From contig CP018627.1 of NCBI GenBank assembly GCA_002021875.1, forward strand, positions 9,052,001 to 9,116,000: a DNA stretch of 64,000 nucleotides, written 5' to 3'. Under the pieces are notes generated by a model. It was not told where the DNA came from, made no database searches, and worked only from the letters and a program-made list of their open reading frames with translations. Positions 1 through 64,000 of this stretch are shown piece after piece; positions within the stretch are counted from its first letter, which is position 1; each line of letters starts with the position of its first letter. The DNA comes from Streptomyces hygroscopicus (GTDB taxonomy: Bacteria > Actinomycetota > Actinomycetes > Streptomycetales > Streptomycetaceae). Position numbers and translations under genes: made by a program.

Positions 1-2
1 AC

Positions 3-821
3 CGCTTTCTGACCCGCCAGGAGCGCCTCGGGCAGCACGGGGACCTGATGGAGATGGGCGCCTACATGGGCAAGAGCGCCATCTTCACCGCCGCGTATCT
101 GCGGGCGAACGAGCGGTTCACGGTCTGTGACCTCTTCGACGCGGACGCGCCGGACGAGAAGAACGCGGCGGAGGCACGCAAGTCGTACTCCACGTTGACC
201 CGCACCGCATTCGAGCAGAACTACCTGGCCTTCTGGGACGAGCTGCCGTTCGTCATCCAGGGGCCGACCTCCGTCGTGCCCGACCACGTCGGCGCGGACA
301 CCTGCCGCTTCATCCACGTGGACGCCTCGCACCTGTACGAGCATGTGGCGGGCGACATCGGCACCGCGCACAGCACGCTGGTGCCCGGCGGCCTCGTCGT
401 CCTCGACGACTTCCGCTCCGAGCACACCCCCGGGGTGGCCGCCGCGACCTGGGAGGCGGTGTTCACCCGGGGCCTGCGGCCGATCTGCCTGACGACGCAG
501 AAGCTCTACGGCACCTGGGGCGATCCGGAGCCGATCCAGGACGAGCTGCTCGCGGACGAGGAGTGGCGCAAGGGGATGCACACCAGCGTGCAGGAGATCG
601 CGGGCCGCAGGGTGCTGCGGTTCTCGGGGAAGCCCGCGAACCCGATCCCGCCCACGTCCCGCTACGCCGACGAGCCGCGCGACCCCGCCCCCGAGCAGCG
701 CTCCGCGCCCACCGCACCGGCGTCCGCCGCCGCGGCGCGCCGCCCCACCGCGGTCCGGCGGCTCGCCGCCGACGTGCTCCCGCCGGTCGTCACCCGCGCG
801 ATCCGCCGCCGCAAGCGATAG
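3..821 (+). CDS. Class I SAM-dependent methyltransferase, 5' truncated by window edge
   Basis: The reading frame is open from base 3, so the start lies outside the window. The visible part reads LMEMGAYMGKSAI, which fits the first glycine-rich SAM-binding strand (E-x-G-x-x-x-G-x-S). It is followed by a CDLFDAD acidic loop, FIHVDASHLYEHVAGDI and LVPGGLVVLDDF. This is the order seen in the Methyltransf_24 family, where iHvDasH...DDf holds the metal or substrate site. The C-terminal 60 residues are low-complexity, Pro/Ala/Arg-rich and end in RRRKR, so they are probably not part of the fold. Such proteins often act on sugars or small molecules in cell-surface or natural-product loci. The substrate cannot be told from here. 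Confidence 0.8.
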   Translation, partial: RFLTRQERLGQHGDLMEMGAYMGKSAIFTAAYLRANERFTVCDLFDADAPDEKNAAEARKSYSTLTRTAFEQNYLAFWDELPFVIQGPTSVVPDHVGADTCRFIHVDASHLYEHVAGDIGTAHSTLVPGGLVVLDDFRSEHTPGVAAATWEAVFTRGLRPICLTTQKLYGTWGDPEPIQDELLADEEWRKGMHTSVQEIAGRRVLRFSGKPANPIPPTSRYADEPRDPAPEQRSAPTAPASAAAARRPTAVRRLAADVLPPVVTRAIRRRKR

Positions 822-853
822 CCGCTGGGAGCGGAAGGAGCCCCGGCGCGGCG

Positions 854-873
854 GACGGCCTTACGGCCGCCGC
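854..873. repeat. Copy 1 of a shared 20-nt motif with a small hairpin
   Basis: The 20 bases from GACGGCC to GCCGC recur identically at 1775-1794, in both cases just 3' of a gene. The motif contains CGGCC-TTAC-GGCCG, a 5-bp stem with a 4-nt loop, and both copies continue into similar GCCGGGTGGT sequence. This copy lies between the methyltransferase and the convergent mepB-like gene and may help terminate transcription. Confidence 0.45.
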
Positions 874-945
874 GGCGCCGGGTGGTTCCGGCTGCCTGGC
901 CGAGACCGAAGCGTGGACCTACGCGTGGTGGACCTGTGCGTGGAT

Positions 946-1470
946 CTACGCGTAGTAGAGGGCGCGGGCGCGCGCCAGGTCGACGAGCCCGTCCTCGCCG
1001 AGGTGCAGGAAGTGGTTCACCTGCCACGCCTGAGTGCTGCGGGCCTGGCGATTGGTCGTGGTCACCCACGGCGGGTAGACGCGGAACCCTCGCTTCCCGG
1101 CGGAGCCGTTCCGGGACATGATCCCGCGCTCGCACAGCACCTCGCTCGGGAACACGAACTGTCCGAAGTGGCCGCTGTCGCGGCTGCTGATGACGATGAG
1201 GTCAACCCCGTCGTCGGCGTCGAAGGGCCGGATCGGCCCCTCCGTGGACCGCTGCCAGACGGTGACGAACTGGCCAACCTTCGTCGGGGTGGTCTTGGCC
1301 ACCCGGAACCTGACCGAGAGCCCGTCGAGCGTGAACCCGTGAGCCGCGTACTCGGCGCTCTCCGGCTCGGGCACTGGCTGTGAGCAGGCAAAACCGACCG
1401 GGTCGTACACCCATGTCCGCGCCGCCGAGAGATCACGGTGGAGCTCTGCCCACGGCTGATTCGTCACCAT
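946..1470 (-). CDS. MepB family protein
   Basis: A 174-residue protein recognised as the MepB family (Pfam MepB). Typical segments are VRFRVAKTTPTKVGQFVTVW near residues 53-72, DGVDLIVI and GQFVFPSEVLCERGI. Length matches the family. In Staphylococcus aureus mepB is encoded beside the MepA efflux pump and its MepR regulator, but its function is not established. No pump or MarR gene is next to it here. The ATG at 1470 has AGGATGAGGGA immediately upstream; a GTG three bases in is an alternative start. It is convergent with the upstream methyltransferase. Confidence 0.85.
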   Translation of the reverse strand: MVTNQPWAELHRDLSAARTWVYDPVGFACSQPVPEPESAEYAAHGFTLDGLSVRFRVAKTTPTKVGQFVTVWQRSTEGPIRPFDADDGVDLIVISSRDSGHFGQFVFPSEVLCERGIMSRNGSAGKRGFRVYPPWVTTTNRQARSTQAWQVNHFLHLGEDGLVDLARARALYYA

Positions 1471-1622
1471 TCCCTCATCCTGTCATCACGCCCACCGCAC
1501 GCTGCTGGTGCCCGTGGTGGCTCAAACGCATGCACCACGTTCGGCGTGCCGGGATCCGCCAACGCGGTTCGGGGAGGGGAAGACGACGCACGACAGGCGC
1601 CGCCGGTGGCCGTCGTACGGCA

Positions 1623-1670
1623 CGTGGGACGGTGCATGGGGCGGCGCGTGGGACGGTGCATGGGGCGGTG
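1623..1670. repeat. Two tandem 24-bp repeats in a 311-bp intergenic region
   Basis: Two adjacent 24-bp units (1623-1646 and 1647-1670), each beginning CGTGGGACGGTGCATGGGGC, differ at one base, and a partial third copy follows. They sit in the 311-bp gap between mepB (1470) and the pth2-like gene (ends 1782). No convincing gene is present in that gap. Confidence 0.7.
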
Positions 1671-1774
1671 CATTGGGCGGGCGGCACGTGAGACGGGATT
1701 CCGCGGTCCACCGGAGGTACGGCCCCCGGCGCCGCGGGAGTTGCCCCCGCGCGCAAGGAACCCCGGCTCCGCGC

Positions 1775-1794
1775 GACGGCCTTACGGCCGCCGC
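1775..1794. repeat. Copy 2 of the shared 20-nt motif, overlapping the pth2 stop codon
   Basis: Identical to 854-873. The TAA stop of the minus-strand peptidyl-tRNA hydrolase gene (1782-1784 complement) falls in the hairpin loop. A motif present at the ends of two neighbouring genes points to a mobile palindrome or a common terminator-like element. Confidence 0.45.
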
Positions 1795-2618
1795 AGTGCC
1801 GGGTGGTCCGCCACCACCGTGCAGGACCCCGGTGCGATCTCCGTGAACCCCGCGTCGCGCACCACCGGCAGCCCGCTCGTGGTGAGCTCGTCCCACCGCT
1901 CGGCCGACGCCGTACGCACCGCCAGCGGGAACCCGGCCTCGCGCCAGGCCGCCCGCACCGCGTCGTCCAGCTCCCACCAGGCCAACTGCGCGCCGTGCCC
2001 GGCCTGGGCCATCGCCTTGCCCGCGGACATCTCCACATGGGGGCTCAGCCACAGCACCGGACCGGTGAGATCGGGGGCGGGCGGCGGCTCGGGGTCGTCC
2101 AGGTCGGTGCCGGAGACCTGGAGCTTGGCCAGCTCCTTGGGCCAGCCGTCCAGCGGCACCGGCGGGAACACCCGCACCTCGGCGGCCGGCGGCGGCGCGT
2201 CCTCGGCAGCGGTCGCGGCGGGCGCCCGGCCCGTGACCGTGATGCCCGGCAGCTCGGCCGCGCGCCGCCACTCCGCGCCGCGCGCCCGCCGCACGACCTT
2301 GCGGATCCGGGCGTCCTGCCAGTCCCGTACGGCCTGGGCCCACTCGCCGTCCGCGGCCGTCGCCCGCTCGTCCGACAGCAGCACCAGCACCGCGCGCGCC
2401 GCCGTCTCCAGGGCGTCCGTGCGCGCCGGGGGCGCGGCCTTCTCGATCCGGACCACCAGGGGCAGGACGAACTGCGGCGCGGCGTCCCGGTCGGTCTCGG
2501 AGTGCCGGAAGGGGCTGCTGTCGGCACCGGATCCGGTGCCGTGGTGAGCGGTTGCCCGGGTGCTGGTCTCGGTGCCGGTCTCGCTGTGGACTTCGGCGCT
2601 GGCGTCGGTGCTGGTCAC
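1782..2618 (-). CDS. Peptidyl-tRNA hydrolase, PTH2 type
   Basis: The last 110 residues match the PTH2 fold: PVLWLSPHVEMSAGKAMAQA (family pattern D/x-M-s-x-GK-x-x-AQ-x-x-H), then GHGAQLAWW and the closing CTVVADHPAL. PTH2 enzymes cut the ester bond of peptidyl-tRNA to recycle tRNA. The first 150 residues are an actinobacterial extension rich in Ala/Arg and without a known fold. The frame stays open to 2807, but the stretch upstream of the GTG at 2618 is an Arg/Pro-rich composition typical of antisense reading. VTSTDASAEV is therefore the preferred start. It is divergent from the ABC gene at 2813. Confidence 0.75.
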   Translation of the reverse strand: MTSTDASAEVHSETGTETSTRATAHHGTGSGADSSPFRHSETDRDAAPQFVLPLVVRIEKAAPPARTDALETAARAVLVLLSDERATAADGEWAQAVRDWQDARIRKVVRRARGAEWRRAAELPGITVTGRAPAATAAEDAPPPAAEVRVFPPVPLDGWPKELAKLQVSGTDLDDPEPPPAPDLTGPVLWLSPHVEMSAGKAMAQAGHGAQLAWWELDDAVRAAWREAGFPLAVRTASAERWDELTTSGLPVVRDAGFTEIAPGSCTVVADHPALRRP

Positions 2619-2812
2619 GCGCCCAGTGTGCCAGGACCGCCGCCAGGTCCTGTCCGGTGGATCTCGTACTCGGACGATCCCGACAACGCGGCCGGGGGCA
2701 CCTGCCAGCGGTAGCTGGGGGCCCCGCGCCAGGCGTCGCGGGCCCGCGAAGATTCGCCGGAGGGGGTGCTGGGGCCGCCGGGCCGCGGGGCGCGCGCCTA
2801 TGCTCAACCGAC

Positions 2813-4150
2813 ATGAGACTGCGAGGAGTCGGCCGCCGCTACGGCCTGGGCGGGCCCTGGGTGCTGAGCGGTGTCGATCTCGACGTACGGCCGGGTTCGC
2901 TGACCCGAGTCGAGGGGCGTAACGGCAGCGGCAAGTCCACGCTGCTGCGGCTGCTCGCCGGGATCGACGCCCCCAGCACGGGCCGGATCACCGGCCGCCC
3001 GGCCACCGCCTACGTGCCCGAGCGATTCCCCGCCGAGCTGCCGTTCTCCGCCCTGGGCTACCTCACCCACCTGGGCCGGATCCACGGGCTGTCCCGCGCC
3101 GCGGCGGTGCGCGGGGCGGGGGAGTGGCTGGAGCGGTTCGGGGCGGACGGCTACGCCGCCACCCCGCTCGCCGAGCTGTCCAAGGGCACCAGCCAGAAGA
3201 TCGCCGTGGCACAGGCGCTGCTGGCCGCCCCCGGGCTGCTGGTCCTGGACGAGGCATGGACGGGCCTCGACCAGGCCGCGCGCGGGGTGCTGGATGCGGC
3301 GGTCGCCGAGCGGGTGGCCGACGGCGGCGCGGTCGTCTTCGTCGACCATGACCCACGCCGCCTCGCCGGGGCCCCGGACCGGGTCCTGCGCGTCGCCGGG
3401 ACCCGGCTGGTGCCGGTGGACGTGGACGCGCACGGCGCGCACGGCGCGTCCGGGGAAGCCGAACATCCCGGCGCGTCCGGGGAAGCCGAACATCCCGGCG
3501 CGTCCGGGGAAGCCGGACATCCTCACCCGGCCGGAAGCGCCCCGGACCAGGCGGCGGCTCGATCCTCGGCGGCGCACGTCGATCCCGCCGCCGCCGTCCG
3601 GCTCCTGGGCAGGGACCCGGCTTCGCGCGCGGCCCGCGCGACGTCGGCGGAGGCGCCGGGCGGGGAGCGCGCGGTGCCGGGCAGAGCTCGGCCGCCGGTG
3701 GCGCATCACCTGCCCGCCGTCGGGCCACGGATGCGGGTGGAGGCCGAAGGAGCGCCGGGGGCCGGGCTGCCCGCCGCCTTGCCCGGCGCGGTGGTGCACG
3801 AGTACGGGCCCGCGGCGGCACACGGGAGCGCGGCCGCCGGTCCGGCCGGCCGCGTCGTGTGGCTGACGGCCGAGGTCGGGGCCGCCGACTCCGACGCCCT
3901 GCTCCGTACCCTCCTGGCCGCCGACCCGCCGTGGCACATCCGCGCGGTGACGGCCATCGGCGACACCCAGGAGCCCGCTGAAGGGCCTCAGGAACCCGCC
4001 GAGGCGTCTCGCGAGCCCGCCGAGGCGCGTCACGAGCACACTGAGGCGCGTCACGAGCGCACCGAAGGGCCTCAGGAACCCAACAAGGCGCCCCAGGAGT
4101 CCACCGAAGCGCTTTACGGGCCCGCCGAGGCGCCGAAGGAGAAGGCATGA
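2813..4150 (+). CDS. ABC transporter ATP-binding protein with repeat-rich C-terminal tail
   Basis: Residues 1-215 are an ABC ATPase: Walker A GRNGSGKS (35-42), signature LSKGT (122-126), Walker B LLVLDEAW (142-149) and a FVDHD switch histidine. It should power the membrane protein encoded next. The start codon ATG overlaps the permease by ATGA at its far end, so the two are translationally coupled. The remaining 230 residues are unusual. They hold three copies of a nine-residue GASGEAEHP-type unit near 213-237, and the final 60 residues are a degenerate EPAEGPQ/EPTEAxx heptad-like series. Such tails are not part of the usual family length (about 220-300). The transported substrate is unknown. 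Confidence 0.85.
   Translation: MRLRGVGRRYGLGGPWVLSGVDLDVRPGSLTRVEGRNGSGKSTLLRLLAGIDAPSTGRITGRPATAYVPERFPAELPFSALGYLTHLGRIHGLSRAAAVRGAGEWLERFGADGYAATPLAELSKGTSQKIAVAQALLAAPGLLVLDEAWTGLDQAARGVLDAAVAERVADGGAVVFVDHDPRRLAGAPDRVLRVAGTRLVPVDVDAHGAHGASGEAEHPGASGEAEHPGASGEAGHPHPAGSAPDQAAARSSAAHVDPAAAVRLLGRDPASRAARATSAEAPGGERAVPGRARPPVAHHLPAVGPRMRVEAEGAPGAGLPAALPGAVVHEYGPAAAHGSAAAGPAGRVVWLTAEVGAADSDALLRTLLAADPPWHIRAVTAIGDTQEPAEGPQEPAEASREPAEARHEHTEARHERTEGPQEPNKAPQESTEALYGPAEAPKEKA
3443..3523. repeat. Three tandem 27-bp repeats inside the ABC ATPase gene
   Basis: Units 3443-3469, 3470-3496 and 3497-3523 start GGCGCGTCCGGGGAAGCC and are nearly identical. They encode three copies of G-A-S-G-E-A-E-H-P. 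The unit length is a multiple of three, so copy number can change without breaking the frame. Confidence 0.85.
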
Positions 4151-4815
4151 CCGCGTTGCTGCGCTATCAGGCGGCCCTGCTGGCACGCTCGCACCGCTGG
4201 CTGCCGCCGTTGCTGCTCTACGGCGCGTTCCTGGGGATCGGGGTGCAGTCCGGGCAGCCGATCCTCGACTCGCTCGGCTACGCCGCCGCCGCGCTGCTGC
4301 CCATCGCCGCCTGGCTGGTGCGGGTGTGCGTCACCCAGGAGCCCGCCGCGGCGCGCGACTGCGCCTCGGCGGCGGTCGGACCGGCCCGGGTGCATCTCGC
4401 CGCTGTGCTGACCGCGCTGGGCGCGGCGCTGCTGCTCGGCACCCCCGGGACGCTGCTCGTCGCGGCGGTCAGCGATCCGCACAGCGCGGACCACCAGCAC
4501 GAGGTTCCCGTGCCGGAGGCGACCGTCGCCGGGCTGCTCGCCGCGGTCGCGTGCGCTCTGCTCGGCACGGCCGTCGGCGCGCTGTGCAACCGGCCGCTGC
4601 TGCGCCGCCCCGGCTGGGCGATCCCGGTCACCATGCTCGCCGCGCTGCTGGTGTCGGTGGCCGGTGCATCGCCCGCGAACGCCGCCGTGTCGGGGCTGGT
4701 CGACGGCTCGCGCAGCGGCACCGTGACGATGCCCCTGCTGCCCTTGGCCCTGACCGCCGCGGCCGCCGCCGGGGCGACCGCGCTGGTCTGCGCGCTCAGC
4801 TCCCGCCGGTCGTAG
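4147..4815 (+). CDS. ABC-2 type membrane protein, partner of the upstream ATPase
   Basis: A 222-residue hydrophobic protein with about six predicted membrane segments (near residues 18-36, 46-61, 83-105, 127-146, 154-172, 196-216). It starts within the stop of the ATPase gene (ATGA), which indicates a two-gene ABC exporter or ABC-2 system. I see no extracellular binding protein. The last segments and the short cytoplasmic end SSRRS fit an integral membrane protein. Function beyond being the channel partner cannot be inferred. Confidence 0.75.
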   Translation: MTALLRYQAALLARSHRWLPPLLLYGAFLGIGVQSGQPILDSLGYAAAALLPIAAWLVRVCVTQEPAAARDCASAAVGPARVHLAAVLTALGAALLLGTPGTLLVAAVSDPHSADHQHEVPVPEATVAGLLAAVACALLGTAVGALCNRPLLRRPGWAIPVTMLAALLVSVAGASPANAAVSGLVDGSRSGTVTMPLLPLALTAAAAAGATALVCALSSRRS

Positions 4816-4825
4816 GATTCGGGCC

Positions 4826-5086
4826 ATGGACGAGCGACGAGTCGTGGACGAGCGACGAGTCGTGGACGAGCGAGGACTCATGGACGATCGCCGGGCCGTG
4901 AACGATCGACGAGTCGTGGACGACCGACTGGTCCATGACGACCGTAAGGGCCTTCCCGAGGGCCCGCCGTACGCGGACTGCGTGCTGTGCGGCGAGCCCA
5001 CCGAGCACCCCGCCTCGCGCCCCGGAGCGACGCTGTGCCCCGTCTGCGAGTGGCAGGAGGCCCAGCGCACCGCCTGCTCCGGCTAG
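4826..5086 (+). CDS. Small zinc-ribbon-like protein with repetitive N-terminus
   Basis: The C-terminal half contains DCVLCGEPTE and LCPVCEWQEAQRTACSG, two C-x2-C pairs about 22 residues apart. This is a zinc ribbon conserved among small Streptomyces proteins I recall but cannot name. The first 40 residues come from an 18-bp tandem repeat (DERRVV/DDRxxV units), so the true conserved protein may begin at a later ATG such as MDDRR (codon 19) or further in. It lies 10 bases after the permease gene and may be co-transcribed with it. Confidence 0.6.
   Translation: MDERRVVDERRVVDERGLMDDRRAVNDRRVVDDRLVHDDRKGLPEGPPYADCVLCGEPTEHPASRPGATLCPVCEWQEAQRTACSG
4829..4936. repeat. Six imperfect 18-bp tandem repeats at the start of the zinc-ribbon gene
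   Basis: Units of the type GACGAGCGACGAGTCGTG run head to tail from 4829. The first two are identical and the rest increasingly diverged. They encode D-E-R-R-V-V and variants, so expansion keeps the frame. Confidence 0.8.
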
Positions 5087-5149
5087 GAGGTGTCCGGCGG
5101 ATCCTGCCGCCGGCGGCTGTCTGCTCCCCGCCCCGCCCCTTCCCCAACC

Positions 5150-5310
5150 GGGGCTCTGCCCCAGACCCCGGGCCCAGGGGCGGAGCCCCTGGCAATGGGC
5201 ACGGGCGGGCGGGCTGCTCCCCTCCTCGTCCCTTCCCACGGCATCGATTCGCGGCTCCGCCGCGTGGCAGGGCTCTGCCCCGGACCCGGAGTCCAGGGGC
5301 GGAGCCCCTG
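5150..5310. repeat. Paired palindromic intergenic elements (GGGGCTCTGCCCC ... CAGGGGCGGAGCCCCTG)
   Basis: The 326-bp gap between the zinc-ribbon gene and the phoX-like gene has no supported gene. It holds two related copies (5150-5192 and 5268-5310), each made of a GGGCTCTGCCC palindrome followed by CAGGGGCGGAGCCCCTG, an inverted repeat with a short loop. Such GC-rich palindromes are dispersed widely between Streptomyces genes. Here they probably terminate transcription from both sides, since the flanking genes converge. Confidence 0.7.
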
Positions 5311-5412
5311 ATATCGGGAAGGGGTGGGGAGGGGAAAGACCCGCCGGACACCCCGTAGGCCCTGCCCGACGAAGCCGCCGGACAGGGCCCAACCCAGCGC
5401 CGCGGAACGGCG

Positions 5413-6816
5413 CTAGTGGCGCCAGGGCCCGGTCACGGCGAACGTCGTGCCCGGGGTGTAGCAGTTCACGTACATCGTGCGGCGGTCCGGCGCGAAGGTG
5501 ACGCCCGCGAACTCACCCCACTCGGGCTCCTCCGGTGTGCCGATGTTCTGTGCACCCCGGGCCATCGGATAGACCTCGCCGCGCCGGGTCAGCCCGAAGA
5601 CGTGCTGGGCGCCGTTGCCGTCCTCGCAGACCATCAGGCCGCCGCTGGGCGCGAGCGTGATGTTGTCGGGGGACTCCCCGGGCAGTTGGACATCCGTCTC
5701 GGGGCCGAAGACGATCACCAGCGTGAGGCGCCGCCGATCGGGGTCGTAGCGCCAGATCTGGCCGAAGTGATCGGCCGCCGAGCCGTCCGCGCTCTTGGCG
5801 AAGCTGGAGACGAAGTAGACGGACGAGCCGCCCCAGTAGCACCCCTCCAGCTTCTGGGCGTGGGTGATGCCGCCGGGGCCGAAGTCCTGGAAGCGGATGG
5901 GGGTTTGGCGGGCGAGCGGGTCGGGGACGTCCACCCACTCGACGCGGTCGAAGGTGGTGCCGGGCTCCTGGATGGTGGACAGATCGGGCACCCCAGGCAC
6001 CCGCAGCGCCTGCAGCTCCCCGCCCGCCCGTAGCGAGCCGATGCCGCCGAGCGGCTTCTTCGGCCGGAAGCGGTAGAAGAGCCCGAAGGGCTTCTCGAAG
6101 GCGTCCTCGGTCTCGTAGACGACGCCGCTGCGCGGATCGACCGCGATGGCCTCGTGCTGGAAGCGGCCCATGGCGGTGAGCGGTACGGCGCCGGTGCGGC
6201 GCGGATCGTAGGGGTCGACCTCGAAGATGAAGCCGTGGTCCTTGGTGTAGCCGTTGGTACCGGCCCGGTCCTCGGTCTCCTCGCAGGTCAGCCAGGTGTG
6301 CCAGGGCGTGGGGCCGCCCGCGCAGTTGACCGCGGTGCCCGCGATGGCCACCCGCTCGGACAGTACGCGGTTGCCGGAGTCGAGCTCCAGGGCGGTGCAG
6401 CCGCCCAGGCCCATCGGGTCGTAGGTGAGGCCGCTGACCGCGGGGACGCGGATCGCGGCGTCATTACGGTTCTCATGGTTGCGGACGAGATGCGTACGGC
6501 CGTGGTGGCCGCCGGTGCGGCCCGGGAAGGCGGCCATGCCGTCGCAGTGGCTGGGGACCTTGCCCTCGCCGGAGCGGAGTTCGTCGCCCTCACGAGAGAG
6601 CACCCGGTAGCGGAATCCCTCGGGCAGGTCGAGCAGTTCATCGGGGTCGGGGACCAGGGGGCCGTAGCCGCCCCGGCCGAGTGGCGGGGAATCGGGTTCG
6701 GCGGCCGCGGCCGTTCCGGCGAAGAGTTCGGAGACGCTGCCGGTGAAGGCGATCGAGGCGATGGAGGCCCCCAGCGCACCGGTGCGGCCGAGAAGCTGAC
6801 GTCGTGTCGCTGACAT
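5413..6816 (-). CDS. Tat-exported PhoX/DUF839 family protein (alkaline-phosphatase-like)
   Basis: The N-terminus MSATRRQLLGRTGALGASIA followed by a hydrophobic run and TAAAAEP is a twin-arginine signal peptide. The body matches DUF839/PhoX: LLDLPEGFRYRVLSREG, LVRNHENR, GGCTALELD, NCAGGPTPWHTWLTCEE, GRFQHEAIAVDP and SPDNITLAPSGGLMVCEDG. PhoX enzymes are secreted, calcium/iron-dependent phosphomonoesterases with a beta-propeller. Many actinobacterial members are only distantly related, so phosphatase activity is inferred. The ATG at 6816 is chosen over the longer frame because it has a GGGAG ribosome site and begins the signal peptide exactly. I saw no clear PHO box upstream. Confidence 0.85.
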   Translation of the reverse strand: MSATRRQLLGRTGALGASIASIAFTGSVSELFAGTAAAAEPDSPPLGRGGYGPLVPDPDELLDLPEGFRYRVLSREGDELRSGEGKVPSHCDGMAAFPGRTGGHHGRTHLVRNHENRNDAAIRVPAVSGLTYDPMGLGGCTALELDSGNRVLSERVAIAGTAVNCAGGPTPWHTWLTCEETEDRAGTNGYTKDHGFIFEVDPYDPRRTGAVPLTAMGRFQHEAIAVDPRSGVVYETEDAFEKPFGLFYRFRPKKPLGGIGSLRAGGELQALRVPGVPDLSTIQEPGTTFDRVEWVDVPDPLARQTPIRFQDFGPGGITHAQKLEGCYWGGSSVYFVSSFAKSADGSAADHFGQIWRYDPDRRRLTLVIVFGPETDVQLPGESPDNITLAPSGGLMVCEDGNGAQHVFGLTRRGEVYPMARGAQNIGTPEEPEWGEFAGVTFAPDRRTMYVNCYTPGTTFAVTGPWRH

Positions 6817-6894
6817 GCGGTAACTCCCTGCTGGCGGACAGAGAATATGACCGCACGTGTGTATCACGGGTGCGGGTGCGCGGGAACCATCCGA

Positions 6895-8019
6895 TCAACG
6901 GCCGTACGACGCGTCGGCCAGCCCCTTCGCGTCCCGGGCGAGGGCCGTGAGCCGGGATATCGCGCGGAAGTACTTCTTCCGGTAGCCGCCGTTCAGCATC
7001 TCCTCGCTGAAGAGCTGGTCGAACGGCACCCCGGAGGCCAGCACCGGCACCTCGCGGTCGTAGAGCCGGTCGGCCAGCACCACCAGCCGCAGCGCGGTCG
7101 ACTGGTCGGGTATCGGGCCGACCCCGGTCAGGCAGACGGCCTGGACGCCGTCGCACATCGCGCCGTAGCGGCTCGGATGCACCCGGGACAGATGGTCCAG
7201 CAGGGCGGGGAAGTCGTCCAGGGAGGCGCCGGGTATGTGGCGCGCGGCCCGGGTGACCGTCTCGTCGGAGTGCGGGGCCGGGGCCGCGGGCAGACCGCGG
7301 TGGCGGTAGTCCTCGCCGTCGATGCGCAGCGCACGGAAGTGGGCGGACAGCCCCTGTATCTCGCGCAGGAAGTCGGCCGCGGCGAACCGGCCCTCGCCCA
7401 GCTTGCCGGGCAGCGTGTTGGACGTCGCGGCGAGCGCCACGCCCGCCTCGACCAGCTTGCCCAGCAGCGTGGAGACCAGGACGGTGTCGCCCGGGTCGTC
7501 CAGCTCGAACTCGTCGATGCACAGCAGCCGGTGGCCGCTCAGGGTTTTCACGGTCTGCTGGAAGCCGAGCGCGCCGACCAGGTTGGTCAGCTCCACGAAG
7601 GTGCCGAACGCCTTCAGCTCGGGGGCGGCCGGGGTGGCGTGCCACAGGGAGGCCAGCAGATGGGTCTTGCCGACGCCGTAGCCGCCGTCGAGGTACATCC
7701 CGCGCGGGCCGCCGTTCGCCGCGGGCCTGGTCTCCCGGCGGAACCAGCGCCTGCGGCGGCCGCCCTTCGCGTCCGCCCCGCCGTCGAGCTGTCCGGCGAA
7801 GCCTCGCAGTGCCTCGACCGCCTCGGCCTGGCTGGGCTGGCCGGGGTCGGTGATGTAGTTGTCGAAGCTCACGGTGGCGAAGCGGGGAGGCGGCACCATC
7901 TCGGCGACCAGGCGCTCCGCGGGAACCTGCGGCGCACGGGCGGTGAGAGCGGCGGGGGCAGCGGGGGCTTCGGCGGCTATGCGGCCTGCCGAGCCTGATG
8001 CGGTGGTTGGTGCAGACAC
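6895..8019 (-). CDS. zapE: Cell division protein ZapE-like AFG1 family ATPase
   Basis: A 374-residue P-loop ATPase of the AFG1/ZapE family. Walker A is GGYGVGKTH (112-120), Walker B is LLCIDEFEL (165-173), and a sensor-like ATSNTLP follows. In Escherichia coli ZapE binds FtsZ under stress, and AFG1 relatives act in mitochondrial protein quality control. The role in Streptomyces is not shown. The GTG at 8019 (VSAPTTASG) is preferred because upstream codons read poorly; the frame reaches 8076. The gene is divergent from the RibD-like gene at 8087, leaving a 67-bp shared promoter region. Confidence 0.85.
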   Translation of the reverse strand: MSAPTTASGSAGRIAAEAPAAPAALTARAPQVPAERLVAEMVPPPRFATVSFDNYITDPGQPSQAEAVEALRGFAGQLDGGADAKGGRRRRWFRRETRPAANGGPRGMYLDGGYGVGKTHLLASLWHATPAAPELKAFGTFVELTNLVGALGFQQTVKTLSGHRLLCIDEFELDDPGDTVLVSTLLGKLVEAGVALAATSNTLPGKLGEGRFAAADFLREIQGLSAHFRALRIDGEDYRHRGLPAAPAPHSDETVTRAARHIPGASLDDFPALLDHLSRVHPSRYGAMCDGVQAVCLTGVGPIPDQSTALRLVVLADRLYDREVPVLASGVPFDQLFSEEMLNGGYRKKYFRAISRLTALARDAKGLADASYGR

Positions 8020-8086
8020 GGATATCCAGGGTAGTCGCTCTTCACCCGAGCACTGTCCGAGAGGGAGGCATGTCACACTGCGGCCT

Positions 8087-8971
8087 ATGCGACGCCTGTT
8101 CCCCGTGCCTGCCCGAACGTCTGCCGACAGCTCCGCCGAAACGACCGCCGGAGAGCGTGAAGCCGGAGCGCGCGCGGCCGGAGCGCGCGCGGCCGGAGCG
8201 CGCGCGGCCGGAGAGCGCGCGGCCGAAGACCGTGAATGGGGTCTCGACGAACTGGCCGACGCCTATGCGTATCCGGAGCCGCCGCACGGCCCCTCGGGCG
8301 CCTTCCTGCGGGCCAACATGGTGTCCTCGCTGGACGGGGCGGCCCATCACGACGGCCGGTCCAAGCCCCTGTCCTCCGACGCCGATATGCGGATCTTCGG
8401 GGTGCTGCGCGGCCTCGCCGACGCCGTGGTGGTGGGCGCGGAGACCGTGCGCCTCGAGGGCTACCGCCCGGCACGCGCCCGTAAGGCGTTCGCCGAGCGG
8501 CGGGCGGCGCTCGGGCAGGCGCCCGCGCCCGCGATCGCCGTCGTGAGTGCGAGCCTGGACCTGGACTTCTCGATGCCGCTGTTCACCGAGCCGCCGGCCC
8601 CGACGATCGTGATCACGGGCGCGGCGGCCGCGGCGGAGCGGATCGAGCGGGCCCGTGCCGCGGGGGCCGAGGTGGTCTTCGCCGGGGCGGGGCCGTCCGG
8701 ACGGGTCGACGCGGCGGCGGTCGTGACCGCGCTCGCGGAGCTCGGCCACACGCGGCTGCTGACCGAGGGCGGCCCCACGCTGCTGGCGCAGTTCGCGGCG
8801 GCCGGGGTGCTGGACGAGCTGTGTCTGGCGGTGGCACCCCTGGTCACCGCGGGCGACGCGAAGCGGATCATGGACGGAGCCGAACTGGGGGAACCGGAAC
8901 AGTTCACTCTCGATTCCGTCCTGGAGGAAGCCGGGTTTCTATTCACCCGCTACCGTCGGATTTACCAATAA
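8087..8971 (+). CDS. RibD C-terminal/dihydrofolate-reductase-like pyrimidine reductase family protein
   Basis: Residues from about 65 match the RibD C-terminal domain: LRANMVSSLDGAA (substrate loop), ADAVVVGAETVRLEGY, and LLTEGGPTLLAQF near the end. These bind NADPH and a pyrimidine or pterin-like substrate. It lacks a deaminase domain, so it is not a complete riboflavin RibD. Start ATG 8087 (MRRLFPVPA) fits relatives I recall. An ATG at 8070 with a better GAGGGAGG site opens another frame and is not used. Residues 25-45 are an Ala/Arg-rich insertion made by 15-bp tandem repeats. The gene downstream (9029) is 57 bases away and probably in the same transcript. Confidence 0.8.
   Translation: MRRLFPVPARTSADSSAETTAGEREAGARAAGARAAGARAAGERAAEDREWGLDELADAYAYPEPPHGPSGAFLRANMVSSLDGAAHHDGRSKPLSSDADMRIFGVLRGLADAVVVGAETVRLEGYRPARARKAFAERRAALGQAPAPAIAVVSASLDLDFSMPLFTEPPAPTIVITGAAAAAERIERARAAGAEVVFAGAGPSGRVDAAAVVTALAELGHTRLLTEGGPTLLAQFAAAGVLDELCLAVAPLVTAGDAKRIMDGAELGEPEQFTLDSVLEEAGFLFTRYRRIYQ
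8161..8225. repeat. Tandem 15-bp repeats in the RibD-like gene
   Basis: Four copies of a GGCCGGAGCGCGCGC-type unit lie head to tail and encode repeated A-G-A-R-A. They enlarge the linker before the catalytic domain without breaking the frame. Confidence 0.75.
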
Positions 8972-9028
8972 CTTATAAAAACATCCGTAAACCCGCGAAA
9001 AGGATCGCGAAGGAGAAGGGCATCCGCC

Positions 9029-9523
9029 GTGTTCACGAGCGTATTGATGATTGAGAAGCCCCTGACCCCCGCCGACGTGGAATTCGTCACCACCTTGCAC
9101 GGCGATGACCCGGTCTCCTTCGTCGTCCTGATGCAGCCCCGGGGCAGCAAGGACCGGCTGCTGCGCGCGATCGACGACATTGCCCTCGGCGAGCTGGAGC
9201 AGGCCACCCAGGAGGGGGAGGAACCGGAGGGCAGGGAGGCGCTGGAGCCCGCCGAGCAGGCACTGACCCACTCGGTGGCCGCGCTCGAGGCGGCCGGAAG
9301 CCGGGCCCGGGGCCATGTCGTCCAGCGCCGTCCGCTGGAGGTGCTGCGCGGTGTCGTGGAGGAGACCCGGGCCGACGAGGTGATCGTGCTCACCGCCCCG
9401 CACTTCGTGGAGGAGTTCTTCCACCGGGACTGGGCCTCGCGGGCGCGCCACAAGGTGGGGGTCCCGGTGCTGAAGCTCTTCTCGCACGCGGTGGACGAGG
9501 ACCAGACCACGGCCGGCGGCTGA
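9029..9523 (+). CDS. Conserved hypothetical protein, universal-stress-protein-like
   Basis: A 164-residue soluble protein beginning with GTG behind AGGAGAAGGG. I do not recognise a named family with certainty. The alternating strand/helix pattern (VSFVVLMQPRG ... HVVQRRPLEVLRGVVEETRADEVIVLTAPHFVEEFFHRDWASRARHKVGVPVLKLF) looks like a UspA-type alpha/beta fold. In that fold the last part carries the D-x-I-V-x-G...G-x-x-S signature, but the nucleotide-binding glycines are not conserved here. Automatic annotation may call relatives indole-3-glycerol phosphate synthase, but I see no support for that. It is probably co-transcribed with the RibD-like gene. Confidence 0.65.
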   Translation: MFTSVLMIEKPLTPADVEFVTTLHGDDPVSFVVLMQPRGSKDRLLRAIDDIALGELEQATQEGEEPEGREALEPAEQALTHSVAALEAAGSRARGHVVQRRPLEVLRGVVEETRADEVIVLTAPHFVEEFFHRDWASRARHKVGVPVLKLFSHAVDEDQTTAGG

Positions 9524-9621
9524 GCCGCGGCACGGGTCCCCGCGGCCATCGGCGGGGCGGGCCGCCGGGGGTGCGAGAATCGGGCCGACAGCACACACCG
9601 AGAACCAGGGGAGACCCGTAC

Positions 9622-11046
9622 ATGGCACCGGCCGGCACCGCCTCCGACGCGCTGGATCGACCGCACTTCATCGGCATCGGCGGCGCCGGGATGTCGGGCG
9701 TGGCGAAGGTCCTCGCCATGCGTGGCGCACGGGTCTCGGGCAGCGACACCAAGGACTCGCCGATCGTCGGGGCGCTGCGCGAGCTCGGCGCGACGGTGCA
9801 CATCGGCCACGCCGCCGGGAACATCGCCGCCGACGCCACCAGCGTCGTCGTCTCCAGCGCCATCCGCGCCGACAACCTCGAAATGGTCACGGCGCACGAG
9901 CGCGGCATCCCGGTGGTGCACCGCTCCGACGCGCTCGCCGCGCTGATGGACGGCTCCCGGCCGATCGCGGTCGCGGGCACCCACGGCAAGACGACCACGA
10001 CCTCGATGCTGGCCGTATCGCTGCGCACCCTGGGCCTGGACCCGTCGTACGTCATCGGCGGCGATCTGGACGCCCCCGGCTCCAGCGCCCGCCACGGCGA
10101 CGGCGAGATCTTCGTCGCCGAGGCCGACGAGAGCGACCGCAGCTTCCACAAGTACGCGCCCGAGGTGGCGATCATCCTCAATGTGGAGCTGGACCACCAC
10201 GCCAACTACGCCTCGATGGACGAGATCTACGCGTCGTTCGAGACCTTCGTCGGCCGGATCCGGCCCGGTGGCGCGCTGGTGATCTCCGCCGACCAGTCCG
10301 GCGCCCGTGAGCTGACCGCCCGGGTCACCGGGGGCGAGGAGCCGCCGCGCGTGCTCACCTACGGCGAGGACGAGAGCGCCGACGTACGGGTCCTGGCCAT
10401 CGAGCCGCACGGGCTGACCAGCGAGGTCACCGTCCGGCTCGCGGAATCCCTGGGCGGCGCGGAGATCACCTTCACCGTCTCCGTCCCCGGCCGTCACTAC
10501 GCGCTCAACGCCGTCGCCGCCCTCACCGCGGGCGCCGCCCTCGGCGTCCCGGCCCGCGAGCTGGCCCCCGCCCTCGCCTCGTACACGGGCGTCAAGCGGC
10601 GGCTGCAGCTCAAGGGCACCGCGGCCGGGGTGCAGGTGATCGACTCCTATGCCCACCACCCCACCGAGATCGCCGCGGATCTCGAGGCGATCCGCGGCGG
10701 CGCCGGGGAGGGCCGGGTGCTGGTGGTCTTCCAGCCGCATCTGTTCAGCCGCACCCAGGAGCTGGGCACCGAGATGGGCGAGGCGCTCGCGCTCGCCGAC
10801 GCCTCCGTGGTCCTCGACATCTACCCTGCCCGCGAGGACCCCGTCCCCGGCATCACCAGCGCCCTGGTCATCGACGCCGCGGCCCGCCACGGGGCGGATG
10901 TGACCGCCGAACACGACCGGAACGCGGTGCCCGAGCTGATCGCCGGAATGGCCAAGCCCGGTGACCTTGTTCTCACCATGGGCGCGGGCGATGTGACCGA
11001 TCTCGGTCCGGAGATTCTCGCCCGTCTGCAGAGCCCGGAGAACTGA
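9622..11046 (+). CDS. murC: UDP-N-acetylmuramate--L-alanine ligase
   Basis: MurC joins L-Ala to UDP-MurNAc in the cytoplasm, the first amino-acid step of peptidoglycan stem synthesis. Visible motifs are FIGIGGAGMSGVA at residues 16-28 (UDP-binding Rossmann loop), the ATP loop GTHGKTTTT at 119-127, EADESDRSF, and the Mur-ligase HPTEIAADLEAIR segment. At 474 residues it has normal family length. The ATG at 9622 is preceded by AGGGGAG at 9607-9613; the longer frame from 9571 is not needed. msrB follows 14 bases later, suggesting one transcript. Confidence 0.95.
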   Translation: MAPAGTASDALDRPHFIGIGGAGMSGVAKVLAMRGARVSGSDTKDSPIVGALRELGATVHIGHAAGNIAADATSVVVSSAIRADNLEMVTAHERGIPVVHRSDALAALMDGSRPIAVAGTHGKTTTTSMLAVSLRTLGLDPSYVIGGDLDAPGSSARHGDGEIFVAEADESDRSFHKYAPEVAIILNVELDHHANYASMDEIYASFETFVGRIRPGGALVISADQSGARELTARVTGGEEPPRVLTYGEDESADVRVLAIEPHGLTSEVTVRLAESLGGAEITFTVSVPGRHYALNAVAALTAGAALGVPARELAPALASYTGVKRRLQLKGTAAGVQVIDSYAHHPTEIAADLEAIRGGAGEGRVLVVFQPHLFSRTQELGTEMGEALALADASVVLDIYPAREDPVPGITSALVIDAAARHGADVTAEHDRNAVPELIAGMAKPGDLVLTMGAGDVTDLGPEILARLQSPEN

Positions 11047-11060
11047 GGAGGTCCGTCCCC

Positions 11061-11468
11061 ATGGCGTACGAGATCGACAAGCCGGAGGAGCAGTGGCGCG
11101 CCGAGCTGACCCCGCAGGAGTACCACGTACTGCGGGAAGCCGGCACCGAGCGTGCCTTCACCGGTGAGTACACCGATTCCAAGACGGTCGGCGTCTACTC
11201 CTGCCGGGCGTGCGGGGCCGAGCTCTTCCGCTCGGAGACGAAGTTCGAGAGCCACTGCGGCTGGCCGTCGTTCTACGACCCGGCGGACAGCTCGGCCGTC
11301 GAGCTGCTGGAGGACCGCTCGCACGGCATGGCCCGCACCGAGGTGCGGTGCACCCGCTGCGGTTCGCACCTCGGCCATGTCTTCGCGGGCGAGGGCTACC
11401 CCACCCCGACCGACCAGCGCTACTGCATCAACTCCATCTCGCTGCGGCTGACCCCCGAGGAGGGCTGA
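11061..11468 (+). CDS. msrB: Peptide-methionine (R)-S-oxide reductase
   Basis: MsrB reduces methionine-R-sulfoxide in proteins. It has the two structural zinc pairs CRACG and CTRCG, the HCGWPSFYDP substrate loop, GHVF, and RYCINS with the catalytic cysteine. Full length at 135 residues, with a GGAGG site before ATG 11061. The stop region has an exact 17-bp direct duplication (CCCCGAGGAGGGCTGAG at 11453-11469 and 11470-11486), so the stop and preceding codons are repeated just past the gene end. The duplication looks like a replication slip and does not alter the protein. Confidence 0.95.
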   Translation: MAYEIDKPEEQWRAELTPQEYHVLREAGTERAFTGEYTDSKTVGVYSCRACGAELFRSETKFESHCGWPSFYDPADSSAVELLEDRSHGMARTEVRCTRCGSHLGHVFAGEGYPTPTDQRYCINSISLRLTPEEG

Positions 11469-11488
11469 GCCCCGAGGAGGGCTGAGCC

Positions 11489-13249
11489 TCAGGGCCGCGG
11501 CCCGAGCCGCAGCACGGCGGCGGTCTCGGGCGGCAGCCTCAGCATGCCGTCCGGGCCCGGGAGCTCGATCCGCCGCCAGGCGGCGACCACCTCGGTGACC
11601 TCGCCGGTCCGGGGCCCCAGCCAGGTCTCGACCGGCCGGTCGCCCGGGTTGAGCAGGACCCGCAGCGGGCCGCGCTGAAAGCTGAAGCAGCCGTCCGAAC
11701 CGGTGGACAGACCCGTATACGCCCAGGTGGGGTCGGTCAGGGCCGGTTCGGCGCGGCGCAGCGCGATCAGTCGGCGGTACCAGTCGAGCAGCGCCCGGTG
11801 CGGCTCCCGCTCCGCCTCCCGCCAGTCGAGGCAGGACCGCAGCCGGGTGGCCGGGTCCTGGGGGTCGGGGATGTCCCCCTCCGCCCAGCCGTGGGCGGCG
11901 AATTCCCGGCGGCGGCCGGACCGCACCGCCTCGGCCAGCTCCGGATCCTGGTGGTCGGTGAAGTACTGCCAGGGCGTGCGGGCGCCCCACTCCTCGCCCA
12001 TGAAGAGCATGGGGGTGAAGGGCGCGCACAGCACCACGGCCGCCGCGCAGGCCAGTAGCCCGGGGGAGAGCCTCGCGGCGAGCCGGTCGCCGACCGCCCG
12101 GTTGCCGACCTGGTCATGCGTCTGGGCATAGCCGAGCAGCCGGTGCGCGGGGGTGGTGTGGGGGGTCAGTGGAGTGCCGTGGCGGCGGCCCCGGAACGTC
12201 GAATGGGTGCCGTCGTGGAAGAAGCCGCCCATCAGCGTCTTGACCAGCGCCCCGGGCCCCTCGGCCGCGAAGTCGGCGTAGTAGCCCTGCCGCTCACCGG
12301 TGAGAAAGGTGTGCAGGGCGTGATGGAAGTCGTCGTTCCACTGCGCGTGCAGCCCGTGGCCGCCCGCCTCGCGCGGGGTGGTGGTGCGCGGATCGTTGAG
12401 ATCCGACTCGCCGATCAGGAACAGCGGACGGCCGGTGCGGGCGGCCAGCGCGTCCACCGCGGCCGACAGCTCGGTCAGGAAGTGCCGGGCCCGGTTGTCG
12501 CGCAGCGCGTGCACCGCGTCCAGCCGCAGCCCGTCCAGGCGGAAGTCGCGCAGCCAGGCGAGCGCGCTGCCGGTGAAGTACGCGCGCACCTCGTCGGAGC
12601 CGGGCGCGTCGAGGTTGACCGCCGCGCCCCAGGGGGTGTGGTGGGTTTCGGTGAAGTACGGGCCGAAGGCCGGGAGGTGGTTGCCGGAGGGGCCCAGATG
12701 GTTGTGGACCACGTCGAGGACCACCCCGAGGCCGTGCCCGTGCGCGGCGTCCACGAACCGCGCCAGCCCCTCCGGCCCGCCGTACGGCTCGTGCACCGCC
12801 CAGGGCGCCACGCCGTCGTACCCCCAGCCATGGGTCCCGGGGAACGGGCAGACGGGCATCAGCTCCACATGCGTGATGCCCAACTCGGCCAGGTGCGGGA
12901 GCTGTTCGGCCGCCGCGTCGAAGGTGCCCTCGTGGGTGAAGGTGCCGATGTGCAGCTCGTAGAGGACCGCGCCCGGCAGCGGCCGCCCGAACCACTCCCG
13001 CTCCCAGCGGAAGCGGGAGTGGTCGACCACCGCGCTCAGCCCCTCGGGGCCGTCCGGCTGGCGGCGGGAGCGCGGATCGGGGAGCGGCGGGCCGCCGTCC
13101 AGCGCGAAGCCGTACCGCGTCCCGTGCCCGGCCTCGGCCTCGGCCCGCCACCACCCCTCGCGGCCCGGGTCGGGCTCCATGGGGCGGTCATGCCCGTCCA
13201 CATGGAGCCCGACCCGCCCGGCGTGCGGCGCCCACACCTCGAACAGCAC
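11489..13249 (-). CDS. treZ: Malto-oligosyltrehalose trehalohydrolase
   Basis: TreZ cleaves the trehalose unit made by TreY from the end of malto-oligosaccharides. The 586 residues show an N-terminal beta domain (FEVWAPHAGRVGLHVDG), then the GH13 barrel with DVVHNHLGPSGN, GLRLDAVHAL (nucleophile Asp), FLIGESDLNDPR (acid/base Glu) and THDQVGNR (third Asp). Start GTG 13249. treY is on the same strand but 4 kb upstream (17344-19884); the GNAT, cellulose oxygenase and TnpB genes lie between. In many actinobacteria treY and treZ are closer, so the layout suggests interruption. Confidence 0.92.
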   Translation of the reverse strand: MLFEVWAPHAGRVGLHVDGHDRPMEPDPGREGWWRAEAEAGHGTRYGFALDGGPPLPDPRSRRQPDGPEGLSAVVDHSRFRWEREWFGRPLPGAVLYELHIGTFTHEGTFDAAAEQLPHLAELGITHVELMPVCPFPGTHGWGYDGVAPWAVHEPYGGPEGLARFVDAAHGHGLGVVLDVVHNHLGPSGNHLPAFGPYFTETHHTPWGAAVNLDAPGSDEVRAYFTGSALAWLRDFRLDGLRLDAVHALRDNRARHFLTELSAAVDALAARTGRPLFLIGESDLNDPRTTTPREAGGHGLHAQWNDDFHHALHTFLTGERQGYYADFAAEGPGALVKTLMGGFFHDGTHSTFRGRRHGTPLTPHTTPAHRLLGYAQTHDQVGNRAVGDRLAARLSPGLLACAAAVVLCAPFTPMLFMGEEWGARTPWQYFTDHQDPELAEAVRSGRRREFAAHGWAEGDIPDPQDPATRLRSCLDWREAEREPHRALLDWYRRLIALRRAEPALTDPTWAYTGLSTGSDGCFSFQRGPLRVLLNPGDRPVETWLGPRTGEVTEVVAAWRRIELPGPDGMLRLPPETAAVLRLGPRP

Positions 13250-13328
13250 TGGCGTCTCCTCATCTCGACCGACGGTCCCCGACCATGCTGCGGGACGCGG
13301 CGCCGGCGGCGCAGCAGGGCGGCACCGG

Positions 13329-14237
13329 TCAGATGAGGTCGATGCGCTCCTGCGTGACGGGATACCCCGCCCTGGCGAAGTGGGCGGCCATGGGGAGGTT
13401 GGGCTGGTCCGTCGCCGCCGCGATCTTGGTGGCGCCCTGCTCCACCAGATCGTGGGTGCACTCCACGAGCAGGTCGTACGCGTAGCCGTGGCCGCGCTGC
13501 TCGGCGACGACCCCTATGTAGCCCACGCAGGGGCCGCCCGGATTGCGCGCGGGCACCTGGATGCCGACCAGCTCGCCCTCGGGCGTCCAGGCCAGCCGCC
13601 ACCACTCGCGCGGTGACGGGAACCAGGCGAGGATGTCCATGAGTTCCCGCACCGCGGCATCGACACCTCCCCGGGCGATGGCGCGCCGGTCGTGCGCGTC
13701 GAGCGTGTCCGGCATGATGCGGCGCAGCGCGTCCTCGACCGCCGCGTCATCGGGCTCCGGCCGGAACTCCAGCCGCCCCGGGCGCTCGGGCAGCCCGCAC
13801 TCCGGCGTCCACTCATAGCGGTAGCGCTCGACCAGGGGCTCGAGCCCGCCCAACACGGCGGCGTCGATACGGGCCTGCCCGGCGGCCCGCACCTCGGGCT
13901 GATCCCGCCAGCCGGGCGGAGCCAGCAGGCTGTACTCGGTGCGCAGCGGTGCGGTGCGCAGCAGTTCGGCGGCGGCGTCGGCCTCACCGTCGGCGAAGTC
14001 GAACCAGTCCAGGGCGATGGGCGCGGTGTCCTCGGGCCCGGCCCACCACGCGGCGCGGGCCACGACCCGCTCCTCGCGCAGCGCCACCCAGGTCCATTCG
14101 GGGCGGTATTCGCCGCCCTGGCCGATGGTGGCGTAGGTGTGGCCGAGGCAGCCCCGGCCGACGAGCGCGGGGACCCGCAGGGTGTGGAACAGATGGGCGT
14201 CGTCCTCGGTGAGGGGACGGATGACCAGATCGGTCAT
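13329..14237 (-). CDS. GNAT family N-acetyltransferase
   Basis: A 302-residue protein with an N-terminal GNAT-like half (VIRPLTEDDAHLFHTLR ... WVALREERVVARAAWW) and a C-terminal GNAT half (LVGIQVPARNPGGPCVGYIGVVAEQRGHGYAYDLL). The latter carries the acetyl-CoA loop Q/R-x-x-G-x-G/A and ends HFARAGYPVTQERIDLI. It is likely a two-domain acetyltransferase acting on a small molecule; the substrate is unknown. ATG 14237 has a GGAAGGA site eight bases upstream. A 19-codon ORF with its own strong ribosome site ends 55 bases upstream and may control it. Confidence 0.8.
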   Translation of the reverse strand: MTDLVIRPLTEDDAHLFHTLRVPALVGRGCLGHTYATIGQGGEYRPEWTWVALREERVVARAAWWAGPEDTAPIALDWFDFADGEADAAAELLRTAPLRTEYSLLAPPGWRDQPEVRAAGQARIDAAVLGGLEPLVERYRYEWTPECGLPERPGRLEFRPEPDDAAVEDALRRIMPDTLDAHDRRAIARGGVDAAVRELMDILAWFPSPREWWRLAWTPEGELVGIQVPARNPGGPCVGYIGVVAEQRGHGYAYDLLVECTHDLVEQGATKIAAATDQPNLPMAAHFARAGYPVTQERIDLI

Positions 14238-14292
14238 GGGGTTCCTTCCAGGAAAGTGATGCGCTCCCGGTCGGATGCCTGATCGATGGGGA

Positions 14293-14352
14293 TCAGACGC
14301 GAATACGCCCGGCGGACAGGGGGCGGGAGCGCGGATACGTCGTGATGTCCAT
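14293..14352 (-). CDS. 19-residue leader peptide candidate upstream of the GNAT gene
   Basis: The complement of 14293-14352 reads MDITTYPRSRPLSAGRIRV and stop. Its ATG is preceded by GAGGAAGGAGGCGAGAGCA, one of the best ribosome sites in the window. The GNAT gene starts 55 bases after its stop. Very short, strongly initiated ORFs just upstream of resistance or modification genes often act through ribosome stalling. I do not see a strong alternative hairpin in the 55-base spacer, so the mechanism is open. It accounts for part of the 312-bp gap between the GNAT and LPMO genes; the rest (14353-14549) shows nothing else. Confidence 0.5.
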   Translation of the reverse strand: MDITTYPRSRPLSAGRIRV

Positions 14353-14549
14353 TGCTCTCGCCTCCTTCCTCGTTTCAGGGCGTGCCCGCACTCTATGGCC
14401 GCCGATGTCGCTGTGTCCACGCCATTTTCCCGGGGGCCGGTCTGCCGCCCGCGAGGGGGAAGGGGGCGGCAGACCGGCATGGGATGAGGTGCACCTGACA
14501 GATACATGAGCGGGTCGGAGCACCTGCGTGGCCTGGTGTGAGAGGCAGA

Positions 14550-15659
14550 CTAGTGCACCATGCAGATCGGCGCGGCCGCCGTGTCCGGGGAGCCGCCGCC
14601 GGCCGTATAGCCGAAGGTCGTCGACGCCCCGGCGGCCAGTGAACCGTTCCAGTCGGCGTTGGTGACCGATGCCGATGAACCGGTGGCGGACAGCTTGCCG
14701 TTCCAGACGCTGTCGATCCGCTGCCCGGACGGCACCGTCCAGTCGACCATCCACGAGGAGATGGGCGTGGCACCGGAGTTGGTGACCGTCACCTCGGCCT
14801 GATAGCCGCCGTTCCAGGTGCTGGTCACCTTCTGGGCGGCGGAGCAGGAGGCCGTCGGCGGGTTGCCCGGCGGGTCCGTGGGGTCGCTGCCCCCGCCGCT
14901 GCCGCCGGGGACCGTCACCTCGCCGTTGCCGCCGTCGAAGACCACGTCGGAGCAGCTGTAGAAGGTCTCCTGACTGTCCGAGCGCGTCCACACGGTGTAG
15001 ATGATGTGGCGCCCGCTCTTGCCGGAGGGCAGATTGGCCGTCCAGGTGTACTTGCCGTCGACCGTGCCGACCTGACCGGACAGCGGCGGGTCCGTCACCG
15101 TGTTGAACGGCTGGTCCTCCAGGTCGTTCCAGGTGAGCGGCTTGGTCGGGTCGATCGGGGCCTTGGTGACATAGCTGCGGAACGACCCCGGGTGCGCGGC
15201 CCAGGCGTTGTACGAGAACTGCATCGACTTGCCGGCCGTCAGATGGGTCACCGGCCAGTCCTTGCTGCCCACGTCGAAGCCGGAGAAGTCGTAGACGGTG
15301 GCCGCGCCGCTGCACAGCTTGCCGTCCGGGATGAACCCCTTGGTGCGGCCCGCGCCGTCCGAGCGCAGCACCGCGAACCAGTTGTAGAAGGGCGTCGCAC
15401 CGCTCTTGTCGTACGCGGCCTTGCACGCCGGGTTGGTCGGCTTGACCTCACCGGTCGAGGACAGGCTGTACTTCCAGCAGAGATAGGTACGGCTGCCCGG
15501 CGCCATCGGCGCGCCGTGCGCGGAAGCGCCGCCCGAGGAGAAGAAGACGAGGCCCAGGGCGGGCAGGACCGAGAGCAGGACCAGAAGTACGGACCTGCGC
15601 GCACGGGAGGGGCCCGGTGGGCGTGCGGAAGTGGCGAGAGCCAGTAATCGTCGAGGCAT
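14550..15659 (-). CDS. Secreted AA10 lytic polysaccharide monooxygenase with CBM2
   Basis: A signal peptide (residues 1-47) ends ASA before His48, which becomes the N-terminal histidine of the copper brace. The second brace histidine is His156 in NAWAAHPGSF. The AA10 domain spans 48-241, followed by a G/S/P/T linker. A CBM2 cellulose-binding module spans about 271-369 (CSAAQKVTSTWNGGYQAEVTVTN ... WNGKL ... WNGSLAAGASTTFGY). AA10-CBM2 enzymes oxidatively cut crystalline cellulose (some also chitin) outside the cell. ATG 15659 is chosen because it starts the signal peptide. A perfect CebR-type operator lies 46 bases upstream, fitting induction by cello-oligosaccharides. Confidence 0.93.
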   Translation of the reverse strand: MPRRLLALATSARPPGPSRARRSVLLVLLSVLPALGLVFFSSGGASAHGAPMAPGSRTYLCWKYSLSSTGEVKPTNPACKAAYDKSGATPFYNWFAVLRSDGAGRTKGFIPDGKLCSGAATVYDFSGFDVGSKDWPVTHLTAGKSMQFSYNAWAAHPGSFRSYVTKAPIDPTKPLTWNDLEDQPFNTVTDPPLSGQVGTVDGKYTWTANLPSGKSGRHIIYTVWTRSDSQETFYSCSDVVFDGGNGEVTVPGGSGGGSDPTDPPGNPPTASCSAAQKVTSTWNGGYQAEVTVTNSGATPISSWMVDWTVPSGQRIDSVWNGKLSATGSSASVTNADWNGSLAAGASTTFGYTAGGGSPDTAAAPICMVH

Positions 15660-15704
15660 TGCGCGTGTTTCCCTTCGACGTGAACGGGTCAGGAACCGTC
15701 GGTG

Positions 15705-15718
15705 TGGGAGCGCTCCCA
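15705..15718. promoter_or_regulatory. CebR-type operator
   Basis: TGGGAGCGCTCCCA is a perfect 14-bp palindrome identical to the consensus box bound by CebR, the LacI-family cellulose/cello-oligosaccharide repressor of Streptomyces. It sits upstream of the cellulose-active LPMO gene, between its promoter region and start, where repressor binding would block transcription. No cebR gene is in this window, so regulation would act in trans. Confidence 0.85.
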
Positions 15719-15865
15719 ATTGCTTGGTGAACGTAGCGCGCCCCCGGGCAGCTGTAAATGCTTCAGGACGTCACCTTCTCGGCCGTGAACGGCCGAGCTT
15801 GTGCACTCGGTCGTTCACACCTCGTCGCGCTCCCGACTGCCCCCTACGACAGGACGGTCACGGGT

Positions 15866-15902
15866 CGCATCCACCCGTCCCCCCGGTCAGGGGGAGGATG
15901 CG
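15866..15902 (-). ncRNA. Hairpin at the tnpB 3' end, candidate omega (reRNA) scaffold or element end
   Basis: CGCATCC (15866-15872) pairs with GGATGCG (15896-15902), enclosing a C5/G5 stem (1580-84 region: 15880-15884 with 15890-15894) whose loop contains the tnpB stop codon. A second stem ACGGGT/ACCCGT lies just beyond. TnpB guide RNAs (omega or reRNA) are made from the 3' end of tnpB and the adjoining element end, so this is where one would expect the scaffold. The element boundary and guide position are not defined by the sequence alone. Confidence 0.4.
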
Positions 15903-17041
15903 GGTGCGGTGACGAACACCCACGCCGAGCGTGCGCGGTCGCGCACGTTCACCCCGGCGACGACGTCGGCCGGGCCAGCGAGCCCGCACCGACGACAGCA
16001 GAAGTGGTCCCGGTCGGGCCGGTTGGCTCGACCGGTGTGCCCGCAGCGCGGACAGCGCTGCGAGGTGTAGGCCGCATCCACCTCGAGGAACGGCACCCCG
16101 GCCTTCCTCGCTTTGTAAGCGAGGTGCTGTCCGAGTTGGTGGAAGTGCCAGGAGGAGAGGGTGCCCCGCTGGTCACGGCGTAGCCGTACCCGATCCCGGA
16201 TCCCGCCGAGATCCTCGACGGCGATTCCTCGACCGGTGCGTTGCGCGACGGACACGATCTCCTTGCTGATCTGGTGGTTCACGTGGGTGGCATGGCGCTT
16301 CTCTTTCTGCGCCCGGCGGACCAGACGGCGGGTCGCCGAACGGGTGTTCTTCTTCTGGAGGTCGGCGCGTTTGCGGGCCTGCCAGCGCCGGTAGCGGCCC
16401 AGACGGCGGCCTTGGTGGCTGGTGCCGTCGGACGTGGTGGCGAGGTTCACGATGCCCCGGTCCACCCCGATCCAGTCGACCGGCTCGTACACCTCGGGAT
16501 CCGGAATGTCACAGGTAGCGATCAGATACCACGTGCCGCCGCGCTGGACGAGATCGCTCTCGCCCTTGCGGTAGGTCACGAGCGTCTTGAGCTGGTCGGG
16601 GGAGCAGGCGAAGCGGACACCCTTCATCCGCCCGTCCACCGTCCAGATGGAGACGGTGCGCGCGTCGTACTGCCAGGACAGGCAGCGGTCGTCGAACGGC
16701 TGGGCCGCCCCGGGCCGGAAGACGACCGGGGTGCCGACCGCCGTGCGGTACCGCTTCGATGTGGACGGGCCCAGATTCCCGGCCCGCAGATTGGCCTTCA
16801 GCGTCGCATAGGCGTCCACGACCTTCTTCACCACCCGCACCGTCGGCTGAGCCGCCAGTCCGAAGTCCGCTTTCAGGTCCGCGTACACCTTCTTCTGCAG
16901 ACCGTTGCGGTCCTTCAGGCCCTCGGCAAAGGCGACAGCGGAGGCGTGAGTGGCGGCCCGGTTGCACGCCCGCAGGGTCGCCTCCAACGCCGACGCCTGT
17001 CCGGGTGTCGGCAGCAGTTTCACCTGAACCACCAGCTTCAT
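15887..17041 (-). CDS. tnpB: TnpB, IS200/IS605-type RNA-guided nuclease
   Basis: A 384-residue OrfB/TnpB protein with all three RuvC acids apparently intact: D194 in GVDRG, E276 in VEDLGG and D359 in ADVVAGVNV. It also has a zinc ribbon C330-x2-C333 ... C349-x2-C352. TnpB is an RNA-guided DNA endonuclease that preserves IS200/IS605-type elements. No TnpA (Y1 transposase) gene is nearby, so mobility would depend on a transposase elsewhere. ATG 17041 (MKLVVQVKLL) is the family-like start. The gene lies between treY and the LPMO gene on the same strand and probably arrived as a separate insertion. Confidence 0.88.
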   Translation of the reverse strand: MKLVVQVKLLPTPGQASALEATLRACNRAATHASAVAFAEGLKDRNGLQKKVYADLKADFGLAAQPTVRVVKKVVDAYATLKANLRAGNLGPSTSKRYRTAVGTPVVFRPGAAQPFDDRCLSWQYDARTVSIWTVDGRMKGVRFACSPDQLKTLVTYRKGESDLVQRGGTWYLIATCDIPDPEVYEPVDWIGVDRGIVNLATTSDGTSHQGRRLGRYRRWQARKRADLQKKNTRSATRRLVRRAQKEKRHATHVNHQISKEIVSVAQRTGRGIAVEDLGGIRDRVRLRRDQRGTLSSWHFHQLGQHLAYKARKAGVPFLEVDAAYTSQRCPRCGHTGRANRPDRDHFCCRRCGLAGPADVVAGVNVRDRARSAWVFVTAPASSP

Positions 17042-17134
17042 GACATCGGACCGTAGTGCGACCACCGCACACACGAGCACCCTTCACCCGGCGATCACCA
17101 CAACCAGTTACTCATAGGGCGGTTGTTCGCATTC

Positions 17135-17247
17135 CCCGGCTTCGCCGGGCAGCCGTGTGGGCGCTCCGCGCCCCACAGAGCCGATGTGGCGACGCTCCGC
17201 GTCGCGACCACGAGAGCGATTTCTCCCCGGCGTGAACGCGGGGGAGA
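17135..17247. repeat. Cluster of four palindromes upstream of tnpB
   Basis: The 302-bp gap between tnpB and treY has no gene but holds four hairpins. They are CCCGGC-TTC-GCCGGG (17135-17149), GTGGGCGC/GCGCCCCAC (17157-17176), GCGACGC-TCC-GCGTCGC (17189-17205), and a longer one at 17222-17247 with a 7-bp TCTCCCC/GGGGAGA stem topped by GCGT-GA-ACGC. The last resembles hairpins at the ends of IS200/IS605-type elements. It could be the left end of this element or the right end of a lost one on the other strand. Confidence 0.55.
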
Positions 17248-17343
17248 CAACGCCAGATCCAGGTGGCCGCAGGCTTTCTGGCCGTCAGGCAAGGCTGGAC
17301 GGGCCGCGCCGGTGGGCCCGGTTGGGCCGTTCCGGTGGGCCCG

Positions 17344-19884
17344 TCAGCTCCGGACCAGCAGCGCCACCGGAAGCCCGGACAGCAGCTCATCCAGCGCTTC
17401 GGACCCCTCGGCCGTCCGCCCGCACAGCAGATCCCGCCAGCGGCCCGGTGGCAGCGGCAGCCGGGTGGCGCCCCAGCCGCCCGCCTCCGCCAGCCGCCGC
17501 GACAGCCGGGTGACCACGGTGACGGCGCCGTCGTCCGTGCCGTCTGTGCCGTCTGTGCCGTCTGTGCTGTCCGTGCCGTCCGTCCGTAAGAAGGCCACGC
17601 AGTGCTCGGCGGACGGACCGGAGGCGAGCAGGGGCGTATACGTACTCCCGGGGCCGAACCACCCCGGATGCTCTCGTCGCAGGTTCAGTGCCGCCCGGGT
17701 GAGCAGCAGCTTTTCGGCCGACGGGCCGTCCGCCGGTTCGCCGCCCAGCTCGGGCGGGCGGCGGTTGTCCGGGTCGACGAGGGCCGTATAGACGCGCTCG
17801 GTGCCCATATAGAGGTCGGGGACGCCCGGCATGGTGAGGTGGAGCAGGGCGGCGCCGAGCGCGTTGGCCCGCGCCGGACCGTCGAGTTCGGCGCCGATCG
17901 CGGCCCACACCGACGGGTCGGCCGCGCAGGGCCCGGCTTCCAGGAAGGCGGTCACCTCCGCCTCGTACGCCGCGTTCTGCTCCGTCCACGTCGTCCGCAG
18001 CCCCGCCTCGCGCACCGCCTTGAGCACGGCCGGAACCAGCCGTTCGGCGTCCCCGTGGCCTCCGGGGCCCAGCGCGAGCGCGGTCTGCCAGGCCGTCCAG
18101 GCCAGATGGGGATCGGGGGCGGGGGCGGTGGCTGAGCGGGTCAGCTCCTCCACCGTCCGCCCCCACCAGCCCGGGCCTTCGGTGAGCGCCGCGAGCCGGG
18201 CCCGGGCGTCCGCGCTGCGCTTGGTGTCATGCGTGGACAGCACCGTGCCGGTGGCGGGCCAGTCCCGCAGCAGCCGGGCCGAGAAGGCGTGGAACTCCTC
18301 GGGGGCCACGGCCGGCCGCCCCGGATCGCCGCCCACCTCGGCGGCCGACAGCAGCGGGGCGTAACGGTAGAAGGCGGTGTCCTCGACCGACTTGGCGCGC
18401 AGCGCGGCCGCAGTCTGTGCGAAGCGGGCGCAGAAGTCGCGGTGGTCCGGGCCGTCCCCGAGCCCGCCCAGCGCCGCGTCCCGCACCACCCGCACCACCT
18501 GGGCCTCCTGCGCCACCGTGAACGCCTCCCGGGCGTCCGCCGCCGCCGAGCGCAGCATCACCGCGTCGGCGTCCGTCGCGGGCGGGCCGCCCACGGAGGC
18601 GTACGGACGGTAAACCGGCAGCCGCACCAGCAGCTCCCGGATCGCCGTGCGCAGCGCCCAGGGCGCGTGGTCGCGCAGCCGGGGATCGGCCGCGCAGATA
18701 CGGGAGGCGGTGCGCGTCAGCCGCGCCACCTCGGCCGCCAGCTCATGCGTGACCACCTCATGGGCGGCGCGGCGGACCGTGGCGGCCCAGTCGCCGCCCA
18801 GGTCGGCCGGGGGAGCGGCGAAGGCGCGGTAGAGGGCGGTCAGCTTCTCCAGTCCGTCCGGGTCGAGGAAGAGCCCGTCGATGTGGTGCAGCGCGTCATA
18901 GCCGGTGGTCCCGGCGACCGGCCAGGCGGCGGGCAGGCGCTCGTCCCGGGCGAGGATCTTCTCCACGACGGTCCAGCGGGCGCCACCGCCTTCCGGCGCG
19001 GTCGACTGGCCGCCCCCGACGTCCGGCGCGGCCCGCCGCCCGCCCCCGCCGTCCTCGCCTTCCCCGCCCGGACCGCGCACCCCGTCTCCCGCCGCCGCCC
19101 GCACCGCACGGTCCAGCCGCCGCAGATACCCCTCCGGGTCGGCGAGCCCGTCCGGATGGTCGATCCGCAGCCCGTCCACGACCCCGTCCCGCACCAGCTC
19201 CAGCAGCGCGGCATGGGTCGCGGCGAACACCTCGGGGTCCTCCACCCGCACCGCGATCAGCTCGGAAATGGTGAAGAACCGCCGGTAGTTGAGCTCGGTG
19301 CGGGCCAGCCGCCACCAGCCGAGCCGGTACCACTGTGCGTCCAGCAGCTCGGCGAGCGGCAGCCCCTCGGTGCCGGGCCGCAAGGGAAAGGCGTGGTCGT
19401 AGTAGCGCAGCACGCCGTCCTCGATCCGCAGCCGCTCCCACTCCTCACCGAGCGGACCGCCGAGCACCGGCAGCAGCACCTTGCCGCCCTGGGCCTGCCA
19501 GTCGATGTCGAACCACCGCGCGTACGCCGACTGCGGCCCGTCCCGCAGCACCTCCCACAGCGGGGCGTTGAGCCGCTCGGGGGCGGGGGCGGCCATATGG
19601 TTCGGGACGATGTCGACGATCAGCCCGAGGCCGTGCGCCCGCGCCGTACGGGCGAGTGCGCGCAGCCCCTCCTCGCCGCCCAGGTCGGCCCGGACGGTGG
19701 AGTGGTCCACCACGTCATAGCCGTGGGTGGAGCCGGGCACCGCCTCCAGCACGGGGGACAGATGCAGATGGGAGACGCCGAGCGAGGCCAGATACGGCAC
19801 CGCTCGCTCCGCCGCCGCGAACGGGAAGGCGGGCTGGAGCTGGAGGCGATAGGTGGCGGTGGGTGTGCCGGGGTCAGCCGTCAT
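17344..19884 (-). CDS. treY: Malto-oligosyltrehalose synthase
   Basis: TreY converts the reducing-end alpha-1,4 bond of maltodextrins to alpha-1,1, giving maltooligosyl-trehalose for TreZ. The 846 residues begin ATYRLQLQPAFPFAAAERAVPYL, the hallmark start of the family. They contain GLIVDIVPNHMA, GLRIDHPDGLADPEGYLRRL (nucleophile Asp), WTVVEKILARDERLP (acid/base Glu), and TVLSTHDTKRSADARAR. Between about 262 and 296 a Gly/Ala/Asp-rich insertion interrupts the barrel. Near the C-terminus short CCGTCTGTG repeats encode TDGTDGTDGTD (about 17530-17580). ATG 19884 is preferred over the GTG at 19902, though neither has a good ribosome site. Confidence 0.92.
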   Translation of the reverse strand: MTADPGTPTATYRLQLQPAFPFAAAERAVPYLASLGVSHLHLSPVLEAVPGSTHGYDVVDHSTVRADLGGEEGLRALARTARAHGLGLIVDIVPNHMAAPAPERLNAPLWEVLRDGPQSAYARWFDIDWQAQGGKVLLPVLGGPLGEEWERLRIEDGVLRYYDHAFPLRPGTEGLPLAELLDAQWYRLGWWRLARTELNYRRFFTISELIAVRVEDPEVFAATHAALLELVRDGVVDGLRIDHPDGLADPEGYLRRLDRAVRAAAGDGVRGPGGEGEDGGGGRRAAPDVGGGQSTAPEGGGARWTVVEKILARDERLPAAWPVAGTTGYDALHHIDGLFLDPDGLEKLTALYRAFAAPPADLGGDWAATVRRAAHEVVTHELAAEVARLTRTASRICAADPRLRDHAPWALRTAIRELLVRLPVYRPYASVGGPPATDADAVMLRSAAADAREAFTVAQEAQVVRVVRDAALGGLGDGPDHRDFCARFAQTAAALRAKSVEDTAFYRYAPLLSAAEVGGDPGRPAVAPEEFHAFSARLLRDWPATGTVLSTHDTKRSADARARLAALTEGPGWWGRTVEELTRSATAPAPDPHLAWTAWQTALALGPGGHGDAERLVPAVLKAVREAGLRTTWTEQNAAYEAEVTAFLEAGPCAADPSVWAAIGAELDGPARANALGAALLHLTMPGVPDLYMGTERVYTALVDPDNRRPPELGGEPADGPSAEKLLLTRAALNLRREHPGWFGPGSTYTPLLASGPSAEHCVAFLRTDGTDSTDGTDGTDGTDDGAVTVVTRLSRRLAEAGGWGATRLPLPPGRWRDLLCGRTAEGSEALDELLSGLPVALLVRS

Positions 19885-19972
19885 AGGAACGTACGTACCC
19901 ACTGGGCGCGCCCCATGAGAGGTCCGCGCACCCGAACGGACGCGACACGCGCCCCCCTGACGATGCCCGGAG

Positions 19973-22117
19973 CTAGGCCGGCCGCTGCAGCACCATCAGG
20001 CTGCGGTCCACCAGGGTCAGCACATCGCCCGCCGCCACCTTCGCCCCGCTGCCCGGCTCCACGCCCTCCGGCACCGCCGTGTCCACGATGACCTGCCACT
20101 GCTTGCCGTGGTCGATGGGCACGACGAAGTCCAGCGGCTCATGGTGCGCGTTGAACAGCAGCAGAAACGAGTCATCGGTGATCCGCTCACCGCGCACGCC
20201 CGGTTCGGAGATCGCGCTGCCGTTGAGGAAGACCGCGAGGGACTTGGCATGCGCCGCCTGCCAGTCGCGCGGGATCATCTCCTCGCCCTCATGGGTGAAC
20301 CAGGCGATGTCCGACAGCTCGTCATGGGTGCCCTCCACCGGCCGTCCGTGGAAGAAGCGGCGGCGCCGGAAGACCGGATGGTCGCGGCGCAGCCACACCA
20401 GCGAGCGAGTGAAGCGCAGCAGCTCCAGCGCCGAGCGGTCCTCCCACTCGCCGTCCTGCCCCTTGACGTGATCCGGCCACCGCACCCAGGACACCTCGTT
20501 GTCCTGGCAGTACGCGTTGTTGTTGCCGCCCTGGGTGCGCCCGAACTCGTCGCCGTGGCTGAGCATCGGCACGCCCTGGGAGAGCATCAGGGTCGCGACG
20601 AAGTTGCGCATCTGGCGCTCGCGCAGCGTCCGCACCGCCGGATCGTCGGTTTCGCCCTCGACCCCGCAGTTCCAGGACCGGTTGTAGCTCTCGCCGTCCT
20701 GGTTGGACTCGCCGTTGGCCTCGTTGTGTTTCTCGTCGTAGCTCACCAGGTCGCGCAGGGTGAAGCCGTCATGGCAGGTGACGAAGTTGACCGAGGCCAG
20801 TGGGCGCCGCCCGTCGCCCTGGTAGAGGTCGGAGGAGCCGGTCAGCCGAGAGGCGAATTCGGCCAGTGTCCTCGGCTCACCGCGCCACAGGTCCCGCACG
20901 GTGTCCCGGAACTTGCCGTTCCATTCGGTCCACAGGGGCGGGAAGTTGCCGACCTGATAGCCGCCCTCGCCGACGTCCCAGGGCTCGGCGATCAGCTTCA
21001 CCTGGCTCACCACCGGATCCTGCTGGACCAGGTCGAAGAACGAGGACAGCCGGTCCACCTCGTGGAACTGCCGGGCCAGCGTCGCCGCCAGATCGAAGCG
21101 GAAGCCGTCCACATGCATCTCGGCCACCCAGTAGCGCAGCGAGTCCATGATGAGCTGCAGTACGTGCGGGGAGCGCATCAGCAGGGAGTTCCCGGTGCCG
21201 GTGGTGTCCATGTAGTACCGGCGGTCCTCGGTCAGCCGGTAGTACGAGGCGTTGTCCAGGCCCCGGAAGGAGAGCGTGGGGCCCAGGTGGTTGCCCTCGG
21301 CCGTGTGGTTGTAGACCACATCCAGGATGACCTCGATGCCCGCCTGGTGCAGCGCCCGGACGGCCGATTTGAACTCCAGCACCTGCTGGCCCCGGTCGCC
21401 CCAGGAGGCGTAGGCGTTGTGCGGGGCGAAGAAGCCGATGGTGTTGTAGCCCCAGTAGTTGGCAAGGCCCGCGTCGGCGAGCCGGTGGTCGTGGACGAAC
21501 TGGTGCACGGGCATCAGTTCCAGTGTGGTGACGCCCAGCTCCGTCAGATGTTCGATGATCGCCGGATGGGCGAGCGCCGCGTACGTCCCGCGCAGTTCCT
21601 CCGGCAGCCGGGGATGGCGCATGGTCAGCCCCTTGACATGCGCCTCGTAGATGACCGTGCGGTGGTAGTCGGTGCGCGGCGGGCGGTCGTCGCCCCAGTC
21701 GAAGTACGGATTGACCACGACGGACGCCATGGTGTGCGGGGCGGAGTCGAGGTCATTGCGCTTGTCGGGCCGCCCGAAGTGGTAGCCGTAGACCTCCTCG
21801 CCCCAGCCGATCCGCCCGCTGATCGCCTTGGCGTACGGATCCAGCAGCAGCTTGGCGGAATTGCAGCGGTGGCCGGATTCCGGCTCGTACGGGCCGTGGG
21901 CCCGGAAGCCGTAGCGCTGCCCCGGCATGATCCCCGGCAGATAGGCGTGGCGTACGAACGCGTCGGACTCCCGCAGCTCGACCGCCGTCTCCGAGCCGTC
22001 GTCGTGCAGGAGGCACAGCTCGATGCGGACAGCGGCCTCGGAGAACACCGCGAAGTTGGTTCCGGCGCCGTCGTACGTGGCGCCAAGGGGGTAAGCCTGC
22101 CCCGGCCAGACCTGCAT
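19973..22117 (-). CDS. glgX: Glycogen debranching enzyme
   Basis: GlgX hydrolyses alpha-1,6 branches of limit dextrin and so feeds linear maltodextrins to TreY/TreZ. The 714 residues open [26 protein letters not shown] (CBM48). They carry the GH13 motifs [19 protein letters not shown] (nucleophile), LIAEPWDVG (acid/base) and [18 protein letters not shown], and end in the usual beta sandwich. ATG 22117 is the family start; the frame upstream reads through antisense to the next gene. It is on the same strand as treY with an 88-base gap, so the two probably form a transcript. Confidence 0.94.
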
Positions 22118-22358
22118 ACGTCGACTCTTCCACTTCTTCTCCGGGGGCCGCGAGCACCCCAGGCACCGGACGGAACCTGACCGACCCTGCATCCTTGCCC
22201 AACTGGCCGGACCCATCCGCTCTTTCAACAGAACTTCCTCAAAAGGGAGGCAACCTACGGCCATATCGGTTCGTCCTACCGGGTGACCTCCGCGTACGCG
22301 TATCCCGCTATGCGGTCCGATGTGATGACAGGGGGGATTGGGGGAGGATGTGCGCAAG

Positions 22359-23153
22359 ATGATGCACCGCCACCTGGGCAAGGTGGTGGCCGGCGCGGCC
22401 GTGGCGGCCACCGCCACGGCGGTCGTGATCGGGGTGACGCTCCCGGGGAGCGCGTCCGGCAAAGAGGGCTCGGGTGGGGGACCCCAGGGCTCGGCGGCGG
22501 AGCAGGGCCAGGCCGCCCGCCAGCTGCCCGGTGTGGTGGAGGACGCGCCCGAGCAGGGCCGTACCGGCACCGGCCGCGATCCACTGACCGACGATGAGAT
22601 GAAGCGCGCCCAGACCCTCACGGGTGGCGGCGGCTTCCGGCTGAGCAGCGAGGACGTCAAGGGCGCCAAGGGACCCGAGCGGCTGTCCACCGACCTCGCG
22701 GAGCTCGGCCCCGACGAGGTGGGGGCCGCCGACGCGCCGCGCCGCGCCGACGTCACGTACTACGACTACAAGGACGACACCTACGTCACCAAGACGGTCG
22801 ACCTCGGCAGCGGTAAGGTGACCAGCACCGACACCCAGCACGGGGTCCAGCCGCCGCCCAACCGCGACGAGGTGATGGAGGCCGCGCGGCTGCTGATGGC
22901 CGACAAGCTGGGCGAGGGGCTGAAGAAGGACTTCAAGGACGCCACGGGCAAGGCGCTGACCCGCCCGGACCAGCTCACCGTCACCGGCTTCGTCTACCGC
23001 GCGGGCGAGGGCAACCCCGGTCCGGCCTCGGTCGGGGACTGCGGCGCGCACCGCTGCGTACGGCTGTTCACCCGGGTGGTGAACGGCCCGTGGATCGACA
23101 CCCGGCAGATGGTGATCGACCTGAGCGCCCGCAAGGTAGCCAAGCTGAGCTGA
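22359..23153 (+). CDS. Secreted protein matching copper amine oxidase N2/N3 domains
   Basis: After a hydrophobic export segment (HLGKVVAGAAVAATATAVVIGVTL) the protein reads DPLTDDEMKRAQTL, then RRADVTYYDYKDDTYVTKTVDLGSGKV and HGVQPPPNRDEVMEAARLL. This is the order of the non-catalytic N2 and N3 domains of copper amine oxidases (HPLDPL...; rrA.v..yd...... v.dl..g.V.....l.gvQPp...eE...a...). The catalytic domain is encoded by the next gene, 65 bases downstream. The pair therefore looks like a split amine oxidase. The start is uncertain: TTG 22338, GTG 22350, or ATG 22359/22362. The GGGGAGG at 22341 favours the ATGs. Confidence 0.7.
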   Translation: MMHRHLGKVVAGAAVAATATAVVIGVTLPGSASGKEGSGGGPQGSAAEQGQAARQLPGVVEDAPEQGRTGTGRDPLTDDEMKRAQTLTGGGGFRLSSEDVKGAKGPERLSTDLAELGPDEVGAADAPRRADVTYYDYKDDTYVTKTVDLGSGKVTSTDTQHGVQPPPNRDEVMEAARLLMADKLGEGLKKDFKDATGKALTRPDQLTVTGFVYRAGEGNPGPASVGDCGAHRCVRLFTRVVNGPWIDTRQMVIDLSARKVAKLS

Positions 23154-23218
23154 GCCGGGTGCCAGGCACCGGCGCAGTGCACACCCCTACGCCTCACCTT
23201 CATCACAGGAGTCTCCCC

Positions 23219-24550
23219 ATGCCTGAAAGCAGGCTCCGCCGCGCCCGTGCCCGGGTCGCGGCGGCCATCGGCGCCTCGGCGCTGCTCGGCACCGTGGCGG
23301 TCGCCGCAGGGCCGGTCGGCACCGCCCAGGCGGCCCCGCAGAGCCCGGCCGCGGCGGATTGCAGCACCCCGTACAGAATCGAGCAGAAGCTGGACGGCGG
23401 CACCACCTGGCGGATGTGCTGGCACTACGAGAGCAAGGCCGGGCTGGTGCTCGACAAAGTCTCGTACCAGCCCAAGGGCGAAAGCGCCCCGATCAAGGTG
23501 CTGACCTCGGCCAAGCTGGGTCAGATCCATGTGCCGTACGACGACGGCAGCAATGAGTACGACGACCTCACAGGGCAGGGCTTCGCCCAAGGGCTGCAGC
23601 AGCTCGACCCGGCCGAATGCCCCGGCGGCACCATCAAGAACGTGCGGGTGCCCGACGCCTGGGACCCCGAGCACCCGAATGTGAAGGGTCTGTGCGCCAC
23701 CACCCGGGCCCGCGGCCACGCCTACCGCATGGGCGCGGGAGGCTTCGGAGGCGGCGAGGACAACAAGGTCTACCAACTGCAGGGCAAGGACCTGCTGGTC
23801 TACACCGTCAACCAGGTCGGCTGGTACGAGTACATCACCGAGTGGCGGTTCGGCGGTGACGGCACCATGACCATGCAGGTCGGCGCCACCGGCACGCTCT
23901 CCCCGATGGACTACGACGCGGGCGACGGCCGCGGCTGGCCCATCGGCAAGGGTGCCAAGGACTACGCCACCAGCCACGCCCACAACGTCTTCTGGCGGCT
24001 GAACTTCGGGCTCGACGGCTCGTCCAAGAGCAAGGTCGAGCAGTACGACTCGAAGACCACCGCGACCTCGGGGCGGATCCCGAAGACCAAGACCACCCGT
24101 ACCAAGGTCACCAAGGAGCTGGCGGGCGACGCGGCGCCGGCGCGCTGGTGGCGCGTGGTCAGTGCGGCGGGCAAGAACAAGGACGGCCATCCGCGCAGCT
24201 ACGAGATCGTCCCCGGCCACACCACCAAGTACCAGGGTCGTAGTTTCACCAAACACGACGTCTACTTCACCGAGTACAACAAGTGTGAGCAGTTCGCCAG
24301 CAACAATCTGCGCAACTGTGGCGCCGGGGCGGGCAAGAGCGTCGACAAGTGGGTCAACGGTCAGACCCTCAAACACCCGATCGCATGGGTCAACATCGGG
24401 TTCCATCACATCGCCCGGGATGAGGATCAGGAGCCCATGCCGCTGCACTGGCAGGGCTTCCAGCTCTCCCCGCGCGACGTCACCGCTATGAATCCCCTCA
24501 CGCCTCCTGCACTGTCCGGACACAACGGTCATACAGAAGAGGAACGTTGA
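23219..24550 (+). CDS. Secreted copper amine oxidase-like catalytic domain (tyramine oxidase-like) with altered cofactor motif
   Basis: A signal peptide (1-39, TAQAAP) precedes a catalytic-domain-like chain. GLVLDKVSYQPKGESAPIKVL ... IHVPYDDGSNEYDD matches the amine-oxidase entry region. NQVGWYEYITEWRFGGDGT aligns with the TPQ segment, H253-A-H255 with the first two copper ligands, and WVNIGFHHIARDEDQEPMP with the third. Tyr203, the residue that would become topaquinone, is present, but the normally invariant preceding Asn is Trp202. The usual catalytic-base D-x-G-E segment is also degenerate. Activity is therefore uncertain; it could be a modified oxidase or a binding protein. It is paired with the N2/N3-like gene upstream; ATG 23219 follows CAGGAG. 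Confidence 0.75.
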   Translation: MPESRLRRARARVAAAIGASALLGTVAVAAGPVGTAQAAPQSPAAADCSTPYRIEQKLDGGTTWRMCWHYESKAGLVLDKVSYQPKGESAPIKVLTSAKLGQIHVPYDDGSNEYDDLTGQGFAQGLQQLDPAECPGGTIKNVRVPDAWDPEHPNVKGLCATTRARGHAYRMGAGGFGGGEDNKVYQLQGKDLLVYTVNQVGWYEYITEWRFGGDGTMTMQVGATGTLSPMDYDAGDGRGWPIGKGAKDYATSHAHNVFWRLNFGLDGSSKSKVEQYDSKTTATSGRIPKTKTTRTKVTKELAGDAAPARWWRVVSAAGKNKDGHPRSYEIVPGHTTKYQGRSFTKHDVYFTEYNKCEQFASNNLRNCGAGAGKSVDKWVNGQTLKHPIAWVNIGFHHIARDEDQEPMPLHWQGFQLSPRDVTAMNPLTPPALSGHNGHTEEER

Positions 24551-24639
24551 CCCGATAGGCAGGACCTGAGTGTCGCACCGCCCCCTCCAGCGCAGTAGTC
24601 TGCGGTGATCGTTGGACGGGGGCGGAAGGCGGTGCACAG

Positions 24640-25887
24640 GTGAGCTCGGGCGGGCTGGAGCTGCCCCCCGGTGACGGAGGTCCCGGGGGTGACGGCTCCA
24701 CCGACACACCTCCCGGCGCAGTGTCCCTGGTGCGGCCGATGGAGATCGGAGCGGAACTGGACTGGGGCGCCGACGCCTGGAGCGAGGTGCGCACACGCGC
24801 ACGCCGGGCCGGGCGGGCCTATATCTGGCTCAACCTCGTGGAACAGCGGCTGCGCGCGGTCGTCAACGCCGTACTGCGGCCCATCTACGAACCGGTCCAC
24901 GGCGAGGACTGGGTCATCGCCGCCGCCGGCCCCGCCGGGCAGGAGTGGGTACAGCGGGCGGTCGCGGTCCGGGAGGTGAGCCGGCGCAAGGGCTATCTGC
25001 TCGACCCCGCCGATGACAATGTCGTCAGCTTTCTGACCCTGCCGCAACTGCGGGAGCTCCTCGTCCAGCACTGGCCGTGCTTCGAGCCGTACCTCGACGA
25101 CCGCCGTGAGGTGGAGCTGGCCCTGGACGAGCTGGAGGTCGCCCGCAATGTGGTCTCCCGCAACCGCGCCCTGTCCGTGACGGTGCTCGCCCAGGCCGAG
25201 CGCGCCTCCGCCCGGCTGCTGGAGATCCTCGGCAGCGGCACCGGCTCCCCCTCCGCCGACCGGCTGCCCATCGACGCCGTCGAGGACCTCGTCGGCGACC
25301 GCTACGCCGATGTCGTGGGCGTCCATCCCGACCGGGTGCGGCTGCAGCGCCAGCTCCCCGCCGAGGACCTCTTCGGCAACGCCCGCCGCCTCGACGCCGT
25401 CGGCATCGGGCTCAACCTCCTGGTCCAGAACTACTCGGGCCGCCGGCTGGTCCGGCTGGCCGAATCCGGCTGCCGGGCCCGGCTGCTCTTCCTCAACCCG
25501 GCGAGCAGCGCGGTACGGCGCCGGGAGCGCGAACTCGGCCTGAAGAAGGGCGAGATGAGCCGCTCGGTGGAGATGAACATCCTCCATATGCGGCGGGTGC
25601 GCGCCCGGCTGCGGGACCCGGACGCGTTCGAGATCCATGTCTTCGACGAGACCCCCCGCTTCACCGCCTACCTGGTCAACGGCGACGGCGCGGACGGCCT
25701 CGCGGTCGTCCAGCCGTATCTGCGCAAGGCCCGGGGCATGGAGGCCCCGGTCCTGGTGCTGCGCGGTGGCGGGCGGGGCAGCGACGTCGTCCGCGAGGGC
25801 GGGGGCCAAGAGGGCGAGGGCGGGCTCTTCGGCACCTACCGCGAGGAGTTCGAAAGCGTCTGGGCGGACTCCCGGCCGGTGTCCTGA
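24640..25887 (+). CDS. SAV2148 family HEPN-domain protein
   Basis: The protein matches the Streptomyces family named after SAV2148. Residues about 45-200 are an Swt1-like HEPN helical region (RRAGRAYIWLNLVEQRLRAVV ... ELEVARNVVSRNRALSVTVLAQ). HEPN RNases carry R-x4-6-H, and here the equivalent R-N-V-V-S-R-N lacks the histidine, so nuclease activity is doubtful. The C-terminal half (LLVQNYSGRRLVRLAESGCRARLLFLNPAS ... FTAYLVNGDGADGLAVVQPYL) resembles DUF5919/PLD-like sensor folds. Start GTG 24640. Convergent with the ABC gene after it. Its role is unknown; the layout is that of a ligand-sensing HEPN protein. Confidence 0.75.
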   Translation: MSSGGLELPPGDGGPGGDGSTDTPPGAVSLVRPMEIGAELDWGADAWSEVRTRARRAGRAYIWLNLVEQRLRAVVNAVLRPIYEPVHGEDWVIAAAGPAGQEWVQRAVAVREVSRRKGYLLDPADDNVVSFLTLPQLRELLVQHWPCFEPYLDDRREVELALDELEVARNVVSRNRALSVTVLAQAERASARLLEILGSGTGSPSADRLPIDAVEDLVGDRYADVVGVHPDRVRLQRQLPAEDLFGNARRLDAVGIGLNLLVQNYSGRRLVRLAESGCRARLLFLNPASSAVRRRERELGLKKGEMSRSVEMNILHMRRVRARLRDPDAFEIHVFDETPRFTAYLVNGDGADGLAVVQPYLRKARGMEAPVLVLRGGGRGSDVVREGGGQEGEGGLFGTYREEFESVWADSRPVS

Positions 25888-25889
25888 CC

Positions 25890-26750
25890 CTACGGCCCGG
25901 TGACCTGACCCCACGGCCCGGTGACCTGAACCGGCCGGTCGGTGCTCTGGTACGGCGGCCGCAGCGCCCGGGCGGCCCAGCGGCCGTCGGTGCGGCTGAT
26001 GTGCACCGGGTGGTCGAAGCACTTGCTGATGGCGTCGGTGGTCAGGACCGCGTCGACCTCCCCCGCGCTCAGGCACTCGCCCTCCCGCAGCAGCATCGCG
26101 TGGGTGGTGCTGGCGGGCAGCTCCTCCAGGTGGTGGGTCACCAGGACGGTGGCCAGTTCGAGGTGTTCGCGGCGCAGGGTGTCCAGGCTCTCCAGCAACT
26201 GCTCACGGGCGGCCAGGTCCAGACCGGTGGCCGGTTCGTCGAGCAGCAGCAGCCGGGGGAGGGGCATCAGCGCCCGGGCGATCAGCACCCGGCCGCGCTG
26301 GCCCTGCGACAGGGTCGGCCAGCGCGCGTCCAGCTTCCCGCCCATGCCGAGGGTGGTCAGCAGCCGGTCGGCCCGGTCCCGCTGCTCGGGGGTGGGGTGG
26401 CGGCGGGGGACCGGCTCCACGGTGTTGGTCAGCCCGGTGAGCACCACGTCCCGCACCCGCAGCGGGGAGCGCAGCGGATGCCGGGGATCGACATGGCCCA
26501 CGAACGACCGCAGCTCCCGCAGATCCACCCGCCCCAGCGTGCGGCCGAGGACCTCCACCGTGCCGTGCGTCGGGTGCACCAGCGCGCCCGCGAGGCTCAG
26601 CAGGGTGGACTTGCCAGCGCCGTTGGAGCCGAGCAGCGCCCAGTGCTCGCCCTGGTGGACGGTGAGCGAGATCGAGCGCAGCAGCGGGGTGCCGTCGCGC
26701 ACCACATCCACATCGCTGAGCCTGAGTACGGGGACGGCCGGGGCGGTCAC
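25890..26750 (-). CDS. ABC transporter ATP-binding protein
   Basis: A single ABC ATPase: Walker A GSNGAGKST, signature LSQGQRGR, Walker B LLLLDEPATGLD, switch VTHHLEELP. No permease or binding protein is adjacent. Sequence type and the LSQGQ signature fit free-standing ATPases of the YlmA/ModF-like group, whose partners are unknown. The GTG start (26748-26750) overlaps the GntR stop (GTGA), so translation is coupled to the regulator gene. Two 17-bp copies of ACGGCCCGGTGACCTGA (25892 and 25913) at its 3' end encode a repeated VTGP tail. Confidence 0.82.
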   Translation of the reverse strand: MTAPAVPVLRLSDVDVVRDGTPLLRSISLTVHQGEHWALLGSNGAGKSTLLSLAGALVHPTHGTVEVLGRTLGRVDLRELRSFVGHVDPRHPLRSPLRVRDVVLTGLTNTVEPVPRRHPTPEQRDRADRLLTTLGMGGKLDARWPTLSQGQRGRVLIARALMPLPRLLLLDEPATGLDLAAREQLLESLDTLRREHLELATVLVTHHLEELPASTTHAMLLREGECLSAGEVDAVLTTDAISKCFDHPVHISRTDGRWAARALRPPYQSTDRPVQVTGPWGQVTGP

Positions 26751-27454
26751 GGGGCCGCCACCTCCTTTTCGCTGTCGAAGAGTTCCATGACGGCCTCGAG
26801 ATGGGAGACCGTGGCCGCGATCGCGGCGTCGGCGTCCCCGCGCGCCAGCCCGTCCAGCAGCTCGGCGTGGGCGCACGACACATCGGGCAGTGCCGTCTCG
26901 TAGCTGACCATCTCCACCAGCGCGGCGCGCAGCACCGGCAGGACGGAGGTGAACAGGCCGAGCAGCACGGCGTTCCCGGACAGCTCCACCACGGCCCGGT
27001 GGAAGGCCAGATCGGCGTCCACGAAGGCGGCCGGATCGCCTCCGGTCCGCTCCTCGCGCAGCGCGAGACGGTCCCGCAGCCGCCCGATGTCCTCGGGGCG
27101 CAGGCGCCCGGCGGCCAGCCGGGCGGCCTCGACCTCGAGGGCGCGGCGCACCTCGTACACCTCCCGCAGCCGGGCCCGGCGCAGCAGCCGCCGCATATCG
27201 CCTTCCGTGGCGGGGGCCGGGGGCTCGGCGGCGTAGGTGCCCGAGCCATGGCGCACCTCCACCAGCCCGTCATGGGCCAGCAGCCGCACGGCCTCCCGCA
27301 CCGAGGAGCGGCCCACGCCCAGTTCGGCGGCGAGCGCCACCTCGTTGGGCAGCCGCTCACCGGGCCGCCAGCGGCCCTCCGCGAGCATCGCGCGCAGGGC
27401 GCTCTCGACCCGCGGCACCACGGGCCCGTGCCGCAACCGTGCCGTCTCCGCCAC
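26747..27454 (-). CDS. GntR/FadR-type (FCD) transcriptional regulator
   Basis: Residues 12-75 are a winged helix-turn-helix of the GntR type (RWRPGERLPNEVALAAELGVGRSSVREAVRLLAHDGLVEVRHGSGTYA). Residues 95-220 are an all-helical FCD effector domain with the metal-ligand-like pattern D...H (DADLAFHRAVVELSGN) and H (VSHLEAVMELFD). FCD regulators usually respond to small organic acids. A perfect 20-bp palindrome 55 bases upstream is the likely autoregulatory operator. The ABC ATPase gene is coupled downstream, so the two are one regulated unit. Confidence 0.88.
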   Translation of the reverse strand: MAETARLRHGPVVPRVESALRAMLAEGRWRPGERLPNEVALAAELGVGRSSVREAVRLLAHDGLVEVRHGSGTYAAEPPAPATEGDMRRLLRRARLREVYEVRRALEVEAARLAAGRLRPEDIGRLRDRLALREERTGGDPAAFVDADLAFHRAVVELSGNAVLLGLFTSVLPVLRAALVEMVSYETALPDVSCAHAELLDGLARGDADAAIAATVSHLEAVMELFDSEKEVAAP

Positions 27455-27509
27455 CGCGTCGCGCCTCCCTGAACGATCTTCCGAGGACGGCGGGACTTTA
27501 ACACAGAGT

Positions 27510-27529
27510 CCTCAGACGTCTGAGGACTT
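27510..27529. promoter_or_regulatory. Perfect 20-bp palindrome, candidate GntR operator
   Basis: GTCCTCAGACGTCTGAGGAC is fully self-complementary and lies between the divergent gntR gene (start 27454) and the exonuclease gene (start 27638). FadR-type regulators bind short palindromes near their own promoters, so autoregulation is the simplest reading; effects on the exonuclease gene are possible. Confidence 0.7.
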
Positions 27530-27637
27530 GCCGTGGCTCACCGGGCCGGTAGCTCGGGTGGCCTCACCGGTCGTTGTCAGTGGTGCGTGGGAAGGTGGTG
27601 CACACCTGGGGGAAGTACGACAAAGGGAGGGGCGGTC

Positions 27638-28360
27638 ATGGGCTGGCATCGGGGGCTGCTGATCGGATTCGATCTGGAGACGACGGGCACCGATCCACGG
27701 ACGTCACGGATCGTGACGGCGGCCGTGGTCGAGGTGAGGGACGGGGAGCCGATAGGGCGGCGCGAGTGGCTGGCCGATCCCCAAGTCCCCATCCCCGACG
27801 GCGCCGTGGCGGTGCACGGGATCACCAATGAGCGGGCGGCGGCGGAGGGCCGGTCCGCGCGTGAGGTGGTCGAGGAGGTCGCCGAGGTGCTGGTGGCCCA
27901 CTGGCGCGCCGGCGCCCCGGTGGTGGCGTACAACGCGGCGTTCGATCTCAGCCTGCTCGCCGCCGAGTTGGGGCGGCACGGGCTGCGCCCGCTGAGCGAG
28001 CGGCTGGAGGGCGCGGAGACCGGCCCCGTGGTGGATCCGTACACGATAGACCGCGCCGTCGACCGCTATCGCAAGGGCAAGCGCACGCTGGAGGCCGTCT
28101 GCGGGGAGTACGGGGTCGTGCACGACCGAGCCCATGACGCCGGTGCGGACGCGCTGGCGGCGGTGCGGGTCGCCTGCGCGCTCGCCGAGCGGCACCGCGA
28201 GGTCGCCGGGCTCGAGCTGTGGGACCTCCACCGCAAGCAGGTGGGGTGGTACGCGGGCTGGGCGGCCGACTTCCAGTCCTGGCTGCGCCGCAAGGGCACC
28301 CCGGACGCGGTCGTGGACGGCGGCTGGCCCCTGCGGGAGGCTGGCGCGGTGGTGGGGTAG
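27638..28360 (+). CDS. DnaQ-like 3'-5' exonuclease (DEDDh)
   Basis: The protein shows Exo I FDLETTGTD (residues 9-17), Exo II VAYNAAFDLSLL and Exo III HDAGADALAA. These supply the D-E-D-D acids and the catalytic histidine of the proofreading exonuclease family. At 240 residues it stands alone, without a polymerase domain, so it may serve in repair, RNA turnover or as an epsilon-like subunit. ATG 27638 follows AAAGGGAGG; the longer frame from 27533 is not used. Downstream the DinB-like gene is 135 bases away. Confidence 0.88.
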   Translation: MGWHRGLLIGFDLETTGTDPRTSRIVTAAVVEVRDGEPIGRREWLADPQVPIPDGAVAVHGITNERAAAEGRSAREVVEEVAEVLVAHWRAGAPVVAYNAAFDLSLLAAELGRHGLRPLSERLEGAETGPVVDPYTIDRAVDRYRKGKRTLEAVCGEYGVVHDRAHDAGADALAAVRVACALAERHREVAGLELWDLHRKQVGWYAGWAADFQSWLRRKGTPDAVVDGGWPLREAGAVVG

Positions 28361-28495
28361 TGGGGTGGCGGCGCCCGCCCTGCTAAGAGCGGAGCGCGCC
28401 GCACCGATGAGTTTCCGGCCCCCGGCCGGTCGGAATGGGTGAGGGGCACTGAAGGGCACTGGGGGCACCACGGACTCGATGAGGAGAAACCGACC

Positions 28496-29098
28496 GTGAC
28501 CGACGACCAGACCACGATGATCGACTTCGCACCCACCGTCCACCGGGTGACGGCGCTGCTCAGCGGCGTCTCGGACGAGCAGCTCACCGCGCCCACACCG
28601 TGTGGCACCTACTCCGTGGGAGATCTGCTCGACCACTTCATGGGGTTCGCCATCGGCATGCGCCACGCCGCCGAGAAGACCACGGCCCACTCGGGCCCGG
28701 ACGACCCCGCCCCCGGGGAGGGGGCGGCGGACCGTCTTGACCCCGAGTGGCGGCAGGAGCTGCCGCGCCGGCTCGACGCGCTGGCGGCGGCCTGGCGCGA
28801 GCCGTCCGCCTGGCAGGGCACCACGGAGGCCGGGGGCGTCACCATGCCCGCCCAGATGATGGGCGTCGTGGCGCTGGACGAGCTGCTGATCCACGGCTGG
28901 GATCTCGCCCGCGCCACCGGCCAGCCCTACGACTGCGATCCCCGCAGCGCCGAGGCCATCATCGGGTGGCTGTCGGCGTTCCCGGACGAGCAGCGCCCGG
29001 AGGGCGCGTTCGGCCCCATGGTCTCCGTCCCGGACGACGCCCCGCCGCTGGACCGCGCGATTGCCTTGAGCGGCCGCGACCCGGGGTGGAGGGGCTGA
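28496..29098 (+). CDS. TIGR03086 family metal-binding protein (mycothiol-dependent DinB-like)
   Basis: A 200-residue helical-bundle protein matching the maleylpyruvate-isomerase N-terminal/TIGR03086 group. Characteristic parts are PTPCGTYSVGDLLDHFMGF (first metal histidine), FAIGMRHAAE, and VVALDELLIHGWDLARATGQPYD (second histidine). These actinobacterial proteins are thought to use mycothiol as a thiol cofactor; the substrate is unknown. GTG 28496 has GAGGAG ten bases upstream. Confidence 0.82.
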   Translation: MTDDQTTMIDFAPTVHRVTALLSGVSDEQLTAPTPCGTYSVGDLLDHFMGFAIGMRHAAEKTTAHSGPDDPAPGEGAADRLDPEWRQELPRRLDALAAAWREPSAWQGTTEAGGVTMPAQMMGVVALDELLIHGWDLARATGQPYDCDPRSAEAIIGWLSAFPDEQRPEGAFGPMVSVPDDAPPLDRAIALSGRDPGWRG

Positions 29099-29243
29099 GG
29101 GAACGCCGCACGGCGAGTCCGTCGGGCCGCCCGTCCGAGTGCGGGCGGCCGGGGCCCGGTTGGCGGCCCCGGGCCCAACCCGTTCGTCCCGGCCCGGGCG
29201 TTGGCAGCAGCCGACGAATCGCTTTCTCGTCTGATGATCGCCC

Positions 29244-29552
29244 GTGAGACGGTGGCCGAGGTCCTGGATGCGGAATCGGATCAGTTTATTGACGCTGGCG
29301 TTGCACCGGGTGCGGCGGTGCGCGGGGCTGGGCGGGATGTGGCGCTCTACGAGCGACCTGCGCGCAGCGACCGCGAAGGCCGCCGCCACCAAAGGCGGCA
29401 ACACGATTGCTGTGGCCGCGTGCCTTCTGTTCGCGCTGCTGTTGTCAGTCGAACTGCTCAACCGTGCTCTGAAATGGCACCGCTTCCAAGCTGCCACATT
29501 TCATAGTTCCCGCATTCTGCCGTGGTCTCGGCCGTCGCCTGAGCCGCGGTGA
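29244..29552 (+). other. Weak ORF in a 359-bp gene-poor stretch
   Basis: The gap 29099-29457 has no clear gene. This 102-codon ORF encodes one membrane-like segment (NTIAVAACLLFALLLSVELLNRALKWH) but runs into the 3' end of the convergent LysR gene and its codon bias is mixed. A second frame (29201-29506) starts SLSRLMIARETVAEVLDAESDQF and also looks protein-like before losing character. The two may be a decayed, frameshifted gene. I would not assign a function. Confidence 0.2.
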
Positions 29553-30369
29553 AGAAGTCGTCGACCACCGGCGAGGTGCGCGATGCCGCCACCGCGAGGC
29601 ACACCTGGTCGGGCGCCAGATCCGGGATGGGCACATAGCTGACGTCCGGATGTGAGTAGAACACGGTCGCCGAACGGGCCAGGAACGAGATGCCCCGGCC
29701 GGCCGCGACATGCTCGAGCGTCTCGTCCACCCCGCGCACCAGGTATCCGGCGTTGGGGTGCGGACGCCTGGTGGGCTGCGTGCTCGTGTCCGCATGCCAG
29801 ACCAGCGGCTCGCCGGCCAGGTCCGCCTCGGTGATCTGCTCCCGGCCGGCCAATCGGTGGCCGACGGGCAGCACCGCCACCCGCGGCTCGGTGTACAGCG
29901 GGGTGACGCGCAGGCCGGCCTCGTCGATGGGCAGCCGCACATAGCCGACGTCGATGCGGCCGTCGAGCAGCATCGTGGCCTGGTCGTCCCATTCAATCCG
30001 CTGCACGTCCACGATCACGCCCGGGTGCCGGGTGGCGAACAGCCGCACCGCTGGGGTGACCGCGATGCCCGCCCGGAAGCCGACCATGAGCCGCTGGCTG
30101 CCGCGCGCGGCCACGGTCACCCGGCGGCGGACCGCGTGCGTGGAGGCCAGCAGCGGGCCGGCGTCGGTCAGCAACTGCCTGCCGGCGTCGGTCAGCGCCA
30201 CGCCGTGGCTGTCCCTTGTCAGCAGCGGGGTGCCGAGATCCTGTTCCAGCGCGCGGATCTGCCGGCTGAGCACCGGCTGCGCGATGTGCAGCTCATCGGC
30301 GGCGCGGCCGAAGTGCAGCTTGTCGGCGACGGCGACGAAGTAGCGCACTTTGCGCAGGTCCAGATCCAT
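29458..30369 (-). CDS. LysR-type transcriptional regulator
   Basis: A 303-residue LTTR. Residues 1-60 are the winged helix (LRKVRYFVAVADKLHFGRAADELHIAQPVLSRQIRALEQDLG), followed by the linker helix and a periplasmic-binding-like effector domain (RLMVGFRAGIAVTPAVRLFATRHPGV ... IDVGYVRLP). ATG 30369 has a GGGAGG site. It is divergent from the F420/NADP-type reductase gene at 30655; LTTRs commonly control the neighbour across the shared promoter, so the reductase and the following dehydratase-like gene are likely targets. The effector is unknown. Confidence 0.9.
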   Translation of the reverse strand: MDLDLRKVRYFVAVADKLHFGRAADELHIAQPVLSRQIRALEQDLGTPLLTRDSHGVALTDAGRQLLTDAGPLLASTHAVRRRVTVAARGSQRLMVGFRAGIAVTPAVRLFATRHPGVIVDVQRIEWDDQATMLLDGRIDVGYVRLPIDEAGLRVTPLYTEPRVAVLPVGHRLAGREQITEADLAGEPLVWHADTSTQPTRRPHPNAGYLVRGVDETLEHVAAGRGISFLARSATVFYSHPDVSYVPIPDLAPDQVCLAVAASRTSPVVDDFFTAAQATAETTAECGNYEMWQLGSGAISEHG

Positions 30370-30654
30370 GGAGCCTCCCGGTCCGGCGATGCCTCCAGGG
30401 TATCGCAACGGATGAAATAGGTCTTGGACACCCACTCAGGCCAATGGCACCTTTAATAGGGACCCAATGGGGCCGGAGCGAATTCGGCATAAGAGTTCGA
30501 CATCGGGACTTGAGAGCAGGGCCCCGGAACCAGAATGAGCACATCATAAATTGAGCCAGGCCCGTCGCGTCATTCGACGGCATCGACGACACAACCGTTA
30601 ACAACGACGGGGTGGGCATGGCGTCCTATTCAGCTTCAGAAAGCAGGCACACCA

Positions 30655-31287
30655 ATGAGCAGCATCAGCATTATCGGCTTGGGGAACATGGCCGGCGCCC
30701 TGGCCGGCCGGGCGCTCGCCGGCGGCAACGCCGTCGAGATCATCGGCCGCGACCGGGTCAAGGCCAAGGAATTGGCCGCCGCGCTCGGCGGCGCCACTGT
30801 CGGGACGGTCGGCGCCGCCCCGGCCGGGGACATCGTTATCCTCGCCGTGCCGTACGGCAGCGCGGCGGCGGTGGTTGGTGAGTACGGGGACGCACTGCGC
30901 GGCAAGGTGATTATCGACATCACCAACCCCGTCAACGCCGATTTCACGGGCTTTGTCACCCCCGAGGGCAGTTCCGGCGCGCAGGAGATCGCCAAGGCCG
31001 CCCCCGCCGGCGCGCATGTCGTCAAGGCGTTCAACACCCTGTACTCCAATGTTCTGGCCGCCGGCCCAGCCGAGGGTCGCCCATTGGACGTGTTCATCGC
31101 CGGCGACGACGCGCAGGCAAAGGCACGCGTGTCGGCGTTCATCGAGAGCCTGGGACTGCGCCCGATGGACACCGGGCGGCTGCCAATGGCGCGGGCACTG
31201 GAGAACGCCGCCCTGCTGGAGCTGGGCCTCGTCGCCCACTCCGTCAAGCACACCAACTTCTTCCTCGGCGTCAGCATTCTCGGCTGA
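30655..31287 (+). CDS. NADPH-dependent F420 reductase-like oxidoreductase
   Basis: A 210-residue Rossmann protein: ISIIGLGNMAGALAGRALAGG (dinucleotide loop), EIIGRDRVKAKELA, DIVILAVPYGSAAAVV, VIIDITNPVN, VKAFNTLYSNVL and DVFIAGDD. These are the landmarks of the F420-dependent NADP reductase/YrrD-like group. It could pass hydride between NADPH and F420 or use another substrate. It is divergent from the LysR gene. The 285-bp region between them holds two CCAATGG copies (30441 and 30464), a possible regulator site. Confidence 0.85.
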   Translation: MSSISIIGLGNMAGALAGRALAGGNAVEIIGRDRVKAKELAAALGGATVGTVGAAPAGDIVILAVPYGSAAAVVGEYGDALRGKVIIDITNPVNADFTGFVTPEGSSGAQEIAKAAPAGAHVVKAFNTLYSNVLAAGPAEGRPLDVFIAGDDAQAKARVSAFIESLGLRPMDTGRLPMARALENAALLELGLVAHSVKHTNFFLGVSILG

Positions 31288-31383
31288 GCGCACCCACACC
31301 ACCACTTCTCGCGCCACATCACGCCAGTCGATCTACGGCACGAGAAGGACAGCCCCTCCACCCATCCTCACAAGGACAGTCGC

Positions 31384-32325
31384 ATGCGCGTTTTCATCAC
31401 TGGCGGGACCGGCCATGCCGGTTCGCACATCATCCCCGAGCTCATCTCCGCCGGGCACGAGGTCACCGGCCTGGCCCGGTCGGACACGGCCGCGGCGGCG
31501 CTGTCGGCGCATGGCGCGAAGGTGCGTCGCGGTGACCTCGAGGACCTCGACGGGCTCAAGGAGGCGGCCGCGGACTCCGACGGCGTCATCCACGTCGCGC
31601 ACAGGCAAGACCTGCTTCCGTCCGGCGGGATCGACGCCGTGGCCGCCGCGGAGCTTCCGGTCGTCCTTGCGTTCGGCGAGGCACTCGCGGGAACCGGAAA
31701 GCCGCTGGTCGCGGCGGGGAGCATAGGCTCGCCCGGGTGGGAAAACCTGGGCCGCCCGGCCACCGAGGAGGACCCGGCCCTTCCCGGCGGCGACGACTAC
31801 AAGGGCACCCTGCGGGTTCGTAACGTCGTGGAAACCACCGTAGTCGGCCTCGCCGAGCGGGGAGTACGGTCTTCGATCGTGCGGCTTCCCACCATCGCGC
31901 ACAGCACGACCGACAGTGCCGGATTCCTCCCCCTGCTGATCGCGCTCGCGAAGGAGAAGGGCGTCGTCGGCTACCCCGGAGACGGCGCGAACCTGTGGCC
32001 CGCCGTGCACATCCGCGATGTCGCCTCCTTGTTCCGCCTGGCGCTGGAGAAGGGTCCGGCCGGCAGATATTGGCACGCGATTCAGGACGGGGGCATCCCG
32101 TTCCGCGAGATCGCCGAGGCCATTGGCAGCCGTCTGGGCCTGCCCGCCGTGAGCATTCCCGCGGACGTACTGATGCTGCCGGGATACTTTGGGTTCCTCG
32201 CGAATCTGGTCACGCTGGACCTCCCGGCGTCCAACCTCATCACCCGCCGGACCCTCGGCTGGGAACCCGCTCAGCCCAGCCTGCTCGCCGATTTGGACAA
32301 CGGCCATTACTTCTCCGCCGGCTGA
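31384..32325 (+). CDS. NAD(P)-dependent epimerase/dehydratase family (extended SDR)
   Basis: A 313-residue extended SDR: VFITGGTGHAGSHIIPELISAGHEV is the TGxxGxxG cofactor loop. DLEDLDGLKEAAADSDGVIHVAH follows, and LWPAVHIRDVASLFRLALE is typical of the C-terminal half. The active-site YxxxK is not clear: DDYKGTLRVRNVVETT supplies Y-x3-R rather than K. It may therefore be an atypical member acting as an isomerase or binding protein. It follows the reductase gene by 96 bases on the same strand and is plausibly co-regulated by the LysR protein. Confidence 0.8.
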   Translation: MRVFITGGTGHAGSHIIPELISAGHEVTGLARSDTAAAALSAHGAKVRRGDLEDLDGLKEAAADSDGVIHVAHRQDLLPSGGIDAVAAAELPVVLAFGEALAGTGKPLVAAGSIGSPGWENLGRPATEEDPALPGGDDYKGTLRVRNVVETTVVGLAERGVRSSIVRLPTIAHSTTDSAGFLPLLIALAKEKGVVGYPGDGANLWPAVHIRDVASLFRLALEKGPAGRYWHAIQDGGIPFREIAEAIGSRLGLPAVSIPADVLMLPGYFGFLANLVTLDLPASNLITRRTLGWEPAQPSLLADLDNGHYFSAG

Positions 32326-32520
32326 CGGCAGGGACCCGAGTCGTTGTTCGCGTTGTGCCCGCAGGTCCAGATGTTCCCGCAGCAGTTAGGAGCCCCTCAA
32401 GAACACCCAGGTTGCGGAACTCGCAGGTGACCGGCCAGCTCAGCGTCCCTCCAGAAGAGCCGCACCCGCCGTGTGCTGCGTGGTGCGGCGCAGGGTGGCC
32501 GCTGAACCGGAGCCGTTCGT

Positions 32521-33441
32521 TCAGAACGTGTGCCAGCGCACCGTCGGGTCGTCCTCCCGCAGGGAGGCGATGCGGCGGGTGAACTCGGCGCGTGCCGCCG
32601 GGTTGCCCGGGGCGTGCTGGGCGACCCAGGCGCAGCTGGCGGTCTCCCGCGCGCCGCGCAGCACCGCGCAGCCGGGCCACTCCCGGACGTCCCAGCCGTA
32701 CTCCGCCACGAACGCGTCGTACGCCGCCGCGCCGAGCCCATAGCGGTCCCGGGACAGCGCCATCACCACCAGATCGTGCTCGCGCAGATCGTGCGAGAAG
32801 GTCTCCAGGTCCACCAGCACCGGGCCGTCCGGGCCGATGTGCACATTGCGCGGCAGCGCGTCGCCGTGGATCGGGCCGGGGGTGAGCCGCGGGGTCAGCT
32901 CCTCGACGGCGGTCGCGAAGTCGTCCCGGCGGGCGCGCAGATACGCCGCGTCCGCCGGATCGATCGCGTCCCCGGCCAGCCGCAGCCAGCGCTCGATCCC
33001 GCCCAGCAGATCGCGGCGCGGCAGCGGGAGCGGTGCCGGATCGGCGGGCGGGTCGGGCAGCGCGTGCACCATCCGCAGCAGCTCCGCGAGGTCGCGCGGC
33101 CCGGCGGGGCGTACGGGATCGGGAAGCCGCTGCCAGTACGTGACGAGATGGTTGGCGAACGGAAGCGGCTGCTCGGAGCCGAAGCGCCGGTCGGGACGTA
33201 CCGCGGGCAGCCCCTCCCGGGCGAGCCAGTCGGCGATCCTCAGCTCCCGGGCGGCCCGGTCCCACACCTCCAGATCGCGGCTGATCCGGACCACCAGGGA
33301 GAGGCTGTCGACGGCGAAGACGGCGTTCTCACCGAGGGCCAGCAGCCGGGCCTCCGCCGTACCGGCCCGGTAGGGCGGCAGCGCGGCCGAGAGCACCGCC
33401 CGCGCCCGCTCCTCCGTCAAGGCGACATCCGCCACCGCCAC
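32521..33441 (-). CDS. Aminoglycoside phosphotransferase/kinase family protein
   Basis: A 306-residue APH-fold kinase: AEARLLALGENAVFAVD (glycine-loop region), LVVRISRDLEVWDRAARELRIADWL, the catalytic loop PGPIHGDALPRNVHIGPDGPVLVDLETFSHD (Brenner HGD-x4-N and the metal DLE). APH proteins phosphorylate antibiotics or small metabolites; the substrate is unknown. GTG 33441 has GAGGAG eight bases upstream; further in-frame GTGs at 33450 and 33435 are alternatives. It is divergent from the sugar ABC operon. Confidence 0.85.
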   Translation of the reverse strand: MAVADVALTEERARAVLSAALPPYRAGTAEARLLALGENAVFAVDSLSLVVRISRDLEVWDRAARELRIADWLAREGLPAVRPDRRFGSEQPLPFANHLVTYWQRLPDPVRPAGPRDLAELLRMVHALPDPPADPAPLPLPRRDLLGGIERWLRLAGDAIDPADAAYLRARRDDFATAVEELTPRLTPGPIHGDALPRNVHIGPDGPVLVDLETFSHDLREHDLVVMALSRDRYGLGAAAYDAFVAEYGWDVREWPGCAVLRGARETASCAWVAQHAPGNPAARAEFTRRIASLREDDPTVRWHTF

Positions 33442-33534
33442 ACCCCTCACTCCTCGTCGTCCCGCCCGCCCACGTCTCGGTCGTCCCCGCCGGCCCCCGC
33501 CCAAGTCTCGCATCGGCTGCCGCAGGTGAACCGC

Positions 33535-33563
33535 TTGACTGCACCGCCCGCCCTCCGCACGAT
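33535..33563 (+). promoter_or_regulatory. Candidate promoter for the sugar ABC operon
   Basis: TTGACT (33535-33540) and CACGAT (33558-33563) are 17 bases apart, a housekeeping-sigma-like arrangement 55 bases before the GTG of the first permease gene. The -10 is weak. No LacI-type palindrome was seen nearby. Confidence 0.3.
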
Positions 33564-33618
33564 GACGTGGGCTCTCCCACCGGACCGCCCTCCCACCGCG
33601 TCCGAAGGAGGCCCTGCC

Positions 33619-34563
33619 GTGATACCCGTGACCGCCGCCTCGGCGCGCTCGGACCAGGGCTCCGCCCCACCCCCGTCGGCCGCCCCCGGCAAGGGCCCGG
33701 GCCGCGCGGCGAGCGGCCACCGGGCGTGGTTCCTGGTGCTGCCCGCGCTGATCCCGATCCTCCTGCTCAGCGTCGGCCCGCTGCTCTACGGCATCGTGCT
33801 CGCCTTCACCGACTCCCAGGCGGGCCGCACCGACCCCACCCAGTGGATCGGGCTGCTCAACTTCCAGGACCTGCTGCGCGACACCCTCTTCTGGGAGTCC
33901 TTCCGGATCGGCCTGGTGTGGGCGGTCGCCGTTTCCGTACCGCAGTTCCTGCTCGCGCTCGGACTCGCGCTGCTGCTCAATCAGAACCTGCGGTTCCGCT
34001 GGCTGTCGCGGGCGCTCGCGATCGTTCCCTGGGCGATGCCGGAGGTCGTGGTCGGCATCATGTGGCGGCTGGTCTACCACCCCGACGCGGGGCTGCTCAA
34101 CGAGACGCTCGGCACCCACCGCGACTGGCTCGGCAGCCTGTCCACCGCCCTGCCCGCCGTGGTCGTGGTCGGCATCTGGGCACGTCTTCCGCAGGTCACG
34201 GTCACCCTGCTGGCCGGGCTCTCCAATGTGCCGCGCGAACTGCACGAGGCCGCGGCCATGGACGGCGCCGGTGCCTGGCGCCGCTTCCGCACCGTCACCT
34301 GGCCCGCCATCAGACCCATCGCCCTCGCCATCAGCGCCCTCAGCTTCATCTGGAACGTCAACTCCTTCGCGCTGGTCTACGTCCTGACGGGCGGCGGGCC
34401 CGGCGGGCGCACCCGGCTGCCGATGCTCTTCGCCTATGAAGAGGCGTTCCGCTACGGCCAGTTCGGCTACGCGGCGGCGATGGGCTGTGTGCTGGTGGCG
34501 GTGGTCTCCATCCTGCTGGCCGTCCATCTCGTGGCCCGGCTGAAGGGAGACGACGACGCATGA
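33619..34563 (+). CDS. Carbohydrate ABC transporter permease, MalF-like
   Basis: A 314-residue inner-membrane permease with about six segments from residue 36. The EAA loop is LHEAAAMDGAGAWRRFRTVTWPAIRPI, which docks the ATPase. It forms a heterodimeric channel with the next protein. GTG 33619 follows AAGGAGG. No ATPase gene is present; Streptomyces sugar importers of this class commonly share the MsiK ATPase encoded elsewhere. The gene overlaps the second permease by ATGA. Confidence 0.9.
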   Translation: MIPVTAASARSDQGSAPPPSAAPGKGPGRAASGHRAWFLVLPALIPILLLSVGPLLYGIVLAFTDSQAGRTDPTQWIGLLNFQDLLRDTLFWESFRIGLVWAVAVSVPQFLLALGLALLLNQNLRFRWLSRALAIVPWAMPEVVVGIMWRLVYHPDAGLLNETLGTHRDWLGSLSTALPAVVVVGIWARLPQVTVTLLAGLSNVPRELHEAAAMDGAGAWRRFRTVTWPAIRPIALAISALSFIWNVNSFALVYVLTGGGPGGRTRLPMLFAYEEAFRYGQFGYAAAMGCVLVAVVSILLAVHLVARLKGDDDA

Positions 34564-35453
34564 CCACCCGCCCCACCGCCAGGAGTCCCCGCCCCAGCGC
34601 CGTGCGTCGCGGCCCCACCGTCCGGCGCCGCGCGGCCCGCACCGGCCAGTACCTCGCCCTCCTCGGCTATCTGGTCTTCCTCGCCTTCCCGCTGCTGTGG
34701 CTGGTCTCCACCGCGTTCAAACCGCCGCGCGAGCTGGCGAGCCTCCACCCCGGCTGGATCCCCGACCACCCCACCCTCGACAACTTCCGCCAGGCGTTCG
34801 ACGAGCAGCCGCTGCTGCGGTCCGCCGGGAACAGCCTGATCGCCTCCCTCGCCGCCGCGGCGATCACCGTCGTCATCGCCACCCCGATGGCCTATGTGAT
34901 GGCCCGGCACCACCGCTCCCCGCTGTCCCGGGCGGCCACCGGCTGGATCGTGGTCAGCCAGGCGTTCCCCTTCGTCCTGGTGATCATCCCGCTGTTCCTG
35001 GTGCTCAAGGAGGTCCGTCTGATCGACTCCCTCTCCGGGCTGATCATGGTGTACGTGGTGTGGTCCCTGCCGTTCGCCCTGTGGATGCTGGCCGGGTACG
35101 CCCGGGCCGTACCGCGCGAGCTGGAGGAGGCCGCGGCGGTGGACGGCGCGAGCAGACTGCGGACGCTGATCTCGGTGACCATGCCGCTGCTGGCCCCCGG
35201 CATCGTGGCCACCGCCCTCTTCGCCTTCATCACCGCCTGGAACGAGTTCTTCTTCGCGCTCGTCCTGCTCAAGTCCCCGCAGAAACAGACGATGCCGGTC
35301 ATCCTCACGCACTTCATCGGCACCGAGGGCGTCGCCGACCTCGGCCCGCTCGCCGCCGCCTCACTGCTGGCGACGCTGCCCTCGCTCGTGCTGTTCGCGG
35401 TCATCCAGCGCCGGATCACCAGCGGCACCCTGGCCGGGGCGGTGAAGCACTGA
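34560..35453 (+). CDS. Carbohydrate ABC transporter permease, MalG-like
   Basis: A 297-residue permease with six segments and the EAA loop LEEAAAVDGASRLRTLISVTMPLLAPG. Typical C-terminus AVIQRRITSGTLAGAVKH. Starts in the ATGA overlap with the first permease and ends in TGATG with the binding-protein gene, so the three are translationally coupled. With the shared ATPase it should import an oligosaccharide. Confidence 0.92.
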   Translation: MTTRPTARSPRPSAVRRGPTVRRRAARTGQYLALLGYLVFLAFPLLWLVSTAFKPPRELASLHPGWIPDHPTLDNFRQAFDEQPLLRSAGNSLIASLAAAAITVVIATPMAYVMARHHRSPLSRAATGWIVVSQAFPFVLVIIPLFLVLKEVRLIDSLSGLIMVYVVWSLPFALWMLAGYARAVPRELEEAAAVDGASRLRTLISVTMPLLAPGIVATALFAFITAWNEFFFALVLLKSPQKQTMPVILTHFIGTEGVADLGPLAAASLLATLPSLVLFAVIQRRITSGTLAGAVKH

Positions 35454-36757
35454 TGCGCCGCCGAACACTGCTGGCCGCGTCCGCCGCCGGGACGCTGTCC
35501 GCCGCCGGGACCCTGCTCTCCGCCTGCGCGCCCGGACGGCGGCGGGCGTCCGACGGCCGGATCACCCTCCGCTTCCAGTCCCTGGCCTGGCAGCAGGAAT
35601 CCATCGAGGCCAACAAGCAGCTCGTGGCCGAATGGAACGAGGCCCATCCCGACATCCGGGTCGACTACGTCCAGGGCAGTTGGGACAGCGTCCACGACCA
35701 ACTGCTCACCTCCTTCGAAGGCGGTGAGGCGCCCGACATCATCCACGACGCCACCGACGACCTCGCCGACTTCGCCTACGGCGGCTATCTCGCCGACCTC
35801 ACCGACCTGCTGCCCCGGCGGCTCAAGGACGAGATCCCGCCCCAGACCTGGCAGACCGCCACCTTCGGCGGTGCCGTCCACGGTGTGCCGTTCCTCCAGG
35901 AGCCGCGCGTGCTCATCGCCAACCGCGCCCTGCTGGAGCGGTCCCGGGTGCGGATCCCCACCCCCGAACGGCCCTGGAGCTGGGGGGAGTTCGAGGACGC
36001 CGCCAAGGAGCTGACCCGCGACGGGACGTACGGCGTGGCCTGGCCGCTCAAGGAGCCCGTCTCCGCGACCCTCAACCTCTCCCTGTCCACCGGCGGCAAG
36101 GTCTTCCACCGGGGCGCGGACGGCAAGGTCACCGTCCGGTTCGACGCCGCCGACCAGCGGGTGCCCCGCGTCATCCACGACCAGCTGGGCGGCGACCGCA
36201 GCGCCGCGCGGACCACCCTCGGCATGGGCGGCTCGGACACCCTCCCCGGCTTCTTCGGCGGGAAGTACGCGATGGTGCCCCTCGGCTTCTCCTACCGCCA
36301 GCAGATCGTGCAGCAGGCGCCCAAGGGCTTCGCCTGGACCGTACTGCCGTCCCCGGCCGGACCCGGCGGCGACCAGCGGCAGGGGGTCAGCCCGCAGACG
36401 CTGTCCATCGCCGCCGACAGCCCGTACCAGCGGGAGGCGGCCCGCTTCATCGACTTCTTCCTGCGCCCACCGCATATGGTGCGGCTCGCCCGCGGCGACT
36501 GGATGCTCCCCACGGGCCTGACCGCGCTGCGCGACCCCGCCCTGCACACCCGCCGGCACGGCTGGGCCACCGGCGCCGCCCTGGCCGGACGGCTGCGCCC
36601 GGCGCCCGCCCAGTCGGTGCGCGGCTATCCGGAGTGGAAGGACAAGGTGGCCACCCCGGCGCTGCAGGAGTACTACAGCGGGGCGATCGGGATGCGGGAG
36701 CTACGGGAGCGGCTGGTCGAGGACGGCAATCTGGTGCTCGCCCGCTACCAGCGGTAG
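35453..36757 (+). CDS. Extracellular sugar-binding lipoprotein
   Basis: The N-terminus MRRRTLLAASAAGTLSAAGTLLSAC is an Arg-rich signal with lipobox L-S-A-C (Cys25), so it is tethered outside the membrane. The body is a type-1 sugar-binding protein: FQSLAWQQESIEANKQLVAEWNEAHPDIRVDYVQGSWDSVHDQLLTSFEGGEAPDIIHDA, YLADLTDLLP and YGVAWPLKE. The gene order permease-permease-binding protein is the reverse of the common order in sugar operons. The sugar cannot be read from sequence. A 6-bp stem GACGGC-CTC-GCCGTC (36782-36796) after the gene may help termination. Confidence 0.9.
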   Translation: MRRRTLLAASAAGTLSAAGTLLSACAPGRRRASDGRITLRFQSLAWQQESIEANKQLVAEWNEAHPDIRVDYVQGSWDSVHDQLLTSFEGGEAPDIIHDATDDLADFAYGGYLADLTDLLPRRLKDEIPPQTWQTATFGGAVHGVPFLQEPRVLIANRALLERSRVRIPTPERPWSWGEFEDAAKELTRDGTYGVAWPLKEPVSATLNLSLSTGGKVFHRGADGKVTVRFDAADQRVPRVIHDQLGGDRSAARTTLGMGGSDTLPGFFGGKYAMVPLGFSYRQQIVQQAPKGFAWTVLPSPAGPGGDQRQGVSPQTLSIAADSPYQREAARFIDFFLRPPHMVRLARGDWMLPTGLTALRDPALHTRRHGWATGAALAGRLRPAPAQSVRGYPEWKDKVATPALQEYYSGAIGMRELRERLVEDGNLVLARYQR

Positions 36758-36900
36758 GAATCACCACACGTCGGCCACCGTGACGGCCTCGCCGTCCGGC
36801 GCACCTGGCCGTGCCATGGACCCGGTCTCCCCAGCAGACCGCTACCCCCCGGCAAAGGTTGCCCTCGCCCGGCCTTGTCTCTTCTCTTAACGACTTCTTA

Positions 36901-36925
36901 CGTTCGAGTGAACTCTTTTCGAACG
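36901..36925. promoter_or_regulatory. Inverted repeat before the phosphatidyltransferase gene
   Basis: CGTTCGA (36901-36907) and TCGAACG (36919-36925) form a perfect 7-bp inverted repeat with an 11-base spacer. It ends three bases before the AGGAAG ribosome site of the downstream gene. It could be a regulator site or a 5' UTR hairpin that masks the ribosome site. Confidence 0.5.
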
Positions 36926-36940
36926 CCAGGAAGATTGCTC

Positions 36941-38014
36941 ATGCCCCGAGACATACCGCCGCTCGCCGAGGTCCGCCGGATCACCGAGAAGAAGCGAGAC
37001 GCGTGGTGGACCGTCATGCTCGTGGACCCGGTGGCCACACCGCTGGTCCGCTGGACCGCCAGGCACACCCGGGCCACCCCCAACCAGCTCACCTGGGGTG
37101 CGTTCCTGGTGGGCCTCGGCTCCGCCGCGTGCTTCGCTCAGGGCGACTGGAGATGGCTGCTGCTCGGGGCCGTGCTCTACCACGTGAGCTTCATCTTCGA
37201 CTGCATGGACGGCAAGCTGGCCCGGCTGACCGGTACCGGCTCGGTCTTCGGGGCCTGGCTGGACTTCGTCTTCGACCGGATCCGGGTGCTGGTCTGCTCG
37301 GTCGCCCTGATGGGCGGCCAGTACGCGCGCACGGACGACGTCCTGTATCTGTGGCTGGCGCTGGCCGTCGCGTCCCTGGACTCGCTGCGCTACATCGACT
37401 CGCTGGAGATCTTCAAGATCCGGCATGGGATGCGCAAGCAGATCAAGGCCCGGATGCGGGCGGCCCGCAAGGCCGAGAACCAGGCCGAGCTGGCCTTCAT
37501 GGAGGACCTGCTGCGGGAGAACCCCGAGGCCGATCTGGAGACGGACCGCGACACGGTGGCTCCGTTGGAGCCGGTGGCGCCGCTGGAGGCCACGGCGGCT
37601 GACACGGCACCTCTGGAGGCCACGGCGGCTGACACGGCTCTCCTGGAGGCCACGGCGGCTGACACGGCACCTCTGGAGGCCACGTCGGCCCAGCGCCGCC
37701 GCCCCGCCGTCGTCGATCTGCACCAGGAGTTCCGGCGCCGCTTCCCGTGGTGGGTCCGGTGCCGGAACTTCCTGCTGCGCCACCGCATCCGCGCTCATCT
37801 CATCAGCGGCATCGAGTTCCAGATGGGCGTGTTCATCATCGGCCCGGCCGTCGACGCGGTGGTGGCGACGACCGTCGTATCCGGTGTGCTACTGCTCGTC
37901 TTCGAGCTGGCCATCATCTACAAATTGCTGCTGTCCACCCGGGACTTCACCCGCACCATCAACTCCTTCGAGACACCCGATCGCGTTCCGGTCGCCACCT
38001 CGGTCAACTCCTGA
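36941..38014 (+). CDS. CDP-alcohol phosphatidyltransferase family membrane protein
   Basis: The signature of the family is complete: D87-x2-D90-G-x2-A-R-x8-G104-x3-D108-x3-D112 (FDCMDGKLARLTGTGSVFGAWLDFVFDR). The four aspartates bind the metals used to transfer a phosphoalcohol from CDP. Membrane segments occupy residues about 50-85, 115-150 and 285-330. Between them, residues about 206-248 are three copies of a ten-residue L-E-A-T-A-A-D-T-A-P unit that breaks the normal fold. This is longer than simple phosphatidyltransferases (about 200-250). The C-terminal half may be for inositol-phosphate or another polar lipid; not clear. ATG 36941 is preferred to 36875. Confidence 0.85.
   Translation: MPRDIPPLAEVRRITEKKRDAWWTVMLVDPVATPLVRWTARHTRATPNQLTWGAFLVGLGSAACFAQGDWRWLLLGAVLYHVSFIFDCMDGKLARLTGTGSVFGAWLDFVFDRIRVLVCSVALMGGQYARTDDVLYLWLALAVASLDSLRYIDSLEIFKIRHGMRKQIKARMRAARKAENQAELAFMEDLLRENPEADLETDRDTVAPLEPVAPLEATAADTAPLEATAADTALLEATAADTAPLEATSAQRRRPAVVDLHQEFRRRFPWWVRCRNFLLRHRIRAHLISGIEFQMGVFIIGPAVDAVVATTVVSGVLLLVFELAIIYKLLLSTRDFTRTINSFETPDRVPVATSVNS
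37583..37684. repeat. Three 30-bp tandem repeats plus partial in the phosphatidyltransferase gene
   Basis: The unit CTGGAGGCCACGGCGGCTGA(...) begins at 37583, 37613 and 37643, with a partial fourth copy at 37673. Each encodes L-E-A-T-A-A-D-T-A-P/L. Copies are nearly identical, indicating recent expansion. Confidence 0.85.
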
Positions 38015-38069
38015 GCGAGGATCAGCCACTGCTCCGGCGTCACATACGCCACCACCACCTCCTGCCCCG

Positions 38070-39002
38070 TCAGGGCAGGTGGGTGGCGGTCAATTCCTTC
38101 TCCCAGCGGAGAAGGCCGTCGAAGTACCGCCGGCCCTCGTCCGTCCACTCGGCGGCCGGCTCCAGGGCCGTGATGGTGCCCCTGAGGCGACGTAGGGCGT
38201 CGTCGCGCCGTGCGGTGACTTCGGGTGGTGCCATCGGCTCCGCCGCCCAGCGAGTGAGCCCGTACGCCATGCGGGCCAGGACGTGGGCGGCGTGCACGGC
38301 ACCGGCGACCGGTCGCGGATCGGGACGCAGCGGGTGGCTGATGACGACGTCGCCATTGGTGACGAATGTGGCGAAGAAGTTCCGCAGGTACAGGGCATGG
38401 TGGCCGGTCTCGTGCAGGAGTGCTTCGAAGGCGGCCGGGGTACTCTCGACGCTGGAGGTGCCGAGGTAAATGGCGCCGAAAGTCTGGCGGAGCGTGGCCG
38501 ACCGGAAGGCGCCACCCTGGACGTACACGATGACGCGGATCAGCAGGTCCGTTTCCAGGGCGGCTTCCGGCCAGACCCGCCGCAAGATCTCGCGGGCGGC
38601 TTCCAGGTGCGCGATCCCCTCCGTCAGGTCCGGGGCGCCGAAGTCGGCGTCGTCCGTTCCTCTGGTCCTCCGTATGTCGGCGAGCAGTTGGTCCGTACCC
38701 CATCGGCACCAGTCGGGGAACGAGGACGAACCGTCGGGTGTGAGGTGTTCGAGCGGAGGCATCAGGCCGGCGCTCGCCAGAGCGCGGCCCAGCTCTGCGA
38801 GGTAGGCGGGGTCCGCACCGCTGCCGGGGGGCGTGCGGGTCGCCGCCCAGACCAGGGCGGGGTGCAGACAGGCCGGTTCGGGCCCGGCCGGGAAGGTCGA
38901 TTCCAAGCGCCGGAGGACTTCCCGGTAGTGGCCACGGACCAGGCTCAAGGTGCCGGCCGGCGTGATGCCGACCCGGACCGCCTCATCCTGCCCGGCACCC
39001 AT
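38070..39002 (-). CDS. HExxH-motif peptide-modification protein (aKG-HExxH-type beta-hydroxylase family)
   Basis: A 310-residue protein with LLHETGHHALYL, giving H197-E198-x2-H201, and the downstream HPLRPDPRPVAGAVHAAHVLARM. Both are landmarks of the HEXXH putative peptide-modification family (TIGR04267). Members of this family have recently been shown to use alpha-ketoglutarate and iron to beta-hydroxylate RiPP precursor residues; the identity here is by motif. It is the last gene of the operon that starts with a 50-residue peptide gene. Its ATG overlaps the JmjC stop (TGATG). Most likely it hydroxylates the core of that peptide; a peptidase role is the older alternative. Confidence 0.75.
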   Translation of the reverse strand: MGAGQDEAVRVGITPAGTLSLVRGHYREVLRRLESTFPAGPEPACLHPALVWAATRTPPGSGADPAYLAELGRALASAGLMPPLEHLTPDGSSSFPDWCRWGTDQLLADIRRTRGTDDADFGAPDLTEGIAHLEAAREILRRVWPEAALETDLLIRVIVYVQGGAFRSATLRQTFGAIYLGTSSVESTPAAFEALLHETGHHALYLRNFFATFVTNGDVVISHPLRPDPRPVAGAVHAAHVLARMAYGLTRWAAEPMAPPEVTARRDDALRRLRGTITALEPAAEWTDEGRRYFDGLLRWEKELTATHLP

Positions 39003-39961
39003 CAGGCGTCACCCGACCGGGGCTCCACTGCCAGGATCTTGCCGAGCGAGGCTGTCTCCGCCTTCTTGAGCTGCTGTTCGCGGGCCTGGAGACGCCGCAC
39101 CACCAAAGCGGAGATCAGCTCGTCGCCCAGACTCTCCAAGGTGCGGAAGATGTCTTCCCGGACCTCCCTCCAGATCTCTTTCGACTGGCCGCTCAGCGCC
39201 TCGGACTTGCTGGGCAGCCGGCCACGCAGGGCGACGCTCCGTTCGGCGGCGAGGTCCAGGACGTCATGCAGGATCTGGGTCCAGGTGTCCTCGACCCCGT
39301 CGGAGAAGGCGATGTGGACGGAACCCTCGGCTCCCGTGGTGCCCTCGTGGTAATAGCCACGCGGCAGGTAGAGGCAATCACCGGCGTGGAGGGTCACTTC
39401 GAGACACAGCGGGGTCTGCGGGGCGACGCCCGGCTTCGAGCGCTTGACCGGCCACTGCTTCGGCGGCTCGTGCAGGCGCCAAGTCTTGGAGCCGGCGAGC
39501 TGGCGTATGAAGATACTCGCAAGGTCGTAGTGGGCCTCGGCGCCCTTGGAGTGTGGTGGGGTCAGGAAGGCGTTGGCGGCGACGGGGACTCCAATGTCCT
39601 CGGAGAGCTCCGCGCAGAAGGCTTCCACCTCGGGACAATAGGTGGACATCGCCTGGAAGACGAGGGTCGCGCCCTCCTGCATCTGCGCCACGACATATCC
39701 CGGATCCGCGAGCCCGGACAACACCCGGCGCTCGTCGGCCCCGTCGTCCCCTGGCTTGGTGGCATTCCGGACCCCGATGTCCTGGCCATGACGCCACAGC
39801 CTGATGTAGGGGGTGCGCAGTCCTCGTTCGAAGAGGAGCTGTTGTGCGAGGTCCGTCGAGAACACATGGCCCAACTCGCCCATGGCTCGGCTGACGTACG
39901 GCTGGGTGTCCCGTATGGACACCAGCTTCGACGGGTCGTCGAGGAGCATCTCCACTGCCAT
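39002..39961 (-). CDS. JmjC/cupin-like Fe(II)/2-oxoglutarate oxygenase
   Basis: A 319-residue JmjC-type protein. EAHYDLASIFIRQLAGSKTWRLHEP supplies H144-x-D146 of the iron triad and the conserved K/R-x-W strand. CLEVTLHAGDCLYLPRGYYHEG supplies the third ligand H205. The layout matches bacterial ROXA/FIH-like protein hydroxylases, which modify side chains of proteins or peptides. The ATG 39961 begins two bases after the MFS gene stop, so it is translationally coupled in the RiPP-like operon. The C-terminal 90 residues are helical (KSEALSGQSKEIWREVREDIFRTLESL) and may be a dimer or substrate-binding arm. The predicted substrate is the 50-residue peptide. Confidence 0.8.
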   Translation of the reverse strand: MAVEMLLDDPSKLVSIRDTQPYVSRAMGELGHVFSTDLAQQLLFERGLRTPYIRLWRHGQDIGVRNATKPGDDGADERRVLSGLADPGYVVAQMQEGATLVFQAMSTYCPEVEAFCAELSEDIGVPVAANAFLTPPHSKGAEAHYDLASIFIRQLAGSKTWRLHEPPKQWPVKRSKPGVAPQTPLCLEVTLHAGDCLYLPRGYYHEGTTGAEGSVHIAFSDGVEDTWTQILHDVLDLAAERSVALRGRLPSKSEALSGQSKEIWREVREDIFRTLESLGDELISALVVRRLQAREQQLKKAETASLGKILAVEPRSGDA

Positions 39962-39962
39962 C

Positions 39963-41222
39963 TCATACCTTCGCGTTTTCGGGGACCGACTGTTCTTCCT
40001 GATGGAAATCACGCACCCCGGGCACCGTCAGCGCCAGCAATGCGGCGCCGAGCTGGACGACCGCGGCGACGACGAGGACGGTCGTGCGGCCCACTGCTTC
40101 TGCCAGCGGCCCGATGAAGGCCAGGCCCAGCGGCAGCAGAGCGAGGCTGCACAGCCAGTCGACCGAGCTGACCCTGCCGAGGATCGACGGGGCGAACTGG
40201 CGTTGGAGTGCTGTGTGGAGGAGCGTGTTGAAGGGCATCATCGCGAATCCGGCGATCATGTACCCGGCTACCACCCACCACAGTGAGAACGGGCTGAGCA
40301 GGACGAGCGGTACGAGCGTGAAGAGGGCATTGAAGATCATCGCGCTCGTTCCGGGATGCTTCAGCCGGATCCGTCCGACGACGATCGTGCCGATGAAGCC
40401 GCTGAGGCTGAACATGGCGATGACGAAGCCGTAGGTGGAGGGCCCGGAGAACTCCTCCTGGGTGATGATCGGCAGGAGGACCATGTGGGGGGCGACGACC
40501 AGCATGGTCTGCACGGCGGTCATGGCGAGGATGGCCGATGTCCAGCGGACGCGGCGTACCGCCGACAGTCCTTCGCTGACCTCCTGGATGATGGAGGAGC
40601 GGGTCGTCGGCCGATTCATCGGCGGTTCGGTGACCGCGAGGACACACAGCAGGCTGACCGCGAACGTTGCCGCGTTGACGGCGAAGGCCACCCGGGTGCC
40701 GACGGTGGCCACCAGTACGCCGCCGAGCGCCGGCCCCACCACGGCTGCCGCGCTCTCCATGCTGCCTCGCCAGACGTTGGCGCTGAGCAGCCGGTCCTCG
40801 GGCACGATTGAGGGCACCAGACCGCCGTACGCGGGCCGGAAGAACGCCTCACCGCTGCCCACCAGGAAGGTCATCACAGCCAGCGACAGGGTCGCCGTGT
40901 CGAACGCGCCCAGCACCACCACGGTGATGGCCACCATCCGGAACGCGTCGGCAAGCACCATCGCCCGTCGCCGGGGCACGCGGTCTGCCCAGACACCGCC
41001 GAGCAGTGCGAACAGGACCGTGGCGAGCATCCGGGCGCCGATCACCAGCCCGACGTCGCCGGCGTCTCCGCCGCTCTCGATCACCCGGAGCGATACGGCC
41101 ACGTTGAAGAGCTGGTCTCCCACGGCGCTGACCGCTTGCCCCGCCCAGAGGAACCGAAAGCTGCGCAGCTCCATTGCGCTGCCGGCCAGGCGGCCGGCCA
41201 GGAGAGTCTTGAGGTTGGGCAT
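39963..41222 (-). CDS. MFS transporter, enterobactin exporter-like
   Basis: A 419-residue MFS protein with about twelve segments. Motif A-like VWADRVPRRRAMVLADAFRM lies near residues 77-96, and FLWAGQAVSAVGDQLFNVAV is a start typical of the EntS-type exporters. In the operon it sits between the M29-like and JmjC genes and is the only transporter, so it likely exports the finished peptide. Starts two bases after the M29-like stop. Confidence 0.85.
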   Translation of the reverse strand: MPNLKTLLAGRLAGSAMELRSFRFLWAGQAVSAVGDQLFNVAVSLRVIESGGDAGDVGLVIGARMLATVLFALLGGVWADRVPRRRAMVLADAFRMVAITVVVLGAFDTATLSLAVMTFLVGSGEAFFRPAYGGLVPSIVPEDRLLSANVWRGSMESAAAVVGPALGGVLVATVGTRVAFAVNAATFAVSLLCVLAVTEPPMNRPTTRSSIIQEVSEGLSAVRRVRWTSAILAMTAVQTMLVVAPHMVLLPIITQEEFSGPSTYGFVIAMFSLSGFIGTIVVGRIRLKHPGTSAMIFNALFTLVPLVLLSPFSLWWVVAGYMIAGFAMMPFNTLLHTALQRQFAPSILGRVSSVDWLCSLALLPLGLAFIGPLAEAVGRTTVLVVAAVVQLGAALLALTVPGVRDFHQEEQSVPENAKV

Positions 41223-41224
41223 GC

Positions 41225-42358
41225 TCAGCCGACCGTGCTCGCCGCCGCGGGATCCGTCAGCTCTCCGTAGCCGAACCCACAGCAGTCGCCCGTGATGTCC
41301 TCGTCCCGCACCAGCTCAGGGTGGTCGGCGCCGGACAGCTGGAGGTTGGCCAGATCGACGGGTTCGGGCTCATCGCCGATGTAGATCTCCGCGCCGTCGG
41401 TGATGAGGTCGAGGTGCACCTTCTCCTCGTAGTCGACCACGGCACGATCCTGATTGTGCTGCCCGAACCCGATGTGCACTCCGACTCGCCGTTCATTGAT
41501 GTGCGAGTTGGCCGGGATGAACCGGTCGATGCCCGAGTTCGTTCCGAAGCCCAGTTCGCCCACCCGGGTGCCGTACGGCTGCTTGAAACACAGTGCCACC
41601 AGCTCACGGACGTCGTCATCGCCACCGGTGAAGCCCGTAGCGCGCCCGTCCATGATGTCAACCGTCAGCGGGCGGGCCGTCAGCCGTGTGTCGATGCGGG
41701 TGATGACGTTGCAGTTGAGAGCCCCGTCCGCCACCAGGCGGCCGTCGATCCTGGCGGGGTAAGTGGCGATCTCCCCCGCCGGAAGGATGGTGAAGCCGCC
41801 CGGCCGCCACACGCCGCGATTGCTGATCCAGTCGTACCGCCCGGCGTCAAGCTGGATACGGAGGTTGGTGCCGCCTCGGCTGCGGACTCTGATGCTGTCG
41901 GCCTTGGTCAGGCGGGTCAGCAGTGCGGCGTTGCGGGCACTGAGTTCGTCCGGTCCGAGGTTGAGGGCCTGCTCGAAGAACTCTCGGGACGCGCTGATGA
42001 CGCGGACCACCATGCACCGGTCACTACCGAACTGTTGCATGACGTGCAGGAGCGGCGAGAAGTGGGACATCGTGTCTCGTTCGAGCGTGAATATGACGAG
42101 CCGGCCGGTGAAGGTTTCAGCGTCCGGTACGGCGGACTTCAGGCGTGCGGCGAATCCGAGATCCACAAGTGGTCGCATGGCGATGAACTGGCTGCTGATC
42201 TTTCGCTGCTTCAGTCCGGCGACTAGCCAGGCGGCTGCCTCCCTGCTGTCCGGGGTGAAGACGACGATGCAGTGATCGCGGACGGAGAGGCCGGCATACC
42301 GGTTGAGGAGTGCGTCGACTCCATCCTGTACGTCGCGGCTGGACTGCACAGCGGTCAA
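41225..42358 (-). CDS. M29 aminopeptidase-like metalloprotein
   Basis: A 377-residue chain resembling the M29 (aminopeptidase T/PepS) superfamily. Aligned landmarks are FTILPAGEIATYPARIDG (E196), GTRVGELGFGTNSGI (E268), GVHIGFGQHNQ (H295), and KVHLDLITDGAEIYIG (H315/D317); all are metal ligands in the family. M29 enzymes remove N-terminal residues; related folds also serve as dioxygenases. Within a peptide operon it may trim the leader or act on the core. TTG 42358 is chosen because GCAGGAGGAG precedes it by eight bases. It is 109 bases downstream of the peptide gene, with a strong hairpin between. Confidence 0.65.
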   Translation of the reverse strand: MTAVQSSRDVQDGVDALLNRYAGLSVRDHCIVVFTPDSREAAAWLVAGLKQRKISSQFIAMRPLVDLGFAARLKSAVPDAETFTGRLVIFTLERDTMSHFSPLLHVMQQFGSDRCMVVRVISASREFFEQALNLGPDELSARNAALLTRLTKADSIRVRSRGGTNLRIQLDAGRYDWISNRGVWRPGGFTILPAGEIATYPARIDGRLVADGALNCNVITRIDTRLTARPLTVDIMDGRATGFTGGDDDVRELVALCFKQPYGTRVGELGFGTNSGIDRFIPANSHINERRVGVHIGFGQHNQDRAVVDYEEKVHLDLITDGAEIYIGDEPEPVDLANLQLSGADHPELVRDEDITGDCCGFGYGELTDPAAASTVG

Positions 42359-42414
42359 GACGTGCTCCTCCTGCTTCGGGCCGGGTCGATGGGAGTTCCG
42401 GGCAAAGGGAGGGA

Positions 42415-42443
42415 TCCGGCCGCAGGGATCACGCGCGGCCGGA
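42415..42443 (-). terminator. 9-bp-stem hairpin between the peptide gene and the M29-like gene
   Basis: TCCGGCCGC (42415-42423) pairs perfectly with GCGGCCGGA (42435-42443) around an 11-base loop. It is placed just after the peptide stop, where many RiPP operons have a partial terminator or RNA-stability hairpin so that precursor mRNA exceeds that of the enzymes. Confidence 0.6.
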
Positions 42444-42467
42444 ACCCCGAGAGCCTTGCCGGCACTG

Positions 42468-42620
42468 TCAGGTGGAGACGAACCACGCCATCAGCGGCCC
42501 CTCGTCACCACTGCCGACCGGCACGAGGACCTCGTCCGATTCGGCTGCGGAGAGCTCGCGCAGTGCGTCCTCGACCAGCGACTCGTACGTGGCCATTTCC
42601 GCGGTATGAGCTTGCGTCAT
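42468..42620 (-). CDS. 50-residue RiPP precursor peptide candidate
   Basis: The complement of 42468-42620 encodes a 50-residue peptide starting MTQAHTAEMATYESLVEDAL, with RELSAAESDEVLVPVG in the middle and SGDEGPLMAWFVST at the C-terminus. The ATG has AGAGGGAGTCAGG immediately upstream. The first 30 residues are acidic and helix-prone (YESLVEDALRELSAAE), like RiPP leader peptides. The C-terminal 15-20 residues are distinct and hold the residues (Asp, Pro, Trp, Phe, Val, Ser, Thr) that hydroxylases can modify. It opens an operon with two putative peptide oxygenases, an M29-like protein and an exporter. I recognise no known precursor family. The C-terminus F-V-S-T recalls FxSxx-COOH peptides but is one residue short. 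Confidence 0.65.
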   Translation of the reverse strand: MTQAHTAEMATYESLVEDALRELSAAESDEVLVPVGSGDEGPLMAWFVST

Positions 42621-42653
42621 CCTGACTCCCTCTCAGACAACAACGGTGGTGCG

Positions 42654-42682
42654 ACGCTATGCATTATGGATATGCAAAGCAA
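42654..42682 (-). promoter_or_regulatory. Candidate promoter of the peptide operon
   Basis: On the minus strand TTGCTT (42682-42677) and TAGCGT (42659-42654) are 17 bases apart and the start codon is 34 bases after the -10. Local GC drops here, as expected of a promoter. The elements are near-consensus for Streptomyces housekeeping promoters but not proven. Confidence 0.4.
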
Positions 42683-42836
42683 CCAGAATGCTCACGCAAC
42701 TTCCAGCCAACTTGCCGCACTGGGACTAGGCGGCATTGAGAAGACTGTCGTTCCATGGACCGAAGTGGAACGGACCATTCGACAGTGGCGGAGCGAACGA
42801 AATTCCCGAGCGAGAAGGGGCCAAGAATCCACCTGA
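42666..42836 (+). other. Small divergent ORF of 56 codons, uncertain
   Basis: Starts MDMQSNQNAHATSSQLAALG and continues IEKTVVPWTEVERTIRQWRSERN. The composition is protein-like, unlike an antisense shadow, but there is no good ribosome site and its start overlaps the candidate promoter of the peptide operon. It ends just before the transposase remnant, so it may be the 5' stub of a regulator gene cut off by the insertion, or nothing. Confidence 0.25.
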
Positions 42837-42884
42837 TCTTTTCGCGCACCGAGACGTCACCCTTAAGAGTGTTTCTCGCGTGGC

Positions 42885-43235
42885 GAGTTTTGCCAGCTTC
42901 TTGTAGCGGTCGGGGCGGCTGCCGGGCCGAGGAAGGCGAGGAAATGCGTCCCCTTGCGCTCGTGTACCGGACGGTGAGCCGCCGGTAGCTGAAGAGCCGG
43001 GCGATCGACCGATCGATCTTCCAACGCCGGCGGCCGAGCCGTTGGCTCGATTCGGTCCCTGGACGCGCGCTGCGCGGGACGATGCCGGGCTCGCGGCGCC
43101 AGGCCAGGTGCTCGGCGGAGAAGTACGCCTCGTCGGCGCGCTGAACGCCCGGATCGAGGAGGCGACCGGCAGGGTGGGCACCGTGTCGGACCGCGGCCAG
43201 GACATCCCGCAGCGTCTTCTCCACCCCACACACCG
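42885..43235 (-). pseudogene. Remnant of an IS5-family transposase
   Basis: In one minus-strand frame YFSAEHLAWRREPGIVPRSA ... ESSQRLGRRRWKIDRSIARL and YRRLTVRY appear. The next pieces HERKGTHFLAFLGPAAAP and RYKKLAKL follow in two other frames. Together they spell the C-terminal third of IS5-type DDE transposases (family pattern RWKvERtiaWL..yRRL..RYE...yLAFL.lA......L). At least two frameshifts and loss of the N-terminus make it inactive. It lies between the peptide operon promoter and the MMPL gene and fills most of that 678-bp gap. Confidence 0.75.
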
Positions 43236-43298
43236 AACCGGTCACACGGCCCGAAGGCCATGTGACCGGGTGTGCGGGCGCTCGGGCGCCTGGTGCGG

Positions 43299-45578
43299 TC
43301 AGACCCTGGCGTGCCGGGGCCGGTCGTCCGCGTCCGGCCTCGCGGGGGCACCCACCGGGGCGGTGGGCCGCTGGGCCGGGGCGGGCTCGTCGTGGGCGAG
43401 GTCGGGGAGCCACCGCAGCCACTTCGGCAGGTACCAGTTGCGCTCGCCCAGCAGCAGCATCACGGCCGGGAGGAGCACTCCCCGGATGACGGTGGCGTCG
43501 ATGAGGACCGCGGCCGCGAGGCCCACGCCCATCTGCTTCATGGACTGCATCGACAGCGTTCCGAAGATGGAGAAGACCGCGACCATGATGACGGCGGCGC
43601 TGGTGACCACGCCCGCCGTGGTGACCACACCGTGCACCACCGCGTCCTTGGTGTTGCGCCCGGCCAGGCGCGCCTCGCGGATCCGGGAGACCACGAAGAC
43701 GTGGTAGTCCATGCTCAGCCCGAACAGGATCACGAAGAGGAACAGCGGCAGCCACGAGACGATCGCGCCCACGCCCTCCGCGCCCACCAGACCCGCGCCC
43801 CAGCCGTGCTGGAAGACCGCGGTGAGGATGCCGTACGCGGCGCCCACCGACAGCAGGTTGAGCACGATGGAGGTCACGGCGATGGTGAGCGACCGGAAGG
43901 ACATCAGCATCAGCAGGAAGGCGAAGACCACCACGAAGGCGAAGACCGGGGGGACGGCCGAGCCGAGCTTGTCGTTGAAGTCCTTGGAGGAGGCGGTCGA
44001 ACCGCCGATGGGGGCGTCCAGCCCGTCCACCGTGCCGAGCGTCGCCGGGCGCACCTCGTCCCGCAGCACGTTCAGGCTCCGCTCGGCCTTGCCCTCGTCC
44101 GAGCCGCCGATCAGCGGGACCTCCACCACGGCCACGTTCTGCTTCCGGTGGACGGTCACCTCGACCGGGCCCTTGGAGGCGCCCTTCGCCACGGCCTCGG
44201 TACGGAACCGGGCGAGGGCGTCGCGCACCGGCGCCGCCTCGATGTCGTCCGCCTTCACCACGACCTTGGCCGGGTCGGACCCGCCCGGGAACGCCTCGTC
44301 GATGTGGTTGTACGCGGTGACGACCGGCAGCCGGTCGCCGAACTCCTGGTCCAGGGTGAGGTTCGCGGTGTTCATCCCCACGGCGGGGACGGCCAGCGCG
44401 ATCAGCGCGCCACTGGCGAGCGCCAGCGACAGCTTGGGGCGGCGCAGCACCGGGCCGAGTACGGTGCGCCAGACCCGGCTCTCGCCGCCGCCGCGCCGCT
44501 TGGCGCGGGCCAGGAACGGCAACCGGCCCTTCTCCACCCGCTCACCGAGCAGCGAGAGCAGCGCGGGCAGCACCGTCACCGAGCCGACCATCGCCACCGC
44601 CACCACCATCAAGGTGGCGAGCCCCATCGCCTTGAACTCCGCGATCCCGGTGAAGAGCATGCCCGCCATCGCCACGATCACCGTGACACCGGAGACCAGG
44701 ACGGCGCGGCCGGAGGTGGCCGCCGCGATCCGCAGCGCGGTCTGCGCGTCCCGCCCGGCGGCGCGCTCCTCACGCTCCCGGCGCAGGTAGAACAGGCAGT
44801 AGTCGACGCCGACGGCCAGCCCCACCAGCAGCATCACGGAGTTGGCGGTGTCGCTCATATGCACCCAGTGGCTGACCACCGCCACCAGACCGGTGGTGGC
44901 CAGGAACGCCGTCATGGCGAGCACGACCGGCAGCAGGGCGGCCACCAGCGCACCGAAGACGATCAGCAGAATGCCCAGGGCCACCGGCAGGGCGGAGAAC
45001 TCGGCCTGGGTGAAGTCGTCGCCGAACGCGTCGTCGAACGCCTTCTGGCCGCTGGCGTCGCCGAACTCCTCGATCCGCAGGTCCTGGTGGCGGTCCTGGG
45101 CCTTGCCCACCGCGTCCAGGACCGGCTGGATGTGTTCCGGCGCCTTCTCCGGGTCGCCGCGCATCTCGAACTGGACCAGCGCGGAGCGCCGGTCGGCGGA
45201 GATGGTCTTCGTCTCGTAAGGGGACCGGAGGGCGGTCACCTGGCCGGTGTCGCGTACGCCGCCGATCACGGCGTCGACCGCCTTGTGGAAGGCCGGGTCG
45301 TTCGCGGTGAGCCCGCCGTCCTTCGCCTGGATCAGGACGGTTTCCCCGGCTGCGGCGTCAATGCCCGCCTCGTCGAGAATCGTCGAGACGCGCCCGGACT
45401 CGCCGGGAACCTGCTCGCTGTCCGTCACATCAACCCGGCCCGTCATCGAGCCGACGGCCAGGGCGAGGATGACGAGCAGCACCCAGCCCCCGACCGCCGC
45501 CCATCGGTGACGGGCGCTCCAACTGCCCGCGCGAGCGGCTATCCCGCGCGGCCTCTCCAAGCGGCCTGTGTCCGCCAC
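43299..45578 (-). CDS. MMPL family transporter
   Basis: A 759-residue RND-type membrane protein with two six-segment halves. Each half begins with one membrane segment and a large extracellular loop (residues 45-195 and 400-540). GVDYCLFYLRREREERAAG and GLSMDYHVFVVSRIREARLAG are the paired D-Y motifs of MMPL proton relays. Such transporters export lipids or natural products. GTG 45578 follows AAGGGGA. A minus-strand neighbour of the peptide operon but separated by the transposase remnant, so not obviously part of it. Confidence 0.92.
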   Translation of the reverse strand: MADTGRLERPRGIAARAGSWSARHRWAAVGGWVLLVILALAVGSMTGRVDVTDSEQVPGESGRVSTILDEAGIDAAAGETVLIQAKDGGLTANDPAFHKAVDAVIGGVRDTGQVTALRSPYETKTISADRRSALVQFEMRGDPEKAPEHIQPVLDAVGKAQDRHQDLRIEEFGDASGQKAFDDAFGDDFTQAEFSALPVALGILLIVFGALVAALLPVVLAMTAFLATTGLVAVVSHWVHMSDTANSVMLLVGLAVGVDYCLFYLRREREERAAGRDAQTALRIAAATSGRAVLVSGVTVIVAMAGMLFTGIAEFKAMGLATLMVVAVAMVGSVTVLPALLSLLGERVEKGRLPFLARAKRRGGGESRVWRTVLGPVLRRPKLSLALASGALIALAVPAVGMNTANLTLDQEFGDRLPVVTAYNHIDEAFPGGSDPAKVVVKADDIEAAPVRDALARFRTEAVAKGASKGPVEVTVHRKQNVAVVEVPLIGGSDEGKAERSLNVLRDEVRPATLGTVDGLDAPIGGSTASSKDFNDKLGSAVPPVFAFVVVFAFLLMLMSFRSLTIAVTSIVLNLLSVGAAYGILTAVFQHGWGAGLVGAEGVGAIVSWLPLFLFVILFGLSMDYHVFVVSRIREARLAGRNTKDAVVHGVVTTAGVVTSAAVIMVAVFSIFGTLSMQSMKQMGVGLAAAVLIDATVIRGVLLPAVMLLLGERNWYLPKWLRWLPDLAHDEPAPAQRPTAPVGAPARPDADDRPRHARV

Positions 45579-45858
45579 GACATCCCCTTATGCCCTGGTG
45601 GCGGAACGTCCCCGCCACTCATGGATGACGCTAGGCCGCGGCGGCGGACCGACCCATCCTGCTGACCGGTGAACCCTCCGGTGGTTCCCTCCATCCGGAG
45701 AAGGGGGGACAGCCCTACCTTCCCGATTCAAGCCCCTTACACCTAAAGGGCGTTGACCTTCTGGCCGCGAGCGCGGCGGGCGCGAGAACGTTGCCTATGT
45801 CACACATCGCCGGGGATCTTGAATTGACCCGTACTCATCAGTCAGGGTCGTGTGAGAA

Positions 45859-45883
45859 CCGGAGTGGCCCCAACACACTCCGG
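45859..45883 (+). other. Hairpin in the 5' region of the subtilisin gene
   Basis: CCGGAGTG (45859-45866) pairs with CACTCCGG (45876-45883), loop nine bases, followed by CTCTTTCG. It lies 80 bases before the protease ATG in an otherwise gene-free 385-bp gap (45579-45963). It could be an attenuator, an mRNA-stability hairpin or an upstream terminator. A possible -35 TTGACC occurs at 45824. Confidence 0.45.
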
Positions 45884-45963
45884 CTCTTTCGCACTTACGG
45901 GATCCGAAACCGTGATCCCGGTGCGGATTACCCCCCACAACCGCACGAGGAGGAACCCTCGTC

Positions 45964-47184
<1,221 letters not shown>

Positions 47185-47229
47185 GCCCAAGTAAGGCTCA
47201 CCAAGGCTCATGCAGGTGAAGTGATCATC

Positions 47230-47267
47230 CCCAGGGGCGCAGCCGGGCAGCCGGTTGCGCCCCTGGG
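47230..47267. terminator. Strong 12-bp-stem terminator
   Basis: CCCAGGGGCGCA (47230-47241) pairs perfectly with TGCGCCCCTGGG (47256-47267) around 14 bases. It sits 46 bases after the subtilisin stop and before the convergent Uma2 gene, so it can serve both directions. It has no U-run, as is usual in Streptomyces. Confidence 0.82.
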
Positions 47268-47330
47268 CCGTGCTGAACGTGTTTCGTGTTCTGCCTTCTA
47301 CCGAGGTGTCCGAGGCGCCAGGACCCGGTG

Positions 47331-47918
47331 TCAGCCTTCCAGCTCGCGGCGCACGGCGTCGAGATCCAGGTTGACGGTGAAACCTCCGGCGACGTCGACG
47401 GAAGCCTTGCCCGTAACCGTGGCCACCTCGCGGTAGGTGTCCCCGTCCAGTTCGTGCACCACCACGCACAGATCGGGTTCCATCTCGACCCGCCAATAGA
47501 CAGGCACCTTCGCCTGGGCGTAGAGGGCGGGCTTGAGGATGCGGTCGGCCGCTCGGTTGAACGGCGAGACGATTTCCCCCAGAAGCACGGCCGCGTCGAG
47601 GGGTGCGGCCAGCGTGCCGCGTGGGACGGCGGCGCGGTCGACAACCGCGATGTCGGGGATGAACAGTCTGGATTCCCCCGTGACGTTCACCGCCTCGCCA
47701 GAGCGAAACGGTGCACCGGACCGGGCCAGGGCGACCTTGATCTGGCTGTGCAATTCGGAAGACACGGTCTGGTGGTCCCAGTCGGGAGCAGGGGACATCA
47801 TGAGGACACCGTCCACGAGTTCGAAGCGGGCTCGTGCCGGATGCTCCGGGAGTGCGAGGACGTCCTCGACCGACCAGGGGCCTTCGTGATCGTCGACTCG
47901 CGTCTCAGCGACGCTCAT
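47331..47918 (-). CDS. Uma2 family (PD-(D/E)xK-like) protein
   Basis: A 195-residue Uma2/DUF820-type protein: RFELVDGVLMMSPAPDWDHQTV, FIPDIAVVDRAAVP, VLLGEIVSPFNRAADRILKPALYAQAKVPVYWRVE, the usual order of the endonuclease-fold family (E-x-V-x-G ... PDi-V-v ... EilSps ... K...Y ... vYW). Biological role of Uma2 proteins is unknown; many are isolated, multicopy genes in Streptomyces. The ATG at 47918 is used because upstream codons are not conserved-looking. Confidence 0.88.
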   Translation of the reverse strand: MSVAETRVDDHEGPWSVEDVLALPEHPARARFELVDGVLMMSPAPDWDHQTVSSELHSQIKVALARSGAPFRSGEAVNVTGESRLFIPDIAVVDRAAVPRGTLAAPLDAAVLLGEIVSPFNRAADRILKPALYAQAKVPVYWRVEMEPDLCVVVHELDGDTYREVATVTGKASVDVAGGFTVNLDLDAVRRELEG

Positions 47919-48078
47919 GATCGCCACCACCGCCTCCTCGTGTTCCTTGGTTCCAGCATGGCACGCAGCTCGGACAGCGGCCGACACTTCCAGCCCGAGC
48001 CGTGGCACTGCGGCCGAAAGGTGTGAATATCACCCACAGGAGTGATCTGAACACGCGGCGAGGACCGCCGGTCCGCGC

Positions 48079-49632
48079 TTACGGCAGCACCTGGACCGTG
48101 TCGCCCACCGCGCGTTCGCCCGTCGCGTCGGAGGTGATATTGGCGAGCTTGCCGTTCACGGCCATGGCGGTGGAGCCGCCGCCGTCCAGGTTGAGGGCCT
48201 GGACGGCGCCCTGGGAGCGCATGAAGCGGGCGGCCTCCTCCAGGGTGAAGCCCTCGCTCACACCGGGCTGCCGGCCGTCCACCGTGGCCAGGATCAGCCG
48301 CCCCTTCTTGTCGAGCCCGGCCATCGTGCGGGGCTGCCGCACGTTCGACCAGGCGTAGCCGAAGGAGAGGTCCTTCGGGTCGAGGGTGCCCTCGGTGGCG
48401 GCGTCGACGGCGATACGGCCGTCCTTCACCAGCGTGGGGGCGGCGCTGACGACGCTGTCGTCGGAGTCGAGCCGGACCCGGCGGCCGGAGGTGTCCCGGA
48501 CGACCTCCTCCAGCGCGATCCGCTCGCCCCGCCGGGCGTGGGCCGTCAGCCAGTCGGACGCGGCGCCGATGCCCTGGAGCACGGAGCCCCCGGCCGGGAC
48601 CGTGCCGCCGCGCGGGCCGGTGGAGACCACCCGGCCGTCGGCGTCGAGCACGACCTGGGTGCCGGGCCCGGTGGGCAGCTCGGCGCGGAACCTCGGGGTG
48701 AACTTCACCAGGTCGTCGGCCTCGGAACAGGTCAGATCCTGCCGGGGCAGCTCGGTCGGAGTGGCCCCGGGGCGGCCGCAGTTGCGCACCTTGCCGGGCA
48801 CCCGGTTGATGCCCTGCACCGCATACGTGGACGACCCCGCCCGCGCGGTGACCGTGCTGGTCAGGTCGGCGATACGGGCGTGCCGGCCGCCGTCCGCGAG
48901 GATCAGCGCGGCCCGCGAACCGGCGGCCATCGACTCCAGCTCCCCGTCGTACGCGGAGATTCCGGCCATCGTTCCCTGGACGCCGTCGGCGTCGGCGGTG
49001 ACGAAGAAGCCACCGTTGACGGCGATCAGGGAGCCCAGCTTCGCGGCGACCGAAGAGGTCTTCTCGCGGTCCGCCACACTGTCGTCGTGGGTGCCCTCGA
49101 CCGTGCCGGTGAACCGGGCCGGGTCGATCACCGCCACATGGACGCTCTCCCGGTCGGCGGGCTGCTGCGCGTCGTAGCCGGTCCACTCCGCCACCGCCGT
49201 GAACCCGGCCCCGGCGACCTTCTCGCGCGTGCCCTGCGCCTCGCCGGAGGCCGCGTACGAGCCAACCCGCACCCGCCACCCCATGGTGCCGTGCGGCGTA
49301 TCCGCGTAGGCGGGCCACACCACCCGCTCGACCCGCGGCTCGACCCCGGCGTCGCGCAGCCGCCCCGCCGTGGCGTCCGCCCAGGACCGCTCGCCCAGTG
49401 GCGCGGAGCCGGGCCCCTGCACGGTGACGGTCCAGACCGGCTTGGCGTCCGCGTCCCGGAGAACCCCGGCCCGCACCCGCACCCCCGGGGCCACCGTCTC
49501 CGTCGTCCAGGATCCGGCATCCGGCGCCGCCAGCGCCGGGGGTTGGACGACCGCGACGACGACGGCGGCCCCCAGTGCGGCCCCCATCCGGACGCCGAGA
49601 CGACGGCGGGTGGTGCTCTCTTCGTTGCGCAT
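48079..49632 (-). CDS. Secreted phosphodiester glycosidase (NAGPA domain) protein
   Basis: A signal peptide (MRNEESTTRRRLGVRMGAALGAAVVVAVVQPPALAAP) is followed by a SPOR-like region (WTVTVQGPGSAP ... ATAGRLRDAGVEPRVERV). The NAGPA domain follows: IAVNGGFF, QGTMAGISAYDGEL, ALILADG, RLILATVDGRQPGVSEGFTLEEAARFMRSQGAVQALNLDGGGSTAM. NAGPA enzymes remove N-acetylglucosamine from phosphodiesters; bacterial relatives act on cell-wall or exopolymers. 517 residues. ATG 49632 starts the signal; a much longer open frame upstream is antisense. Confidence 0.88.
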   Translation of the reverse strand: MRNEESTTRRRLGVRMGAALGAAVVVAVVQPPALAAPDAGSWTTETVAPGVRVRAGVLRDADAKPVWTVTVQGPGSAPLGERSWADATAGRLRDAGVEPRVERVVWPAYADTPHGTMGWRVRVGSYAASGEAQGTREKVAGAGFTAVAEWTGYDAQQPADRESVHVAVIDPARFTGTVEGTHDDSVADREKTSSVAAKLGSLIAVNGGFFVTADADGVQGTMAGISAYDGELESMAAGSRAALILADGGRHARIADLTSTVTARAGSSTYAVQGINRVPGKVRNCGRPGATPTELPRQDLTCSEADDLVKFTPRFRAELPTGPGTQVVLDADGRVVSTGPRGGTVPAGGSVLQGIGAASDWLTAHARRGERIALEEVVRDTSGRRVRLDSDDSVVSAAPTLVKDGRIAVDAATEGTLDPKDLSFGYAWSNVRQPRTMAGLDKKGRLILATVDGRQPGVSEGFTLEEAARFMRSQGAVQALNLDGGGSTAMAVNGKLANITSDATGERAVGDTVQVLP

Positions 49633-49839
49633 GAGCGGAAGTCCAGCGCCGCCCGTAGGCCGGGCCGACACACAAGGAGGGCGGCCCGCGGAACGTACGG
49701 TGAACGGCCGGGGGGACGGCCGAGGTCGTGTCAGAGGCCGCTGACAGAACATGGCGCACCAGTTGTCGGACACGGAGCCTCGGGAGCCTCTTCTTGTCCT
49801 ATGTGCAACACGCCCAGCATTTCCACGGATTACCGGTGC

Positions 49840-50324
49840 TGACCGTTCCGCCGTATACACCCGCCACGCTTCTGCCCGATGCCGCTTCCGTCGCCTGGCG
49901 TCTCGAGGCTGACCGAACTCGGCTATGACGACATCGAGCTTCCCGCCACCCCGCTGCCCCGCATGGTGGACCCGGGGGACGCCCTGCTGCTCAAGGCGGA
50001 TACGTTCAACCTCTCCTGGCTCGAGGTCGGCAAGCCCGTGTCGCTGCGGAATCTGCTCGCCTCCGCGGGGCGGCAGGGCCAAAGCCCCGCCGAGGCCGCA
50101 CGGCGGCTGACCGCCTTCGGCTGCCCGGTCCCGGCCGACCATCCGCTGCCCGACACCCCGGACACCCGGGACATCGTGCTGATTCGCACCGGCCCCGGGG
50201 GCAATGGCGAGTGGATGGAGTGGGGCGCAGCCCCGCCGACGTCGCCGCGCGGCTGACCGCGCTGGGCTACCGGCTGCCCGACGAGGTGGACTACCCGGAG
50301 GTGTGCGGCACGTTGCGCCGCTGA
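49840..50324 (+). pseudogene. Remnant of a wHTH-type repeat protein
   Basis: Three pieces in different frames: DAASVAWRLEA, then RLTELGYDDIELPATPLPRMVDPGDALLLKADTFN to NGEWMEWGA, then SPADVAARLTALGYRLPDEVDYPEVCGTLRR to the stop at 50324. Each carries the A-A-x-R-L-T-x-L-G-Y motif seen in tandem winged-helix (wHTH) proteins that pair with caspase- or NTPase-type conflict systems. Two frameshifts and no start make it a pseudogene. The rest of the 716-bp gap between the glycosidase and DUF397 genes has nothing else I can support. Confidence 0.5.
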
Positions 50325-50348
50325 TCACGGTTGATGCCGGTCTTGTGG

Positions 50349-50552
50349 CTACCGGCCGAGATGGTCGAGCGCTCCCGCCTTGACGGCGCGTATGAAGGTT
50401 CCGAGTGGGCCCGGTGTGGTGGTGAGGATGTCGGCGGGGGTGTCGCTCTCGCGGAGCTTGATCTTGCCGTCGACGGGGAGGAGTTCGACGCAATGGTTGT
50501 CCTCCCCGTTGCCGGAGAACGAGGACTTTCGCCACTTGGCCGGGCGCGACAT
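50349..50552 (-). CDS. DUF397 domain protein
   Basis: A 67-residue protein with the DUF397 signature WRKSSFSGNGEDNHCVELLP and the closing LGTFIRAVKAGALDHL. DUF397 proteins pair with the XRE/DUF5753 regulator encoded just upstream, as in the Scr1/SarA-like pairs that control antibiotic production and development in Streptomyces. It starts 12 bases after the regulator stop. ATG 50552 has a GAGAGG site. Confidence 0.92.
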   Translation of the reverse strand: MSRPAKWRKSSFSGNGEDNHCVELLPVDGKIKLRESDTPADILTTTPGPLGTFIRAVKAGALDHLGR

Positions 50553-50563
50553 GGTTACCTCTC

Positions 50564-51412
50564 TCATATTTCTTGCGCGATGCGGTGGATGAAATCCCGA
50601 GACGCCTCTGCCGCGAGGGAAGAAGCCTCGGCCTTGTCCAGTAGCGCGCGGTATCTCGTGAGCTCTGACTCAGCGTCCATCCAGAACGAGCCGTGCATGG
50701 CATCGATCTGCGCGGTATCGAGCTTGGGGACGGGCCCGCCGACGTAGAGCATGGAGTTCCCGGCTCCGCCGAAACCGTCCACATCAAAGGGGATCACCCT
50801 GACGGTGACGTTCGGGCACTCCGACTGCTCCAGGATGAAGGCGAGCTGCTCGCGTGCGACCTTCCGGTCGGCTACGCGGGTGCGCAGGACACTTTCATGA
50901 ATCAACGCAGAGAACGCGATCGCCGAGTCCTGGGACAGCACTTCCCGCCGCCGTACGCGGAAGGAGACCAGCGCGTCGAGATGCTGTGGCGGTAGCGGAG
51001 GAACGGCGTAGGCCATGAGCGCCCGGATGTACGCCTCGGTCTGCAGAAGCCCCGGAACGTAGGAGGCTTGAAGCATGCGCATGTAGGTCGCATGGTGTTC
51101 CAACTCGGCCAGGTCCAGCGCGCCATGCGCGAGGAGGCCCCGGTACTCCTCCCACCACCCCTTGCCGCACTCGGCGGCCATGGCAACCAGCGCGTCGATC
51201 AGCGCGGTGTCGAGGCAAGCGTATTGAGAAGCCATATAGCGCAGCCGTGCCTCGCTGATCCCGGCCTTGCCCGCTTCGACCTGACTCATCTGGATGGGAT
51301 TCGTACCGATCAGCTCGGCCGCCCGGCGGGCGGTCACACCAGCCGCATCGCGCATCTTCCGCAACTCAGTGCCGAGTCGGCGCTGTCGTGCTGTGGGCTG
51401 ATTTCTCGGCAT
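50564..51412 (-). CDS. XRE-family regulator with DUF5753 (Scr1-type)
   Basis: A 282-residue regulator: helix-turn-helix at residues 11-65 (LGTELRKMRDAAGVTARRAAELIGTNPIQMSQVEAGKAGI) and a DUF5753 domain from about 95 (YMRMLQASYVPGLLQTEAYIRALM ... VRVIPFDVDGFGGAGNSMLYVG). Forms a two-gene unit with the DUF397 protein, analogous to Scr1 systems. A perfect 12-bp inverted repeat 71 bases upstream, between this gene and the divergent gene at 51605, is the likely operator. Confidence 0.92.
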   Translation of the reverse strand: MPRNQPTARQRRLGTELRKMRDAAGVTARRAAELIGTNPIQMSQVEAGKAGISEARLRYMASQYACLDTALIDALVAMAAECGKGWWEEYRGLLAHGALDLAELEHHATYMRMLQASYVPGLLQTEAYIRALMAYAVPPLPPQHLDALVSFRVRRREVLSQDSAIAFSALIHESVLRTRVADRKVAREQLAFILEQSECPNVTVRVIPFDVDGFGGAGNSMLYVGGPVPKLDTAQIDAMHGSFWMDAESELTRYRALLDKAEASSLAAEASRDFIHRIAQEI

Positions 51413-51482
51413 GCTCTCTTCCCTCCAGGCTGTTCGGCAGTCTGCCGTGCGCGGCGACGCAGGTCCAACGCCCCGTAGCTGC

Positions 51483-51516
51483 GAGCATAAGGTTGTGTCA
51501 GCATAACCTTATGCTC
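51483..51516. promoter_or_regulatory. Perfect 12-bp inverted repeat, candidate XRE operator
   Basis: GAGCATAAGGTT (51483-51494) and AACCTTATGCTC (51505-51516) are exact inverse copies with a ten-base spacer. This AT-rich site sits in a GC-rich region between divergent genes, so it is likely bound by the XRE/DUF5753 dimer and may control both genes. Confidence 0.75.
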
Positions 51517-51604
51517 TACCGTGAGTGACGTGCTCATCACGTAGTGGTGGTCAGCAAGCCGGAAGCGTATCTGCCCCTTCATGCCTGCTCTCTCGGAGGC
51601 CCAC

Positions 51605-51931
51605 ATGCAGACACCGGACACTTCAGAACTCTTCGACAAGGAACTCTGCGACCTCGTCCTCGCCATCGCGCCCAGGATCTTCGCCGTCGTCCAGGAGCGC
51701 GAGGTGCGGCCAGGGCTGAAAGACGGGTGTGTCGCGGCGTGGGGGTTGGCCTTCGATGAGGGCCCCGTCCACGTGACCACGGCCGACGGTACGGGACAGA
51801 TGGTCCTCAACTCGCCGGAGCGGGCCCTGCGATGGTTCACCCGCGGCGGTGACCAGGATGGCGTGACGGCGAGGCTGGTGTGGCTCAGCCGGTCCGGGAC
51901 CGCCGCGCTCGACCACGCCGAGGCCGCCTGA
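51605..51931 (+). CDS. Conserved hypothetical protein, divergent from the XRE gene
   Basis: A 108-residue acidic protein beginning MQTPDTSELFDKELCDLVLA. I do not recognise a named family. It contains APRIFAVVQEREVRPGLKDGCVAAWGLAFDEGPVHVTTADG and ARLVWLSRS, which look like a small beta-rich fold. GGAGG precedes ATG 51605; an upstream in-frame ATG at 51581 lacks a site. Shares the 12-bp inverted repeat with the XRE gene, so it is a likely target of that regulator. Confidence 0.65.
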   Translation: MQTPDTSELFDKELCDLVLAIAPRIFAVVQEREVRPGLKDGCVAAWGLAFDEGPVHVTTADGTGQMVLNSPERALRWFTRGGDQDGVTARLVWLSRSGTAALDHAEAA

Positions 51932-51943
51932 ACACCCGAGAGG

Positions 51944-51962
51944 GCGGGGCGCGCTGCCCCGC
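51944..51962. terminator. 7-bp-stem terminator candidate
   Basis: GCGGGGC (51944-51950) and GCCCCGC (51956-51962) with a GCGCT loop, 13 bases after the 51605 gene stop. Confidence 0.55.
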
Positions 51963-52038
51963 TCATGGGCCATGCCGGGGTGCCTGGATCGATAGTCTGC
52001 CCAGAGGCACTCGCTCCGGTCCGTAGGAGGGCACGGAC

Positions 52039-52858
52039 ATGTACGTGACGGACTTGGAGCTGTCCGGCGTCCGGGAGTTCCACGGTCACCGGGCGGCCCG
52101 GTTGCGATTCCCGCGACGTGAGGACGGCAGTTACGCGGGCTGGACCGTGCCGGCCGGGCGGAACGGCTCGGGCAAGTCGACGGTGCTGCAAGCCCTCGCG
52201 TTGGTTCTGCAGGGCCCCGCCATCACCCATGCGTTGCTCAAGGACGCCAGTGAGTGGATGACACGAGGGGCGCGTAAGGCGGTCGTCGAGGCGTCGGTGG
52301 TCGGGCCGGACCATGTGGACGCCCGGTGGGTCAGCGCGGATGACTCACCCCACGACTGGTTTCCGGAGACCGGGAGCGTCCGCATGGTCTGGGAGCGGAT
52401 GACAAAGCGCGGCGAGAGTCATGTCCGGTTGCGGCGCCCGTCCACGACGAACGCCTTCGCACTTCAACGGAGAGCCGAGTCCGGGCCGTGGCAGGAGACC
52501 CCGCAGGGGTGGCTGTGCCTTGGGTACGGCCCGTACCGCCGACTCGATGGTGGGACCTCCCTGCGGTCCGCCGCCGGACTCGAGCGTGTCGACCGGCTGG
52601 CAACGCTCTTCGACGAGAACGTCTGCCTGGCCGAGGGCGTCACCTGGCTGATCGACCAGCACCCGCGCGGCCTCGAGGGACGTCCCGGTGCACGTGAGCT
52701 GGTGGACACGGTGAAGCTGCTGCTCGGGGATGGATTGTTGCCCGATGACCACGAGGTGAGCGGAATTGGCCGAGTACCGTCGGCTGAGCGGCCAGTTGAA
52801 CAGCTCGTTGTCGGCGCGGGTGAGCGAAGTGGCCGCCCATCTGGGGCGTGACGAATGA
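52039..52858 (+). pseudogene. AAA/SMC-like ATPase gene with internal deletion
   Basis: The 5' part is the N-terminus of a DUF2813/AAA-type ATPase: MYVTDLELSGVREFHGHRAA ... WTVPAGRNGSGKSTVLQALAL (Walker A). It continues WLCLGYGPYRRLDGG and stops being colinear near 52757. From there the next frame reads AELAEYRRLSGQLNSSLSAR and then VSEVAAHLGRDE to a stop at 52858. That is the usual C-terminus of the same family as I recall it. The region between, with the ABC-like signature and Walker B needed for hydrolysis, is gone, and the joint is out of frame. The following gene starts in the ATGA overlap, as in intact versions of the operon. Confidence 0.65.
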
Positions 52859-53103
52859 TCCGGCTGGAACGATCACCACTCGACGGCCGAACGGTGAAAC
52901 AGCCCCTCGCCGACGTTCTGCGAGAGCTTCGGCGCATCGCGGACCGGCCCTCGGCAGCCGTGGTCCTCGGGAACGAGGCCGCCATCGAGGATCTGCGCGC
53001 CTTGTACGGACAGCCGGTAGCCAAGCCGCTGTTCATTCCTCAGCAGACTTCGCGGCACGAGCCGGACTGCCGGTCCTGGAAGTTCGCCTCGGCGGAGGGC
53101 TAG
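52855..53103 (+). CDS. Small unknown protein coupled to the ATPase remnant
   Basis: An 82-residue protein starting MIRLERSPLDGRTVKQPLAD with AVVLGNEAAIEDLRALYGQPVA. In intact relatives of the upstream ATPase the next gene also begins MIRLER and often encodes an HNH-type or toxin partner; no HNH is visible here, so it is probably a truncated or diverged version. Its end overlaps the convergent TetR gene by 71 bases, a sign that the 3' end is not original. Confidence 0.4.
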   Translation: MIRLERSPLDGRTVKQPLADVLRELRRIADRPSAAVVLGNEAAIEDLRALYGQPVAKPLFIPQQTSRHEPDCRSWKFASAEG

Positions 53104-53701
53104 ACGCGATTTCGTTGGTCGCGGGCCACGACAGCAGGTGGTCGAGGCAGAGGTTCAGCCCGGCCTCCAGATGTTCCGCGGAGCCGGTGGAGAGCAGGAC
53201 GGTGACACCGCCCTGGACGGTGGCGATCACGGCCGCGGCCGTGCGATCGGCGTCGAGTGCCGGGTTGGCCTCGCCGGCCGCTTGCGTGGCCTCGATACCG
53301 GCTCGGACGCACTCCTGCCACCGCCGCACCAGTTGCGCCGACACCGCCTGCGCCGCCGGGCTGTACCGGCCCACGTCGGCGATCAGCACCCCGAGCGGGC
53401 AGTGCAGCCCCTGGTCGCGGTAGCGCTCGACGATGAGGTCGCGCCACGCCTCCCAGGCCGCGCGCGAGGTGAGTTCGTTGAGATACGGCTGCTGGTCGTC
53501 GAAGACTCGCTCGGCTTCGAGTTCGGCGACCGCGAGCAGAAGCTGTTCCCGACCTCCCGGGAAGTAATAGAACATCTGCCCCTTGCCGGTGCCGCTGCGT
53601 CGGCACACGTCGTCGAGCGTGGTGGCGTTCGTGCCGCGTTCCCGGATCTCGGCCGCGGCGGCTTCGACAATGCGCAGGCGGGTCGCGGCGCCTTTCCTCA
53701 T
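53033..53701 (-). CDS. TetR-family transcriptional regulator
   Basis: A 222-residue TetR protein. Residues 8-50 are the helix-turn-helix (RLRIVEAAAAEIRERGTNATTLDDVCRRSGTGKGQMFYYFPGGREQLLLAVAE), with a helical effector domain after it. It is divergent from the quinone oxidoreductase gene at 53758 with only 56 bases between and a TGTAC-N6-GTACA repeat there. It therefore most likely represses that gene and itself. ATG 53701 or GTG 53707 could be the start. Confidence 0.9.
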   Translation of the reverse strand: MRKGAATRLRIVEAAAAEIRERGTNATTLDDVCRRSGTGKGQMFYYFPGGREQLLLAVAELEAERVFDDQQPYLNELTSRAAWEAWRDLIVERYRDQGLHCPLGVLIADVGRYSPAAQAVSAQLVRRWQECVRAGIEATQAAGEANPALDADRTAAAVIATVQGGVTVLLSTGSAEHLEAGLNLCLDHLLSWPATNEIASSPPPRRTSRTGSPARAAKSAEE

Positions 53702-53716
53702 GGTCACCGACCAAAG

Positions 53717-53732
53717 TGTACTTGTGGGTACA
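53717..53732. promoter_or_regulatory. TGTAC-N6-GTACA operator candidate
   Basis: TGTAC (53717-53721) and GTACA (53728-53732) form a perfect inverted repeat between the divergent TetR and oxidoreductase genes, a typical TetR binding arrangement. Confidence 0.65.
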
Positions 53733-53757
53733 TTTTTTGGAACATACCTTCGGCCGC

Positions 53758-54714
53758 ATGAAAGCGATAGTCATCAACGAAGCAGGGGGACCGGAAGTGC
53801 TGCGGCTGCGAGAGCGGCCGGCACCTCGCCCGGGCCCGGGAGAAGTCCTGGTGGACGTCCGTGCGGCGGGTGTGAACTTCTTCGACACCGCCATCCGCGG
53901 ACAGGCCCTGGCCGAGGTGCCGGGCGCGGAAGGCGCCGGCGCGGTGGCGGAGACGGGCGAGGGCGTGCACGGGTTCGCCCCGGGGGATCGTGTCGCGTGG
54001 TTGACGATCAATAGCCACGGCAGCTACGCCGAGCAGATCGTGCTCCCGGCGAGCGGCGTCGTCCCGGTGCCCGACGCCGTCGACGACGAGACGGCCGCGG
54101 CCTTGCTCTTGCAGGGTCTGACCGCGCACCACTTCGCCACCGTGTCCCACCCCGTGCAGCCGGGGGACGTCGCGCTCGTGCACGCGGCCGCCGGCGGGGT
54201 CGGGATGATGCTCACCCAGATCATCAAGGCCCGCGGCGGCACCGTGATCGGCCTGGTGTCGCGACCGGAGAAGATCAGGGTCGCCGCCGACGCGGGCGCC
54301 GACCACGTCCTGATCTCCTCCGGTGACGCGTTCGTCGAGCCGGTGCACGAGCTGACCGGCGGCGAGGGTGTGCATGTGGTCTTCGACGGTGCGGGCGCGA
54401 CCACGTTCGCCGCATCGCTGCGGGTACTGCGCACGCACGGCACGCTGGTGTTCTACGGGCCGCTGATCGGGGACGTGCCGACCATCGCGATGAACGACAT
54501 CCCCCGCAGCGCCCGCCTCACCTACGCCGTGACCGAGGACCATGTCCGCACACCCGAGGAACTCGCGGCGCGCGCGGCCGAGTTGTTCGCGCTCGTCGAG
54601 AGGGGCGAGCTGGTCGTCCGGATCGGGGGTCGGTACCCGCTGGCGGAGGCGGCAAGGGCCCACGCGGACATCGAGTCGCGTACGACCACCGGGAAACTGC
54701 TGTTGCTCCCGTGA
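53758..54714 (+). CDS. Zinc-independent quinone oxidoreductase-like MDR
   Basis: A 318-residue medium-chain reductase: GEVLVDVRAAGVNFFDTAIR, GFAPGDRVAW, ALVHAAAGGVGMMLTQIIKARGG (NADPH-binding A-A-x-G-G-V-G), and GHADIESRTTTGKLLL-like C-terminus. No zinc-ligand cysteines, so it is of the QOR group that reduces quinones or enones. ATG 53758; the longer frame from 53716 would run into the operator. Confidence 0.9.
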   Translation: MKAIVINEAGGPEVLRLRERPAPRPGPGEVLVDVRAAGVNFFDTAIRGQALAEVPGAEGAGAVAETGEGVHGFAPGDRVAWLTINSHGSYAEQIVLPASGVVPVPDAVDDETAAALLLQGLTAHHFATVSHPVQPGDVALVHAAAGGVGMMLTQIIKARGGTVIGLVSRPEKIRVAADAGADHVLISSGDAFVEPVHELTGGEGVHVVFDGAGATTFAASLRVLRTHGTLVFYGPLIGDVPTIAMNDIPRSARLTYAVTEDHVRTPEELAARAAELFALVERGELVVRIGGRYPLAEAARAHADIESRTTTGKLLLLP

Positions 54715-54804
54715 CCGGTGGCGGCACTGTGTCCGTCGTTCCTGAGGTCGTGGCATCCGGCGCGGAGCCGGGTGAGCCATCGAGCCCGAGGCTGAGGAAC
54801 GAGC

Positions 54805-55413
54805 TCAGGAGAGTGGCCAGCTACGCAGGGCGGCATCGGCCATCTCCTGGAGTTCATCGCGGCCAAGACCGCTCGCGGCTTGTACGGCGATGCCGAAGGC
54901 CAAGGTGGTGACGTAGCGGGCCAGTAGCCCCGGATCGGTGTCCGGGGGCAGGTCGCCGTCGTCGACGGCTCGCTGGAACCGCTCTCGGACACGGCGGCAG
55001 CCGTCGTTGCGCCAGGCGACGAGGAGGTCACGGACTTCCTGCCCGGAGTCGCTGACGGTCAGGGCGCTCTGGACACCCAGGCATCCGTGGGGACTGGCCG
55101 GGCGGGTGGTGGTTCGAATGGTGCCGGTCAGGATCGCGGTGGCGACGCCGAGGGCGGTCGGCTCCTCCATGGCTCGGGCCAGGTATGCGCTCGGGCCTTC
55201 GGTGTAGCGCTCCAGGACCTTGCGGAACAGCTTCTCCTTGTTGCCGAAGGCCGCGTACATGCTGGTGGTGGAGATGCCCATCGCGTTCGTCAGGTTGGCC
55301 GTGCTGGCCCCCTCGTAGCCGTGCTTCCAGAAGACCAGCATGGCGCGCTCGAGAGCTTCGTCGGCGTCGAAACCTCGCGGTCGGCCGATGGGGCCGTTCT
55401 GTTTCGTCTCCAC
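54805..55413 (-). CDS. TetR-family transcriptional regulator (GRPRGFD type)
   Basis: A 202-residue regulator starting GPIGRPRGFDADEALERAMLVFWKHGYEGASTANLTNAMGISTTSMYAAFGNKEKLF, characteristic of a large TetR group that controls SDR and efflux genes. Divergent from the SDR gene at 55507; two opposed copies of GTAGCGAxCGCTGC lie in the 93-base gap. GTG 55413 follows GGAAGA. Confidence 0.9.
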   Translation of the reverse strand: METKQNGPIGRPRGFDADEALERAMLVFWKHGYEGASTANLTNAMGISTTSMYAAFGNKEKLFRKVLERYTEGPSAYLARAMEEPTALGVATAILTGTIRTTTRPASPHGCLGVQSALTVSDSGQEVRDLLVAWRNDGCRRVRERFQRAVDDGDLPPDTDPGLLARYVTTLAFGIAVQAASGLGRDELQEMADAALRSWPLS

Positions 55414-55433
55414 TCTTCCAGCCTACTCCTTCC

Positions 55434-55484
55434 GTAGCGATCGCTGCAGAAGTGCTAGCATCCGACTTCCGCAGCGGTCGCTAC
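55434..55484. promoter_or_regulatory. Two inverted copies of GTAGCGAYCGCTGC, TetR operator candidates
   Basis: GTAGCGATCGCTGC (55434-55447) and GCAGCGGTCGCTAC (55471-55484) are inverse copies with a single mismatch, each itself near-palindromic. They bracket the region where promoters of the divergent TetR and SDR genes must lie. Confidence 0.7.
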
Positions 55485-55506
55485 AAAAATCGGAGGAGCT
55501 ACTCAC

Positions 55507-56247
55507 GTGGGACTTCTTGAGGGAAAGACCGCTCTCGTCACCGGGGGCAGCACCGGCATCGGCCTGGCCAGTGCCGTACGGCTGGCGGCCGAGGGTGCAC
55601 ACGTCTTCATCACCGGCCGACGCGAGACCGAACTCGACGCGGCCGTCGAGGCGATTGGTCCAACGGCTATCGGGGTGACCGGCGACATCTCGAACCTGGC
55701 CGACTTGGACCGGCTCTACGAGACGATCCGCAGCCGGGGGCGGGGCCTGGACGTACTGTTCGCGAATGCCTCCGTCGCCTCGCTCGTGCCGCTCGAGCAG
55801 GTCACCGAGGAGCATTTCGACACCCTCTTCGGCATCAACGTCCGGGGCACGCTGTTCACCGTGCAGAAGGCTCTGCCACTGCTCAACGACGGCGCTTCGG
55901 TCATCCTGAACGGCTCTACCAACGTGGACGTGGGCGACGAGGCGCTCGGTGTGTACGCGGCAACCAAGGCCGCCACCCGATCGTTCTCCCGCACCTGGGC
56001 CAACGAACTCAAGGGACGCGGCATCCGGGTCAACACCATCACGCCCGGCCCGACCGATACACCCGGGATGTCAGGGCTCAGCTCCGACCCGGAGGAGTTC
56101 AAACGGCAACTGGCAACGCGTGTGCCGCTGGGCCGGCTCGGGCGCCCGGAGGAGGTCGCCGCCGCCGTGACCTTCCTCGCCTCCGAGCAGAGCAGCTTCA
56201 TCACCGGTTCGAGCCTGTACATCGACGGCGGGCTGAACCAGATCTGA
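55507..56247 (+). CDS. Short-chain dehydrogenase/reductase
   Basis: A 246-residue classical SDR: TALVTGGSTGIGLA cofactor loop, GDISN, LFANAS (variant of NNAG), Ser in ILNGSTN, catalytic YAATK, and PGPTDTPG. The C-terminus SSFITGSSLYIDGGLNQ is typical. It likely reduces a ketone with NADPH. GTG 55507 has GGAGGAG upstream. Probably repressed by the divergent TetR protein. Confidence 0.92.
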   Translation: MGLLEGKTALVTGGSTGIGLASAVRLAAEGAHVFITGRRETELDAAVEAIGPTAIGVTGDISNLADLDRLYETIRSRGRGLDVLFANASVASLVPLEQVTEEHFDTLFGINVRGTLFTVQKALPLLNDGASVILNGSTNVDVGDEALGVYAATKAATRSFSRTWANELKGRGIRVNTITPGPTDTPGMSGLSSDPEEFKRQLATRVPLGRLGRPEEVAAAVTFLASEQSSFITGSSLYIDGGLNQI

Positions 56248-56260
56248 GAGGGGTTCCCGC

Positions 56261-56332
56261 ATGTCCGACAGCGATCTGCGCGCGTTCTACCTGCGCTATA
56301 CCGAGGCGTTCAATGCCCTACTGACCGGCTGA
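56261..56332 (+). pseudogene. 23-codon stub, N-terminus of a SnoaL/NTF2-like gene
   Basis: ATG 56261 with a GAGAGGGG site 13 bases after the SDR stop encodes MSDSDLRAFYLRYTEAFNAL and stops three codons later. The R-x-F-Y-x-R-Y-x-E-A-F-N pattern is the first helix of SnoaL-like polyketide-cyclase/NTF2 proteins, which often accompany SDR genes. Everything after the first helix is missing, so this looks like a truncation. Confidence 0.35.
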
Positions 56333-56415
56333 CCTCCGGAATCAGCGCCGACAGCCCAAAGAACAACTCCGAACACCGCTCACGGCCCACGCGGGCCACA
56401 TTCGGGAGGACACGC

Positions 56416-57102
56416 ATGACCATCACGCTGATCACCGGGGCCAACAAGGGAATCGGCTTCGAGACGGCCAGACAGCTTCTTGCGTTGGGCCACGTCGTCT
56501 ACATCGGCGCGCGTGATGTCGAACGAGGCGAGAAGGCGGCGGCAGCGCTCGGCGCGCGATTCGTACAGCTCGACGTGACCGACGACGCGTCGGTGAGCAG
56601 CGCGCTGGCGACGATCGACTCGGCCGAGGGCCGACTGGACGTCCTGGTGAACAACGCGGGCATCCTGGGGGACGGAGCCACCGACGGTCCCACGGCTCTC
56701 CGGGCCTTCGACACCAACGCGGTGGGACTCGTACGCGTCACGGAGGCGGCGCTTCCGCTGCTGCGCAAATCCTCGAACCCAACCGTGGTCACCGTTTCGA
56801 GCAGCGCCGGGTCGTTCTGGGCCGTGACCAATCCGGACCGGCCGGAGTTCGGCTTGCCGCTGGCGCTCTACTCCGCCTCCAAGTCCGCGGCCACCATGCT
56901 TACGGTCCAGTACGCCAAGTCCCAGCCGGGCATCAAGTTCAACGCGGTCGAGCCCGGCACCACCGCGACCGACCTGACCGCGGCGTTCGGAATCGGAAGG
57001 GCGCCGGAGGAGAGTGCCAGGGTCGTCGTGCGCTTGGCAACTCTCGACGCGGACGGCCCGACAGGAACCTTCCAGGACGAAAACGGAGAACTGCCCTGGT
57101 AG
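56416..57102 (+). CDS. Short-chain dehydrogenase (carbonyl reductase-like)
   Basis: A 228-residue SDR: TLITGANKGIGFETARQL, GARDVERGEKAA, VNNAGILGD, VSSSAGSF, YSASKSAATML, VEPGTTATDL. The TGANKGIG start resembles the carbonyl-reductase subgroup. The gene stands 84 bases after the stub and runs parallel to the SDR upstream, so it is part of the same oxidoreductase cluster. Confidence 0.9.
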   Translation: MTITLITGANKGIGFETARQLLALGHVVYIGARDVERGEKAAAALGARFVQLDVTDDASVSSALATIDSAEGRLDVLVNNAGILGDGATDGPTALRAFDTNAVGLVRVTEAALPLLRKSSNPTVVTVSSSAGSFWAVTNPDRPEFGLPLALYSASKSAATMLTVQYAKSQPGIKFNAVEPGTTATDLTAAFGIGRAPEESARVVVRLATLDADGPTGTFQDENGELPW

Positions 57103-57255
57103 GCGTCTGGGCACGATCGGGGGCATGCTGCCCGGGCGACTTGCACCTGACGCCGACGTCAGCTTTTAGCGTAGTGGGCGTCGGCGGCTCGCCGAACATT
57201 CACCCCACTGATCTCACGAACGGCCGGTTCAGGCCGTGTGGAAAGGCAGACCGTC

Positions 57256-58161
57256 ATGCGCGCAGCCCGTTATCACGAGTACGGCGGTGTCGAGACCCTT
57301 GTGGTCGAGCAGGTGCCGGACCCGCATCCCGGGCCCGGCGAGATCCGCGTCCGCGTCGCGGCGGCCGGCGTCAATCCCGTCGACTGGAAGGTGCGTTCCG
57401 GTGCGGTGCGCGAGGTGTTCCCGGTGGACCTGCCCGCGATTCCTGGGCGTGATGTCGTCGGCGTGGTCGACGAGACCGGTGCGGACGTGCAGGGAGTGAG
57501 CATCGGCGACCGTGTCTTCGGGCTGGGCGGTGTCACCGGCGCGACAGCGGAGCTGGCCGTGCTCTCGGCCTGGGCCCACGCGCCCACCACGTGGACGGAC
57601 GAGGAGGCGGCCGGTGCCGGTCTGGCATCCGTGACCGCGATGGGCGGGCTGAGGGCGCTCGGTCCCCTGCGGGGGCGCACCCTGCTCGTCGAGGGCGCCG
57701 CCGGAGGCGTGGGCAGTGCCGCGGTCGAGATCGCGGTGGCTCAGGGCGCCACCGTGATCGGGACGGCCAGCGAGCGCAACCACGAGTTCCTCACCTCGCT
57801 CGGAGCCGTTCCCACCACCTACGGCACCGGCCTCGCGGAGCGCCTCGCCACCCTGGCTCCGGACGGTGTCGACATCGCGCTCGACACCGCGGCCTCCGGG
57901 TCCCTGGCCGATCTCATCGCGATCGTGGGCGACCCTGCTCGCGTGTCGACGATCGCCGACTACACCAACGCGCAGCGCCTGGGTGTGCGTCTGGCCAACG
58001 CGGAGAACGACTCCACGCTCCTCGCCGAAGCGGGCGAACTCGGCCGGCAAGGCCGCTACACACCGCGCGTCGAGCGGACCTACCCCCTCGAACGGATCGC
58101 GGAAGCGCACGCATACGCCGAGCGCGGACGCACGCGGGGGAAGATCGTGGTCCGCATCTGA
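57256..58161 (+). CDS. NADP-dependent MDR family oxidoreductase
   Basis: A 301-residue quinone-oxidoreductase-like MDR: GEIRVRVAAAGVNPVDWKVRSG, PGRDVVGVV, LLVEGAAGGVGSAAVEIAVAQG (cofactor loop), DIALDTAASGSL, and HAYAERGRTRGKIVVR at the end. No zinc-ligand cysteine set. ATG 57256 follows GGAAAGGC. Ends at a very stable terminator hairpin. Confidence 0.9.
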   Translation: MRAARYHEYGGVETLVVEQVPDPHPGPGEIRVRVAAAGVNPVDWKVRSGAVREVFPVDLPAIPGRDVVGVVDETGADVQGVSIGDRVFGLGGVTGATAELAVLSAWAHAPTTWTDEEAAGAGLASVTAMGGLRALGPLRGRTLLVEGAAGGVGSAAVEIAVAQGATVIGTASERNHEFLTSLGAVPTTYGTGLAERLATLAPDGVDIALDTAASGSLADLIAIVGDPARVSTIADYTNAQRLGVRLANAENDSTLLAEAGELGRQGRYTPRVERTYPLERIAEAHAYAERGRTRGKIVVRI

Positions 58162-58177
58162 GTTTGTCCCACCGTTC

Positions 58178-58211
58178 GGGGCTGCCCGCGGCTTCGGCCG
58201 CGGGCAGCCCC
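58178..58211. terminator. Bidirectional terminator with UUCG tetraloop
   Basis: A perfect 15-bp stem (58178-58192 with 58197-58211, beginning GGGGCTGCCCGCGGC) is capped by TTCG with a closing C-G pair, the extra-stable tetraloop. It lies between the convergent MDR gene and the sirohydrochlorin chelatase gene. Confidence 0.88.
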
Positions 58212-58275
58212 AAGCCTCCGGATCACCGGTTTCGGAGTGATCCAACCGCCTTGGAGATCATTCCGTGCGGAGTTC

Positions 58276-59028
58276 TCAGGCCGTCAGCAGGGCCGGGGGT
58301 GCCGTGCGCGCCTCGTCGTAGCGGCGTAGCAGGAGGCGGGCCAGTTCCGGGGCGGGGCCCAGGACGGGGGCCAGGAGGTCGGCGCCCGCCGCCTCGGCGC
58401 CGTGGGCGATGCGGTCGGGGAGACGGCCGGGGGCGATGACGTAGGGGGCCACGGCCACCCGGGCGACCCCGTCCGCGCGCAGGGCGCGGACGGCGTCCTC
58501 GGTGCGGGGAAGAGAGGCGGAGGCGAACGCGGGTCGCACGGCGCACCATCCGGTGTGCCGCCACTCCCGCGCGATTTCAGCGATCACCGCGATCGCCTCC
58601 GGGTCGGTGGAGCCCGCCGAGGCCAGGACGACCCCGGTCGAGGGGCGGTCGGCGGGGCGCAGTCCCGCCTCGTGCAGACGGCGTTCCAGGGCGTCCATGA
58701 GCAGCGGGGACGGGCCCAGGACCTCGGCCTGGCGGACGGACAGGCGGGGGTGGCGGGCGGTGGCCTCGCGCAGTACCGCCGGGATGTCGGTCTTCGCGTG
58801 GAAGGCGCGGGTCAGCAGCAGCGGGAGGGCGATCACCTCGGTGGCGTCCTCCGCGGCGAGCCGGGCCAGCACCTGCGGTACGCGTGGCGCGTTGAACTCC
58901 AGGAACGCCGCCTCCACCCGCAGCCCCGGCCGCTGCGACCGCACCCGCGCGCGCAGCGCGTCGACGGTCGCCGCATGGCGGGGGTCGCGGCTGCCGTGGG
59001 CGATGATCAGCAGGGTCGGGGCAGACAT
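58276..59028 (-). CDS. Sirohydrochlorin chelatase-like protein (CbiX/SirB)
   Basis: A 250-residue CbiX-fold protein made of two similar halves. LLIIAHGSRDPRHAATVDAL carries the first metal histidine, and LPLLLTRAFHAKTDIP the second; the C-terminal half repeats the fold (ASLPRTEDAVRALRADGVARVAVAPYVIAPG). It inserts Fe2+ into sirohydrochlorin to make siroheme, the cofactor of sulfite reductase, which fits its place at the end of the sulfur operon. Confidence 0.88.
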   Translation of the reverse strand: MSAPTLLIIAHGSRDPRHAATVDALRARVRSQRPGLRVEAAFLEFNAPRVPQVLARLAAEDATEVIALPLLLTRAFHAKTDIPAVLREATARHPRLSVRQAEVLGPSPLLMDALERRLHEAGLRPADRPSTGVVLASAGSTDPEAIAVIAEIAREWRHTGWCAVRPAFASASLPRTEDAVRALRADGVARVAVAPYVIAPGRLPDRIAHGAEAAGADLLAPVLGPAPELARLLLRRYDEARTAPPALLTA

Positions 59029-59029
59029 G

Positions 59030-59058
59030 GTGGCTTTCCGTTCCGTGGCTTTCCGTTC
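59030..59058. repeat. Short direct repeats between chelatase and ssuC
   Basis: GTGGCTTTCCGTTC occurs at 59030 and 59045, and GGTCAGTGCTTT-like copies follow to 59118. They fill the 86-base gap; on the minus strand they would add extra purine-rich copies ahead of the chelatase start. Confidence 0.5.
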
Positions 59059-59114
59059 GGCGGTGTTCCGGTCGGCGGTTTTCGGGTCAGTGCTTTGCGG
59101 TCAGTGCTTTCTGG

Positions 59115-60107
59115 TCAGCGGGCGCTCGCCAGCAGGCCGCGGCTGCGCAGCACCCGACGCTCGATCGGGGCGAAGATCAGCAGCTCGATGGCGATGCCGA
59201 CGACGAGGATCATGAGGATGCCGAGGAGCACCCCCGCCATATCGGAGTTGTTGCGCTGGTTCTCCAGGTACTGGCCGAGCCCCAGGCCCAGGTCCGGGGA
59301 CTTGGCGATGATCTCGGCGGCCATCAGCGAGCGCCAGGAGAAGGCCCAGCCCTGCTTGAGCCCGGCGACGTAACCCGGCAGCGCGGCGGGCAGCAGGATG
59401 TGCCAGGCGCTGACCAGACCGCGGGCGCCGAGGGTGCGTCCGGCTCGCAGGAAGAGCGGCGGCACCTGGTCGATGCCGGCCACCAGTCCGTTGGCGATGG
59501 AGGGGACCGCGCCCAGCAGGATGACGGTGTACATCATCTGGTCGTTCAGGCCCAGCCAGATCACCGCGGGCGGCACCCAGGCGACCGAGGGCAGCGACTG
59601 CAGCCCGGACAGGATCGGGCCGAGACCGGCGCGGATGAACTTCACCCGGGCCACGATCAGCCCCAGCGGGGTCCCGATCGCCAGCGCGATGACGAAGCCG
59701 AACAGACCGCGCGAGACACTGGTCCAGACGATGTCGAACAGCTCGCCCCGCAGCCACAGTTGGCGCAGCGCGTCCCAGACCAGACCCGGGTCGGGCAGCT
59801 TGTAGTCGTCGGTGACCTTCGCGAGGACGAGCACCTTCCACAGGCCCAGGACGACGGCCACGGCCACGATGGGCGGCAGCACCTTCTGGACCAGCACCTC
59901 GACCGGTGAGACACGCTTGATCTGCACCGTGTCCAGGGCGTCCAGACCGGCCTCCAGGCCCGCCAGGTCCTGGGAGTTCCCCGCACGCGCCTTCGCCGTG
60001 GACTTCGCCGTGGACTTCTCGACGGACTTGGCTATGGACTGCTCGTCGCCGTTGCCGCCGTCGGCTTCGTCGACCGCGGTGCCGGGGGTGGTCTTACTGC
60101 TGGCCAT
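59115..60107 (-). CDS. ssuC: Sulfonate/taurine-type ABC transporter permease
   Basis: A 330-residue SsuC/TauC-like permease. After a Lys/Ser-rich N-terminus (KSVEKSTAKSTAKARAG) there are six membrane segments from residue 78 and the ATPase-docking loop of the family. SLPSVAWVPPAVIWLGLNDQ and AFSWRSLMAAEIIA are subfamily markers. It overlaps the ssuB gene by 14 bases and is last but one in the minus-strand sulfur operon. ATG 60107 used; the frame extends to 60146. Confidence 0.88.
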   Translation of the reverse strand: MASSKTTPGTAVDEADGGNGDEQSIAKSVEKSTAKSTAKARAGNSQDLAGLEAGLDALDTVQIKRVSPVEVLVQKVLPPIVAVAVVLGLWKVLVLAKVTDDYKLPDPGLVWDALRQLWLRGELFDIVWTSVSRGLFGFVIALAIGTPLGLIVARVKFIRAGLGPILSGLQSLPSVAWVPPAVIWLGLNDQMMYTVILLGAVPSIANGLVAGIDQVPPLFLRAGRTLGARGLVSAWHILLPAALPGYVAGLKQGWAFSWRSLMAAEIIAKSPDLGLGLGQYLENQRNNSDMAGVLLGILMILVVGIAIELLIFAPIERRVLRSRGLLASAR

Positions 60108-60909
60108 GGCGGCGGATCTCCCCACGCAGTTCTTCGGTGATCTCAACGGACAGGTCGGCGACGGCCGCGTCCTCGATGCGGCGCGGCTGCGGAATGTCCA
60201 CCGTCCAATCGCGGACGACCCGCCCCGGCCGGGAGGACAGCAGCACCACGCGCTCGGCCAGCCGGACGGCCTCGCGGACGTTGTGGGTCACGAACAGCAC
60301 GGAGACGCCGGTCTCGCTCCAGATCCGGGTCAGCTCCTCGTGCAGCACATCGCGGGTGATGGCGTCGAGCGCGGCGAACGGCTCGTCCATCAGCAGCACG
60401 CTCGAGTCCTGCGCCAGCGCGCGGGCCAGCGCCACGCGCTGCCGCATACCGCCGGAGAGCTCGTGCACCCGCTTGCCGTAGGCGCCGCCGAGCCGCACCA
60501 GCTCCAGCAGCCGCTCGGCCTGCGGCCTGCGCTCCGCGCGCGGCACACCGCGCAGCCGCAGCGCCAGCTCGATGTTCTTCCCCGCGGTCAGCCACGGGAA
60601 CAGGGCGTGCTCCTGGAACATCAGGGCCGGCCGGCCGCCGGGGACCTCGATGGCCCCCGAGGACGGCTTGTCCAGGTCGGCGATCAGATTGAGCAGGGTC
60701 GACTTACCGCAGCCGGAGGCCCCCAGGATGCAGACGAACTCCCCGGGCCGCACCTGGAGGTTGATGTCCTCGAGCACGGGCTGGGCCGCCCCGGGACGGC
60801 CGAAGGACTTGTGGACATGGGCGATCGATACGGATCCGGTGGGGCCGGCCGAGCCCGCCGCCGCGGCGCCCGCCCGGTCGTCCTTCTCGGTGGTCAGTGC
60901 CGGGGACAT
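60094..60909 (-). CDS. ssuB: Sulfonate/taurine-type ABC transporter ATP-binding protein
   Basis: A 271-residue ATPase: Walker A GASGCGKST, Q-loop ALMFQEHALFPWLTAGKNIELALRLRG, signature LSGGMRQRVALARAL, Walker B VLLMDEPFAALD, switch VTHNVREAVRLA. Sequence type and gene order (binding protein, ATPase, permease) fit SsuB/TauB. It powers uptake of organosulfur compounds when sulfate is limiting. Confidence 0.9.
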   Translation of the reverse strand: MSPALTTEKDDRAGAAAAGSAGPTGSVSIAHVHKSFGRPGAAQPVLEDINLQVRPGEFVCILGASGCGKSTLLNLIADLDKPSSGAIEVPGGRPALMFQEHALFPWLTAGKNIELALRLRGVPRAERRPQAERLLELVRLGGAYGKRVHELSGGMRQRVALARALAQDSSVLLMDEPFAALDAITRDVLHEELTRIWSETGVSVLFVTHNVREAVRLAERVVLLSSRPGRVVRDWTVDIPQPRRIEDAAVADLSVEITEELRGEIRRHGQQ

Positions 60910-60979
60910 CCGGTCACCTCCTGATGGATGCGTACATGCGTGTACATGCGTACGGTGCGTACGGGGACGGACAGGACGG

Positions 60980-62137
60980 CTACTTGGCGCCGAGACCCGC
61001 GTCGGAGACGGTCGGCTTGCCCTCGGCCTTGAGGACCTTGTTCAGCGGGGCCAGGTCGTAGATGCCCTTGAGATCGGGCTTCTCCAGGAGACCCGCCTGG
61101 ACCGCGTGGGCGGCCTCGGTGTTCAGCGTCGAGGCCAGGGGGTCGTCGATGGCCTGGATGGACTTCCACGCCGGGTCGATCACCTCGGCGGGCAGCGGCT
61201 TGCCGGTCTCTTCCTTGAGCGCCGCGTTGGCCGCGTTCTTCGCCTGCTCGGGGTTGGCCTTGATGAAGGCGTTGGTCTTCACCGAGCCGCGCAGCACGGC
61301 CTCGACGACCTTCGGGTGCTCCTTGAGGAACGACTGCTTCACGATCAGGTTGGTGATCACGAACTTCTTGTCCGGCCACAGCGAGGATTCGTCCAGCAGC
61401 ACCTTGCCGCCGTCGGCGACCAGCTTGGACGCGGTCGGCTCGGGCACCCACCCGCCGTCGATGGCACCGGACTTGTACGCGTCGGGCGTCACCTTGTTGT
61501 CGCTGCGGACCACCGACACATCGCCCTTGCCGCTCTGGGCGTCGACCTTCCAGCCCTTGCTCGCGATCCAGTTGAGGAACGCCACGTCCTGGGTGTTGCC
61601 GAGCTGCGGGGTGGCGATCTTCTTGCCCTTGACGTCGTTCAGCGTCTTGATCTTCTTCGGGTTGACCACGAGCTTGACACCGCCCGAGACCGAACCCGAG
61701 ATGATCTTGAGGCTGGATCCGTGGGACTTCACATAGCCGTTGATGGCCGGCGACGGGCCGATCCAGCCCATGTCGATGGAGCCCGCGTTGAGCGCCTCGA
61801 TCTCCGACGGCCCGGCGTTGAAGACGTACGGCGCGACCTTCGTGCCCTTGAGCTCCTGCTGGATCGGGCCGCCCTTGCGCAGCCCCACCAGGGCGGTGGC
61901 GTGGGTGAGGTTGGCGAAGTAGCCGACCTTCACCTTGTCCAGGCCGTCGACCTTCTCACCGCCTGCCGCGGGGACCGCTGAGGATCCCGTCTCGTCGGAC
62001 TTCTTCTCCGATCCGTAGCCGCAGGCGCCCAGCGCGCCCATCAGCAGGGGAAGGACGGCCGCCGCCGCCAGGATCCGGGTGTGGCGGCGGGGGCGCTTGG
62101 CTGGTCGCGGGGAGAGCAGGCGCTCGGCAGACGACAC
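60980..62137 (-). CDS. ssuA: Sulfonate-type ABC substrate-binding lipoprotein
   Basis: A 385-residue lipoprotein with lipobox L-G-A-C (about Cys39) after an Arg-rich start. KVKVGYFANLTHATALVGLRKG, FNAGPSEIEALNAGSIDMGWIGPSPAINGYVKSHG, IKTLNDVKGKKIATPQLGNTQDVAFLNWI and IDGGWVPEPTASKLV are landmarks of the SsuA/TauA group that binds aliphatic sulfonates. GTG start at 62137. Upstream (62138-62338) there is only the gap to cysN. Confidence 0.9.
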   Translation of the reverse strand: MSSAERLLSPRPAKRPRRHTRILAAAAVLPLLMGALGACGYGSEKKSDETGSSAVPAAGGEKVDGLDKVKVGYFANLTHATALVGLRKGGPIQQELKGTKVAPYVFNAGPSEIEALNAGSIDMGWIGPSPAINGYVKSHGSSLKIISGSVSGGVKLVVNPKKIKTLNDVKGKKIATPQLGNTQDVAFLNWIASKGWKVDAQSGKGDVSVVRSDNKVTPDAYKSGAIDGGWVPEPTASKLVADGGKVLLDESSLWPDKKFVITNLIVKQSFLKEHPKVVEAVLRGSVKTNAFIKANPEQAKNAANAALKEETGKPLPAEVIDPAWKSIQAIDDPLASTLNTEAAHAVQAGLLEKPDLKGIYDLAPLNKVLKAEGKPTVSDAGLGAK

Positions 62138-62338
62138 GGAGGTGTTCCTCTCGACGGGCCGGGGCAGCGTCAGAGGACGCCCGGCAGATCAGACGGTTTT
62201 CGGCGGCGGTGCTGGACAGGGGCGGACTGCGGCGTCAGCGCACACATCGTCCGACCCCGCCCTGACCGCTGCCGAGCGCCCCGCTGCCTACGCGGCCGCC
62301 CTCCTTGGCGAACGTCGAGAACACCTCACCGGCCATCG

Positions 62339-63706
62339 TCAGAAGTCCCATCCCTCGTCGTCCCGCGCCGCCTCGGCACCGTCGGCCGACGCCGCGAAGG
62401 AGTCGCCCGCCATCCCGGCGGTCAGCGTGGTGCCGTCGGCCGGGTCGATCAGCAGGAAGGAACCGGTGCGCCGCGAGTCCTCGTACGCGTCCAGCGCCAG
62501 CGGCTCGGACGTACGGAGCACGACCCGGCCGATCTCATTGGCGGCCAGCTCACCCGGCGCCGGGTGGTGCGACAGATCGGCCAGCGTCAGCCGCGACGGA
62601 ATGTCCTTGATGATCGCCTTCATCGTGCGGGTGGTGTGCTTGAGCAGCACCCGGTCACCGACACGCAGCGGACGGTCGTGCAGATGGCAGACGGTGGCCT
62701 CGACGTCCTGGGTGGTCTCCGGAGCGTGGTCGCTCGGCGCGATCAGATCCCCGCGCGAGATGTCCAGGTCGTCGGCGAGCGTGACGGTCACCGACTGCGG
62801 CGCCCACGCCACGTCCACCATCGCGCCCAGCGCGTCGATCCCGGTGACGGTGCTCGTCCGGCCGGACGGCAGCACGGTGACGGCGTCGCCCACGCGCAGC
62901 ACACCGGAGGCGATCTGGCCCGCGTAGCCGCGGTAGTCGGGGTGCTCGCTGGTCTGCGGACGGATCACGTACTGCACCGGGAAACGCGCCGGGTCCTGGG
63001 ACGGGTCGGTGCCCACCGGCACGGTCTCCAGGTGCTCCAGCACGGTCGGGCCGCCGTACCAGTCCATGTTCGCCGACGGGGTCACCACATTGTCCCCGGC
63101 GAGCGCCGAGATCGGGATGGCGGTGATCTCTGGAACGCCCAGCGAGGCCGCGTAGGTCGTGAACTCCTCGGCGATGGCCGCGAAGACCGGCTCCGCGTAG
63201 TCCACCAGGTCCATCTTGTTGACGGCGAGGACCACATGCGGGACCCGCAGCAGGGCGGCGACCGCGGCATGCCGCCGGGTCTGCTCCACCACGCCGTTGC
63301 GCGCGTCCACCAGGACGACCGCGAGTTCGGCGGTGGAGGCGCCGGTGACCATGTTGCGGGTGTACTGCACATGGCCGGGGGTGTCGGCGAGGATGAACCG
63401 CCGCTTGGGAGTGGCGAAGTAGCGGTAGGCGACATCGATGGTGATGCCCTGCTCCCGCTCCGCGCGCAGCCCGTCCGTCAGCAGCGCCAGATCAGGCGCC
63501 TCCTGGCCACGGCTGCGCGAGGCGTGTGCCACGGCCTCGAGCTGATCGGCCAGTACCGACTTGGAGTCGTGCAGCAGCCGCCCGACCAGGGTGGACTTGC
63601 CGTCGTCCACCGAGCCCGCGGTGGCGAAGCGCAGTTGCGAGGTGGCCGCGGACCGCTCCACGGCGGCCGCGGCGGCCTGCTCCTCGGACGTCAGATTGCT
63701 CGTCAT
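62339..63706 (-). CDS. cysN: Sulfate adenylyltransferase subunit 1 (GTPase)
   Basis: CysN is the GTPase that drives ATP sulfurylase CysD. Motifs: GSVDDGKSTL (G1), REQGITIDVAYRYF (G2), ADTPGH (G3), NKMD (G4), SAL (G5), then two EF-Tu-like barrels. 455 residues. It starts two bases after the cysD stop. No CysC kinase domain is fused, so a separate cysC is expected upstream outside the window. Confidence 0.95.
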   Translation of the reverse strand: MTSNLTSEEQAAAAAVERSAATSQLRFATAGSVDDGKSTLVGRLLHDSKSVLADQLEAVAHASRSRGQEAPDLALLTDGLRAEREQGITIDVAYRYFATPKRRFILADTPGHVQYTRNMVTGASTAELAVVLVDARNGVVEQTRRHAAVAALLRVPHVVLAVNKMDLVDYAEPVFAAIAEEFTTYAASLGVPEITAIPISALAGDNVVTPSANMDWYGGPTVLEHLETVPVGTDPSQDPARFPVQYVIRPQTSEHPDYRGYAGQIASGVLRVGDAVTVLPSGRTSTVTGIDALGAMVDVAWAPQSVTVTLADDLDISRGDLIAPSDHAPETTQDVEATVCHLHDRPLRVGDRVLLKHTTRTMKAIIKDIPSRLTLADLSHHPAPGELAANEIGRVVLRTSEPLALDAYEDSRRTGSFLLIDPADGTTLTAGMAGDSFAASADGAEAARDDEGWDF

Positions 63707-63708
63707 CG

Positions 63709-64000
63709 TTAGAAGTACCCCTCGCGCTTGCGGTCCTCCATCGCCGCCTCCGACAGCTTGTCGTCGGCGCGGGTCGCACCCCGCTCGGTCAGCCGGGAGG
63801 CGGCTATCTCATCGATGACCTGCTCAATGGTCACCGCGTCCGACTCGACGGCACCGGTGCAGGACATGTCGCCCACGGTGCGGTAGCGCACCATGCGCCG
63901 CTCCACGGTCTCGTCGTCCTTCGGACCGCCCCACTCACCGGGCGCCAGCCACATGCCACTACGCCGGAAGACCTCGCGCTCATGTGCGTAGTAGATCTGC
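63709..64000 (-). CDS. cysD: Sulfate adenylyltransferase subunit 2, 3' part only
   Basis: The window ends inside this gene. The visible C-terminal 96 residues read QIYYAHEREVFRRSGMWLAPGEWGGPKDDETVERRMVRYRTVGDMSCTGAVES and end AMEDRKREGYF, the standard CysD C-terminus. CysD makes adenosine 5'-phosphosulfate from ATP and sulfate. Only two bases separate it from cysN. Confidence 0.95.
   Translation of the reverse strand, partial: QIYYAHEREVFRRSGMWLAPGEWGGPKDDETVERRMVRYRTVGDMSCTGAVESDAVTIEQVIDEIAASRLTERGATRADDKLSEAAMEDRKREGYF

Follow-up and report, generated by a model that had tools for sequence, protein, structure and literature searches.

What does a compact minus-strand unit encoding a 50-residue peptide, an M29-like protein, an exporter and two oxygenases produce, and what part does the M29-like protein play in it? 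This question is raised by a locus in the 64,000-nucleotide stretch of Streptomyces hygroscopicus DNA analysed here (the window). What is new is a wider family to which the locus belongs, in which relatives keep the peptide and the M29-like protein but exchange their oxygenases. The constant CgnB/CgnE-type (M29-fold) protein and the small precursor probably define this family, with the former guiding the latter to whichever oxygenases are encoded alongside.

The five-gene unit and its precursor

Reading frames and coordinates of the five genes, which run from 42620 to 38070 in the order of Table 1, proved to be those of the original prediction. From the peptide gene to the HExxH gene the gaps are 109, 2, 1 and -1 bp, the last being the one base by which the JmjC and HExxH genes overlap. 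The peptide ATG has GAGAGGGAGTCAGG 5' of it and the TTG start of the M29-like gene has AGGAGG 5' of it; the JmjC start is taken as the ATG at 39961, and a further in-frame GTG lies upstream at 40012.

Table 1. Features of the five-gene unit, with positions in the window
Feature	Coordinates	Strand	Evidence
Precursor peptide gene, 50 aa	42468..42620	-	reading frame; peptide gene at equivalent place in related loci; dN/dS 0.02-0.39
Trp46 codon	42483..42485	-	sole invariant column, 22-row precursor alignment
M29-like / CgnB-CgnE-type protein, 377 aa, TTG start	41225..42358	-	conservation, structure comparison, family size and names
MFS exporter (predicted), 419 aa	39963..41222	-	Pfam MFS_1 8e-39, MFS_3 3e-32
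JmjC-type Fe(II)/2OG oxygenase, 319 aa	39002..39961	-	PF08007 1.8e-18, alignment, PDB profile matches
aKG-HExxH-type peptide hydroxylase, 310 aa	38070..39002	-	TIGR04267 match

The five-gene set was found in eight more loci (L001-L005, L020, L031 and L032), and the flanks do not travel with it: in a neighbour comparison for which those loci hold 4.5 to 9 kb ahead of the M29-like gene, one of 12 flanking window genes has a match at E <= 1e-15, a DUF5753 protein with 33% identity in L005. The genes for an MMPL transporter, a subtilase (45964-47184) and a CDP-alcohol transferase, with no match at 1e-15 in the eight other loci, were rejected as operon members. The dN/dS values of the peptide (21 pairs from seven sequences, last 40 codons) indicate purifying selection. 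Because the gene set recurs without its flanks and the peptide is under such selection, the unit is, on sequence evidence, a RiPP operon with a conserved leader, as had been proposed. It also combines a short leader-core precursor gene, kept beside enzymes, with tailoring enzymes of RiPP-acting families (TIGR04267 and PF08007). The reported absence of radical SAM, YcaO and LanB/C/M genes held up, with no Pfam match in the five operon genes, two neighbours and 20 more window genes; the same genes gave no Pfam match to MNIO, B12 radical SAM, arginase or TldD proteins, which are partners of the biphenomycin type. A search of the main texts of open PubMed Central papers found no published description of the five-gene unit.

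The precursor consists of a conserved leader (YESLVEDALRELSAAES) and a C-terminal segment, GPLMAWFVST, that ends in AWFVST. The core motif originally assigned to this end, F-x-[ST]-x, was wrong: the [ST] position is Ala in eight of the nine loci of the window's type and Ser in the window only, and the fixed residue is the Trp, mostly followed by x-[ILV] and lying fifth from the C-terminal end in the window peptide. Membership of the FxSxx precursor family was also considered and set aside, the peptide having F at -4 but no conserved Ser. Within the JmjC+HExxH clade only three of the C-terminal ten positions vary across nine loci, which is little for a core peptide, and a product is known for none of these peptides; both points would fit a small peptide that serves the M29-like protein in a regulatory or structural capacity and is no RiPP precursor. 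We nevertheless regard such a role as very improbable, given that two RiPP-family oxygenases and an exporter are encoded with the peptide in one strand unit, that L007 carries two tandem precursor copies, and that a leader-core organisation is seen across the precursor clades.

The oxygenases, the exporter and biphenomycin

An HxD...H triad is the pattern of JmjC Fe(II)/2OG oxygenases, and the JmjC_2 (PF08007) protein of the unit retains it intact, with H144, D146 and H216 invariant in seven aligned sequences and PDB profile matches, at 1.2e-22 to 4.9e-18, to the histidyl hydroxylases NO66 and MINA. The HExxH protein matches the aKG-HExxH-type peptide beta-hydroxylase family TIGR04267 at 1.2e-18, its 67.7 bits exceeding the 40-bit cut-off, is folded like ChlH, an aKG hydroxylase, and has an intact motif whose residues are invariant in ten aligned sequences together with others (H197, E198, H201, H223, R226 and H237). 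The original assignments of both enzymes stand, as does that of the MFS protein, for which export is predicted.

The pairing of two oxygenases on one precursor had been thought undescribed, but JmjC and HExxH enzymes have already been published together for biphenomycin, where BipG is a JmjC ornithine hydroxylase and BipH an HExxH hydroxylase; the bip cluster shares with the window unit an MFS gene and a single precursor as well (PMC12707348, PMC12257519). It differs in that bip clusters add MNIO, B12 radical SAM, arginase-type and TldD-type proteins, which the window unit lacks, whereas a CgnB/E-type protein, present in the window unit, is not named for biphenomycin in the available portions of these papers (PMC12707348, PMC12257519). 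The aKG-HExxH hydroxylases ChlBH/ChlH and PflC/PosC are set apart by a radical SAM fusion or an MNIO-nitroreductase, which the window does not have, and by a different precursor (PMC12636437).

The M29-like protein and the crocagin proteins

Nothing in local Pfam or NCBIfam matches the M29-like protein, and searches of PDB sequences with the window protein, its relative P0103 and 22- and 45-row profiles (the rows of the latter hand-chosen among 120 listed relatives) gave nothing credible of CgnB/CgnE or M29 type. In a structure comparison, however, an M29-like fold spans most of the protein, as in the CgnB/CgnE family; the UniRef names of P0038, P0103 and P0118 start with "Crocagin biosynthetic protei", and most of the 120 listed relatives carry precomputed Pfam PF26231/PF26233. 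The presumed metal ligands (E196, E268, E289, H295, H315 and D317), assigned from the order of the motifs and from an alignment with M29-type proteins rather than with CgnB itself, are invariant in the 22- and 45-row alignments and follow the E, E, E, H, H, D series of CgnB, which is intact in single-copy homologues; the spacing between the last two His is 20, versus 11 in CgnB.

The M29 aminopeptidases AmpT, AmpS and PepS share the fold and presumed ligands, and 2,5-dihydroxypyridine dioxygenase shares the fold. Unlike any of these, the window protein is encoded in a peptide-modification unit, and its C-terminal DED...DCC motif (DCC at D358, C359 and C360) is missing from the two aminopeptidases aligned. 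Could the protein itself alter the Trp, catalysing a metal-dependent ring oxidation or cyclisation, with the neighbouring oxygenases merely decorating the product? We think this unlikely, since its ligand set is of the dinuclear M29/CgnB type; 2,5-dihydroxypyridine dioxygenase works with one iron and a smaller number of these ligands. An oxygenase may also be encoded elsewhere in the genomes concerned.

Since the M29-like protein agrees with CgnB and CgnE in fold and in gene setting, it is best read as a CgnB/CgnE-type protein and not as the trimming peptidase first suggested. For CgnB, which has a di-zinc site, and for CgnE, aminopeptidase activity was not observed, according to the available parts of the crocagin paper (PMC10070186). 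This argues against a working aminopeptidase that guides nothing and trims the leader after both oxygenases have hydroxylated the core, an explanation we hold to be quite unlikely. In crocagin biosynthesis (CgnA-CgnE), too, a CgnB/CgnE-type protein of M29 descent is encoded together with a short precursor and an Fe(II)/2OG oxygenase, and a Trp lies within the modified segment, yet that system has two CgnB/CgnE copies, one of them metal-dead, whereas the window's genome holds one match to the M29-like protein (PMC10070186). The crocagin core is a C-terminal Ile-Tyr-Trp, whereas AWFVST has no Tyr-Trp; the window oxygenases are JmjC and HExxH enzymes, and its unit has no carbamoyl-, glycosyl- or methyltransferase (PMC10070186). 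That paper had already flagged CgnB/E homologues with RiPPER-predicted precursors in Actinobacteria, and single-copy homologues with intact metal sites (PMC10070186).

A fixed tryptophan and exchangeable oxygenases

In 28 of 28 loci the M29-like gene or its unit has ahead of it a gene for a small peptide with a Trp close to the C-terminal end, the Trp itself having helped to select most of these peptide genes or tails. Across the loci the oxygenase sets are JmjC+HExxH, PhyH, P450, P450+HExxH, HExxH+arginase or none recognised, the last not meaning none, since the labels, assigned by tblastn and Pfam, cover part of the neighbouring genes. The families from the 58-protein Pfam scan of partners are those among the matches listed (25 of 68), some genes, such as the 1042-aa gene of L016, were not labelled singly, and the ATP-grasp label at L014 comes from a Pfam match below the cut-off (E 0.0015).

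A W-x-[ILV] pattern is by itself no evidence, such an ORF occurring in 78 of 400 background windows, and precursor profiles were therefore tested. The PhyH-clade and P450-clade profiles, trained on peptides that had been chosen with that pattern, each retrieve the other clade's precursors from a set of 3,971 small ORFs, and by this measure the two precursor groups are homologous though their oxygenases are not; the profile of the JmjC clade performs weakly on peptides from elsewhere. Because the Trp persists while the oxygenase class changes, we infer that the M29-like protein, rather than any single oxygenase, keeps it fixed. N-terminal trimming would not require such persistence, and an M16-peptidase gene near four of the five PhyH-type loci offers a separate protease candidate, so that both points also weigh against an aminopeptidase role.

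According to the guiding explanation that we favour, the leader helix may be bound while the M29-like protein would hold the Trp-containing C-terminal segment and present it to the exchangeable oxygenases. In the window, the JmjC and HExxH enzymes would hydroxylate residues beside the Trp (candidates are F47, V48 and T50) or the Trp itself, a protease encoded elsewhere would remove the leader, and the MFS protein would then export the product, this order of steps being itself conjectural. A more tentative reading, which we rate as rather doubtful, is a Trp-centred RiPP class whose defining catalyst is the M29-fold protein, its two-metal site acting on the internal Trp and its oxygenases (JmjC+HExxH, PhyH or P450) being exchangeable. 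The oxygenase would then activate the Trp segment, and the Trp chemistry might be either indole oxidation or a crocagin-like closure of a ring from amide to indole; if so, CgnB-type proteins would make up a module for Trp modification that can be transferred and combined with unrelated oxygenases.

How the CgnB/CgnE proteins act is a standing question in the study of crocagin, and CgnC is the one dioxygenase known to accompany them there. A family that combines this type of protein and small Trp precursors with at least four oxygenase sets amounts to a natural experiment, in which any feature that all products share should stem from the M29-like protein. A short W-x-[ILV] peptide gene ahead of an M29-like gene also offers a mining handle for RiPP clusters that have no radical SAM, YcaO or Lan gene.

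The JmjC protein finds matches at 1e-25 in 45 of 392 same-genus genomes. Those at 75% identity or above come from four genomes, including the window's own, and the M29-like gene is present in all four; in the remaining 41 no match exceeds 40% identity. Among four of these 41 that were opened, the JmjC relative at L057 adjoins YcaO/TfuA genes and that at L058 adjoins radical SAM and subtilase genes.

A conserved five-gene unit

The putative RiPP operon is as tightly spaced as the original prediction had stated, with intergenic gaps of 109, 2, 1 and -1 bp, and the window occupies positions 9.05-9.12 Mb in a genome that consists of one 12.0-Mb contig. The sole Pfam/NCBIfam match of its peptide, to prefoldin, is sub-threshold (16.4 of 53.9 bits). 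Querying named genomes with the M29-like protein yielded 21 loci, six of which (L001-L005 and L020) hold all five genes in unchanged order; whole-genome searches added L031 and L032, which have this arrangement too. When these eight loci were searched for 12 window genes lying on both sides of the operon, the one match at 1e-15 was a DUF5753 protein (33% identical) at L005; the unit is conserved and is five genes in length. Pairwise dN/dS of the peptide is 0.02-0.39 (21 comparisons among the window, L001-L005 and L020; last 40 codons). The M29-like family is sparse: with the window's own genome included in each count, it was found in one of 61 relatives, in 8 of the 392 genomes from the same genus and in 1 of the 396 that make up a phylum sample. 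A JmjC orthologue (75% identity or more) was found in 4 of the 392, and these four all belong to the eight that carry the M29-like protein. The subtilase flanking the operon had no match close to the operon in the eight other five-gene loci.

Features of the window operon, its surroundings and related loci
Feature	Location	Strand	Remarks
50-aa peptide	42620-42468	minus	First of five consecutive genes
M29-like protein	42358-41225	minus	No Pfam/NCBIfam match in libraries used
MFS exporter	41222-39963	minus	MFS_1
JmjC protein	39961-39002	minus	JmjC_2, 1.8e-18
HExxH protein	39002-38070	minus	TIGR04267, 1.2e-18, exceeds family cut-off
Subtilase	window 45964-47184		I9 inhibitor-type propeptide domain
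APH-type phosphotransferase	window 32521-33441		Adjoins ABC transporter set
Binding-protein-dependent ABC transporter set	window 33736-36757		
Second TIGR04267 match, window's genome (L061)	G000:C1:2005702-2006208		Stronger, 174 bits
Tandem precursors (Catellatospora)	L007:3812-4265		Two copies
HExxH, arginase-family, M29-like, MFS, methyltransferase variant (Nocardia alni)	L021:5606-11149		
JmjC with YcaO, TfuA, MFS-like gene (genome G006)	L057:4544-9250		JmjC 40% identical to window's
JmjC with MFS, radical SAM, subtilase, GAF protein (genome G209)	L058:1937-8555		JmjC 38% identical to window's

Exchange of oxygenases and the precursor peptides

Across the wider family the M29-like protein is accompanied by a PhyH-type 2OG oxygenase (L006-L010), a P450 (L011-L013), a P450 and an HExxH protein (L014 and L015, the former also encoding, on the opposite strand, a protein with weak similarity to ATP-grasp), or HExxH and arginase-family proteins (L021), and MFS and methyltransferase genes are common. 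At L033 the gene directly after the M29-like gene is a weak HExxH match (29%), and at L034 the sole oxygenase-type match is a P450 at 27%, about 3 kb off on the other strand; no oxygenase was recognised among the neighbouring genes inspected at L016-L019, L035 and L036. L017-L019 (Pseudomonas, Luteimonas) pair the M29-like gene with a precursor whose core reads PW[ERK]ITW[AD]T. With two aminopeptidases serving as outgroup, a tree built from 28 M29-like proteins, on which the long-branch rows L021, L016, L033 and L034 are less surely placed, unites the JmjC+HExxH loci in one group (92/84) and sets the five P450 loci in a clade (starred; 100/100) amid the PhyH loci. Six changes of partner label are required, the minimum possible. 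A second CgnB/E-type protein, P0070, listed from a contig that matches L006's in length and species, has its presumed metal ligands intact, whereas crocagin's second copy is metal-dead.

All 28 loci have a short ORF with a near-terminal Trp ahead of the M29-like gene (at L021, ahead of the HExxH-arginase-M29 unit), this Trp is the sole invariant column of a 22-row alignment, and in 26 of the 28 the second residue after it is I, V or L, with the limit that most precursors were chosen by a pattern that included Trp and that is also present in 78 of 400 background windows. A better test was a profile search of 3,971 small ORFs from 27 loci. Beyond its own rows, the PhyH-clade profile, built on five peptides, retrieved the second L007 copy, followed by the P450-clade peptides, all five of them (3.8e-6 to 1.1e-4), and by L033 (0.0037); the P450-clade profile retrieved all five PhyH loci (5e-10, 7e-4, 0.0065, 0.11 and 0.57), an unrelated ORF (0.34) outranking the last. 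Homology of the PhyH-clade and P450-clade precursors is thus well supported. The JmjC-clade profile reached L009 (0.014) and L033 (0.026), an unrelated ORF ranking between them at 0.017. The proposed homology of the window-clade precursors to the other two clades is supported chiefly by their position, the leader pattern and the Trp.

The tandem L007 copies differ at one core position (TIAYTT versus TISYTT). The L021 precursor tail, VWYIAYRTF, has an Arg after the Trp that is possibly the target of the arginase-family protein, as in biphenomycin.

A proposed guiding role for the M29-like protein

In crocagin biosynthesis, CgnB and CgnE are reported to bind the precursor, and its efficient turnover by CgnC to take place only in their presence (PMC10070186). 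Because peptide and M29-like protein are kept while the oxygenases vary, and given these published findings, we infer a guiding role for the M29-like protein. It would bind the leader and Trp segment and deliver the core to the JmjC and HExxH proteins for hydroxylation of residues adjoining the Trp; a protease from outside the operon and the MFS protein would finish the pathway.

The combination of JmjC and HExxH, originally thought undescribed, is already published within one RiPP pathway, that of biphenomycin (PMC12707348 and PMC12257519). Other papers place bacterial relatives of some PF08007 JmjC proteins in RiPP-like settings (PMC12710340) and note CgnB/E homologues in about 100 genomes, Actinobacteria included, with predicted precursors (PMC10070186). 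In the main texts of the open PubMed Central literature, we found no published description of this five-gene unit or of oxygenase exchange.

JmjC relatives also occur in other settings. The L057 row resembles, by analogy, a thioamide-type RiPP set. At L058 a further protein matches the M29-like type over a short stretch (32% over 104 aa), and the opposite strand has an ORF for an acidic peptide of 48 aa that ends in NFGC.
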